A DNA stretch of 40,448 bases, taken from the NCBI GenBank assembly GCA_015492495.1, contig WGEY01000023.1:1-40448 (forward strand). Reading direction: 5' to 3'. The position numbers and the translations under genes are program-made. Positions within the stretch are counted from its first letter, which is position 1. Every line of letters begins with the position of its first letter. This stretch comes from Deltaproteobacteria bacterium. Its GTDB lineage: Bacteria; Desulfobacterota; GWC2-55-46; DRQE01. Below, piece after piece: positions 1-40,448 of the stretch. Under the pieces are notes generated by a model. The model saw nothing but the letters and a program-made list of their open reading frames with translations, did no database searches and was not told the DNA's origin.

Positions 1-823
1 CAGGCTCTTTGTCATCCGTGGCCGTCCCTGCCTTCATGGATAGATCAAGGAGAGCCGACCTCACGTTAAAGCCGGGGCTTATGTACATGCGACACAGGAG
101 GGTACCCGAGCCCTCCCCCCCTATGCACACGGTCTCCGAGCCGTCCATCCGGCTTATGCGTTCCTTTACGCCTTCGGGAAGTGCGGATTCACGGGTAAGT
201 ATAAGCTGCGAGTCCAGGACGGCCCCGGCCGCCCCGGCCGCATATGCGGCAGCAGCCGTATGTAGCCCTATCCCTCCCTGAACCCATACGGGCAGAGTAG
301 TCTTCGGGAGTATCTGCTGAAGGAGGACAAATGAGGTCTTTTCACCGACCATGCCGGCGGCCTCGTTGCCCTTGACGAGGAGCCCGTCGGCGCCGAGGTG
401 CTCGGCCTTCATCGCCTCTTCGACCGAGGTGACCTCGATCCAGACCAGACGGCCGGCACGGTGCAATGACTTTACATGCTCAAAGAGGCTTCCTGTGTAG
501 GCCTGCGTGAACACAACGAAACCGACACCATCGGGAAGCCTGGGAAGCAATTCGGCTATAAAGGAATCCGCAAGGCTGTAGAGCCTTACGCCGCATACAC
601 CTCCGGCATGGCGGACCATCTCTTCTACAGCCTTAACAGCCCGGTTGGTATCGCCGATGTACTCAAGATCCAGCAGTCCCATTCCACCGGCCCTGGCCGC
701 CCCGATTGCTATTGCCGGATCGACGAGCCCGGGCGGTGCGAGCCCTATAAGATCAAACCGGCGCATCGCATTTGATGCGCCGGAACTTTGGGGAAACACA
801 TTCCCAGTTGCAGCTTCTCTCAT
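1..823 (-). CDS. Nitronate monooxygenase-like (NPD) N-terminal domain, partial
   Basis: The reading frame is open from an ATG at 823 to the left edge, about 274 codons, so the C-terminus lies outside the window. The translation looks like a TIM-barrel of the 2-nitropropane dioxygenase/nitronate monooxygenase family. Near the start is 'DLIGLAPPGL', followed by an AIAIGAARAGGMG-type segment, then 'GADGLLVKGNEAAG' and the glycine-rich phosphate-binding segment 'LPVWVQGGIGLHTAAAAYAAG'-like. Family members use FMN. In several deltaproteobacteria such a domain forms the N-terminus of very large multidomain polyketide/fatty-acid synthases, so this may be the first domain of a megasynthase; that is inference. 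A second in-frame ATG at 766 sits just before 'RRFDLIG' and may be the true start, because the first 19 residues look unconserved. A G7 run near position 115 was checked and keeps the frame. The next gene upstream, at 1605, is co-oriented, 134 bp away. Confidence 0.7.
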   Translation of the reverse strand, partial: MREAATGNVFPQSSGASNAMRRFDLIGLAPPGLVDPAIAIGAARAGGMGLLDLEYIGDTNRAVKAVEEMVRHAGGVCGVRLYSLADSFIAELLPRLPDGVGFVVFTQAYTGSLFEHVKSLHRAGRLVWIEVTSVEEAMKAEHLGADGLLVKGNEAAGMVGEKTSFVLLQQILPKTTLPVWVQGGIGLHTAAAAYAAGAAGAVLDSQLILTRESALPEGVKERISRMDGSETVCIGGEGSGTLLCRMYISPGFNVRSALLDLSMKAGTATDDKEP

Positions 824-957
824 TAACAGCCCTACCTTAAATACATCTCTGGGTTGTCCTTGACCATACAGCTACGCCTCCACTCCGCGTGAAAAACCTG
901 CAAGCAGCCTTTGCCATGAGGATGCAATGCCGAACGGTGAAGAAGATTGCCATGCGC

Positions 958-1605
958 CTATATGCGCCCTTCCTCGCGGTGCCTTTTACTATAGCCATAA
1001 GCCCCGATGAATATAAGCCCTCCGCCTAAAAGCAGCAACGTGCCGGGCTCGGGTACAGGGGCCACGCCGCCGATCACCTCAAAGGCTACTGCTCCGCCGC
1101 TTGCTCCCTCAAAACCTATCATGTAGACCGTTGGGGAGCTCAAGCTGGGAAATGTCGCCGCGGCATCAAAGGCCGGTGTGTTCAGTGACGCCACCGTATA
1201 GAAGGTGGTGGAAAGCGTGGAAAAGAAAAAACCAATGCTGTCGCCTGGATTGGGGACAAACGTATCCTGCAATTCCCCATCGTCAGAGTCCCAGACAACC
1301 CCGCTGCCGAAGTTGATAATGGCGCTCTGCGGGTCCCAGCCCGTGGTTTCATCCTCGGGACCGAATATGGTGACCAGTTCACCCGGGGCCGTACCGAAAA
1401 AGAAGCCGAATCTGCTGCCAGTAATCAGGCCTCCAGCGTCCCACACCTCGATGCCCAACACAAGATTATTCGGAATAAACAGCTCCGTTCCGTCGTCGTC
1501 CGCCCAGACCGAAGGGTCGGGGTTAGTTATGGTGGCAGAACCATTCCCGGCGAGAACGAAAACCGCTGCCATAACCATAAACATTGCCAAGATCAGTCTC
1601 TTCAT
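958..1605 (-). CDS. PEP-CTERM sorting domain protein
   Basis: This is a 215-residue secreted protein. Residues 1-24 form a signal peptide (MKRLILAMF..., hydrophobic core, cleavage likely after GNGSA). The body has no domain I recognise and is rich in Asp, Gly, Phe and Thr. The C-terminus is a textbook PEP-CTERM sorting signal: V-PEP-GT at about residue 184, a Leu/Gly/Ile transmembrane helix, then a basic YSKRHR tail. Such proteins are recognised by exosortase (EpsH/Xrt) and are usually surface or exopolysaccharide-associated; no exosortase is in the window. The ATG at 1605 has an excellent AGGAGG six bases upstream. A sigma-54 promoter lies about 85-100 bp upstream, as expected for PrsK/PrsR-controlled PEP-CTERM genes. 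Confidence 0.9.
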   Translation of the reverse strand: MKRLILAMFMVMAAVFVLAGNGSATITNPDPSVWADDDGTELFIPNNLVLGIEVWDAGGLITGSRFGFFFGTAPGELVTIFGPEDETTGWDPQSAIINFGSGVVWDSDDGELQDTFVPNPGDSIGFFFSTLSTTFYTVASLNTPAFDAAATFPSLSSPTVYMIGFEGASGGAVAFEVIGGVAPVPEPGTLLLLGGGLIFIGAYGYSKRHREEGRI

Positions 1606-1688
1606 TCCACACCTCCTTTGCGGCCCATGATAAAAGCCGTTATCAGGGTTAAAACACCTATATCACCATCGCCTAACCACAGAAAGCT

Positions 1689-1704
1689 TGCAAATGCCGT
1701 GCCA
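1689..1704 (-). promoter_or_regulatory. Sigma-54 (RpoN) promoter of the PEP-CTERM gene
   Basis: Read on the minus strand the site is TGGCACGGCATTTGCA. It has the -24 element TGGCACG and the -12 element TTGCA with exact consensus spacing. Transcription would start near 1678, leaving a leader of about 70 nt before the ATG at 1605. PEP-CTERM genes in exosortase-bearing bacteria are commonly RpoN-dependent, which supports the call. Confidence 0.75.
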
Positions 1705-1804
1705 AGGATGGCGACGAAACGAGCCGCACCATAACCAGTTGATTCTCAAACGTTTTCCTCTACAGTTCTGCGGCACTTCGTGTGTGTCTATATGAAGAGA
1801 CTGA

Positions 1805-1827
1805 AAGTGTAAATTTTTTTTACACTT
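1805..1827. promoter_or_regulatory. Perfect palindrome, candidate enhancer-binding-protein site
   Basis: The sequence is AAGTGTAAA, then TTTTT, then TTTACACTT: a 9-bp perfect inverted repeat around a 5-bp T spacer. Its centre lies about 140 bp upstream of the predicted sigma-54 start at about 1678. That is the usual distance for an activator (for example a PrsR-type regulator) that works by DNA looping. It could instead be part of a weak terminator for cysN, which ends at 1899, but the T-run is in the loop and not after the stem. The operator reading is inference. Confidence 0.45.
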
Positions 1828-1898
1828 CGGACCTCCAACTACTGAAGGAATCAAGCTGGCTACGCTTCATCAAAAGTCCTCCTCGCAATAAGGTTTTG

Positions 1899-3119
1899 TC
1901 ATATTATTATCCCGCCTGCAACAGGCTCTCCGAGGTGCTCCAGCACGAACCTGCCCATCTCCGGTATCTCCGTGAACCTGTCGACCACCACCTCTTTTTC
2001 CAGCCTTATCTCCACCTCGGCGACCTCGGCAGGTAGGATCTCCTCTGCATCCTTCTCTATCACCTCGATCGAAGCCGGATCGAACCTCTTGAGTATCCTC
2101 TCTATCCTGGCACGGGCCTCCTGGGTCGTCCCCTTCCATACAAGCTCCATCTCCGGGTGCCATGCCCTCCCGGCCATCCAGAAGACATTGGCCCGGATCG
2201 AGCCCGATCTGGTGGGAGTGGCCCCGTCGGTAAGGACCTGCCCCCTCCTGAGTGCACCATCTTCAATACATACGCCTATACACTCCCCTGTTGCAGCCTC
2301 CTCGATATCATCGGCCATGAATTTTCTTATTTCCCTTATCCTCGCAGTCCGTCCCTCCGGGAACACACAGACCTCCGCTCCCCTGTGCATGGAGCCGGAC
2401 TCCACCCTGCCCACTATCACGGAAGTACCGTCCATGTCATAGATATCCTGTACCGGAAACCTGAGGGCCTTATCCTCCATGCCCAACGACGAAAAGCTGT
2501 CGAGGGCCTCCAGGACGGTGGGACCCTTGAACCATCCGAGGTTGGGTGAACGGTCGGCAACGTTGTCACCCTTGATGGCAGAAACAGGTATTATGTAAGA
2601 CGGATTTACTCCTACTCCGCTCAGGGCAGACTCAATATCCCCCTTTACGGAGTCGAAGGCCTCTTCACTGTAGTTCACCACATCCATCTTGTTCACCAGA
2701 ACGGCCACCTGGTCGATGCCGAGGAGGCCGAGTATGCAGCAATGGCGGCGGGTCTGCTCGCGCACACCCTGGGTTATATCCACGAGCAGGAGGGCGGCTT
2801 CGGCCTGGGACGAGCCGGTTATCATGTTCTTCAAAAACTCCTTGTGCCCCGGTGCGTCTATGATGACGTACCTCCTTTTGGCGGTCTGAAAGAAGGTGTG
2901 CGCAACATCTATGGTGATACCCCTTTTCCGCTCCTCCTCGAGGTGGTCCATCACGTAGGCGAACTCGACACTTCCACCCTCTCCACCGGAGGCCGCCTTT
3001 ATCTCTTCGTACTTCTCAGGGGCCAGGGAGCCGGTGTCGTAAAGGAGCCTTCCAACAAGCGTACTCTTTCCGTGGTCCACATGGCCCACGATGACGATAT
3101 GCAATGATCTCTCTTCCAT
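1899..3119 (-). CDS. cysN: Sulfate adenylyltransferase large (GTPase) subunit CysN
   Basis: This is the GTPase subunit of heterodimeric ATP sulfurylase. It couples GTP hydrolysis to formation of adenosine 5'-phosphosulfate (APS) from ATP and sulfate. The translation-factor GTPase motifs are visible: P-loop GHVDHGKST at residues 12-20, switch region GITID at 67-71, DAPGH at 88-92 and NKMD at 143-146. Two beta-barrel domains follow, the first around '[23 protein letters not shown]'-like sequence. At 406 residues it is shorter than E. coli CysN (about 475) and carries no CysC (APS kinase) fusion. It starts 15 bp after cysD and is clearly co-transcribed with it. No APS kinase, APS reductase or sulfite reductase gene is nearby. 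Confidence 0.92.
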
Positions 3120-3134
3120 AATGGCTTCCCCCTC

Positions 3135-3938
3135 TTACATGTAGCCGAGTGAACGGAGCTTCTGCATGGTATAGGCGTCTTCCTTGTCTTGCGCCCTGCC
3201 CGCACGCTCGGAGGTCTTGGTGGTCGTAAGCTCCTCGATGATCTCATCCACCGTCCGGGCCCGGGACTCAATCGGGCTGCAGCACGGCTGGCAGCCGATG
3301 CTCCTGTACCTCTTGCCTTCCTTACTGGAATACAGCTCTATAATGGGGATCTCTTCCCGTTTAACGTAATTCCACACGTCGAGCTCCGTCATATGCAGTA
3401 TGGGATGTATGCGGTAGTGATCCTCTTCATGCGTCGTTGACTTGTAGTTGTCCCACAACTCGGCGGGTTGATCCTCGTAGTTCCACTTGAAGTCCCCGTC
3501 CCTCGGGGAAAAGACCCTCTCCTTGGCCCGTATGCCGTGCTCGTCCCTGCGTATCCCCAGAAGAATCGCCTTGAAGCCGTGTCTGGCGATGGCCGCCTTC
3601 AAGGCATTGGTCTTGAGCTCGGTACAGCACTCGAGCTTGGAACCCTTGTCCGGCCCCATACCGCTTCTGATCTTCTCCTCGTTACGTGCGACTATGAGGT
3701 CAAGCCCCCACTCCTTTGCGTACCTGTCCCGGTAGCGGTATATCTCTGGGAACTTGTAACCGGTGTCGATGTGCAGGACCGGAAAGGGTATCTTGCCGAA
3801 AAAGGCCTTCCTGCAGTGCCAGAGCAATGTAGTGGAGTCCTTGCCTATCGACCATAGCACCGCTATGTTGCGGAATCTGTAATAGGCCTCCCGTATGATG
3901 AATATGCTCTTGTTTTCCAGTGCGGTCAGGTGATCCAT
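3135..3938 (-). CDS. cysD: Sulfate adenylyltransferase small subunit CysD
   Basis: This is the catalytic subunit of ATP sulfurylase and belongs to the PAPS reductase/N-type ATP pyrophosphatase fold. The pyrophosphate loop is SIGKDS at residues 30-35 (family SxGKDS). The family-typical segments 'VLHIDTGYKFPE' and 'GIRRDEHGIRAKER' follow. The C-terminal CQPCCSPIES and 'TSERAGRAQDKE' segments are also typical of CysD. At 267 residues it is slightly shorter than E. coli CysD (302). The ATG at 3938 has AGGAGA upstream. It lies between the AlkP-family gene (35 bp upstream) and cysN (15 bp downstream) in one operon. Confidence 0.94.
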   Translation of the reverse strand: MDHLTALENKSIFIIREAYYRFRNIAVLWSIGKDSTTLLWHCRKAFFGKIPFPVLHIDTGYKFPEIYRYRDRYAKEWGLDLIVARNEEKIRSGMGPDKGSKLECCTELKTNALKAAIARHGFKAILLGIRRDEHGIRAKERVFSPRDGDFKWNYEDQPAELWDNYKSTTHEEDHYRIHPILHMTELDVWNYVKREEIPIIELYSSKEGKRYRSIGCQPCCSPIESRARTVDEIIEELTTTKTSERAGRAQDKEDAYTMQKLRSLGYM

Positions 3939-3973
3939 AAGCTCTCCTTGTTTTATCCGGCGGTTGTTGGCGG

Positions 3974-5341
3974 TTAAGTGGTCAGGTGATCCAGTATCAA
4001 TCCAGCAAGGTCCTCTATGTGAAGCCCGTCCCCTGCCTCTAAACCTTTGGACATGATACAGTGGGCATCGTTCTGTGTATGCATGCCCTTGAAGACCCCC
4101 TTGCTGAATACCCTATCCTGCTGCAGGCCGGCCTTCAGGTCAAAGCCTTCGTGTGCGAGCGCAACGAGGTCCGGTCCGTCTCCGGCGTGCGGGCCGCTGT
4201 ACAGCTCGCTACCCTCATAGAGGGCCCTTATCACGGGTGTGCCGTCCGGCGCGTTGATGGACAGGAGCTTCTCCTTGAGCTCTTCTACAACGGCTGTCCG
4301 GTCGGCCTCACTGACGGAACCGCGCGGGTACCTGCATTCGAGGTTGATGTAAATCCTCGAAGGGTCCATTGCAAAGGCCCTTGTTCCAGTATCTATCATG
4401 TCGAAGTAGCGGCGTGTTACGTCCTTTTTAAGAAAACCTTCTTTCGAAAGATAGGCGTTTACATTGACCGTCTGTTCAACCACCGAAAAACCATGGTCGG
4501 ACATCGTCAGAAAGAGCCCCTCCCCGCGGGTCAGCTCCATGAAACGATTGAAAAGTTTGCCGATGATCTCGTCGATCTTCCTGTAGAAGGAGATGAATGT
4601 ACCGTGCAATGGATGGGCAGCATCACGCGCACCGTCGAAGAAGAAGTGATGCAGCCGGTCGGTCTCGGTGATCACACCGATAAATAGGTCCCACTCCTCG
4701 TTCTCGAAGAAGTGCTCGAAGGCCTTCCGGCGCTTTTCCAGCGCCATAAAGAGCTCTTCGATGAATCCATCACGGTCTTCGACGGCCCTGGCCGAATCCA
4801 CATCCGGAACATAACCTATGGACATGAGGTAGTCGTAACACGAATCCGGATATGTACCCTTCCTGAGATCAGGGCATACAAACCCAGCGGTAAGGACGCC
4901 GTTTATGGCTGTTGCAGGGTATGTCTGGGGGATATTTAGCACCACGGACCTCATGGGACTGTCAACGGCTGCCCCAAACCTATCGCACAGCGTGGAACGC
5001 TTGCCGCAAGAGGTCCGGCCTATGATCTCCCAGAGTGTGGGTGCCATGATGTCGGCGGAGTTGGGGAAACGCATCTCATAGCTTCCCGGCTCGAGCTCCA
5101 TGAACCCGTATATACCGTGCTCACCTGGGTTGACCCCTGTCATGAACGACGTCCATGAGGTGGAAGAGACATCCGGGATCGAAGCATCCATCCTGCGGAG
5201 TGCGAATCCACAGTCCAGTATCCTTTTTGTCTCCGGAAGATACCCCCTATCCACGTAGTCCCGCAATAGGGTATGCGGCACCCCGTCAAGCCCTATGACA
5301 AGGGCCCTGGCGTGCCTTCCGTTAAAAGCTCTTCGAGGCAT
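3974..5341 (-). CDS. Alkaline phosphatase superfamily phosphodiesterase/phosphohydrolase
   Basis: This 455-residue protein belongs to the AlkP superfamily (type I phosphodiesterase/nucleotide pyrophosphatase-like). The metal-ligand set appears complete: Asp19 in GLDGVP, a Ser/Thr nucleophile region SSTSWTS at 59-65 followed by the family hallmark GVNPGEHGIYGF, TDRLHH at 227-232, SDHGF at 281-285 and a late His421 in GMHTQND. No signal peptide is evident, so it is probably cytoplasmic. The substrate cannot be read from sequence. Being first in an operon with cysD and cysN suggests a role with an adenylyl- or sulfo-nucleotide or a sulfated/phosphorylated product, which is inference. The ATG at 5341 has no clear Shine-Dalgarno, but no better start exists before the conserved ALVIGLDG strand. 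Confidence 0.8.
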   Translation of the reverse strand: MPRRAFNGRHARALVIGLDGVPHTLLRDYVDRGYLPETKRILDCGFALRRMDASIPDVSSTSWTSFMTGVNPGEHGIYGFMELEPGSYEMRFPNSADIMAPTLWEIIGRTSCGKRSTLCDRFGAAVDSPMRSVVLNIPQTYPATAINGVLTAGFVCPDLRKGTYPDSCYDYLMSIGYVPDVDSARAVEDRDGFIEELFMALEKRRKAFEHFFENEEWDLFIGVITETDRLHHFFFDGARDAAHPLHGTFISFYRKIDEIIGKLFNRFMELTRGEGLFLTMSDHGFSVVEQTVNVNAYLSKEGFLKKDVTRRYFDMIDTGTRAFAMDPSRIYINLECRYPRGSVSEADRTAVVEELKEKLLSINAPDGTPVIRALYEGSELYSGPHAGDGPDLVALAHEGFDLKAGLQQDRVFSKGVFKGMHTQNDAHCIMSKGLEAGDGLHIEDLAGLILDHLTT

Positions 5342-5348
5342 CTGGTGT

Positions 5349-5600
5349 TATATAGTTGTTGCTGGAAACGATTGCCGCCGGCCAGGTGTGAACTGCCGAC
5401 CAATGAAATGCTCCGCACGCCGGACAGCACCCTGCGGAGCCGTCCGGTATCTCTGTATCGCGTGATTGCAGGGACTGGCTTTGTGTCCCGTTCAAAGCGG
5501 GAAGCCATCCCTTTTATGGTACGCCCGAGGGATGCGGAACAACCGAAGCCACTCCCTCGGCTTATTGGGTGGAAGGAGGTTACGCAAACCTCTCGGCTAC
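5349..5600 (-). ncRNA. Structured 5' leader RNA of the AlkP-cysD-cysN operon (candidate cis-regulatory RNA)
   Basis: Between the promoter at 5607-5634 and the AlkP start lie about 260 nt with four strong hairpins. H0 is at 5576-5592 (GAGGTT/AACCTC). H1 is at 5525-5560 (8-bp stem CCGAGGGA/TCCCTCGG, extended by an inner GUGG/CCGC). H2 is at 5470-5512 (AGGGA and UGGC paired with GCCA and UCCCU, an asymmetric internal loop ACACAAA, then CCCG/CGGG). H3 has two mutually exclusive forms: 5410-5440 (GCTCCGCA/TGCGGAGC) and 5420-5447 (CCGGACAGC/GCCGTCCGG with one wobble in RNA). Alternative pairing just before the gene is typical of riboswitches or attenuators. I recognise no Rfam class with confidence. 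The stems are read from the sequence; the regulatory role is inference. Confidence 0.45.
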
Positions 5601-5606
5601 AGACAA

Positions 5607-5634
5607 ATTATAACCTACAGAAAAAAAATGTCAA
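5607..5634 (-). promoter_or_regulatory. Sigma-70 promoter of the AlkP-cysDN operon
   Basis: On the minus strand TTGACA, a 16-bp spacer containing a T8 run, then TATAAT. Both hexamers are perfect consensus. The start of transcription is near 5600, giving the structured leader of about 260 nt before the gene at 5341. Confidence 0.75.
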
Positions 5635-5731
5635 TATCCTTTTTACTTAGAGCCCCAAACCCGGCCTGTGTCGTAGTTTTTTCGTACTTTGAGACCGTCA
5701 TGCCACGACACGGCCGCAAAGGGCTAAAGTT

Positions 5732-5759
5732 TTGACTACTTGATGCCGAAGAACAATAT
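5732..5759 (+). promoter_or_regulatory. Possible sigma-70 promoter for the first bacteriohemerythrin
   Basis: TTGACT, 16 bp, CAATAT lies about 200 bp upstream of the first hemerythrin gene. The -35 is near consensus and the -10 is weaker. Nothing else is recognisable between here and the gene. Confidence 0.35.
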
Positions 5760-5958
5760 GGGGATAGTTGGCCGTGTCCAATGACTACAGCAATCCATAA
5801 ACGGACCTAAGGAATGAAAGAAGCAGAGGAAGGATCGTTAGGAAAGAATAAAAGACAACAACGGCCCTAATAATCCCAATTGAGACAACGAAGCTAATGA
5901 GGCCGACTCTTAAAGGCGCTTGTCCACCTCAAGCGGTAAAAGGAAAACAGGCTATACA

Positions 5959-6369
5959 GTGCGGATAGAATGGAGCGACGACTTATCCACAGGCGTTGAT
6001 ATCATAGACTCTCAGCACAAGGAGCTTATAAAGAGGATAAACATGCTTGTGGAGGCCATGGACAAGGGGCGTGGCAGAGAAGAGGTCTCAAGGATGGTCG
6101 GTTTTCTCGGCAGCTACATAACAAAACACTTCAACATGGAAGAGAGGTTGATGAGAAGATACGGTTATCCCGAAAGAAACGCGCATGTGGATGCACACAA
6201 CGAGTTCATAGACGACTACAAGGCCTTCAAGGATCGGATCGAGGGTAAAGGCGCCTCCTCGGCGCTTGCGACGAGCACGCACAGGTGGCTCCGGTCCTGG
6301 CTCATTGATCATATATCCATGACCGACAGGCTCTTCGGGGGCTTTCTGAACGTCAAGGCAGCGGGTTGA
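5959..6369 (+). CDS. Bacteriohemerythrin (first of a tandem pair)
   Basis: This is a single-domain hemerythrin with a non-heme diiron site that binds O2. Numbered from the chosen GTG at 5959 (136 aa), all seven ligands are present: His20, His57, Glu61, His76, His80, His118 and Asp123. The positions match those of the paralogue at 6589, and about 60% of residues are identical. The GTG start aligns exactly with the Met of the paralogue (VRIEW versus MRLEW). An alternative TTG at 5920 would add 13 unconserved residues (STSSGKRKTGYT) and has an AAAGG very close to it. Likely roles are O2 supply, sensing or storage, or NO handling in the cytoplasm. Confidence 0.88.
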   Translation: MRIEWSDDLSTGVDIIDSQHKELIKRINMLVEAMDKGRGREEVSRMVGFLGSYITKHFNMEERLMRRYGYPERNAHVDAHNEFIDDYKAFKDRIEGKGASSALATSTHRWLRSWLIDHISMTDRLFGGFLNVKAAG

Positions 6370-6588
6370 TCCCCGGCCTTATCACCGTTTATTGATGGGA
6401 GGCTTTGGGAGCAGGGCTGAATCTCATCCATAGAGACATCACCTCACCCTGATTCCCATCCTCCCTTCCCTCCGGGGTTGTTGCCTCCCGTATCAACCTG
6501 CGGAAAACTACCGATACCGGCGCGTACTGAACTCTTTTATATACCGGCGGCACAGAGGACCGGGAAAAACAACAAAGGAGGTAGAACC

Positions 6589-6993
6589 ATGCGGTTGGAA
6601 TGGAATGAAACACTGTCTGTGGGCAACACCATGATCGACAACCAGCACAAGGAGCTCATAAACAGGATAAACGCGCTCGTGGAGGCCATGAGCAAGGGCA
6701 AGGGCAAGGAGGAGGTCTCAAAGGTGGTGGATTTCCTCGGCAGCTACATAATAAAGCACTTCACCTCCGAGGAGGCGCTCATGCAGAGGTTCAACTATCC
6801 CGAAGTCGCGGCGCACAAAAGAGAGCATACCGCCTTTGTCGAAGACTTCAAGAAGTTCAAGGCCGAGTTTCAGAAGACGGGCACATCCTCGATGCTCGCG
6901 ATAAGGGCGCAGAAGTGGCTCAGCACATGGCTCTTCAACCACATATCCAAGGTGGACAGGATGCTCGCTTCGTTCCTTAAAAAGAGCGCCTGA
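6589..6993 (+). CDS. Bacteriohemerythrin (second of a tandem pair)
   Basis: This 134-residue hemerythrin has the complete diiron ligand set His20, His57, Glu61, His76, His80, His118, Asp123. The ATG at 6589 is preceded by AAAGGAGG at a good distance, so the longer reading frame starting at 6478 is not the real start. It follows its close paralogue by 219 bp, a spacing that leaves room for its own promoter. The pair looks like a tandem duplication. No partner domain such as a chemoreceptor or GGDEF is fused, so these are soluble O2-binding proteins and not sensors. Confidence 0.93.
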   Translation: MRLEWNETLSVGNTMIDNQHKELINRINALVEAMSKGKGKEEVSKVVDFLGSYIIKHFTSEEALMQRFNYPEVAAHKREHTAFVEDFKKFKAEFQKTGTSSMLAIRAQKWLSTWLFNHISKVDRMLASFLKKSA

Positions 6994-7035
6994 GGGAGGT
7001 AAACGTATTATTAGGGATCATGCGGGAAGTAGTGC

Positions 7036-8376
7036 TCAGACAACAAGGGCGACCACCATATCCATAACGTTCGTACCCGTGGGACCCGTCCTCAGAAGGT
7101 CTCCAAGGTGGTCAAAGAATGTATAGGAGTCGTTCCGCTCAAGATGGTTCATCGGATCGAGCCCCATCGAGAGCGCCCTGTCGACCGTAGAGGCGTCTGC
7201 TATCGCACCGGCGGCATCGGTCGGTCCGTCTATGCCGTCCGTGCCTGCGGCGAGGAGTGTAACACCGCTTTGGCCGGCGATCTCGACGGCCGCCGCAAGC
7301 GCGAACTCCTGATTTCTGCCGCCCCTCCCCCTGCCTACGACCCTGACCGTGGTTTCACCTCCTGCGATTATGCACGCCGGTGGACCAAGGGGGTTACCGC
7401 TCTTTTTTACCTCCTTGACTATCGACGAAAAGAATGCTGCGGCCCTGCGAGCCGGGCCGCTCATGGTTGAGGTTAGCACGACGGTCCTGTATCCCAGGGA
7501 ACGCGCCTTGACCTTAGCGGCCTTCAGGGCGTCGAGGTTCGTGGCCACGAGCACGTTGTTGACATTGCGCAGGCACGGATCCCCTGGCTTCGGTGTCTCT
7601 TCGCACGCTCCGGCCTCCCTGAACCTCTCCACCACAGCCCTTGGGGCCCGCTCAAGCAGACCGTACCTCTTCAAGATCCCAAGGCAATCCTCGAAGACCG
7701 TAGGGTCCGGCGAGGTAGGACCCGATGCTATTGTCCCAGGATCATCCCCCACAACGTCCGATATGATCAACGAAAGTAGGTCCGCCGGATACACCCGGCG
7801 CGCAAGCCATCCACCCTTTATCCTTGAAAGATGCTTTCGTACCGCGTTTATCTCGTGTATGTCCGCTCCGCTTTTCAGGAGCAGGGCCGTTATCCTCTTA
7901 AGGTCTCCGAGCCTTATGCCCTTTGCCGGTGCGGCGAGCAGCGCCGAGGCACCTCCCGAGATGAGCGAGATGACAAGGTCCCTTCTGCCGGCACGGTCCG
8001 CAACCCTCATAACCTCTCTTGCACCCCTCACCCCATTTCCGTCTGGTACCGGGTGGCCCGCCTCCAGGACCTTTATCTTAGAAAGCCTCGCGGAGTGTCC
8101 GTATGCGGTGACAACCACCCCATCGGTGATCCTCGCCCCGAGGACCGACTCCACGGCCTCGGCCATGGCGCACACGGCCTTGCCGCCTCCAACTACGAAG
8201 ATCCTTTCGTAACGGTTCAGGTTATAACGTTTTTTTCCGGCCCTCAGTATGCCGCTCGGGAGGACCTTGAGGTGAGAAAGTACTGACTCGTAGGGAGAGA
8301 CCGCACGAACTGCGTGAAGGAATATGCTTCTTGCGTCATCCCTTGGGCTTCTGTTCCTACCTGCTCTCGTAACCAT
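7036..8376 (-). CDS. Glycerate 2-kinase (MOFRL/GckA family)
   Basis: This enzyme phosphorylates D-glycerate to 2-phosphoglycerate with ATP and links glycerate from serine-cycle or glyoxylate metabolism to glycolysis. The family-typical glycine-rich stretch '[17 protein letters not shown]' occurs early. 'GHPVPDGNG', '[10 protein letters not shown]' and '[19 protein letters not shown]'-like sequences follow, and the C-terminal MOFRL domain has '[12 protein letters not shown]' and '[16 protein letters not shown]'. Length from the ATG at 8376 is 446 aa, normal for the family. A longer frame begins at 8406, but its first ten residues look unconserved. The start overlaps the end of nadE by about 20 bp, so the two are probably co-transcribed. 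No good Shine-Dalgarno is visible, consistent with translational coupling. Confidence 0.9.
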
Positions 8377-10087
8377 TTGTAATCGGCATGCGCCTGTCCT
8401 TGCCAAAGGCCCTCGGCGTTATCTTGATGCCCGGAGGTGCCTGGCGCCTTTTGTACTCGCTCCGGTCGACCATGGTAATCACCCTTTTTACAAGCCTCTT
8501 GGGGTATCCCATGGCCACTATCTCGTCCAGTGATCTGTCTTCCTCCACGTATGCCTTCAGTATCGGGTCAAGCACCTCGTAGGGAGGCAACGTGTCCTGA
8601 TCGGTCTGGTCCGGCCTGAGCTCGGCGCTCGGCGGCTTGACCAGGACCCTTTCCGGGATGAGCGGTCTTCCGGCGCGTGCATTGACATACGACGAAAGCT
8701 CGTAGACCATCATCTTCGGGACATCCTTTATAACGGCGAAGCCTCCGGCCATGTCGCCGTAGAGCGTCGCATAGCCCACGCTCATCTCGCTCTTGTTGCC
8801 GGTGGTCAACACAAGGTGGCCGAACTTGTTGCTTATCGCCATGAGGATATTTCCGCGTATCCTCGCCTGGATGTTCTCCTCGGTGACGTCGGACGGAAGG
8901 TCCCTGAAGACGGCCTTAAGGCCGTTGAGATAACTATCGAACACCGAATCTATGGGTATGGTCAAGAACTCTATACCGAGGCTCCGCGCAAGCTCCTCGG
9001 CATCCTCCCTGGACTCCCGGGATGAATGCACAGACGGCATGAAAACACCCGTTATGTTTTTAGGACCGAGCGCCTCTGTGGCCACGGCCGCCACGAGAGA
9101 GGAGTCCACACCGCCGGAAAGGCCTATCACACAGTGCTTGAAGCCGTTTTTCCTCACGTAGTCCCTTGTGCCCAGGACAAGGGCGCTCCACACCTCCTCG
9201 AGCCGGTCCATGGTCTTGACCGACGGCCTCCTCGCGATGGGCCTTTTTTTCTTCCCCCTCACCGGGTGCAGCGTGACCTCCCTCACCCCACCGTACTCGG
9301 CTTCGAGTATCTCCTTTCTCCTGCGCGTATCGTGAAGCCTTGTCCTGGCGACCCCTTCAAGGTCGAGGTCCACTGTAACCAAATCCTCTGAAAAGGCCTT
9401 TGCGCGTACGACCACCCTGCCCTCCTGATCTACAACCATCCCGTTGCCGTCAAAGACGAGCTCGTCCTGGCCGCCTACGGCGTTGTTGTATGCTATGATG
9501 ACGTCGTTGTCCATGGCCCTTGTAACGAGCATCTCCTCGCGCAGACGTACCTTGCCGAAGTAGTAGGGAGAGGCGTTCAGATTCACTATAACCTCTGCCC
9601 CGGCGAGTGCCTGGACCCTCGCCGGCCCTTCTGGGTACCAGATATCCTCGCATATTCCAACCCCTACCGTCACATCACCAAGAGTGAAGTTCAAGGGTGT
9701 TCGGCCTGCCTGAAAGTACCTTTCTTCGTCAAAGACCCCGTAATTGGGAAGGAACATCTTGTGGTACACCGCCGCCACGCTCCCACGGTGAACAACGGCG
9801 GCGGCATTGTATATCTCCTCCTGCCTGTCCACAAAACCTATCACAGCAGTTATCCCCTGTATCCTGCGGCTGAGTTTCAGGAGACAGTCGATATTATCCT
9901 TTATAAAACGCGGCTTTAGGAGTAGATCTTCCGGCGGGTAACCGGTAAGCGCGAGCTCAGGGAACACCACCAGATCACAGCCCTGCCTCTCGGCCCTCTC
10001 GGTAAACCTCAGTATCTTCTCCGCATTTCTTTGAAGGGCCCCCACCGTAGGATTTATCTGTGCCATGGCCAGTCTTATCGTACGCAT
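8357..10087 (-). CDS. nadE: Glutamine-dependent NAD+ synthetase
   Basis: The protein converts nicotinate adenine dinucleotide to NAD+, using ammonia released from glutamine. It has two domains. The N-terminal nitrilase/CN-hydrolase glutaminase has the triad Glu44 ([17 protein letters not shown]), Lys110 ([14 protein letters not shown]) and Cys146 ([13 protein letters not shown]). The C-terminal ATP-pyrophosphatase synthetase domain has GLSGGVDSS at about 322-330 and the '[18 protein letters not shown]' region. It is about 576 aa from the ATG at 10087, where the conserved [16 protein letters not shown] begins. The upstream 31-residue extension is unconserved and was excluded. Glycerate kinase follows with an overlap. 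Confidence 0.95.
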
Positions 10088-10139
10088 GCGAAAAAAGATA
10101 ACAGAAGGAAGGTACACTGTAAAGAAATAAAATTTTGTA

Positions 10140-10167
10140 TTGACTGCCCGGATCAAATTGTTATAAT
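10140..10167 (+). promoter_or_regulatory. Sigma-70 promoter, distal, upstream of the receiver gene
   Basis: TTGACT, 16 bp, TATAAT on the plus strand, located in the divergent gap between nadE and the receiver protein. It would give a leader of about 310 nt before the ATG at 10482. I see no gene in 10088-10481. Only a 17-codon ORF at about 10180 follows this promoter, and it has no recognisable features. Confidence 0.45.
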
Positions 10168-10376
10168 TATGCGTAGCCATGGTAGGAAAGGCAGATTTTC
10201 ACACCTCGGAAGGGAGAAGGGGCGCCCCGCAAGGACAACGCTGACCCGCACGTCAAGAGACATCCTGGATACACAACACCTCAGACAGCACCTGCTAACA
10301 GGGCATCCCTCAGCCAAAAACACTTGCCAGAAACCTCCGGACATCTGTCCGAAAAGACGAGCAACTGATTTTGTCT

Positions 10377-10405
10377 TTGCTCCAAGAGCGGAAATCTGCT
10401 ATGCT
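10377..10405 (+). promoter_or_regulatory. Sigma-70 promoter, proximal, upstream of the receiver gene
   Basis: TTGCTC, 17 bp, TATGCT. It lies about 75 bp upstream of the ATG at 10482 and is the more conventional position for that gene. Confidence 0.4.
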
Positions 10406-10481
10406 TGCCGGGCCACATTGTGCTTCAACCTTAAACCGTACATCCTAATGGCCTGCTTAAATCCTTAAAAGGGGCTTTACG

Positions 10482-10892
10482 ATGCCGGAAGAAAAATACA
10501 TCCTCGTCGTGGACGACGAACCAATTCTGCTCGAGTTCCTGGATCTCTACCTATCTGAGGAAGGCTACAAGGTGGAAAGGGCAAGCAACGGTCTCGAGGC
10601 CATAACAATGATCGAGACCAGGCATTATCATGCGATCGTGACCGACGTAAAGATGCCTGTAATGGACGGCATAAGCTTCTACAAGAGGCTCGTAGACAAC
10701 TCGCCGCACCTTGCCAAGAGGGTGATATTCATAAGCGGTTATCTGAGCGGAGACCACGAATCATTCGTAAGGAGCACCGGGTGCGCGCTGCTCTTCAAGC
10801 CTTTTCAGATACGCGAACTTTCCAGGACGATTGCGAGCCTGCCTATCGAAGCCCCCAAGACACACACCGGGGAGCAGGTTGCCTCAATCTGA
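10482..10892 (+). CDS. Stand-alone response-regulator receiver protein
   Basis: This 136-residue CheY-like protein consists of one receiver domain and no output domain. The acidic pocket is Asp11-Asp12, the phospho-acceptor is Asp55 (VTDVKMP), the switch residue is Ser85 (FISGY) and the conserved Lys is Lys106 (FKPF). The last 20 or so residues form a short disordered-looking tail. No histidine kinase is adjacent, so the partner cannot be named; it may be a phosphorelay intermediate or a motility regulator. Two possible promoters lie upstream, and it converges with hemL. Confidence 0.88.
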   Translation: MPEEKYILVVDDEPILLEFLDLYLSEEGYKVERASNGLEAITMIETRHYHAIVTDVKMPVMDGISFYKRLVDNSPHLAKRVIFISGYLSGDHESFVRSTGCALLFKPFQIRELSRTIASLPIEAPKTHTGEQVASI

Positions 10893-10994
10893 TCCGTTCT
10901 CCTCGCCAAAACACATCAAAAAGACAAGATATGCGGTCCGACGATACCGCTACCGTCTAGGAAGGGCTGTAACAACTTCATTGTCCATGTCAAG

Positions 10995-11014
10995 GGAGGC
11001 GGAAAAAAGCCTCC
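10995..11014. terminator. Weak hairpin between convergent receiver and hemL genes
   Basis: GGAGGC, an 8-nt A-rich loop, then GCCTCC. The stem is short and the A/T run sits in the loop, not after the stem, so termination activity is uncertain. Confidence 0.25.
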
Positions 11015-11071
11015 TTCGGAGTTCATCGCGGCTGGCTGTGGCACAGACAGGTAGAGCAGCGTCGACCGAGA

Positions 11072-12355
11072 CTACAACCCCTTGAGCGACTTGTCGACGG
11101 CTTCAAGCGTCCTTTTGATGTCGGCGCCTGTATGCGCCAGGCTTACGAAGGCCGCTTCAAACTGTGACGGCGGCAGGCTGACACCGTGCCTCAGCATCCT
11201 CCTGAAGTAGGTCGAAAACCTCTTGAGGTCGCAATCCTTGGCGTCTTGATAGTTCTTAACGGGCCTGTCCGAGAAAAACAGCGTGAACATGCTGCCGGCA
11301 TTCGCCACCTGACAGGCGACACCCCTTGCTTTGGCTATATCCACAATGCCTTTGCAGAGCCTTTCGGTCGTAGCGGCGAGCTTATCGTAAACACCCTTTC
11401 CCTTGAGAAGCTTGAGGGTTTCGATGCCGGCGGTCATTGCAAGTGGATTCCCCGATAGTGTCCCTGCCTGATAGACCGGCCCGGACGGGGCGAGCATCTC
11501 CATTATATCCCTCCTGCCGCCGAAGGCGCCGACCGGGAGACCTCCGCCGATCACCTTTCCAAGGCACGTAAGGTCCGGCTCTATGTTGTACAGGTGCTGG
11601 GCCCCGCCGTAACAGAGCCTGAATCCGCTCATGACCTCGTCCATTATCAGAAGTGCCCCGTACCGGCTTGCAAGCACCCTCAACCCCTCGAGAAACCCGG
11701 TCTTGGGCGGCACCACCCCCATATTGCCCGGCACACCTTCGACTATGACGCAGGCCACACCTTCGGGGTCCCCTTCGAATATCTCCCTTACCGAAGAGAG
11801 ATCATTGTAGACCGCTGTTGACGTATGCTTTGCGGTGTCTTCAGGCACACCGGGGCTGTCCGGCACCCCCAAGGTAGCCGCACCGCTTCCGGCCTTTACA
11901 AGGAGGCTGTCCGCATGGCCGTGGTAACACCCCTCGAACTTTATTATCCTGTTCCTTCCTGTATAGGCCCTGGCAAGCCTTATGGCGCTCATGGTGGCCT
12001 CTGTGCCAGAGTTGACAAACCGGACCATCTCCATCGAAGGGAAGGCCTCGCGTACCAGGGCCGCAAGCTCCACCTCGAGCCCGGTTGGAGCGCCATAGCT
12101 CGTGCCCCTGTCAACGGCCCTCTTGAGCGCCGCTGTGACCCTCGGTTCAGCGTGCCCGAGTATCATGGGTCCCCACGAGCCTATGTAATCTATGTAAGAG
12201 TTGCCGTCTATGTCGTATATCTTGGAGCCCTTGGCCCTTTTTACAAAAAAGGGCTTGCAGCCTACGGCCTTGAACGCCCTCACAGGACTGTTCACCCCGC
12301 CGGGGATGAGCCTTGCCGCCTTTTTGAGCATCTGAGCTGATCTGGTCATCGCCAT
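11072..12355 (-). CDS. hemL: Glutamate-1-semialdehyde 2,1-aminomutase
   Basis: This PLP enzyme converts glutamate-1-semialdehyde to 5-aminolevulinate in the C5 pathway of tetrapyrrole synthesis, which would supply the heme-rich complex encoded further along. Numbered from the ATG at 12355 (427 aa), the family start is '[23 protein letters not shown]'-like. '[15 protein letters not shown]' lies at 115-129, 'FEGCYHGH' at 140-147, the cofactor Asp in 'MDEVMSGFR' at 238-246 and the Schiff-base Lys267 in '[16 protein letters not shown]'. A 28-residue upstream extension in the frame is unconserved and was excluded. The next Met two codons on (12349) is an equally possible start. Confidence 0.95.
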
Positions 12356-12512
12356 GTGAGCCAACCCTTCTTTCAAGACGGGCTTTTTACGCCAAGCCCC
12401 TTTGGCGAGATGCAGGGACCACGACCGCTGTCCGTGCAACTAAAGATATTTGAACACGATTCTAAAGACTTTAGGACGCATCGCTGGCGCCAACACCGCG
12501 GAATCCTGCATA

Positions 12513-12542
12513 ATACTACCCCATCCGCTCAGGCACTGTCAA
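12513..12542 (-). promoter_or_regulatory. Candidate sigma-70 promoter of hemL
   Basis: On the minus strand TTGACA, 18 bp, TAGTAT, about 160 bp upstream of the hemL start. The -35 is perfect; the -10 is moderate. Confidence 0.4.
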
Positions 12543-13045
12543 TGCCTAATCGCTCCGAACCTGTCCGTACCTGCGACCGACCTACCCCTTGACGCGACAC
12601 ACTATATTCTCACAAAACGCTGCTCCAATCTTGACACAGCTTTTCCAGGCGGCGTAAAACACATATTTTTCAGCACATGTTAAAGGCACCCTGAACCACG
12701 ACGATATTATTTTTGGGAGCCACGGGCTAAAGGTAACCCTTCTTTCGGATGATACATTAATCAGGACTAAAACACCCCAATACGTCTTTGCGTAAAAACA
12801 TCCGGGCCTATTTAAACCTGCAACGTATAAAAAGCAGCCTCTACTCGGCAACTCTTCGCTGCCACCTGTCTGTGTATAAAGCTCCCGCACGAGGACAGGT
12901 GGGGTGAATTGACCGCATATTCCCATGGAAACTGGAACGGATGGCGAAGAGTATCTGTTGGCGCTCCCTTACCGGACGCCTTCCGTTAATTGGCTTGAAG
13001 GATATGATCGGCGAATCCGAACAAAACATATACAGGAGGGAGTAT
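12543..13045. other. Intergenic region without a recognisable gene
   Basis: No ORF here gives a translation I recognise on either strand. It contains a plus-strand TTGACA at 12631 with a poor -10 (TAAAAC, 18-bp spacing) and AT-rich sequence up to about 12830. It may hold the promoter of the rhodanese gene that follows. Confidence 0.5.
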
Positions 13046-13493
13046 ATGAGAAGGATGGCGAAAAAGATGTACCTTGCTGCACTCCTGGCCATCGTTTCAA
13101 TGGTCATGGCCGCTGGACCGTTGCTTGCGGCAAAGCCGCTGCATCCCGAGTCGCTCGAGGGCGGAACCGTTGTGGACGACCGCCTGGGTAAAGGACAACT
13201 ATCAGAAGATGAAGGTCTTTGACGCAAGAAAGAAAGCGGAGTACGTCGAGGGGCACATCCCCGGGGCGGTCTCCGCGCCTTACAAGGGAAAGAGCAAGAA
13301 GGCCAAGGACTTCGACGCATCGAAGGACGGGCTTGACCAGAAGAAGTTCCCGGTTGTATACTGCAACGGACCCAGGTGCTGGAAGTCCTACAAGGCGGCT
13401 GTAGTACTCGTACGTGAAGGGTACACCAATGTTCAGCTGTACCGTAACAGCGGTTCCCCCGGCTGAAAGCCGCACGGTTATTCCGTAGAATAA
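13046..13493 (+). pseudogene. Secreted rhodanese-like protein, frameshifted and with UGA at a conserved Trp
   Basis: The ATG at 13046 has an AGGAGG just upstream and begins a clear signal peptide (MRRMAKKMYLAALL..., cleavage near LLAA). After VVDD the frame must shift by one extra base near 13181 to continue as 'AWVKDNYQKMKVFDARKKAE' and the rhodanese hallmark 'YVEGHIPGA'. The active-site loop Cys is in 'VVYCNGPRCWKS'. The shifted frame then meets TGA at 13464-13466. Read through, it continues 'KPHGYSVE' to TAA at 13493, so the TGA stands exactly where rhodaneses have Trp in the PGW..GY.VE ending. TGA ends other genes in this window, so it is a normal stop here. One insertion plus one nonsense change indicate a decayed gene. 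Sequencing error is a less likely alternative. Confidence 0.75.
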
Positions 13494-13511
13494 CGATATC
13501 AGTGGGCAAGG

Positions 13512-13864
13512 TTGAGATTTCTGGACAGTGTAAAAATCTCGCATAAGGTGCTCTTGGTTGTGGTCTCCACCCTTGTTGCCTGCATAGCCTTCAGTGCGGC
13601 TACAGTGCATCTGGCAAGGGCCAGACAAGGAACATCGAGGAAATATACAAGCAGAAGGTCGTACCCCTGGACAACCTGAGGAAGGTACAGCCGATATTCA
13701 GGGAACTCGAGTACCGCATGGCCGGCGTGGTGGCCTCCGTTTTTTATATCAACCGAAACGCTTCTTCCAGCAGACACCGGGGGGCTGACCTCGACACCAG
13801 CCGTCCATCGAACGCACAAAAAGACGCCCTCTTCGGCTGCCACAGAAACTTAATTTCACCGTAA
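13512..13864 (+). pseudogene. Remnant of a methyl-accepting chemotaxis protein N-terminus
   Basis: From a TTG at 13512 the frame reads 'RFLDSVKISHKVLLVVVSTL' and continues as one transmembrane helix to LARARQ, then hits an early stop. Moving to the -1 frame at about 13626 restores the sensor-domain start 'NIEEIYKQKVVPLDNLRKVQ', then FRELEYRMAGVVA. This is the usual beginning of a four-helix-bundle chemoreceptor ligand domain. Similarity is lost after about 13740, and the HAMP and signalling domains are absent. The second frame ends at 13864, inside the Pho box of psiE. At least one single-base deletion and a large C-terminal truncation make this a pseudogene. Confidence 0.6.
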
Positions 13865-13892
13865 CACCGCTGTAACAGCCATGGTGTATCCT
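13859..13892 (+). promoter_or_regulatory. PhoB-type box and -10 element of psiE
   Basis: Direct repeats CCGTAACA (13859-13866) and CTGTAACA (13870-13877) are spaced 11 bp start to start, the periodicity of Pho boxes. Nine bases further is TATCCT (13887-13892) as -10. The layout is the same, base for base in spacing, as that upstream of pstS. The predicted start at about 13899 would make the psiE mRNA almost leaderless if translation begins at 13900. Confidence 0.7.
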
Positions 13893-13899
13893 GAGGCAC

Positions 13900-14361
13900 A
13901 TGGACACCGTAAAAAGGATGAGGCGCTTGAACAACACGGCAACAGGGCTCTTCGAGTTCGCCGTAAGGGCCGTGCTGGGCGCCCTGCTCGTGTTGCTGCT
14001 CGCAACGATATTCTGGGCAACCGTAAGGACCTTTGTCGAAGTCAAATCACTCTTCGGCGAGGGAGTGCACGCCGCACTGAGGGTCACCATGGTCAACTCG
14101 CTCGCCATACTCGCAATCCTCGAGGTCTTCAAGACCGGGCTCGCCTACCTCTCGGTAGGAAGGGTCAGGGTCACCTACATAATAGACACCGTCATAGTCG
14201 TGGTCCTCGGCGAGGTGATGGTCTTCTGGTTCAGGGAGATCGATTATACAAAGATACTCATGGTCATCGGCATCGTATTCTCCCTCATACTGGCAAGGAT
14301 ACTTACAATACGTTACTCACCCCTGCAGACAAGGACGACAGGAAGGAGGCAACTCATATGA
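13900..14361 (+). CDS. psiE: Phosphate-starvation-inducible PsiE family membrane protein
   Basis: This 153-residue inner-membrane protein has four predicted hydrophobic helices: about residues 22-45, 62-80, 88-110 and 118-137. The pattern matches the PsiE family, with 'LEVFKTGLAYLSVGRVRVTYIIDT' in the centre and 'IDYTKILMVIGIVFSLILARILTIRYSP'-like sequence at the end. The biochemical function of the family is unknown; in E. coli the gene is induced by phosphate starvation. A Pho box sits directly upstream, and the Pst genes follow. The ATG at 13900 has TGAGG 4 bases upstream; an alternative ATG at 13918 would remove six residues. Confidence 0.82.
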   Translation: MDTVKRMRRLNNTATGLFEFAVRAVLGALLVLLLATIFWATVRTFVEVKSLFGEGVHAALRVTMVNSLAILAILEVFKTGLAYLSVGRVRVTYIIDTVIVVVLGEVMVFWFREIDYTKILMVIGIVFSLILARILTIRYSPLQTRTTGRRQLI

Positions 14362-14643
14362 CAAACACGGCGTGTCCGCATTACTCCGAAGGAATGGGCA
14401 AACTAAAGCGGTGCACGGTCTCCGCAAGCCGCATGGTGCCGGAAAAAGGCCTTCTGTACCAGGGACGAATACGGCCTGTGCCCGGTCTTTCTTGCCCGCA
14501 GCTTGAGGACGGGCAGCAGAAGGCGGTCGGTCATAGGGTCGAACAGGCGGACCGCGTTGAGATCGAGCTTTTATAAACGGACGGGTTATAAAGTCCGGAC
14601 ACATGTCCGGGGAACAGTAAAACACCAAGGAGGATGGAAATAA
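14358..14643 (+). pseudogene. Small four-cysteine protein with a +1 frameshift
   Basis: An ATG at 14358, overlapping the psiE stop, has GGAGG 8 bases upstream. It gives a 72-codon frame beginning 'MTNTACPHYSEGMGKLKRC' and ending at 14576. After 'ASRMVPEK' the sequence makes more sense one base on: 'AFCTRDEYGLCPVFLARSLR', restoring a C..C..C..CP pattern of small Cys-rich proteins often seen with 'MVPS..E..YC....Y..CP'. The shift falls at or next to an A5 run (14443-14447). The restored frame stays open to a TAA at 14641-14643, one base before the porin ATG. The four Cys suggest metal or Fe-S binding. It could be a pseudogene, a homopolymer error, or, less likely, recoding. Confidence 0.55.
14595..14610. 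other. Dyad upstream of the phosphate porin
   Basis: CCGGACA, two bases, TGTCCGG: a 7-bp inverted repeat 35 bp before the porin start. It could be an operator or a small mRNA hairpin; no T-run follows, so it is not a classical terminator. Confidence 0.3.
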
Positions 14644-14644
14644 A

Positions 14645-15832
14645 ATGCTACGACTGAAGAGTCTGAAGGGCAGGTTTTTCGCCGTTCTTGCCGCGGCAGG
14701 CCTCTTTGCCGCCTGTACGGTCACAGGCGCCGATGCCGCGGGCATAACCGTCTACAAGGACGGACCCAAGTACGTGAAGATGGGGGGCAGAATCCAGCTC
14801 CAGTACCACCAGCAAGACCCCAAAACCGGAAGCACAACCGACGAGCTTAAGTTCCGCAGGCTCCGCCCATACATCGAGGGAAGCCTGCACAAAGACTGGA
14901 CGGGAAAGTTCCAGTGGGACATGGGAGATGCCACCGGTGACAACGAGATAGCCATAAAGGACGCGTACCTCAGGTACTCGGGATTCAAGAACATGAAGAT
15001 AACCGTGGGAAACGCCTTCTTCCAGTTCTCCCGCGAGGTGCTCACCTCCTCGAAGTACCAGCAGCTCGTCGAAAGGACCTTCGTCGGCGACCACAACTAC
15101 GGTACACCAGACAGGCTCGCCGGAGTGCACATCACAGGAAGCCTCGCGGAAAAGAAGGTGACCTACGGCATATCGCTCGCCTCAGGCAGCATAGACCCGG
15201 ATAAGGACAAGCTCGACTTCGACACCCCCGTGAACAAGTCCAGCGACTTCAACGAGGGCTGGATAGTCGGCGGCCGCGTGGACTTCCATCCCCTCGGGCC
15301 CGTCAAGTTCTCACAGGGCGACTTCAAGGGTACCACTAGGGTCGCCATAGGTGTCGCGGCCTTCACATGGAGCAACGACGACGACAACAACACCTACACC
15401 AACACCGCAGGCTCGGACACAAGCGGAGGCGCCAAGCCGGATGTCGACAGGATCACCGGCTTCGAGGTAAGCGGGGCCTTCCGTGCAAGGGGGGTATCAA
15501 TAGACGCTCAGTACAACTCCTTTGACGCCGAAACAGTGGACCCCACAGTTACAAGCGGCATATGGAAGAACGGCGATACAACGCTTGAGAACTACTCCAT
15601 AGAGGGCGGCTACATGGTCGTGCCGAACAGGCTCGAGCTTGTGGCCGGTTATCAGGTACAGGATGCCGACAACTATACGACCGAGTGGAAGAGGACATCC
15701 ATAGGTGCAAACTACTTCTTCGAGAAACACGACATAAAAACGCAGGTCACCTACCGCATGGGCGAGGACCTCAAGGGGGTCAAGGGCAGCGATGAGGACG
15801 AACTCTTCATCCAGATGCAGTACGTATTCTGA
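14645..15832 (+). CDS. Phosphate-selective porin (OprP/OprO family)
   Basis: This 395-residue outer-membrane beta-barrel begins with a signal peptide (basic RLKSLKGR, hydrophobic core, cleavage near GADAA at about residue 32). Mature sequence starts with 'YKDGPKYVKMGGRIQLQY' and 'DELKFRRLRPYIEGSLHKDW', the typical entry of OprP-type porins. It ends with a Phe (MQYVF), the BAM-recognition signature. Alternating amphipathic strands with acidic turn loops fill the body. The Pho context, downstream of psiE and upstream of pstS, strongly suggests anion/phosphate uptake across the outer membrane. The ATG follows AAGGAGG. Confidence 0.88.
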   Translation: MLRLKSLKGRFFAVLAAAGLFAACTVTGADAAGITVYKDGPKYVKMGGRIQLQYHQQDPKTGSTTDELKFRRLRPYIEGSLHKDWTGKFQWDMGDATGDNEIAIKDAYLRYSGFKNMKITVGNAFFQFSREVLTSSKYQQLVERTFVGDHNYGTPDRLAGVHITGSLAEKKVTYGISLASGSIDPDKDKLDFDTPVNKSSDFNEGWIVGGRVDFHPLGPVKFSQGDFKGTTRVAIGVAAFTWSNDDDNNTYTNTAGSDTSGGAKPDVDRITGFEVSGAFRARGVSIDAQYNSFDAETVDPTVTSGIWKNGDTTLENYSIEGGYMVVPNRLELVAGYQVQDADNYTTEWKRTSIGANYFFEKHDIKTQVTYRMGEDLKGVKGSDEDELFIQMQYVF

Positions 15833-15857
15833 GACGGTTCACAGCATCTCAACACAC

Positions 15858-15891
15858 CTGTAACACGACTGTAACAATAGCAGGCTAAGAT
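15858..15891 (+). promoter_or_regulatory. PhoB-type box and -10 element of pstS
   Basis: CTGTAACA (15858-15865) and CTGTAACA (15869-15876) are perfect direct repeats 11 bp apart. Nine bases later is TAAGAT (15886-15891) as -10. This is close to the PhoB consensus half-site CTGTCA and matches the psiE site in geometry. No PhoB or PhoR gene is in the window. Confidence 0.8.
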
Positions 15892-15918
15892 CATACAAAA
15901 ATGGAGGAAAAAGAAGTG

Positions 15919-16947
15919 ATGGACAGAACCCGTACAAGGACGCCGAAGGCCGTGTGGGTGATACTCGCGTTCGTGGTTGCAACAATAGCAGGGGTAGGTA
16001 CGGAGTATGCGCATGCAGCAAGGAGGCTCGTAAAGATAGACGGCTCCTCCACGGTCTTCCCGATAACCGAGGCCGTGGCCGAGGAGTTTCAGATAGAAAA
16101 GAGGGGCCGTGTCATGGTCACCGTAGGCATCTCGGGCACGGGCGGCGGGTTCAAGAAGTTCTGCCGCGGGGAGGTCGATATAGTGGATGCATCAAGGCCC
16201 GTAAAGTCAGTGGAGGCAGCCCTCTGCAGGAAAAACGGCATAGAGTACATAGAGCTTCCGGTGGCCTACGACGGAATCGCCGTCATGGTCAACCCGCAAA
16301 ACAACTGGGTGGACCACCTCACCGTAAAGGAGCTTAAGAAGATGTGGGAGCCCGCGGCGCAGGGCAGGATCACGAAGTGGAGCCAGATACGCAGAGGATG
16401 GCCGGAAAGGGAGATCCACCTGTTCGGCCCGGGCGTTGACTCCGGCACCTTCGACTACTTCACCAAGGCCATCGTAGGCAAAAGCGGCGCAAGCCGCGGA
16501 GACTTCACCGCGAGCGAGGACGACAACGTGCTTGTGCAGGGTATTGCCACCGATCCGGATGCGCTCGGTTTCTTCGGCCTGGCCTACTACGAGCACAACA
16601 GGGACAAGCTCAAACTGGTACCCATAGACGACGGGAACGATTCGAACGGCAAGGGGCCCATACTCCCGAGCGCTGAGACGGTGAACAAGGGGACGTACCA
16701 GCCGCTTTCAAGGCCCGTATTCATATACGTGAGCAAAGAGGCAGCCTCAAGGCCGGAGGTGGACGAATTCGTAAGCTTCTACCTTGAAAACGCAGGCACG
16801 CTCTCTGCAGAGGTGGGCTACATACCGTTGCCCGAGGATATCTACAAACGCGCCCTCAGGAAGTTCAAAAAGCGCAAGACCGGCTCTGTCTTCGGAGGAA
16901 AGGGGGCAAAAATGGGGGTTACCATACACGACCTTGTAAGGCACTGA
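15919..16947 (+). CDS. pstS: Periplasmic phosphate-binding protein PstS
   Basis: This is the high-affinity phosphate receptor for the Pst ABC transporter. From the ATG at 15919 (342 aa) a signal peptide ends near EYAHA (residue 33). Phosphate-site motifs follow: '[18 protein letters not shown]' and '[25 protein letters not shown]', where backbone and Ser/Thr side chains bind phosphate, then '[16 protein letters not shown]' and '[10 protein letters not shown]'. The upstream ATG at 15901 would add six residues, but it lies before the GGAGG that serves the 15919 start. The Pho box upstream implies induction by low phosphate. The gap to pstC is 187 bp, so part of the transcripts may stop after pstS, as is common when the binding protein is made in excess. 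Confidence 0.94.
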
Positions 16948-17134
16948 GATGTCCGGGTTTTCCAGGGGATTACACTTGGAGCGAAACCTCTCTCAGGCTC
17001 TCTGCTCCGGCCGATATCCCTGCAAGAACCTCCTTAACGGGGAGGCGTTCTGACCGATGTCCTCCCCTGTCTTTTACCTTTAAATATGTACGGATGGATG
17101 TTATATAGAACAACATCATAACCACCGCAAGCCC

Positions 17135-18040
17135 ATGAAATCGTTTCTGGACAGGCGTTCAAGGCAAAGGATATTCGAAAGGGGCATACATGCAGCCCTC
17201 CTTCTCTGTGCGTCCCTTTCAATATTTACAACCATTGGCATAATCCTTGCGCTCTTCTTCGAGACCTTCGATTTCTTCAAGGAGGTCTCCATCATAGAGT
17301 TCCTCACGGACACGCAATGGACCCCTCTCTTCGTGGACAAGCACTTCGGCATCCTGAGCCTTGTTGCCGGCACATTCATCGTATCCTTAATAGCAATGTG
17401 TGTGGCCATACCGCTGGGCATACTGTGCGCCATATACCTGAGCGAGTACTCGTCACCGAGGTTCAGGGAGGTGGTAAAACCGATCCTCGAGGTCCTGGCC
17501 GGAATTCCTACGGTGGTATACGGCTACTTCGCCCTTCTCTTCGTAACCCCCCTGCTAAAAAGCTTCATACCAGGGCTCTCGGGCTTCAACGCCCTCTCGC
17601 CCGGGATAGTCATGGGGATCATGATACTGCCGATGGTATCATCCATGAGCGAGGACGCCATGCATGCCGTCCCCTCGTCGCTCAGGGAGGGCGCGTACGC
17701 GCTTGGGGCCACCAGGTTCCAGGTCGCAACAAAGGTCGTCGTTCCGGCAGCACTTTCCGGCATCATGAGCTCCTTTGTCCTGGCGGTATCGAGGGCCGTA
17801 GGGGAAACGATGATAGTCACCATAGCCGCTGGCCAGCAGCCGAGGTTCTCTCTCAACCCGCTCGTTCCCATAGAGACGATAACGGCGTACATAGTTCAGG
17901 TAAGCCTCGGTGACACCCCGGCCGGCACCATAGAGCACAAGACCATATTCGCAGCCGGCATGACGCTATTTATATTCACCCTTGCACTGAACCTGATAAG
18001 CAACTGGCTCAAGGAACGTTTCAGAGAGGAGTACCGATGA
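17135..18040 (+). CDS. pstC: Phosphate ABC transporter permease PstC
   Basis: This is an inner-membrane permease of the Pst system. It has 301 residues with about six transmembrane helices. The first, at about 22-46, is followed by a periplasmic loop '[13 protein letters not shown]' that is characteristic of PstC. The EAA loop that docks on PstB is visible around '[26 protein letters not shown]', followed by '[10 protein letters not shown]'. The ATG has only a weak Shine-Dalgarno. It overlaps pstA by four bases (ATGA), showing translational coupling. Confidence 0.95.
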
Positions 18041-18897
18041 ACAGGCTCGCGTACAACAAGCTCGTAGACAGGTTCTTCAAGCTGGCCGCGCTCGCCGCCA
18101 CCATCGTAGGGCTCGTGTTCCTCTTCACCCTCGTCTGGGACATAGCGCATGACGGCGCGGGCCGAATCAGCTGGAGCTTTCTGACGAGCTTCCCGTCAAG
18201 AAGACCGGAGAGGGCGGGCATACTTTCGGCCCTCGTGGGCACCATATGGATAATGGGGCTTACAGCGGTCTTCGCATTCCCCATAGGGGTCGGCGCTGGA
18301 GTGTACCTCGAGGAGTATACTAAAAAGAAGAACTTGATTACAAGGCTCATAGAGATAAACATCGCAAACCTTGCCGGGGTCCCCTCCATAATATACGGAC
18401 TCCTCGGGCTCGGCATATTCGTACGGGCGCTGTCGCTCGAAAGGAGCCTCCTTACCGGGGCGCTCACACTCACCCTGCTGATACTGCCGATAATAATAAT
18501 ATCGACGAGGGAGGCGCTGAAGGCCGTACCCTTCTCCATACGGGAGGCCTCTTACGCGCTCGGTGCAACGAGGTGGCAGACCACGTACCGTCAGGTCCTG
18601 CCGGTGGCCCTTCCCGGCATACTCACAGGAACCATACTGGCCCTTTCCAGGGCCATAGGCGAGACCGCTCCGCTTATAACCATAGGCGCGCTTACATACA
18701 TAGCGTTCCTTCCGGAGAGCGTGTTCGATCCCTTTACGGTGCTTCCCATACAGATATTCAACTGGGTGTCCAGGCCGCAGAAGGGCTTCGCCGTGAACGC
18801 AGCCGCAGCCATCATAGTTCTCCTCGTTCTAACACTCATCCTTAACAGCATCGCCATCTACCTGCGCCACAGGTTCCAAAGGAGGATAAGGTGGTAG
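18037..18897 (+). CDS. pstA: Phosphate ABC transporter permease PstA
   Basis: This is the second Pst permease subunit, 286 aa, with six predicted helices. The EAA loop is '[20 protein letters not shown]', followed by '[16 protein letters not shown]', which is diagnostic for PstA. '[20 protein letters not shown]' in the middle is also typical. Its start overlaps the pstC stop (ATGA) and its end overlaps the GTG of pstB by seven bases, so the three genes are tightly coupled. It pairs with PstC to form the membrane channel for phosphate. Confidence 0.95.
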
Positions 18898-19655
18898 ACA
18901 ACGATATCGTATTCCAGATCTCCAACATCAATGCCTGGTACGGGGAAAAACACGTCCTCAAGGACATAAGCATGCGGATAAAGCAGCGGAAGGTCACCGC
19001 CCTGATAGGCCCCTCGGGGTGCGGCAAGAGCACCTTCCTCCGCTGCCTGAACAGAATGAACGACTTCATCCATAACTTCCGTCTCGAAGGCAGGATACTG
19101 TACAAGGCACAGGACCTGTACTCACCCGAAACAGACCCCATCGAGGTGAGAAGGACGATCGGGATGGTCTTTCAAAGACCCAATCCATTCCCCAAGTCCA
19201 TATACAACAACATAGCCTACGGGCTCCAGATATTCGGAATAAAGGACAGGGCCAAACTCGACGCCATCGTAGAGGACAGCCTCAGAAAGGCCGCCCTCTG
19301 GGACGAGGTCAAGGATAACCTCGGCCAGAACGGGCTTGCGCTCTCCGGCGGCCAGCAGCAAAGGCTCTGCATAGCAAGGGCCATTGCCGTAAACCCCGAG
19401 GTCATACTCTTCGACGAGCCGTGCTCCGCGCTCGACCCGGTCGCAACGGCCAAGATCGAGGACTTGATTATGGAGCTCAAAAACGAGTATACTGTCGTGA
19501 TCGTCACACACAACATGCAGCAAGCCGCGAGGGTATCCGACTATACCGGATTCTTCATGCTCGGTGACCTGGTGGAGTTCGACGACACCAAGAAGATATT
19601 CACCACACCGGCCAACAAGCTCACCGAAGACTACATAACCGGCAGATTCGGCTGA
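18891..19655 (+). CDS. pstB: Phosphate ABC transporter ATP-binding protein PstB
   Basis: This is the ATPase of the Pst importer, 254 aa. It has Walker [10 protein letters not shown] at 40-48, a Q-loop in '[17 protein letters not shown]' (PstB-specific), the signature LSGGQQQR at 151-158 and Walker B VILFDEP at 171-177. The H-loop is '[15 protein letters not shown]' near residue 205. It starts at GTG 18891, preceded by GGAGG 5 bases upstream, and overlaps pstA. The order pstC-pstA-pstB-phoU is the standard one. Confidence 0.97.
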
Positions 19656-19705
19656 TACACCTGTACGGCCTGCGTGCAACAAACAGACCACAAGGAGCAG
19701 ACGAG

Positions 19706-20371
19706 ATGACCAGAGTGGCGTTCCATGCGGAACTGAAGAAACTCGAGGCCGAGGTCCTGACGCTCGGGGACATGGTAGACAAAGCGGTGCGGGGCTCGAT
19801 CGACGCGCTTGAAAAAAGGGACATAGAGGCCTCCAAGGCCATTATAAGAAACGATGCGGAGATAAACAAGAAACGCTACGAGATAGAGGATGCCTGCCTG
19901 CTCCTTATAGCCACCCAGCAGCCCATGGCGGTTGATCTGAGGAGTATCGCCGCCATGTTGAGCATAGTCACCGAGCTTGAAAGGATAGCCGACCACGCCG
20001 AGGGCACGGCCAAGATAAGCGTTATGATAGGCGACAAGCCCCTGATAAAGCCCCTCGACAACCTGCCGAAGATGGCCGAAAAGGGCCTGTCCATGCTCGA
20101 AAGGTGCCTTACGGCGTTCACTGAACGCGATGCGGCCACGGCAAGGGCCATATGTGACGAAGACGACGAGGTCGACGCCCTATACGAAGAGGAGTACAGG
20201 GATCTCATTCACATGATGATAAAGAACCCCGACCTCATCGAGAAGGCGACCTATCTTATTTGGGTGGGGCACAACCTCGAACGCATAGCCGACAGGGTCA
20301 CCAACATAGCGGAGAGGGTCGTCTTCATGGTGACGGGAAAGATGGAGGAGATAAACGTCTCGAGGTACTGA
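19706..20371 (+). CDS. phoU: Phosphate signalling regulator PhoU
   Basis: PhoU links the Pst transporter to the PhoR kinase and keeps the Pho regulon off when phosphate is plentiful. The 221-residue all-helical protein shows the two repeated PhoU three-helix bundles with the acidic metal-binding motifs: 'LRSIAAMLSIVTELERIADHAEG' in the first half and 'IWVGHNLERIADRVTNIAE' in the second. An AAGGAG precedes the ATG. It is the last gene of the phosphate cluster and ends 48 bp before the convergent glyQ. Confidence 0.96.
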   Translation: MTRVAFHAELKKLEAEVLTLGDMVDKAVRGSIDALEKRDIEASKAIIRNDAEINKKRYEIEDACLLLIATQQPMAVDLRSIAAMLSIVTELERIADHAEGTAKISVMIGDKPLIKPLDNLPKMAEKGLSMLERCLTAFTERDAATARAICDEDDEVDALYEEEYRDLIHMMIKNPDLIEKATYLIWVGHNLERIADRVTNIAERVVFMVTGKMEEINVSRY

Positions 20372-20376
20372 GAACC

Positions 20377-20409
20377 TGTCCCCTCCGTTCCATTGATACC
20401 GAGGGGACA
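20377..20409. terminator. Hairpin between convergent phoU and glyQ
   Basis: TGTCCCCTC and GAGGGGACA form a perfect 9-bp GC-rich stem with a 15-nt loop, filling the 48-bp space between convergent genes. It could stop both transcripts. No T-run follows on either side, so intrinsic termination strength is uncertain. Confidence 0.45.
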
Positions 20410-20419
20410 TCCCAGGCGC

Positions 20420-21295
20420 TCATCCCGCCTTGTTCAGGAGCGGGAAGCCCATCTCCTCCCTTACCTTCAGATACCCCTCTGCGCAACACCTTGCAAGGGC
20501 CCTGACCCTGCCTATGAAGCGCGTCCTTTCGGCCACGCTTATGGCCCCCCTGGCATCGAGGAGGTTGAAGGTGTGGGAGCACTTGAGACAGAAGTCATAG
20601 GCCGGGAAGACGAGTGACTTCTCTATGAGCCTCTTTGACTCCTTTTCATACATGTCAAAGAGGGTAAAGAGCATGTCGGTGTCGGCCTCGTCGAAGTTGT
20701 AGCGCGAGTACTCCACCTCGCCCCTCAGGTGTACGTCCCCGTAGGTCTCGGTCTCGGTCCACTTTATGTCGAAGACACTGTCCACCCCCTGCAGATACAT
20801 GGTGATCCTCTCAAGCCCGTAGGTGATCTCCCCTGCAACAGGCCTTATGTCGATCCCTCCCGCCTGCTGAAAGTACGTGAACTGGGTTATCTCCATCCCG
20901 TTGAGCCAGACCTCCCAGCCCAGTCCCCATGCGCCGAGCGTGGGAGACTCCCAGTCGTCCTCGACGAACCTTATATCGTGCTCGAGCGGATCTATGCCGA
21001 GGGATTCGAGGCTTTCGAGGTACATCTCCTGTATGTCATCCGGGGACGGCTTCAGGATGACCTGGTACTGGTAGTAGTGCTGGAGGCGGTTCGGGTTCTC
21101 GCCGTACCGTCCGTCCGTGGGGCGACGGGACGGCTCGACATAGGCGGCCCTCCACGGCTCGGGCCCCAGGACCCTCAGGAATGTCGCGGGGTGGAATGTC
21201 CCGGCCCCCTTCTCGATGTCATAGGGCTGGTGGATTATGCACCCCCTTTCCGCCCAGAACCTCTGCAGATTCAGTATTACGTCCTGAAAATACAT
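20420..21295 (-). CDS. glyQ: Glycine--tRNA ligase alpha subunit
   Basis: This is the catalytic alpha subunit of the bacterial alpha2beta2 glycyl-tRNA synthetase, which charges tRNA-Gly. From the ATG at 21295 (291 aa) it begins '[19 protein letters not shown]'. '[19 protein letters not shown]', '[19 protein letters not shown]' and '[19 protein letters not shown]' follow, all typical. Overlapping AAGGAG motifs precede this ATG; a TTG at 21313 would overlap the recO stop. The beta subunit gene (glyS) would be expected downstream, but the next gene is the convergent phoU, so glyS lies elsewhere in the genome. The gene follows recO and mgtE in one transcription unit. Confidence 0.96.
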
Positions 21296-21309
21296 GGTCT
21301 CCTTCTCCT

Positions 21310-22077
21310 TCAAGCCGAAAGTCCCTTGAGCTTCTGGATGAACCTCCTTGATTTAAGCTCCTTTCCAATCTGATATCTTATGAAGTCCGCAAGCACCCTC
21401 TCGCTCTCGGCGGCGACCAAAGGACTCGGCACGAGACGCCTGAGCTTTTCCAATGGAAGCCTTGCGGCCATGGCCAAAAACCCCGCAGTGCCGGCGGATA
21501 CCGGTATGGTATCCCCTGGAGGCTCCACGCACCTTTTGCAGACGACCCCTCCCTTTTCCGAGCTGAAAAACACCTTCTCCCCGTTGAGGGCGTTCCTGCA
21601 AACGACGCAACCGCCGAGGTGCGGCAGGTACCCCAAGGCCGAGAGCATCTTGATCTCAAAAAACCTCATAACAAGCCCCTCTTCACCGCCCTCTTCCAGG
21701 AGGCGCAGGAAACCGAGCAGTATATCAAAGACCACGGGACTCGCCTGACCATCCCGGGTCATCTCGGCAAGGAGTTCGACCATGTAACATGCGCTTCCGT
21801 ACCTTTCTATGTCCGCCTTGAGTGCCGGAAAGCCCTCGACGAGCGTTGCATCCTCTATCCTCACAAGATCGCTCCTGCCGGTCTGGAAGATGTAGAGCCT
21901 TGAACGTGAGACCGGATCAAGGTTGGCCACGAATCTGCGCCTGCTCCTTCTGGCCCCCTTTGCGATCCCGTTGAGCTTCCCGTAGCGCTCCGTGTAGAAG
22001 GTTATGATGCTGTCGGACTCACCGTAGTCCGTCGAGTTGAGTATGACCGCGTCCGTCCTGTAATATCCCTTTTTCAT
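21310..22077 (-). CDS. recO: DNA repair protein RecO
   Basis: RecO anneals DNA and loads RecA with RecR at gaps in the RecF pathway. From the ATG at 22077 (255 aa) the N-terminal OB-fold begins '[22 protein letters not shown]' and contains '[17 protein letters not shown]'. A zinc-type knuckle follows: CVVCRNAL paired with CKRC at around residues 150-180. The start codon overlaps the mgtE stop (ATGA), showing translational coupling. An in-frame extension upstream of this ATG only shadows mgtE and was excluded. Confidence 0.9.
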
Positions 22078-23432
22078 AGAAGACCTGCCTTCATGAACGT
22101 CGCGGCGAGCCCCAGGAATGTAAGGAACCCCCCAACGTCCGTGCACGTGGTGACGAATACGCTGGATGCGAGCGCCGGGTCCGCCCCTATCCATTTAAGC
22201 ACTATAGGTATGACGGAACCGCTGAGTCCGGCTATCATGAGGTTGGCCGTCATGGCAAGGAAAAGTAGCACCCCTATCATGAAGTTGGCGCCCAAGAGGT
22301 AAGAAATCATGGCCGCGAACAGGCCGACCAAGATACCGTTAGCCATGCCCACCACGACCTCCTTGAAGAGCACCTTCCTGGCGCTCTTGAGCTCGAGCTC
22401 CCCGAAGGCGAGCCCCCTGACCATGACCGTTATGGTCTGGGTCGCGGCATTCCCGCCGATACCCGCCACAACCGGCATGAAGACGGCCAGGATGACGAGG
22501 CTCTCGATGGTATTCTCGAAGACCTTCACCACGCTTGCCGAAATGAAGGCCGTGCCGAGGTTCAGCAGAAGCCACGGGGAGCGCATCCCGAACGACTTCC
22601 ACGGCGAGTCCAGGGCTCGTTCGCCCGTATTAAGGCTCGCCATCCTGTAAAAGTCCTCGAATATCTCTTCCTCGATGACATCCACGACATCGTCTATTGT
22701 TATGCGTCCCACCAGGTGGTTGTCCTTGTCCACGACCGGCAGGCTCAGGAGGTCGTACCGCTGGAATATCCTGGCCACCTCTTCCTGGTCGACATCGGTC
22801 GTCACCTTCATGGGATTTGTGTCGGTTATGCTCGTAATGGGCAGCTCTTCATCGGCCAGGAGAAGCTTGTTCAGGGAAACGGTTCCCACAAGCCTTCCCT
22901 CTGCATCCACGACAAAGACGTTGGAGATGTTCTCGACCTCTTTTCCCTTTCTCCTTACCTCCTCTATCGTCTCCCGTACCGTTGCATCGGCCCTGACCTT
23001 GACAAGCTCGGCCTGCATCTTTCCGCCTGCGGTGTCGTCGGCGTACTTGAGCAGCTTCTGTACGGCTATGGCCTCTTTTCTGTCGATACCGTCAAGGACC
23101 TTCTTGGCGTCTTCAAGGGGGAGTTCGGCCACTATATCGGTCGCATCGTCGGTCTCCATCTCGTCGATGAGTTCGACGAGCTCTCCTGCAGAGATCGACT
23201 CGACCAGGAGCTCCCTGAGCCGTCCCTCGAGCTCCACGAGGACCTCGGAGGCGGTCTCCTTGTCGAGGAGCCTGAAGACCCCCACCACCTGCGACTCTTC
23301 AAGCCCCTCGAGGACCTTGGCTATATCGGTGGGATGGAGCGGATCGAGGAGCCTTTTCACCCCCTCCATGTCCCCACGCTCATAGAGGTCCTTTATCTCC
23401 TCAACGGGTATGTCCTTGGGTTCAACCGTCAT
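22074..23432 (-). CDS. mgtE: Magnesium transporter MgtE
   Basis: This is a Mg2+-gated channel, 452 aa from the ATG at 23432, which has AGGA upstream. Domains in order are as follows. The MgtE N domain lies at about 15-120 (repeats such as 'LHPTDIAKVLEGLEESQVVGVFRLL'). Two CBS domains follow at about 130-255 ('NVFVVDAEGRLVGTVSLNKLLLA', 'LLSLPVVDKDNHLVGRITIDDVVDV'), then the connecting helix. Five transmembrane helices follow at about 280-450, with the pore signature 'PVVAGIGGNAATQTITVMVRG'. It also contains acidic residues that sense Mg2+ in the cytosolic domains. An upstream frame extension of 42 residues is unconserved. It is co-transcribed with recO and glyQ. Confidence 0.95.
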   Translation of the reverse strand: MTVEPKDIPVEEIKDLYERGDMEGVKRLLDPLHPTDIAKVLEGLEESQVVGVFRLLDKETASEVLVELEGRLRELLVESISAGELVELIDEMETDDATDIVAELPLEDAKKVLDGIDRKEAIAVQKLLKYADDTAGGKMQAELVKVRADATVRETIEEVRRKGKEVENISNVFVVDAEGRLVGTVSLNKLLLADEELPITSITDTNPMKVTTDVDQEEVARIFQRYDLLSLPVVDKDNHLVGRITIDDVVDVIEEEIFEDFYRMASLNTGERALDSPWKSFGMRSPWLLLNLGTAFISASVVKVFENTIESLVILAVFMPVVAGIGGNAATQTITVMVRGLAFGELELKSARKVLFKEVVVGMANGILVGLFAAMISYLLGANFMIGVLLFLAMTANLMIAGLSGSVIPIVLKWIGADPALASSVFVTTCTDVGGFLTFLGLAATFMKAGLL

Positions 23433-23746
23433 GGTTATCCTGGATAATGCAAGCAGCAAGTAATCGGGGCCATGCCGACCGTCCGGCAGCAGGCCGCGGG
23501 CATGTGGCATATATGGATTGAAGATTCCCCCCGGCAGGCGGGAAATCTTCTGGTGCAAGGATTCCAGGTTCTACTGGTTCGATAAGTCCGAAGCCGACAA
23601 CCGCTGGCGGTTTGATCCGGTATGTATCAACGTACACCGGCCAAAATGAACACAACCAGCAAAAAGGCCACGGTCGTATTACGGCGGACAGGCCTTACCG
23701 GCCCGCGGTGATAGAGCGAGCCGGATGCAAAAAAGTAATTTTTCTA
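23433..23746. other. Intergenic leader of mgtE, no gene seen
   Basis: About 310 nt between the candidate promoter and mgtE. I recognise neither a gene nor an M-box. A short AGATTCCCCCCGGCAGGCGGGAAATCTT-type hairpin (AGATT/AATCT with an inner CCCGCC pairing) lies near 23520-23552. The region could carry a regulatory leader for the Mg2+ channel, but I have no class to assign. Confidence 0.35.
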
Positions 23747-23776
23747 TAAGTAGCACATAAAAAAAAGATAAGTCAA
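23747..23776 (-). promoter_or_regulatory. Candidate sigma-70 promoter of mgtE-recO-glyQ
   Basis: On the minus strand TTGACT, 18 bp with a T8 run, TACTTA. It lies in the AT-rich block between the usp stop and mgtE and would give a long leader of about 300 nt. Confidence 0.35.
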
Positions 23777-23824
23777 TATATATGTCGACGCCGGGCGGGA
23801 TAAAAGGCAGGCTTAAGAGAATAG

Positions 23825-24661
23825 TTATCTCTCCAGGAAGAACGGGCCCTCCACCGTCCTGATTACGTGCTCTGTGGTGCTTCCGAGCACCATCTTCAGG
23901 ATCCCTGAATGCCTTGTAGCGCCCATGAAGATGAGATCGTGTCCGTTTTTCCTGTAGTAGTTCTCTAAACCCACGGGCGCATCCTCATCAACGTGGACGA
24001 AACTCGCATCCACACCGTAGGACTTGAGGTAATCTTCAGCCTCTTCGAGTACGCTCGAGGCGGTCTCGCCGTCTCTTTCCGCTGTGATGACCGTCAACTC
24101 GAGCCCCAAGGCCTTGACGAACTCGGCCGCCGAATGCATCGCCTTGGTCGAATTGGGGCTTGAGTCATAGCACAGAAGCGGCTTCTGCGGGGTGGAGAAG
24201 GTCTCCGGCACGACCAGGACCGGCCTCGACGACTTCCTCATCACGCCTTCTGTTACAGAGCCTAAAAGTCCGTGTTCGAACTCCGCATTAACCCCTCTCC
24301 TGCCGATGATAACAAGGTCGTTCAACCTCGCCTTGTCACATATCTCATTAGATACAATACCGTATGCAAGCAGCGTCTCCGCATCAACACCTTCCTTCCC
24401 GCATTCCTCCACAAAGGACTCCAGGACCGTCCTTCCGCTCGCCTCGAGCGCCTCCCTCATCTTCGTCGAAAAGTTCAGGAAAGGCTCGAAACCCAAGGAA
24501 CCGGACAGGTCATGGAGAAAAGGCCCTTCAAGGGCGACCAGGTCGATCACGTAGAGCCCTGTAAGGTCGGCATCGAACCCCTTGGAGAGCCATATGCCGT
24601 AGCCGGTCACGGCCTTTGTGTATGCGGAACCATCGAGCGCAGCGAGTATCTTCTTAATCAA
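23825..24661 (-). CDS. Universal stress protein with two UspA domains
   Basis: This 278-residue cytoplasmic protein has two tandem UspA folds. Domain 1 (about 1-150) starts 'MIKKILAALDGSAYTKAV' and carries an ATP-loop-like 'GRRGVNAEFEHGLLGSVTEG'. Domain 2 (about 158-278) starts 'KPLLCYDSSPNSTKAM' and carries 'GATRHSGILKMVLGSTTEHV', the G-x2-G-x9-GS/T pattern of ATP-binding UspA members. The start is TTG at 24661, with AAGGGGGGA as Shine-Dalgarno. A 130-bp MITE-like element ends only 22 bp upstream of this start, so the native promoter has probably been displaced or altered. Confidence 0.9.
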   Translation of the reverse strand: MIKKILAALDGSAYTKAVTGYGIWLSKGFDADLTGLYVIDLVALEGPFLHDLSGSLGFEPFLNFSTKMREALEASGRTVLESFVEECGKEGVDAETLLAYGIVSNEICDKARLNDLVIIGRRGVNAEFEHGLLGSVTEGVMRKSSRPVLVVPETFSTPQKPLLCYDSSPNSTKAMHSAAEFVKALGLELTVITAERDGETASSVLEEAEDYLKSYGVDASFVHVDEDAPVGLENYYRKNGHDLIFMGATRHSGILKMVLGSTTEHVIRTVEGPFFLER

Positions 24662-24679
24662 GTCGTCCCCCCTTACACA

Positions 24680-24683
24680 TTAG
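24680..24683. repeat. Left target-site duplication TTAG
   Basis: TTAG immediately flanks the MITE-like element and is repeated on its other side at 24814-24817. Confidence 0.55.
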
Positions 24684-24813
24684 GGAAACCCTGATTAATT
24701 CGTCATTGAGAGGCTAAGCGACAAAGCAATCTCTAAGTGCCTGATTTTACTAAAAACGAGATTGCTTCGCTGCGCTCGCAATGACGCGAGACAGGCAATA
24801 AATCAGAGTTTCC
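24684..24813. mobile_element. MITE-like 130-bp inverted-repeat element
   Basis: The ends are 17-bp imperfect terminal inverted repeats, GGAAACYCTGATTWATT (15 of 17 match). Inside is a second inverted repeat of about 28 bp: GTCATTGAGAGGCTAAGCGA and onward at 24702, against GAGATTGCTTCGCTGCGCTC and onward ending in CAATGAC at 24784. TTAG is duplicated on both sides. There is no coding capacity. Non-autonomous repeats with a similar 'GTCATTGCGAG...GCAATCTC' core occur in many bacterial genomes. The whole can fold into one long hairpin. It lies between the usp Shine-Dalgarno and its upstream region. Confidence 0.7.
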
Positions 24814-24817
24814 TTAG
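24814..24817. repeat. Right target-site duplication TTAG
   Basis: Copy of the TTAG at 24680-24683 on the far side of the MITE-like element. Confidence 0.55.
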
Positions 24818-24911
24818 GATATGGTTACAAGAAAATTATAGACCTTTGATCCTTAGCCTGCTGTAAAAGACACATTATTCAATACAGTCGAAGATTCCTT
24901 ACGGGGAGCCT

Positions 24912-24952
24912 CAAAAAAACATCGGGGCTGGACAAGACCAATGTCAGCCCCG
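24912..24952 (-). terminator. Intrinsic terminator of the dnaK-dnaJ-clp operon
   Basis: On the minus strand an 8-bp GC stem CGGGGCTG/CAGCCCCG with a 14-nt loop is followed by ATG and a T7 run. It lies about 30 bp past the clp stop at 24984. Confidence 0.85.
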
Positions 24953-24983
24953 GCAAAAGCGGCCAGACCTCAGTCACCGCTCG

Positions 24984-27260
24984 CTATACGGAGGTGCCTG
25001 CCGCCACTGCGGCTTCCACGCAGATCCCCTCGTCACAGACATCGACGTTGAAGTAGTCCCCTTCCTTCCATTGGAGCGTGATCGGTATCTTGACCTCGTC
25101 GTCTATGACCCTCTTGAGGAACCTCGCCCCGTACTTGGGGCTGTAGCCCTTCTCGACAAGGGCGTCTATGGCCGCATCGGTTATCGACAGCTGTTTGCCG
25201 TAGCCTTCCATGCTCTCCTTTATCTTGTCGAGATACAGGACCGTGATGGCCTTAACCTCTTTCCTTGTCAACGGGGAAAAGACTATGATGTCGTCTATAC
25301 GGTTGAGGAACTCCGGGCTGAAGGTGTTCTCCACCTCCTTCATGATGCTCTTCTTGAGCTCATCGGTCTTTTTCCCTTCGGGCAGGAAGCCCAGTGGTTT
25401 TACGAACTTTTTGAACTCGTCCGCGCCGAGGTTGCTGGTCATTATGATCACGGTGTCACTGAAGTATACGCGCTTGCCCCTGCCGTCCGAGAGCCACCCC
25501 TCGTCAAAGACCTGCAAAAAGAGGTTCAGCACATATGGATGCGCCTTTTCGATCTCATCGAGCAGGAGGACCGAGTAGGGGTTGTCCCTTATCTGGTTCG
25601 TAAGCACCCCGCCCCTTTCCGAGCCAACTATACCCCTTGGCATCCCTATAAGCTTGTCAACCGCAACGGCCGAGTCCTTGTACTCGCTCATGTCGATCCT
25701 GACCATCTTCTTCTCGTCCCCGAAGAGGAACTCGGCAAGGGCCTTTGCAAGCTCGGTTTTGCCGACACCCGTGGGGCCGAGGAACAGCAACACCCCGTCA
25801 GGCCTCGAAAAGTTCTCCTTGAGAGGTCCCTTGTTGAGCCTGAGCCTGCGTGCGAGCGCATCTATGGCCTCGCGCTGTCCGACGATCCTACTGGACAACA
25901 CCTCCTCCATGGCCTTGAACCTCTCGGTGATATCCCGGAATATCATCTCCTTGGGTATCTTGGTCTCCTGGCTTATGACCTCTATGACGTCGTCGCCGGT
26001 GACCTCGTCTCCCGGCCTGTGTATCTCCACCTTGACGCATGCCGTATCGAGCCAGCCGATGACCTTGTCCGGGAGCTTGAGGCTTCTTACGTACCTTTGG
26101 CTCATGTCCAGGGCGGTATCTATGGCATCGTCACTCAGCCTTACGGAGTAGTTCTTCTCAAGCCTCGGCCTGAGCCCGTAGAGTATCTTACGCGTATCAT
26201 CCAGCGACGGCTCTTCTATGTATACGGTGCGGAACCTCCTGGCAAGGGCCTCGTCCTCGGCGATGAACTCCTTGTACTCCGAAAGCGTGGTGGCGCCTAT
26301 TATCTGGAGTTCACCCCGTGCAAGGTGTGATTTGAAGATGTTGGCCGCATCCGAGGGCACGCCCATCGCACTGCCCGCGCCTATCAGCGTGTGTGCCTCG
26401 TCCACAAAGAAGATGATGTTCTTTTTTTCCTTTATCTCCTTTATGATCTTCTCTATCCTGTCCTCGAACATCCCCCTGAAGATGGTCCCGGCCACGACCG
26501 AGTTCATCTGGAGGTTTACGACCTGCTTTCCCCTGAGCCTCTTCGGCACACTCTCGGGGTCGAGCTCGATCTTCCTTGCGAGCCCCTCGGCAACCGCGGT
26601 CTTGCCCACGCCCGGCTCGCCCAGGAGCATGACGGAGTTGCTGCGCTCCACATGGCACAGTATCTCCATGACCTGCTCTATCTCCTTGTCACGACCGATG
26701 ATGGGAGGGAGCTTGTCATAGCGGGCGAGCTTGTTGAGGTTCACTGCAAAGTGTTTGAGGTTCGGCGGAAGCTCGTACTTCTTTTTAAATTCCTCTTCCA
26801 TCTCTTCCTTTGTCCGCACCCTTACCGAAATCCTCCTCATCACATAGTCTGCGTCCAGACCGAAGCTGCGGAAGATCTTGGCGGGCAGGCCGTGGTTCTC
26901 CTGGAAGATCGCCATGAAGATATCGGTGGAGTCCGTCTCCTCGCGGCCCCATCTCTGGGCCTCCTCGCGAGCGAGCCTGAAGACGTTCTTCGTTGAATGC
27001 GGGATCTTCAGGCCTACACCTATGTACTGGCGTGAAACGTTGAGATGTTCGTTGAGAAAATTCAGCACGTGACGTACATCAAGGTTCAGGTCATCCATAA
27101 CCTCGCGGAAGAACCTCTCTTCGACCTTGGCAAAGGCTATGAAAAGGTGTTCAACCCCAAGGTAGTAATGCTGACGCTTTTTGCTCTCCTCAACGGCCAC
27201 GTCAAGGAGCTGCTGTGCCCCAGGGGTCAGGTGTTCCCTTAATTCGTCAAGTTCGGCCAT
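24984..27260 (-). CDS. ATP-dependent Clp protease ATP-binding subunit (ClpA/ClpC-like)
   Basis: This is an AAA+ unfoldase of 758 aa that feeds substrates to ClpP. The N-domain (about 1-150) has two Clp_N repeats. AAA1 has Walker A GEPGVGKT at 214-221, Walker B and DEAH at 285-290, and sensor 'GATTLSEY'. AAA2 has Walker A GPTGVGKT at 495-502 and DEIEKAHP at 568-575, with 'NRIDDIIVF' and 'YGARFLKRVI' near the end. The tripeptide LGF at 623-625, in a loop before 'PEGKK', corresponds to the ClpP-docking loop. There is no long ClpB-type coiled coil and no ClpC UVR motif between the AAA domains, so it resembles ClpA in layout. It is the last gene of the dnaK-dnaJ-clp set. No clpP or clpS is nearby. 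Confidence 0.9.
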   Translation of the reverse strand: MAELDELREHLTPGAQQLLDVAVEESKKRQHYYLGVEHLFIAFAKVEERFFREVMDDLNLDVRHVLNFLNEHLNVSRQYIGVGLKIPHSTKNVFRLAREEAQRWGREETDSTDIFMAIFQENHGLPAKIFRSFGLDADYVMRRISVRVRTKEEMEEEFKKKYELPPNLKHFAVNLNKLARYDKLPPIIGRDKEIEQVMEILCHVERSNSVMLLGEPGVGKTAVAEGLARKIELDPESVPKRLRGKQVVNLQMNSVVAGTIFRGMFEDRIEKIIKEIKEKKNIIFFVDEAHTLIGAGSAMGVPSDAANIFKSHLARGELQIIGATTLSEYKEFIAEDEALARRFRTVYIEEPSLDDTRKILYGLRPRLEKNYSVRLSDDAIDTALDMSQRYVRSLKLPDKVIGWLDTACVKVEIHRPGDEVTGDDVIEVISQETKIPKEMIFRDITERFKAMEEVLSSRIVGQREAIDALARRLRLNKGPLKENFSRPDGVLLFLGPTGVGKTELAKALAEFLFGDEKKMVRIDMSEYKDSAVAVDKLIGMPRGIVGSERGGVLTNQIRDNPYSVLLLDEIEKAHPYVLNLFLQVFDEGWLSDGRGKRVYFSDTVIIMTSNLGADEFKKFVKPLGFLPEGKKTDELKKSIMKEVENTFSPEFLNRIDDIIVFSPLTRKEVKAITVLYLDKIKESMEGYGKQLSITDAAIDALVEKGYSPKYGARFLKRVIDDEVKIPITLQWKEGDYFNVDVCDEGICVEAAVAAGTSV

Positions 27261-27348
27261 CTCTAAGACCTCAACAAGCCGTCACGTTCAAAACCATCGG
27301 CTACATCGATTTCCTCACGGTGGTACCGCTTTAATATTTTTATATATT

Positions 27349-28245
27349 TTACCACAAATTACGTCTCGGGTCATAGGGATTTATTCTGTCCAGCTCCTCC
27401 ACCAGCCTCCTGGTCTTCTCGTCTATCCTCGGAGGCAAAACGATCTTCACCACGACGTACTCATCCCCTCTTGATGTGCCGCTCGGCGAGGGGACCCCCT
27501 TTCCCCTGATCCTCAGCTTGCTGCCGCTCTGGGTGCCTGGCGGAAGCTTTATCTTGGCAAACCCGTCTATAACCGGCACCTCTATGGTCGCCCCGAGCAT
27601 CGCCTCGGCCACGGTGACCGGCACGTCGACGTATATGTCGTTGCCGACCCTCCTGAAGTAGGGATGCGGCCTCACACGCGTCTTTATGTAGAGGTCACCC
27701 GGGGGGCCACCGTATCTACCCTCGCCTCCCTTCCCTGCGACACGCACGCGCGTGCCGTCCTTCACCCCTGGAGGGATCTTCACCTTTATCTTCTCGGTAT
27801 CCTGTCCCCTCCGTATCTTGACCTCTACTTCCGTCCCTCTTATTGCTTGAAGGAAATCGATATCAAGGGGGTATTCGATGTCATTCCCTCTCTGGGGAAT
27901 ACGGCGAGCCCTCTTGCCGAAGAACTCGCTGAATATATCCTCTATGCCGCCGAGGTTCGTTTCAAAACCGGTGAAGTCGAACCCTCCGAAAGGTCCACCC
28001 TGCCATCCCGGCACACCCTCGAAGGTGACTTGTCCTCCCATATCATATTCTCGGCGTTTTTTCGGATCACTTAAGACCGCATAGGCCTCGTTTATATCCT
28101 TGAATCTTGCTTCGGCTTCCTTGTCGTTGGGATGAAGGTCCGGGTGATACTTCTTGGCGAGGTTCCGGTAGGCTTTCTTCAGGTCCTCTTCTGTGGCGTC
28201 ACGAGGAACACCGAGGATTTCGTAGTAGTCTTTACGTTTAGCCAT
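27349..28245 (-). CDS. DnaJ-type co-chaperone without zinc finger (CbpA-like)
   Basis: This 298-residue Hsp40 stimulates the ATPase of DnaK and delivers clients. The J-domain is at 1-70 with HPD at 34-36 (KKYHPDLHP). A Gly/Phe-rich linker follows at about 75-125. Two C-terminal beta-sandwich client domains then follow directly, from '[21 protein letters not shown]' to '[15 protein letters not shown]'. The CxxCxGxG zinc repeats of classical DnaJ are missing, so this is a type II (CbpA/DjlB1-like) J protein. It sits 86 bp after dnaK, with a strong hairpin in between, and before the Clp ATPase. Confidence 0.93.
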
Positions 28246-28264
28246 ACCCTGTCAATATAAAGGC

Positions 28265-28292
28265 GATACGGGATCCCTTCGGATCCCGTATC
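28265..28292. terminator. Perfect 12-bp hairpin between dnaK and dnaJ
   Basis: GATACGGGATCC, the loop CTTC (GAAG on the transcribed strand), then GGATCCCGTATC. It is a perfect stem in the 86-bp gap. On the minus strand it is followed by GCCTTTATATT, a poor U-tract. It probably attenuates readthrough into dnaJ-clp or protects the dnaK mRNA 3' end. Confidence 0.6.
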
Positions 28293-28331
28293 ACTGACTC
28301 CAATGGCTGGCATAAGAGGTACTGCGGCAGG

Positions 28332-30257
28332 TTATTCGTTGGTTCCGGACTTCTTTTCGTCCTCATCAACCACCTCCGCTTCCACCACCTCTTCTCCTTC
28401 GGCTCCGCCGGCCTCCTTCGGCGGCTCACCCGCACCGGGTGCTCCTGCGGCAGCCGTCTGCTTGTAAAGAAGCTCAGCGATCTTGTGCGAAGATGTGGTG
28501 ATCCTCTCTGCCGCCCTCTTTATCTCTTCGATATCGTCCTTTTCAAGCGCCTTCTTGCCTTCTGCTATGGCCTCCTCAACACCCTTTACATCGGCCTCAG
28601 AGAGCTTGGAGCGGTTCTCATTGAGGGTCTTCTCCGTCGTATAGATAAGCGAGTCGAGCCTGTTTCTCTCTTCGATGAGCGCCCTCCTCTTCCTATCCTC
28701 TTCGGCATGGCCCTCGGCATCCTTGACCATCTTTTCGATCTCCTCCTGGCTGAGACCACTCGATGCCGTGATGGTTATCTTCTGCTCCTTGCCCGTGGCA
28801 AGGTCCTTGGCCGAAACGTTAAGGATGCCGTTTGCATCTATGTCAAAGGTCACCTCTACCTGCGGAACACCCCTCGGCGCAGGCGGTATGCCGACGAGGT
28901 GGAACCTGCCCAGGGTGCGGTTGTCCCGCGCCATGCTCCTCTCCCCCTGAAGCACGTGTATCTCGACCTGCGTCTGGTTGTCCGCGGCTGTAGTGAATAT
29001 CTCTTTTTTCTTAGTGGGAATGGTGGTATTCCGCGGTATGAGCGTTGTCATGACCCCTCCCAGGGTCTCTACACCGAGCGAGAGCGGGGTGACGTCCAAA
29101 AGAACCACCTCGCTCACCTCTCCGGCCAGAACACCCGCCTGTATGGCCGCTCCGACGGCAACGACCTCATCGGGGTTCACCCCCTTGTGGGGCTCCTTTC
29201 CGAAGAACTCCGTTACGAACTTGGTAATGGCCGGCATCCTGGTCATGCCCCCGACGAGCACGACCTCGTGGATGTCGGACGGCTTAAGTCCTGCATCACT
29301 CAAGGCCTGCTCGCACGGCTTGCGGCTCCTCTCAATAAGGTCGGATGTGAGCTGCTCGAGCTTCGAGCGGGAAAGCCTCATTACCAGGTGCTTGGGGCCG
29401 CTTGAATCAGCGGTTATGAACGGGAGGTTTATCTCCGTCTCCATCGTTGTGGACAGCTCGATCTTGGCCTTCTCCGCCGCCTCCTTGAGCCTCTGCAACG
29501 CCATCCTGTCCTTGGAGAGGTCTATGCCCTGGTCCTTCTTGAACTCGGAAACGAGCCAGTCTATTATACGTTGATCGAAGTTGTCCCCCCCGAGATGGGT
29601 GTCTCCGTTGGTTGACTTCACCTCGAACACCCCTTCACCGACCTCGAGTATGGAGATGTCGAAGGTTCCGCCACCGAAGTCGTATACGGCTATGAGCTCC
29701 TCTTTCTTCTTGTCGAGCCCATAGGCGAGGCTGGATGCCGTGGGCTCGTTTATTATCCTCTTGACATCGAGCCCCGCTATCCTTCCGGCATCCTTTGTGG
29801 CCTGGCGCTGGCTGTCGTTGAAGTACGCCGGAACGGTTATCACGGCCTCTGTCACCGTCTCGCCGAGATACGCCTCCGCGGCCCTCTTGAGCTTCTGCAG
29901 TATGAACGCGGATATCTCGGGTGGCAGATAGGTTCTACCCATGTTCGAGGACCTTATTACAGCCCTGCCCTGGTCATCCTTTTCCACCGGATACGGCACC
30001 ATCTTCATCTCCTCTGTGACCTCGTCGTACTTGCGTCCCATGAACCTCTTGATGGAGAAGATGGTGTTTTCAGGGTTGGTCACGGCCTGCCTCTTGGCGA
30101 CCTGACCCACAAGGATCTCCTTATCCTTGGTAAAGGCGACCACAGACGGCGTAAGCCGACTGCCCTCCTCGTTTACTATAACCTTGGGTTCTCCACCCTC
30201 CATTACGGCCACGACCGAATTGGTGGTCCCAAGGTCTATGCCTATAATCTTGCCCAT
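28332..30257 (-). CDS. dnaK: Molecular chaperone DnaK (Hsp70)
   Basis: This central Hsp70 chaperone has 641 residues, normal length. The nucleotide-binding domain begins '[19 protein letters not shown]', with phosphate loops '[18 protein letters not shown]' at about 195 and '[13 protein letters not shown]' at about 335, and the linker '[11 protein letters not shown]' at about 388. The substrate domain contains '[20 protein letters not shown]'. The lid ends in an acidic tail [15 protein letters not shown], as in most bacterial DnaK. Two sigma-70 promoters lie upstream, and no CIRCE element is seen. grpE is not adjacent, unlike many operons. Confidence 0.98.
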
Positions 30258-30353
30258 CTCTTACCTCCGTTTCTCAGCCGCGACGGTCCCCACAGCCGGA
30301 GTGTCTCACATACGCTCGGGACAGAACCACTGCCACGGCCGCAATGAAAATTT

Positions 30354-30382
30354 ACTATAAACCGTTTCGTTCTCGTTGTCAA
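30354..30382 (-). promoter_or_regulatory. Proximal sigma-70 promoter of dnaK
   Basis: On the minus strand TTGACA, 17 bp, TATAGT. It starts transcription near 30347, about 90 nt before the ATG. Confidence 0.65.
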
Positions 30383-30573
30383 ACCTTCTTCTATCAGCAG
30401 ATCACGGGAAGGCACCCCACCTGAAGCCTGTGTTCCGGCCGCCGGCCGGAGGCCACTGTCTTCACACGGTGACGGCCAATGCCCGGTTGGAGAAAAACCC
30501 ACCATTAGGTCTTTCCTCAGGGCGAGCCTTTTCCGCTGTCATATGAAGACCGCACCTCTTCGAGCATACACAT

Positions 30574-30602
30574 AATATAGGTAGCAAACCCGGGGATGTC
30601 AA
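30574..30602 (-). promoter_or_regulatory. Distal sigma-70 promoter of dnaK
   Basis: On the minus strand TTGACA, 17 bp, TATATT, optimal spacing. The transcript would carry an extra 220 nt that includes the GC-rich CCGGCCGGCGGCCGG-type self-complementary block near 30438. Confidence 0.6.
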
Positions 30603-30878
30603 GAGATGAGGATCTCCGTATCGAAGCTCCTTCAAGTGGTCAAGGGAATCTTCTCCTGCAAGGGATTATCCGGTTGCATTTCGCCCGCCGGTCCCGAATC
30701 CAGCTTCATGAAACGGGCAGGTCGTGCACCTTAACCCATCTTCCGACATACCCGAAACGTACCCTCGGCCGGATCAAAGACCGCCTTGGTGTTTCGGCCC
30801 CGTACCCGGAGATACGCCCGTTACGATGAAGCAGGTAAGGTTATGAAGATTCCAGGGGAAAAGGCTGTAAAGACTGGA
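30603..30878. other. Intergenic region between the actF stop and the dnaK promoters
   Basis: The short frames on both strands give unconserved, Arg/Pro-rich translations typical of non-coding GC-rich DNA. I see no tRNA, repeat or clear terminator for the complex III operon. Confidence 0.4.
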
Positions 30879-32024
30879 TCAATGGCCGCTCTTACGTACT
30901 CCGGTGGTGAGTGTTACGCCGGGAAACACCCTTCGAAATACGATAAACGACAGCACGGTGGCGGACAGCGCCGCAAGCGAAAGGATTATACCGGTTCCGT
31001 CTGCAAGGAGCGGGATATCGGAGTATACGGGAACTATCATGAGGTAGCGGTTGATCCACATTCCGACACATATCAAGACACCGAGCACGGCCAGGGCCGT
31101 GGCCGATCTCTTCACGCGCATGAAAAGTAGCGCCAAAAACGGAATGATGAAGAGCGTAAGCAACAGGAGCTTGAAGACCGGTCCGTACGGTCCCATCATC
31201 TGCTTGAACACGGGGCCTGCACGATAAGGGAGGTTGCCGTACCACATCACTATGTACTGAGACCAGAACATGTACACCCAGAGGAGGATGAAGCCGAATA
31301 TCACCTGGGCCATGGAGGAGAGCAGTCCGCTGTCGAGTTTTTCCCCCGGTGCCCTGGGTATGAAGATGAGGGCCATCAGGTATAGGTACGCGATGCCTGC
31401 CAGGAGGTTCCCCACCCAGAACAACGGTGCGAATATAGAACTCTCCCAGTGCTGGATTATCGTCATACCGAAGTCCCATGCAAGGAAGGTGTTGGCCACC
31501 ACGTAGAAGAAGCACACGAGCCCGCCTACGAAGTTGAGGCCCGTTTTGAGCGCCTCGGATACGTTGTGCCCGGCCTTCTCCTCTGCGCGGCCCATGCGGA
31601 AGTATATGTAACTGAAGAGATAAAAAACCGCGTTGGCGAGTATGTTCCTCCAGACAAGGAACCCCTTGTCAAGCCACGGGCTCAGGTGGAGCTCCCCTTG
31701 TCCGTGCACAAGCTTGGGGTTCAGCCAGTAGAAGAGGTGATCGATGCCTCCTATGAGCACGGCCGCAAACATGACGACGGCCACCGGTATGAACGCCAAT
31801 GTAAGGATCTCCCCGAGCCTCGAATAGTACCTGCCCCAGCCGGACTTCGAGATCCTCATGATGACCGAGAATACGACGCCGGCCTGGGTAATGCCGACGA
31901 AGAAAAGCATGTTGACGGTCATCATTGCCCAGAGCGTGGTAGGATCCGCCGCGGTAGTCACATTAACGGCAAAGGCTACGATTCCGCTTACGAGTAATAT
32001 CACAGATATCCAGAAGAGCATCAT
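30879..32024 (-). CDS. actF: Alternative complex III membrane subunit ActF
   Basis: This polytopic membrane protein has 381 residues with about ten helices, of the NrfD/PsrC-related ActC/ActF family. Recognisable segments are 'WAMMTVNMLFFVGITQAGVVFSVIMRISKSGWGR' near the start, 'FAPLFWVGNLLAGIAYLYLMALIF' and 'GMWINRYLMIVPVYSD' near the end; the latter resembles a loop common in NrfD-like quinol-site proteins. In ACIII, ActC and ActF are homologous and form the membrane arm of the quinol:cytochrome c oxidoreductase. It follows actE by 20 bp and is the last gene of the operon. No cytochrome oxidase genes follow in the window. Confidence 0.88.
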   Translation of the reverse strand: MMLFWISVILLVSGIVAFAVNVTTAADPTTLWAMMTVNMLFFVGITQAGVVFSVIMRISKSGWGRYYSRLGEILTLAFIPVAVVMFAAVLIGGIDHLFYWLNPKLVHGQGELHLSPWLDKGFLVWRNILANAVFYLFSYIYFRMGRAEEKAGHNVSEALKTGLNFVGGLVCFFYVVANTFLAWDFGMTIIQHWESSIFAPLFWVGNLLAGIAYLYLMALIFIPRAPGEKLDSGLLSSMAQVIFGFILLWVYMFWSQYIVMWYGNLPYRAGPVFKQMMGPYGPVFKLLLLTLFIIPFLALLFMRVKRSATALAVLGVLICVGMWINRYLMIVPVYSDIPLLADGTGIILSLAALSATVLSFIVFRRVFPGVTLTTGVRKSGH

Positions 32025-32044
32025 CTTACTATTATCAGCCCGGA

Positions 32045-32539
32045 TTATTCACCGGCCTCCTTTTTCAGGGAGTGCAGGATATAGTTTACTATGTGCCAAC
32101 GGTCCACCGGGTCCATGGAATCCTCGTAGCCCGGCATTATCGCCATACCGCCGTACGTGATGGTGTAGTAGATGTCTCCCTTGGGTTTAGACTGCACGTA
32201 TTCGCTCGTGAGGTCCGTCGGGGGGATGTACTTCTTTCCCACAGGGCCATCGCCCTTGCCCGTATCACCGTGGCACGTGGCGCAGTAGATCATGTACTTG
32301 GCCCTGCCGCGCCCGATCGACTCCTCCGTAGGCTCGACCGGGCTTTCGAGCGACGCAGCGGCCGCCCTGTCCCTGACATAGAAGGGCTTCCCCTTGGTCG
32401 AGACCGTTCCCTCGGGCGTGGGCGGAGCAATACTTTTCTGCGCCCTGTAGGACTTCTGCTTGAACATGTCCCACGACCAGGGCATGGCACAGACGAACGC
32501 CGGCAAACCGAGCAGCAACAGCAGAACCGTAACCGGCAT
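32045..32539 (-). CDS. actE: Alternative complex III monoheme cytochrome c subunit ActE
   Basis: This is a periplasmic or membrane-anchored mono-heme cytochrome c. From the ATG at 32539 (164 aa) it has an N-terminal hydrophobic helix (PVTVLLLLLGLPAFVC), then 'MPWSWDMFKQKSYRAQ', a motif region typical of ActE. The heme site is CATCH at 86-90, with a likely Met ligand in 'MAIMPGYEDSM'. The start at 32539 has AGGA in front. A longer frame starts at 32593, but it would overlap actD by 35 bp, and its extra 18 residues are basic and unconserved. Within ACIII it receives electrons and passes them to an outside acceptor. Confidence 0.88.
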   Translation of the reverse strand: MPVTVLLLLLGLPAFVCAMPWSWDMFKQKSYRAQKSIAPPTPEGTVSTKGKPFYVRDRAAAASLESPVEPTEESIGRGRAKYMIYCATCHGDTGKGDGPVGKKYIPPTDLTSEYVQSKPKGDIYYTITYGGMAIMPGYEDSMDPVDRWHIVNYILHSLKKEAGE

Positions 32540-32558
32540 ATATATCCTGGGTATCACC

Positions 32559-33068
32559 CTACCAGTCTTCAACCTTCCTGACCTCTTTCGCACCGTACTC
32601 CTTCAGTATCTTTTCCACCTCTTCGAACCGATCCTCCAACACGTCATCCACGATCAGCCCGAATGAATCCACCGCGACCTCCGGAGGGTCCACACCCTTC
32701 CTGAACGTAGGAATCCTTGCCAGAAATAAGAAGCCGAGGAGGGTGAAGATCACCCCGAGGAGGATCGTTGTCTCGTATGATATCAAGAGGGTAGGCGTAA
32801 TGGAAAAAATGGGCCTCCCTCCCCTTGGCAGCACATAGAGGGCCGCGGTGCCCAGGACGAAGACCGTACCGAAGAACACACCGGAGAGCGCCCCATAGAG
32901 GGTGAAGAACTTGAGAAAGCTCTTCTGCTCCCCGAACTCGTGCTCTATCTCGTGCACGAGCGGCACCGAGGATATCATGGTGATCCCGTAGCCGGCGCTC
33001 TTCAGCCTCTTGGCGGCTTCAAGCATCCTGTCTACGTATGCAAACAGCCCTAATACCGTATCCGCCAT
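32559..33068 (-). CDS. actD: Alternative complex III membrane subunit ActD (DUF3341)
   Basis: This 169-residue protein has a soluble N-terminal part that starts 'MADTVLGLFAYVDRMLEAAKRL' and contains a 'SVPLVHEIEHEFG' segment, typical of DUF3341. Two transmembrane helices follow (about 55-80 and 92-115). The soluble tail ends 'DSFGLIVDDVLEDRFEEVEKILKEYGAKEVRKVE', where ActD proteins have a conserved ending. It sits 3 bp after actC and 19 bp before actE. It is an integral part of ACIII and carries no cofactor. Confidence 0.88.
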   Translation of the reverse strand: MADTVLGLFAYVDRMLEAAKRLKSAGYGITMISSVPLVHEIEHEFGEQKSFLKFFTLYGALSGVFFGTVFVLGTAALYVLPRGGRPIFSITPTLLISYETTILLGVIFTLLGFLFLARIPTFRKGVDPPEVAVDSFGLIVDDVLEDRFEEVEKILKEYGAKEVRKVEDW

Positions 33069-33071
33069 ATC

Positions 33072-34409
33072 CTAACCCTCTCCGTGAGGTTTTTCCATGG
33101 GTATGCCCGCATCCTCCTTGAGCTCGAACAGGGAGAAGACCGGGAATATCTTTATCGACGCCATGAACATCGCTATGAAGAACATGAACGCCCCCGCGGT
33201 GATGGAAAGCTCCACCCAGCTCGGGAAGTAGTCGTACCACATCCAGGGCAGGAACTTGCGGGACAGGGCGTTCGGGATGATCAGGTACCTCTCGAGCCAC
33301 ATCCCGACCATTACGAAGATACATATAAAGAACATTATCACCGGGGTGATCCTCACCTTCTTTATCATCAAGACAAGAGGCAGAATGGTGTTGGAAAACA
33401 TCATCAGAGCGAACAGTTGCATGTAGGGGTCGGTGAGTATCTTGTACTTCAGGCTCTCCATCTCCTCGGATGTGTTTGCGTACAGACCGGTCAAGATCTC
33501 CATTATGGTGCAATAACTCCAGACCAGGGAAAGAAGGAGTATCATCTTTCCTATGCTGTCATAGTGATACTCGGTGACGTACTTTCTCACGAAGGGAAAG
33601 AACCATCTTAAGAGCGTGAGCATCAGCACCACACCGGCGAATCCCGAAAGGAGCGCACCGGTTACGAAGTAAGGGGCGAAGATCGTCTTGCTGTAGCCGG
33701 GCACCACCGAAAGGGCGAAGTCCCACGATACGATGCTGTGCACGGAAACGACCAGAGGCATTATGAACGAGGAGAAGAACATCGTCGCCTTGCCCTGCAC
33801 ATGCCATTGCCTGTCCGTGCCACGCCATCCGAGTGAAAGCGTTGTGTACAGCCACTTCCTCCAACCGGTGGTGTGGTGTTTGAGCGCGGCAAGGTCAGGT
33901 ATCATGCCGAAGTAGAGGAAGATGGCGCTGCTTGTGAAGTAGGTCCCGATCGCAAAGACGTCGAACATCAGCGGGGACTGGAAGTTCGTCCATAAAAGCC
34001 GCTGGTTGGGATAGGGGAAGGACCAGTAAAAGTTCCACGGCCTGCCCATATGGATGAAGATGAATAGCGTCACCAGTATCAGGGCGAAAAACGTCATGGT
34101 CTCCGCCCCCCTGGCTATGGATCTTCGCCACGGCGTCTTCGTTATGAAAAGCATGGCCGAGATCAATGTCCCGGCGTGGGCCACACCGACCCAGAAGACG
34201 AAGTTGACGAGGTAGACACCCCAGAAGATGGGGACGTTCAGGCCGGTGACCCCCTGGCCTGTATATATCTGGTAGGCCCAAGGCGCAAAGAACAGCGCCA
34301 GGGCGCCCAGGGCCATGAATCCGAGGACGATGTAGTACCAGATCCCCGTATTGGTCATGAAGCCTATGATGTCTTGGTTGATCTCTCTATATGTTATCTT
34401 ATTAGCCAT
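33072..34409 (-). CDS. actC: Alternative complex III quinol-binding membrane subunit ActC (NrfD family)
   Basis: This 445-residue protein has about ten transmembrane helices. It is the NrfD-like subunit that oxidises quinol at the periplasmic side, next to ActB. Conserved segments include 'FWGVYLVNFVFWVGVAHAGTLISAMLFITKTPWRRSIARGAE', 'FALILVTLFIFIHMGRPWNFYWSFPYPNQ', 'SIVSWDFALSVVPGYSKTIFAPYFVTGA' and 'MWLERYLIIPNALSRKFLPWMW'. These match the quinol-site helices of ActC. It overlaps the preceding ferredoxin subunit gene by 8 bases. Confidence 0.92.
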   Translation of the reverse strand: MANKITYREINQDIIGFMTNTGIWYYIVLGFMALGALALFFAPWAYQIYTGQGVTGLNVPIFWGVYLVNFVFWVGVAHAGTLISAMLFITKTPWRRSIARGAETMTFFALILVTLFIFIHMGRPWNFYWSFPYPNQRLLWTNFQSPLMFDVFAIGTYFTSSAIFLYFGMIPDLAALKHHTTGWRKWLYTTLSLGWRGTDRQWHVQGKATMFFSSFIMPLVVSVHSIVSWDFALSVVPGYSKTIFAPYFVTGALLSGFAGVVLMLTLLRWFFPFVRKYVTEYHYDSIGKMILLLSLVWSYCTIMEILTGLYANTSEEMESLKYKILTDPYMQLFALMMFSNTILPLVLMIKKVRITPVIMFFICIFVMVGMWLERYLIIPNALSRKFLPWMWYDYFPSWVELSITAGAFMFFIAMFMASIKIFPVFSLFELKEDAGIPMEKPHGEG

Positions 34410-35193
34410 GCTCTCCGTGCTTTTTTGACCCGCTCTTCTTCATCACCCTCTTCAGGTATATGACGGACGGGTCCGTGTTCAGCCCCTCTAACAGCCTGAA
34501 CCTCCTGGGGCTTTTGGCAAGCTTCGCGACCCTGCTCTTGGGGTCGTTCCTGTCTCCGAAGACAAGCGCTCCGGTGGGACACGACTGCACGCAGGCGGGC
34601 ACGACCTCGCCGTCACGGACCTTCCTATTCTCGTCCTTTGCCCTGTCCTTAGCGACCCTTATCCTCTGGATGCAGAAGGTGCACTTCTCCATAACCCCCA
34701 TCTCCCTTACCGTGACGTCCGGGTTGAGCTGCTGATCCAGAGGTTCGGGCCACTTGTACGTGAACCAGTTGAAACGGCGCACATCGTATGGGCAGTACGT
34801 GGCGCAGGTGAATGTCCCGACACAGCGGTTGTAGACCTGTACGTTCAGCCCGTCCTGGTTGTGGTAGGTCGCATAAACCGGACAACCCAGCTCGCAGGGG
34901 GCGCTGTTGCAGTGCTGGCACATGATCGGTATGAACTTTACCTTTACATTCGGGAACTCACCCTCGACGTACCTCTCTATCCTTATCCAGTTGAAGGCCC
35001 TGGACTTCGAGCACTCGTCCTTGCCCACTATCGGCAGGTTGTTCTCCGCATGGCAGGCCACGACACACGCCTCGCAGCCGTTGCACTTGTCGAGGTCGAT
35101 GACCATGGTCCAGTTGTACTCGAACTCCTTGTAGTACCCGGGCCGCCTGAAGTCCCTGAGCCGCTCCTTGACCTTTTTAACAATCTTGGACAA
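34402..35193 (-). CDS. Alternative complex III iron-sulfur subunit (ActB2, DMSO-reductase B-like)
   Basis: This 263-residue ferredoxin-type subunit carries four Cys clusters. Cluster 1 is CNGCEACVVAC (37-47). Cluster 2 is CQHCNSAPCELGC (92-104). Cluster 3 is CVGTFTCATYC (124-134). The last pair is 'CTFCIQRI' with 'CVQSCPTGAL'. These would hold three or four cubane [4Fe-4S]/[3Fe-4S] centres in series. In Rhodothermus ACIII this is the C-terminal domain of ActB; here it is a separate protein. It starts at a TTG placed directly after the stop of the catalytic-type subunit gene, preceded by GGAGG, so translation is coupled. It passes electrons from the quinol site in ActC towards the cytochromes. 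Confidence 0.9.
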   Translation of the reverse strand: MSKIVKKVKERLRDFRRPGYYKEFEYNWTMVIDLDKCNGCEACVVACHAENNLPIVGKDECSKSRAFNWIRIERYVEGEFPNVKVKFIPIMCQHCNSAPCELGCPVYATYHNQDGLNVQVYNRCVGTFTCATYCPYDVRRFNWFTYKWPEPLDQQLNPDVTVREMGVMEKCTFCIQRIRVAKDRAKDENRKVRDGEVVPACVQSCPTGALVFGDRNDPKSRVAKLAKSPRRFRLLEGLNTDPSVIYLKRVMKKSGSKKHGEHG

Positions 35194-37464
35194 TTACGCC
35201 TCCTCCTTGCCTGCGATCCTCTCAAACTCTTCGGGTGTGATGGTCTGGACTATCCCTCTTCCGAGCTCCTCTGTACGGACCCCCATCTTGACCAGCTTGC
35301 CGTCCGCACCCTTGCGCTCGAGCCTCACGCGCGTAGAATTCAAGGCCAACTCGCCAGAGCGCTTATCCTCGGCCACAGGGAGTATCTCTATGGGGTTCAC
35401 ACCCCTCTTTTCAGCGTACCTGCCGTATAGCCTGTGTCCCTGCCCTATGGGGACAGCGACGGTATCGGGACGTATCCCCTCGTAGAGGAACGCCGGGAGA
35501 TCGATGCCGCCGTACGGCGACTCCACCGTGACCAGATCGCCCTGCTTTATGCCGAGCTTCCTGGCGGTCTTCGGGTTTATCTCGACCCAGCTTCCCCATA
35601 CCACGGCGGTCATGGGATCCGGCATCTCCTGGAGCCATGGAAGGTTCGCCCCCCTGCCGTCCAGATACCCGGCATGGGGATAGGTTACGAGATAGAGCGG
35701 ATACCTGCCCTCGTCACCCTCGAACTCCGATGGTGAGGTCGGTATGTGCGCCTTCACGCGGCGTACGGATACTGAGCGAGGCTTATGCCTCGGCTCCTCG
35801 GTCTGCCACCATCCGCCGTGCTCCAAGAGCCGGTTCCAGAAGCCGTCGAATGTCAGCGCCCCTGCGGCCACCTCTTTGTTGTTAGCGTATATCTTCCTCC
35901 AGGACTCCTTGAGGTACTCCGGGAAGCCTTTGTAGTTCAGCCTCTCGCCGACCTTGCCGCCCAGCGCCTTGGCAAGGGAGATGAATATGTCGCCCGCCCC
36001 CCTTGTATCGAAGACCGGACTTACGGCGGGCTGCATGAGCGTGGCGACACGCACCCCGGTGGATGGCTCCGCGAAGTCGTCACCCCAGTCCTCGAGCGAG
36101 GTGTGCGAAGGCAGTATGAGATCGGCCATGGCCGTGGTCTCGTCCATGAAGCTTGAAAGGCTGGCTATGAACGGTACGTTCCTTAAGGCCCGCTCGAGCT
36201 TCACCCCGGCCGGTGTTGTGAACACCGGGTTGGTGTTGTACACGATAAGGGTCTTGACGTCTCCTTCGAGAGCGCTCTTTGCAAGGGCCGTTATCCTGTC
36301 TTTCCTGAGTTCCGTTCCGGTCCGGCCCTTGAGCAGCCCCGCCGGGTTTGGAACCACGCCGCCCTTTCGCCCGATGTTGCCGGCCAGGTGGTTGAGTATG
36401 TTGACCGCCACGAGGCAGGAGAGACCGTCCCTGTACGCGGACAGGTTGTCTCCGCCGATGGCGAGGCTCGGTCGTGTCTTTACGAACTCCTTTGCAATAT
36501 GGTGTATCCGTCCGGCGTCGACCTCCGTCACCCGGGCCGCATGCTCCGGGCTGAATCCGGAGAGGAGCTCCTTCCAGGAGGAGGCGTCCGCACCCTTGTA
36601 ATATCCGCCGGCGACTATCTCGTGGGCTATAGAAAGTGCCAGGACACCCTCGGTTCCGGGCCTTACCGGCACCCACTCATCCGCATTGGCGCCGGTGAGC
36701 GAAAGGCGCGGCTCGACCTGCACGAGCACACCGCGCCTGCGGGCCCCTCCCTGCCGCATCTCGCCGTAACCGTGGCTGAGGTTGACAGGCGAAAGCCAGG
36801 TGCTCGAAAAGTCGGCACCAAAGGAGAGAAGGTACCTCGTGTTGGCGATATCGTAATGGGGTATGGCGTCCAGGCCCATTGAAACACGGTTCGCATAGAT
36901 GAGGTTACGGTGCTGGAAGAGCTCGTACTGCATGTAGTTCGGCGAGCCGTAAGAGGACATGAACTCCCGTATAAGGGTATTCAGATGCCCGCGCAGGGTC
37001 GAGGTGAGCACATACAGCCCCTCGGTTGCTCCGTTCTTGTCAAGCTCCGAAAGGTTTCGGCCAAGGATCGAGACGGCCTCGTTCCAGGAGATCTCCTTGT
37101 ACTTGCCGCTCCCCCTCTCACCCGTGCGCTTCATGGGTCCCTTTATCCTGTCGGGATTGTAGAGGGCCTGGAGGGCTGCGTTGCCCCTTGCGCAGAGCCT
37201 GCCCTTGTTTACGGGGTGCAGTGGGTTGCCCTCGATCTTCTTTGCCCGACCCTCCATGACCTTGACGAGGATGCCGCAGCCTGCGCTGCACTGGGTGCAG
37301 AGGCTTGCATACCACGTGGCCACACCGGGGATGACGTCCTCCGGTGGGATGAGGTAGGGAATGAGCTTTGCACCTGGAGGTTTGGTCACCTTGCCGAAGG
37401 CGAGGCCTACCCCCGTACCCACGATACCGGAACCGAGATATTTAAGAAAGTCCCTGCGTTTCAT
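35194..37464 (-). CDS. Alternative complex III molybdopterin-oxidoreductase-like subunit (ActB1)
   Basis: This 756-residue protein starts with a Tat-like signal (MKRRDFLKYLGSGIVGTG; RRDFLK at 3-8). The N-terminal Fe-S site is intact: Cys56, Cys59, Cys63 (CTQCSAGC) and Cys91. The body is a molybdopterin-oxidoreductase fold with 'GRLCARGNAALQALYNPDRIKGPMKR', 'TSTLRGHLNTLIREF' and a final MoCo-dinucleotide-type domain near 'GQGHRLYGRYAEKRG'. In known ACIII the corresponding domain lacks the molybdopterin cofactor; whether it binds any here cannot be told from sequence. ATG 37464 was chosen because the Tat motif follows it; the longer frame starts at 37503. It is split from its Fe-S partner, unlike Rhodothermus ActB. 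Confidence 0.9.
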   Translation of the reverse strand: MKRRDFLKYLGSGIVGTGVGLAFGKVTKPPGAKLIPYLIPPEDVIPGVATWYASLCTQCSAGCGILVKVMEGRAKKIEGNPLHPVNKGRLCARGNAALQALYNPDRIKGPMKRTGERGSGKYKEISWNEAVSILGRNLSELDKNGATEGLYVLTSTLRGHLNTLIREFMSSYGSPNYMQYELFQHRNLIYANRVSMGLDAIPHYDIANTRYLLSFGADFSSTWLSPVNLSHGYGEMRQGGARRRGVLVQVEPRLSLTGANADEWVPVRPGTEGVLALSIAHEIVAGGYYKGADASSWKELLSGFSPEHAARVTEVDAGRIHHIAKEFVKTRPSLAIGGDNLSAYRDGLSCLVAVNILNHLAGNIGRKGGVVPNPAGLLKGRTGTELRKDRITALAKSALEGDVKTLIVYNTNPVFTTPAGVKLERALRNVPFIASLSSFMDETTAMADLILPSHTSLEDWGDDFAEPSTGVRVATLMQPAVSPVFDTRGAGDIFISLAKALGGKVGERLNYKGFPEYLKESWRKIYANNKEVAAGALTFDGFWNRLLEHGGWWQTEEPRHKPRSVSVRRVKAHIPTSPSEFEGDEGRYPLYLVTYPHAGYLDGRGANLPWLQEMPDPMTAVVWGSWVEINPKTARKLGIKQGDLVTVESPYGGIDLPAFLYEGIRPDTVAVPIGQGHRLYGRYAEKRGVNPIEILPVAEDKRSGELALNSTRVRLERKGADGKLVKMGVRTEELGRGIVQTITPEEFERIAGKEEA

Positions 37465-37512
37465 TCTCTCATCCCGCGGCCAACAACAAGGCCGCATCAA
37501 CAAATACCCGCC

Positions 37513-38028
37513 TCAAATATGGCACGTCCAGCAGTCGCGGCCGTTTTTGACCTTCTTCCTGGTATGACAGCTGAGACACCACCCCATCTTCAACGATGAA
37601 ACACGCGTTATCCTGTCCATTGACTGGACGTCACCGTGGCACATCTGGCACTCAAGGCCTGCCTTTATGTGCCTCTTGTGCGGAAAGTACACGTGATCAG
37701 GGAGGTTGTACACCTTGACCCATGGAATGGGCTCCTTGTTCTCCCAGTAGTTTTTGAGCTTTTGTATTTCAGGCGAGTCCGGTTTTATGACGGAGTGGCA
37801 ACCGATGCATCTTTTGACGTTCGGCACCCCGGAAACCCTCGATCTCTCTGCGTAGGAATGACAGTACATGCACGGTATCTGGTTGTCTCCGGCATGGATC
37901 TTGTGGCTGAACTCTATGGGCTGGGCAGGCGTTCTGTTCCCGAAGTAGGCGTCACTCACCTTGTAGCCTATACCGAAAGTCACCACAGCAATGACTGCGC
38001 ACAGAACAAGCTTCTTTATAGTATCCAT
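37513..38028 (-). CDS. actA: Alternative complex III pentaheme cytochrome c subunit ActA
   Basis: This 171-residue periplasmic cytochrome has a signal anchor (VLCAVIAVVTFGIGYKV) and five CxxCH heme sites: CMYCH, CIGCH, CQMCH, CLSCH and CWTCH. Segments 'QPIEFSHKIHAGDNQIPCMYCH' and 'VYFPHKRHIKAGLECQMCHGD' supply distal His ligands, as in class III/NrfH-like multiheme cytochromes. This matches ActA of ACIII. It is the first gene of the operon, 48 bp before the catalytic-type subunit. No clear Shine-Dalgarno precedes the ATG at 38028. Confidence 0.93.
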   Translation of the reverse strand: MDTIKKLVLCAVIAVVTFGIGYKVSDAYFGNRTPAQPIEFSHKIHAGDNQIPCMYCHSYAERSRVSGVPNVKRCIGCHSVIKPDSPEIQKLKNYWENKEPIPWVKVYNLPDHVYFPHKRHIKAGLECQMCHGDVQSMDRITRVSSLKMGWCLSCHTRKKVKNGRDCWTCHI

Positions 38029-38401
38029 GGATGACCGGTTTTGTCCGTCTCTTACGGCACGGCAACAACCACGTGGATCGTCACCGCCGCAGAGACAGAA
38101 GAAGTGAATATGTCACTACTGGCGGGCAGACTGAAGAATCTTTCAGGCTTTTCTCTTTCGTCCGCCACTGCCGCAACCCAGAATACCAGCGCAGGCCCGT
38201 CTACCGGGACCGGGCCCTTCTATCTGTCCATCCTCTAAAAAACGGGTAGTAATTCAAAAAGGCGCTACGGATAAAGACACAAAATAAGGTTATGAGTGCC
38301 GTGCTTACACCACCGTTTTTAAAGTTTCAGCCAGATAGAACTGTGACCCCAACAGGGCGGAACGGTTATTATCGTGTATGATCCCGATAAAAACTCGTGA
38401 G
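38029..38401 (-). other. Long 5' leader of the complex III operon
   Basis: About 370 nt separate the promoter at 38402 and actA. It contains a stem near 38198-38220 (GGCCCG/CGGGCC-type) and a 'CTGAAGAATCTTTCAG' hairpin near 38131-38147. A 65-codon plus-strand frame here (38041-38238) lacks a Shine-Dalgarno and gives a low-complexity Ser/Thr translation, so I do not call it a gene. No known riboswitch class was recognised. Confidence 0.35.
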
Positions 38402-38430
38402 ATATTATACTAATTAAAATTTCTTGTCAA
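38402..38430 (-). promoter_or_regulatory. Sigma-70 promoter of the alternative complex III operon
   Basis: On the minus strand TTGACA, then either a 17-bp spacer with TAATAT or a 15-bp spacer with TATAAT. Both overlap in an AT-rich stretch. Confidence 0.6.
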
Positions 38431-38495
38431 GAAAATATACAATTTTTTTCTCCGACTGAAAAGCACTGAAAGCATTTGTAAAACGTCCGTGCACA

Positions 38496-38527
38496 AACGG
38501 AGGTCACCCGGTAAGGCGACCTCCGTT
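38496..38527 (-). terminator. Hairpin after the ferritin-like gene
   Basis: AACGGAGGTC and GACCTCCGTT form a 10-bp perfect stem with a 12-nt loop, 40 bp after the stop. On the minus strand only a short T3 follows, so it is a moderate intrinsic terminator. Confidence 0.6.
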
Positions 38528-38566
38528 CCTATCCTCTTTTTATTCCTCCTGTCCCGGGCAACGAAG

Positions 38567-38989
38567 CTACTTTCCCAGCGCCTGCTTAAGATCCATTGCG
38601 TGCTCCTGTTCGACAGCGAGTATGTTCCTCAACTGCTGCGCGAGCGCGAACTCCTTGAGTTCTTCCGCCTGCTCTATCCTCAGCTTGTACCTCGCTATCG
38701 CCCCCTCTTCACCGGCCAGATCCTGCTCGAGCATCTCGACATTGTCGTCCGAGGTCTTGATCGCGCCCACCTCGACCGTGGGGACACCGCCCAGAAAATC
38801 TATCTGGTCGGCGAGTATTATGGCGTGACCGATCTCCTCGTTTGCGTGTATCTTGAGCTCCTTTATCACGTCGCCGTACTGGGCGCCGCTCATCACAGCC
38901 GCGTGCTGTATGTACTGAATGGCCGCGGAGTACTCGAGCGCAAGGTCCTTGTTCAAGAGATCTATCAGCTCTTCAACTGTTATCGCCAT
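38567..38989 (-). CDS. Ferritin-like / bacterioferritin-type diiron protein
   Basis: This 140-residue four-helix-bundle protein is numbered from the ATG at 38989, which has GGAGG 7 bases upstream. The ferroxidase ligands are in place: Glu19 (LALEYSAAIQY), Glu52 and His55 (NEEIGHA), Glu94 (AGEEGAI), Glu127 and His130 (AVEQEHA). It resembles bacterioferritin, but no conserved heme Met was evident; it could equally be a DPS/rubrerythrin-like ferritin without rubredoxin. It probably stores iron or detoxifies peroxide. The longer reading frame uses a TTG two codons earlier and is not needed. Confidence 0.85.
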   Translation of the reverse strand: MAITVEELIDLLNKDLALEYSAAIQYIQHAAVMSGAQYGDVIKELKIHANEEIGHAIILADQIDFLGGVPTVEVGAIKTSDDNVEMLEQDLAGEEGAIARYKLRIEQAEELKEFALAQQLRNILAVEQEHAMDLKQALGK

Positions 38990-39001
38990 CTTCAAACCTC
39001 C

Positions 39002-39313
39002 TCAACATGGTTTTTGCAACCGGAAGCCGCGCGCGGCCCAAATTGACGGGTACGGATCAAGTGCCGCATGCAGCACCCCATACCAACCTTCATGGTGCGC
39101 AGCGCCATCCCGGAAGACAGATTTTACCATTTTGGAACGATATGTCCACAACAATGTCAATGGATAATGCCGCAGCCTGATCCGGTGACCATATGGCTTC
39201 TTCTATATGGTTATATGGTATGTATTTTGTATATCGGAGGCGGGCATCTGCCCGCCGGAGCGGTCGTCGGCTGCAACCGGTTGTCGCCCACTTCTTTCCG
39301 CTCTCTTGCAATG
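39002..39313. other. Intergenic region at the island boundary
   Basis: There is no gene here. It holds a possible minus-strand promoter for the ferritin gene (39121-39148) and a 7-bp GC hairpin GGCGGGC/GCCCGCC with a 4-nt loop at 39239-39256. The hairpin may act as terminator for the helicase gene, although no T-run follows. Codon usage changes across this gap. Confidence 0.4.
39121..39148 (-). promoter_or_regulatory. Possible promoter of the ferritin-like gene
   Basis: On the minus strand TGGACA, 16 bp, TAAAAT, about 130 bp upstream of the start. The hexamers are only moderate. Confidence 0.3.
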
Positions 39314-40448
39314 CTATTTCTCTTCACCTACGAATGTAGCCTCATATTCCGCCCGTCGCAGCACCGTATCGTATAGACCGATATCCTCGCCTTCGTGTTT
39401 GTTGATGCCCGTATAGACCAGACTCGGATCTTCATACCGTTTGAACTTGTACACCGCATCATTCATCAGGGCGCTGTTGAAGACGCCAAGGCTGACCAGA
39501 AGCTCAAAGTCTTTTACCGTCAAGCCCGTCACTTTCCTGAACAAACCCGGCTCCAACTGGGTAATCACGTCCTTAAGCGTCCGCTCCCGATAATCCGTCA
39601 GATACATGAACACGGGTATCCGAGTGGCAAACTTGATGAGTTTTTCCTGAATCTTCTTTCTGAGGTTCTTGTATTCCTTTTCTTCTTCGGTCAGTTGTTT
39701 TTTCTCCTCCGAAGATAACTTTCTATCATTAGCCTCTTTTTTCAGCTTCTTCACGGCTTCGGATTTGTTGATGATGGTCTCGATATCCTGATTGAGGTTC
39801 CTGAAGCCTTCAATGCTCATGAGCGCTTTCATCGCGGCGTCGTTATTCATGAGCCGCCGCAGTGTGTCGTTGTCCACATTCACCAATAACGCGCTTTCCC
39901 AGCGGCGGGCGAGCAAGGTCGCCGTTGTTCCGCTCATGGCCATGTCGAGCACGCCAGCCGCGTCTATCTGTCTCATGGAGCTTCCGTCGTAAGCCAACAC
40001 GGGCAGGAAACGGATGAACTCCTCGACCTTCTTTTCAGGATCGTCTTCGTTGACGTTCAGGCGGCAACTGTAGTCGGCAATCTGCCTCAAGGCGCGGTCC
40101 GGTGCAAAGTCGAACACATAGCACTCCTCTTTGATAATCAGCTCTTCATTAGGCGATGTGCCGTCGGGGTTCTTGATGGTCCAGGGATTCTGCACCCGGA
40201 AGGCGGCCTGAAAGTAGGTCTCCGGGCTGGAACAGTTTCGCAGCATGAAAATACCCGTCCAGGGCCGCACCGTCACCCCCGTGGTCAGTTTCCCGCAGGT
40301 CAGGGTGATGGTTTTCGTCTTGAGGGGGTCTGCCATCGCCTCCCGCACCGGCGGCAGGGCATTCGCCCCGATCCCCGCAGCCGCCCCGGCGGCTACGATG
40401 ACCTTGTAATCGCGATAGAACCTGTTCTGCCGCTTTGCCAGCAGATTA
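39314..40448 (-). CDS. C-terminal part of a restriction/defence-type superfamily 2 helicase, partial
   Basis: The frame is open to the right edge (about 378 codons). An upstream stretch 'FYRDYKVIVAAGAAAGIGA' is in frame, so the listed Met is not the start. Helicase motif V is 'ITLTCGKLTTGVTV' and motif VI is in 'SPETYFQAAFRVQNPW' (QxAFRxQ). A charged coiled coil then follows (KKLKKEANDRKLSSEEKKQ...), then 'TRIPVFMYLTDYRERTLKDVI' and 'FRKVTGLTVKDFELLVSLGVFN'. This pattern is common in large helicase/nuclease restriction-type proteins. Ile is written ATT or ATC and Arg often CGG or CGC, unlike the ATA- and AGG-rich neighbours, which points to recent acquisition. The exact system needs the upstream part. 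Confidence 0.7.
   Translation of the reverse strand, partial: NLLAKRQNRFYRDYKVIVAAGAAAGIGANALPPVREAMADPLKTKTITLTCGKLTTGVTVRPWTGIFMLRNCSSPETYFQAAFRVQNPWTIKNPDGTSPNEELIIKEECYVFDFAPDRALRQIADYSCRLNVNEDDPEKKVEEFIRFLPVLAYDGSSMRQIDAAGVLDMAMSGTTATLLARRWESALLVNVDNDTLRRLMNNDAAMKALMSIEGFRNLNQDIETIINKSEAVKKLKKEANDRKLSSEEKKQLTEEEKEYKNLRKKIQEKLIKFATRIPVFMYLTDYRERTLKDVITQLEPGLFRKVTGLTVKDFELLVSLGVFNSALMNDAVYKFKRYEDPSLVYTGINKHEGEDIGLYDTVLRRAEYEATFVGEEK

Follow-up and report, generated by a model that had tools for sequence, protein, structure and literature searches.

Upstream of a PEP-CTERM gene in a 40,448-nt stretch of deltaproteobacterial DNA (referred to as a whole as the window), a first-pass annotation had placed a perfect sigma-54 promoter and, further upstream, a perfect palindrome, which it tied to the regulator PrsR and proposed as the activator site by which the regulon of this lineage could be mapped. 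The locus therefore raises the question of whether the palindrome is an operator of the PEP-CTERM system, a site for some other regulator, or an inverted repeat of no consequence for the promoter below it.

Promoter and palindrome upstream of a PEP-CTERM gene

The gene at 958–1605 (minus strand) forms a single-gene unit and encodes a 215-aa PEP-CTERM sorting-domain protein (P0001), matched by TIGR02595 with 22 bits (cut-off 16) and by PF07589 with 30 bits, with a signal peptide and the C-terminus PVPEPGT...YSKRHREEGRI. A Shine-Dalgarno sequence, AAAGGAGG, lies immediately 5' of the ATG. The sigma-54 -24/-12 promoter, TGGCACGGCATTTGCA, is a perfect match at 1689–1704 (minus strand); its element at 1690–1704, TGGCACGGCATTTGC, has zero mismatches to TGGCACNNNNNTTGC and is the sole perfect match within the window, where the same pattern with one mismatch allowed was seen twice against 2.4 expected. 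Genome-wide, the 16-mer is one of 23 matches to TGGCAYNNNNNTTGCW. Judged from the -12 element, transcription would start near 1678, leaving a predicted 5' untranslated region of about 73 nt (1606–1678, minus strand). A sigma-70 promoter scan of the region found none.

Read along the minus strand, the palindrome (1827–1805) is followed by the sigma-54 site (1704–1689), the Shine-Dalgarno sequence and the ATG at 1605. This predicted upstream activator site (UAS), AAGTGTAAA-N5-TTTACACTT, consists of arms at 1805–1813 and 1819–1827 that are 100% complementary around a TTTTT spacer, and its 19-bp core (1807–1825) lies 102 bp from the -24 T (1704). Both elements were found exactly where the first-pass annotation had put them, and the palindrome, centred near -138 from the predicted start site, does occupy an enhancer position as claimed. 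Symmetry alone is not significant, because 52 inverted-repeat pairs in the window satisfy the same criteria. The 14-base core GTGTAAA-N5-TTTACAC, by comparison, occurs perfectly only once in the 2.26 Mb genome (about 0.008 expected under uniform composition), in the window, and its sole one-mismatch copy, on contig C81, is also 5' of a PEP-CTERM gene; two further matches in the palindrome-only scan carried two mismatches. The palindrome is meaningful through its position and recurrence, and unremarkable as a bare inverted repeat. Orthologue footprinting yielded one clear orthologue (G032, 46% identity), whose promoter is without the palindrome.

PrsR-type sites in the genome

The regulon of this genome (G000) was mapped using pattern searches, family searches and targeted stretches. 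Among the promoters of its 21 PEP-CTERM matches, the prevailing form of the site was GTGTCGG-N5-TTTACAC, of which a genome scan returned 8 perfect copies and 19 with at most one mismatch, most of them 60–115 bp (a few 215–218 bp) 5' of a sigma-54 site and a PEP-CTERM or secreted gene. The palindromic form precedes the gene on C23 (the window) at 102 bp and that on C81 at 106 bp, and C107 has a degenerate copy at about 105 bp; on both C81 and C107 the CGG form is found as well, some 110 bp farther from the promoter, near 215–218 bp. Because GTGTCGG-N5-TTTACAC is the lineage consensus, a scan with the palindrome would miss nearly the whole regulon here, and its proposed use as the mapping site of this lineage had to be given up, even though both copies that such a scan recovers (one perfect, one with one mismatch) do precede PEP-CTERM genes. 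It would map the regulon in another genus, g14.

The proposed link to PEP-CTERM and PrsR was borne out by a bona fide PrsR (TIGR02915, 640 bits; cut-off 502.6), the only one over cut-off. Its gene is on contig C54, adjoining two regulon promoters that each combine a sigma-54 site with a PrsR-type site. PrsK (TIGR02916) was not found over its cut-off of 300 in the draft genome, the only match being a 117-bit fragment (C16, 382–1071). Unlike in G001, G014, G017 and G047, prsR here has no preceding prsK; the contig (L289) starts 527 bp before prsR, and positions 1–527 look non-coding.

Two side observations came from the same mapping. The stretch C38 51109–51300 (L060, L066) holds a divergent pair of canonical PrsR-type sites less than 200 bp apart; one is perfect, the other has a mismatch, and one of them faces a small zinc-ribbon-like ORF. 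On C103 (L021), a minor-pilin-like gene has a perfect sigma-54 site with an IHF consensus 12 bp upstream and is without a PrsR-type site; the adjoining NtrC-family regulator is likely its activator.

Lineage-dependent forms of the predicted operator

The palindrome was searched for in 147 genomes, namely this one and 146 relatives, and was found in perfect form in six: G000, three members of g14 (2, 3 and 4 copies), G047 and G112. Outside the window there are 11 perfect copies, and ten of them are followed after 73–186 bp by a sigma-54 site and then by a gene for a PEP-CTERM or secreted protein; in eight of these ten genes the product has a PEP-CTERM-type tail (VPEL in one case), and the other two run off the contig. 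This recurrence argues for the earlier claim that the palindrome is an activator-type site, although this class of site had already been predicted in 2006 as "motif 1" (PMC1569441). The promoter and gene of one g14 genome are also present in the public record Deltaproteobacteria bacterium OFTM366. The remaining copy, in G112 (L091), sits between divergent transporter-like and oxidoreductase-like genes without a sigma-54 site and probably belongs to another regulator.

Across the site table, the proximal half TTTACAC was constant and the distal triplet depended on lineage: CGG in G000 and G001, AAA or TGA in g14, and CCA in G023 and G026 (the latter from the second set). The perfect CGG form was confined to G000 (8), G001 (2), G008 (1) and G025 (1), with none in g14, a genus of the same order in which the palindrome is the dominant form. 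CGG accounted for 16 of 18 G000 site entries, a few of which list a single site twice, under two loci, against 18 AAA and no CGG in g14 (Fisher 4e-8). Related sites were also found further afield. A Vibrio alfacsensis PEP-CTERM gene has GTGTCGA-N5-TTTACAC 71 bp before its sigma-54 site, one of Nitratidesulfovibrio vulgaris is preceded by CTGTCGGAGAACCTTACAC, and a PEP-CTERM gene of Rhodospirillaceae shares the three-part layout of the window gene, including the palindromic form. CGG sites occurred in 4/4 genomes whose PrsR has Asp after RPTLY/F versus 2/11 others (p ~0.01, a post hoc comparison of small numbers), G025 and G027 being the exceptions; this apparent correlation between recognition helix and half-site is weak and may serve as a lead only.

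The closest published counterpart is the system of Haft et al. 2006 (PMC1569441), in which proteobacterial PEP-CTERM genes are preceded by a 17-nt motif 1 ending in TTTACA, a spacer of 62.8 +- 10.6 nt (32–92) and a sigma-54 motif 2, with PrsR as the predicted activator. In the window, TGTAAA-N5-TTTACA (1808–1824, minus strand) fits motif 1 as described there by length and 3' end, a sigma-54 motif follows downstream, the PEP-CTERM gene forms a single-gene operon, and PrsR is encoded in the genome. It differs in its spacer of about 102 nt, slightly beyond the range given there, and in the presence of an IHF site, of which that paper makes no mention. Its distal half is the mirror-symmetric AAA, in contrast to the CGG usual in this genome.

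An IHF consensus site at helically phased positions

The first-pass layout of palindrome and sigma-54 site was correct in both parts and overlooked an IHF site between them. Alignment of three palindrome promoters exposed AATCAA-N4-TTR, the IHF consensus, and the window carries AATCAACTGGTTA at 1732–1744 (minus strand), without mismatch to the consensus WATCAANNNNTTR and centred 34 bp upstream of the -24 T. Perfect IHF sites were present in 17 of 56 intervals between UAS and sigma-54 site, where shuffling gave an expectation of 0.67 and never more than 3. Over 75 upstream regions, each of the 17 perfect sites on the gene strand was centred 13 (3 sites), 21–25 (8) or 32–35 bp (6) from the -24 T, against three perfect sites on the opposite strand. 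The centres at about 13, 23 and 34 bp are one helical turn apart. In a held-out set of 40 further promoters with the bins preset, 5/6 perfect sites fell inside (binomial 1.4e-4); this set is partly independent, as several of its genomes share genera with the first, and promoters of related genomes are in general not fully independent.

Periodicity pointed the same way. Over the 18 promoters with all three elements, the distance from IHF to sigma-54 site was strongly periodic (R=0.88; jitter null 0/20000) and that from UAS to IHF less so (R=0.65; 34/20000). Direct phasing of UAS and sigma-54 site over all distances reached at best R 0.39 at 11.2 bp (null 6/5000), which is suggestive only and becomes clearer with IHF as the middle point. 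Among the perfect sigma-54 sites of G000, an IHF site accompanied 8/10 with a UAS versus 1/13 without, and both IHF subunit genes are present (IhfA 130 bits, cut-off 111; IhfB 124.5 bits, cut-off 115). One Vibrio PEP-CTERM promoter with UAS and sigma-54 site lacked a good IHF site where one was expected, and by consensus none was seen in many of the g14 promoters whose UAS lies at 160–186 bp.

The order of activator palindrome, IHF site and sigma-54 promoter is also that of the Desulfovibrio vulgaris orp operons (PMC3897727), an IHF-assisted sigma-54 enhancer system with the IHF consensus WATCARNNNNTTR, where the IHF-supplied bend was shown for another activator. Here the activator and the genes are different ones, and across the regulon IHF takes quantised positions at about 13/23/34 bp. 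For pepA of Aquincola tertiaricarbonis (PMC9850573), an RpoN-dependent PEP-CTERM gene with mapped -24/-12 elements and a predicted upstream enhancer, the form of the enhancer and IHF were not analysed in the sections available. A literature text search returned nothing joining PEP-CTERM and IHF, papers with both "integration host factor" and PEP-CTERM being on other subjects by title, and both the mirror-symmetric activator site and the phased IHF site appear undescribed for this system.

Proposed mechanism and alternative readings

What can be read directly from the DNA is that the three elements are present, that they recur before PEP-CTERM genes and that their spacing goes in steps of about 10–11 bp. 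Taken together, these features suggest, with a probability of roughly 0.8, that the PEP-CTERM regulon has here a complete sigma-54 promoter of the enhancer-dependent kind, in which the palindrome is a symmetric variant of the PrsR operator. In sigma-54 systems, looping brings an activator bound at a UAS to the closed complex, and IHF provides the bend. Here, phosphorylated PrsR dimers would bind the palindrome (1807–1825) through their Fis-type HTH, and IHF would bend the DNA sharply at 1732–1744 and so bring PrsR to the sigma-54 polymerase. PrsR would then contact RNA polymerase-sigma54 at 1689–1704, and ATP hydrolysis would drive open-complex formation. The promoter-proximal half TTTACAC may act as the conserved anchor, while the distal half (CGG, AAA, CCA, TGA and others) would have drifted between lineages and here come to mirror the proximal one. 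IHF site and operator would shift jointly by whole helical turns, so that the spacer varies in length and the face of the helix does not. Because PrsR of this organism appears tuned to CGG, its binding to the AAA form is something we infer. A literature search found no paper showing PrsR bound to DNA, although its sites have been predicted since 2006.

Among the alternatives, a different sigma-54 activator or repressor could act through the palindrome over PrsR control of a few PEP-CTERM genes, with PrsR using only GTGTCGG. We consider this unlikely, although both site types do stand together at C81 and C107, about nine further NtrC-family regulators are encoded in the genome, and in other phyla the palindrome core with a sigma-54 site precedes non-PEP-CTERM genes, so that other activators can evidently use it. 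Against it, the PrsR-like recognition helix (RPTLY) was absent from every other NtrC-family regulator whose C-terminus was inspected; in g14 the palindrome takes the position of the CGG form, with a single PrsR in each genome of that genus where one was found; and in the PrsR system sites of one class commonly occur in tandem.

Readings outside sigma-54 control fared worse. The half-sites equal those of the TyrR/PhhR-type box (TGTAAA-N6-TTTACA) and comparable inverted repeats are numerous in the window, yet the spacing is N5 (a 17-bp centre) as in motif 1, one base shorter than in the box, whose targets are unrelated; no aromatic amino-acid gene is involved here, and a TyrR-type box or a functionless chance palindrome, which would not account for ten of 11 relatives' copies preceding sigma-54 sites and PEP-CTERM or secreted genes, is very improbable. 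A terminator or RNA hairpin ending the upstream cysN-like gene (stop at 1899) is more improbable still: the palindrome does lie about 72 bp past that stop codon and its RNA folds well (-13.2 kcal/mol, z -4.7), but the stem is mostly A-U instead of G+C-rich, neither strand has a U tract after it, a terminator scan finds none, and the sequence turns up again upstream of sigma-54 sites in different surroundings.

Overall, the palindrome is real and looks like a functional element, in variant form, of a known regulatory system. Tentatively, and at somewhat less than even odds, several lineages may share the quantised architecture, with IHF at 13/23/34 bp and the operator moving along, and a distal half-site that drifts together with the recognition helix of PrsR, the palindrome being one state of this drift. 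The reported standard deviation of the spacer is close to one helical turn, and spacer variation was previously unexplained. Combining the half-site preferences of each lineage with the phased IHF site allows sharper regulon prediction in PEP-CTERM/exosortase systems, which are important for the formation of flocs and biofilms. The regulon also provides a natural promoter series for testing the phasing of enhancer, bend and promoter.

The palindrome core outside PEP-CTERM systems

A collection-wide composite scan showed that the core is not exclusive to PEP-CTERM systems, as it was paired with sigma-54 sites upstream of genes of other kinds in Bacteroidales, Verrucomicrobia and Caldisericaceae. 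At nine loci (L264, L265, L267, L269, L271, L273, L276, L277 and L278), from Bacteroidales and one record labelled Alphaproteobacteria, tandem GTGTAAA-N5-TTTACAC-like sites precede sigma-54 promoters of ABC-transporter, membrane-protein and small-peptide (GG-leader-like) genes, with a constant total length (108 bp) in several; they probably belong to another NtrC-type regulon that shares this operator core. In two verrucomicrobial loci (L266, L275), the palindrome lies about 86 bp before a sigma-54 site, which is followed by a conserved 61-aa peptide, MKKT(T/S)HILKPRLKLSLGELILAVSSC...
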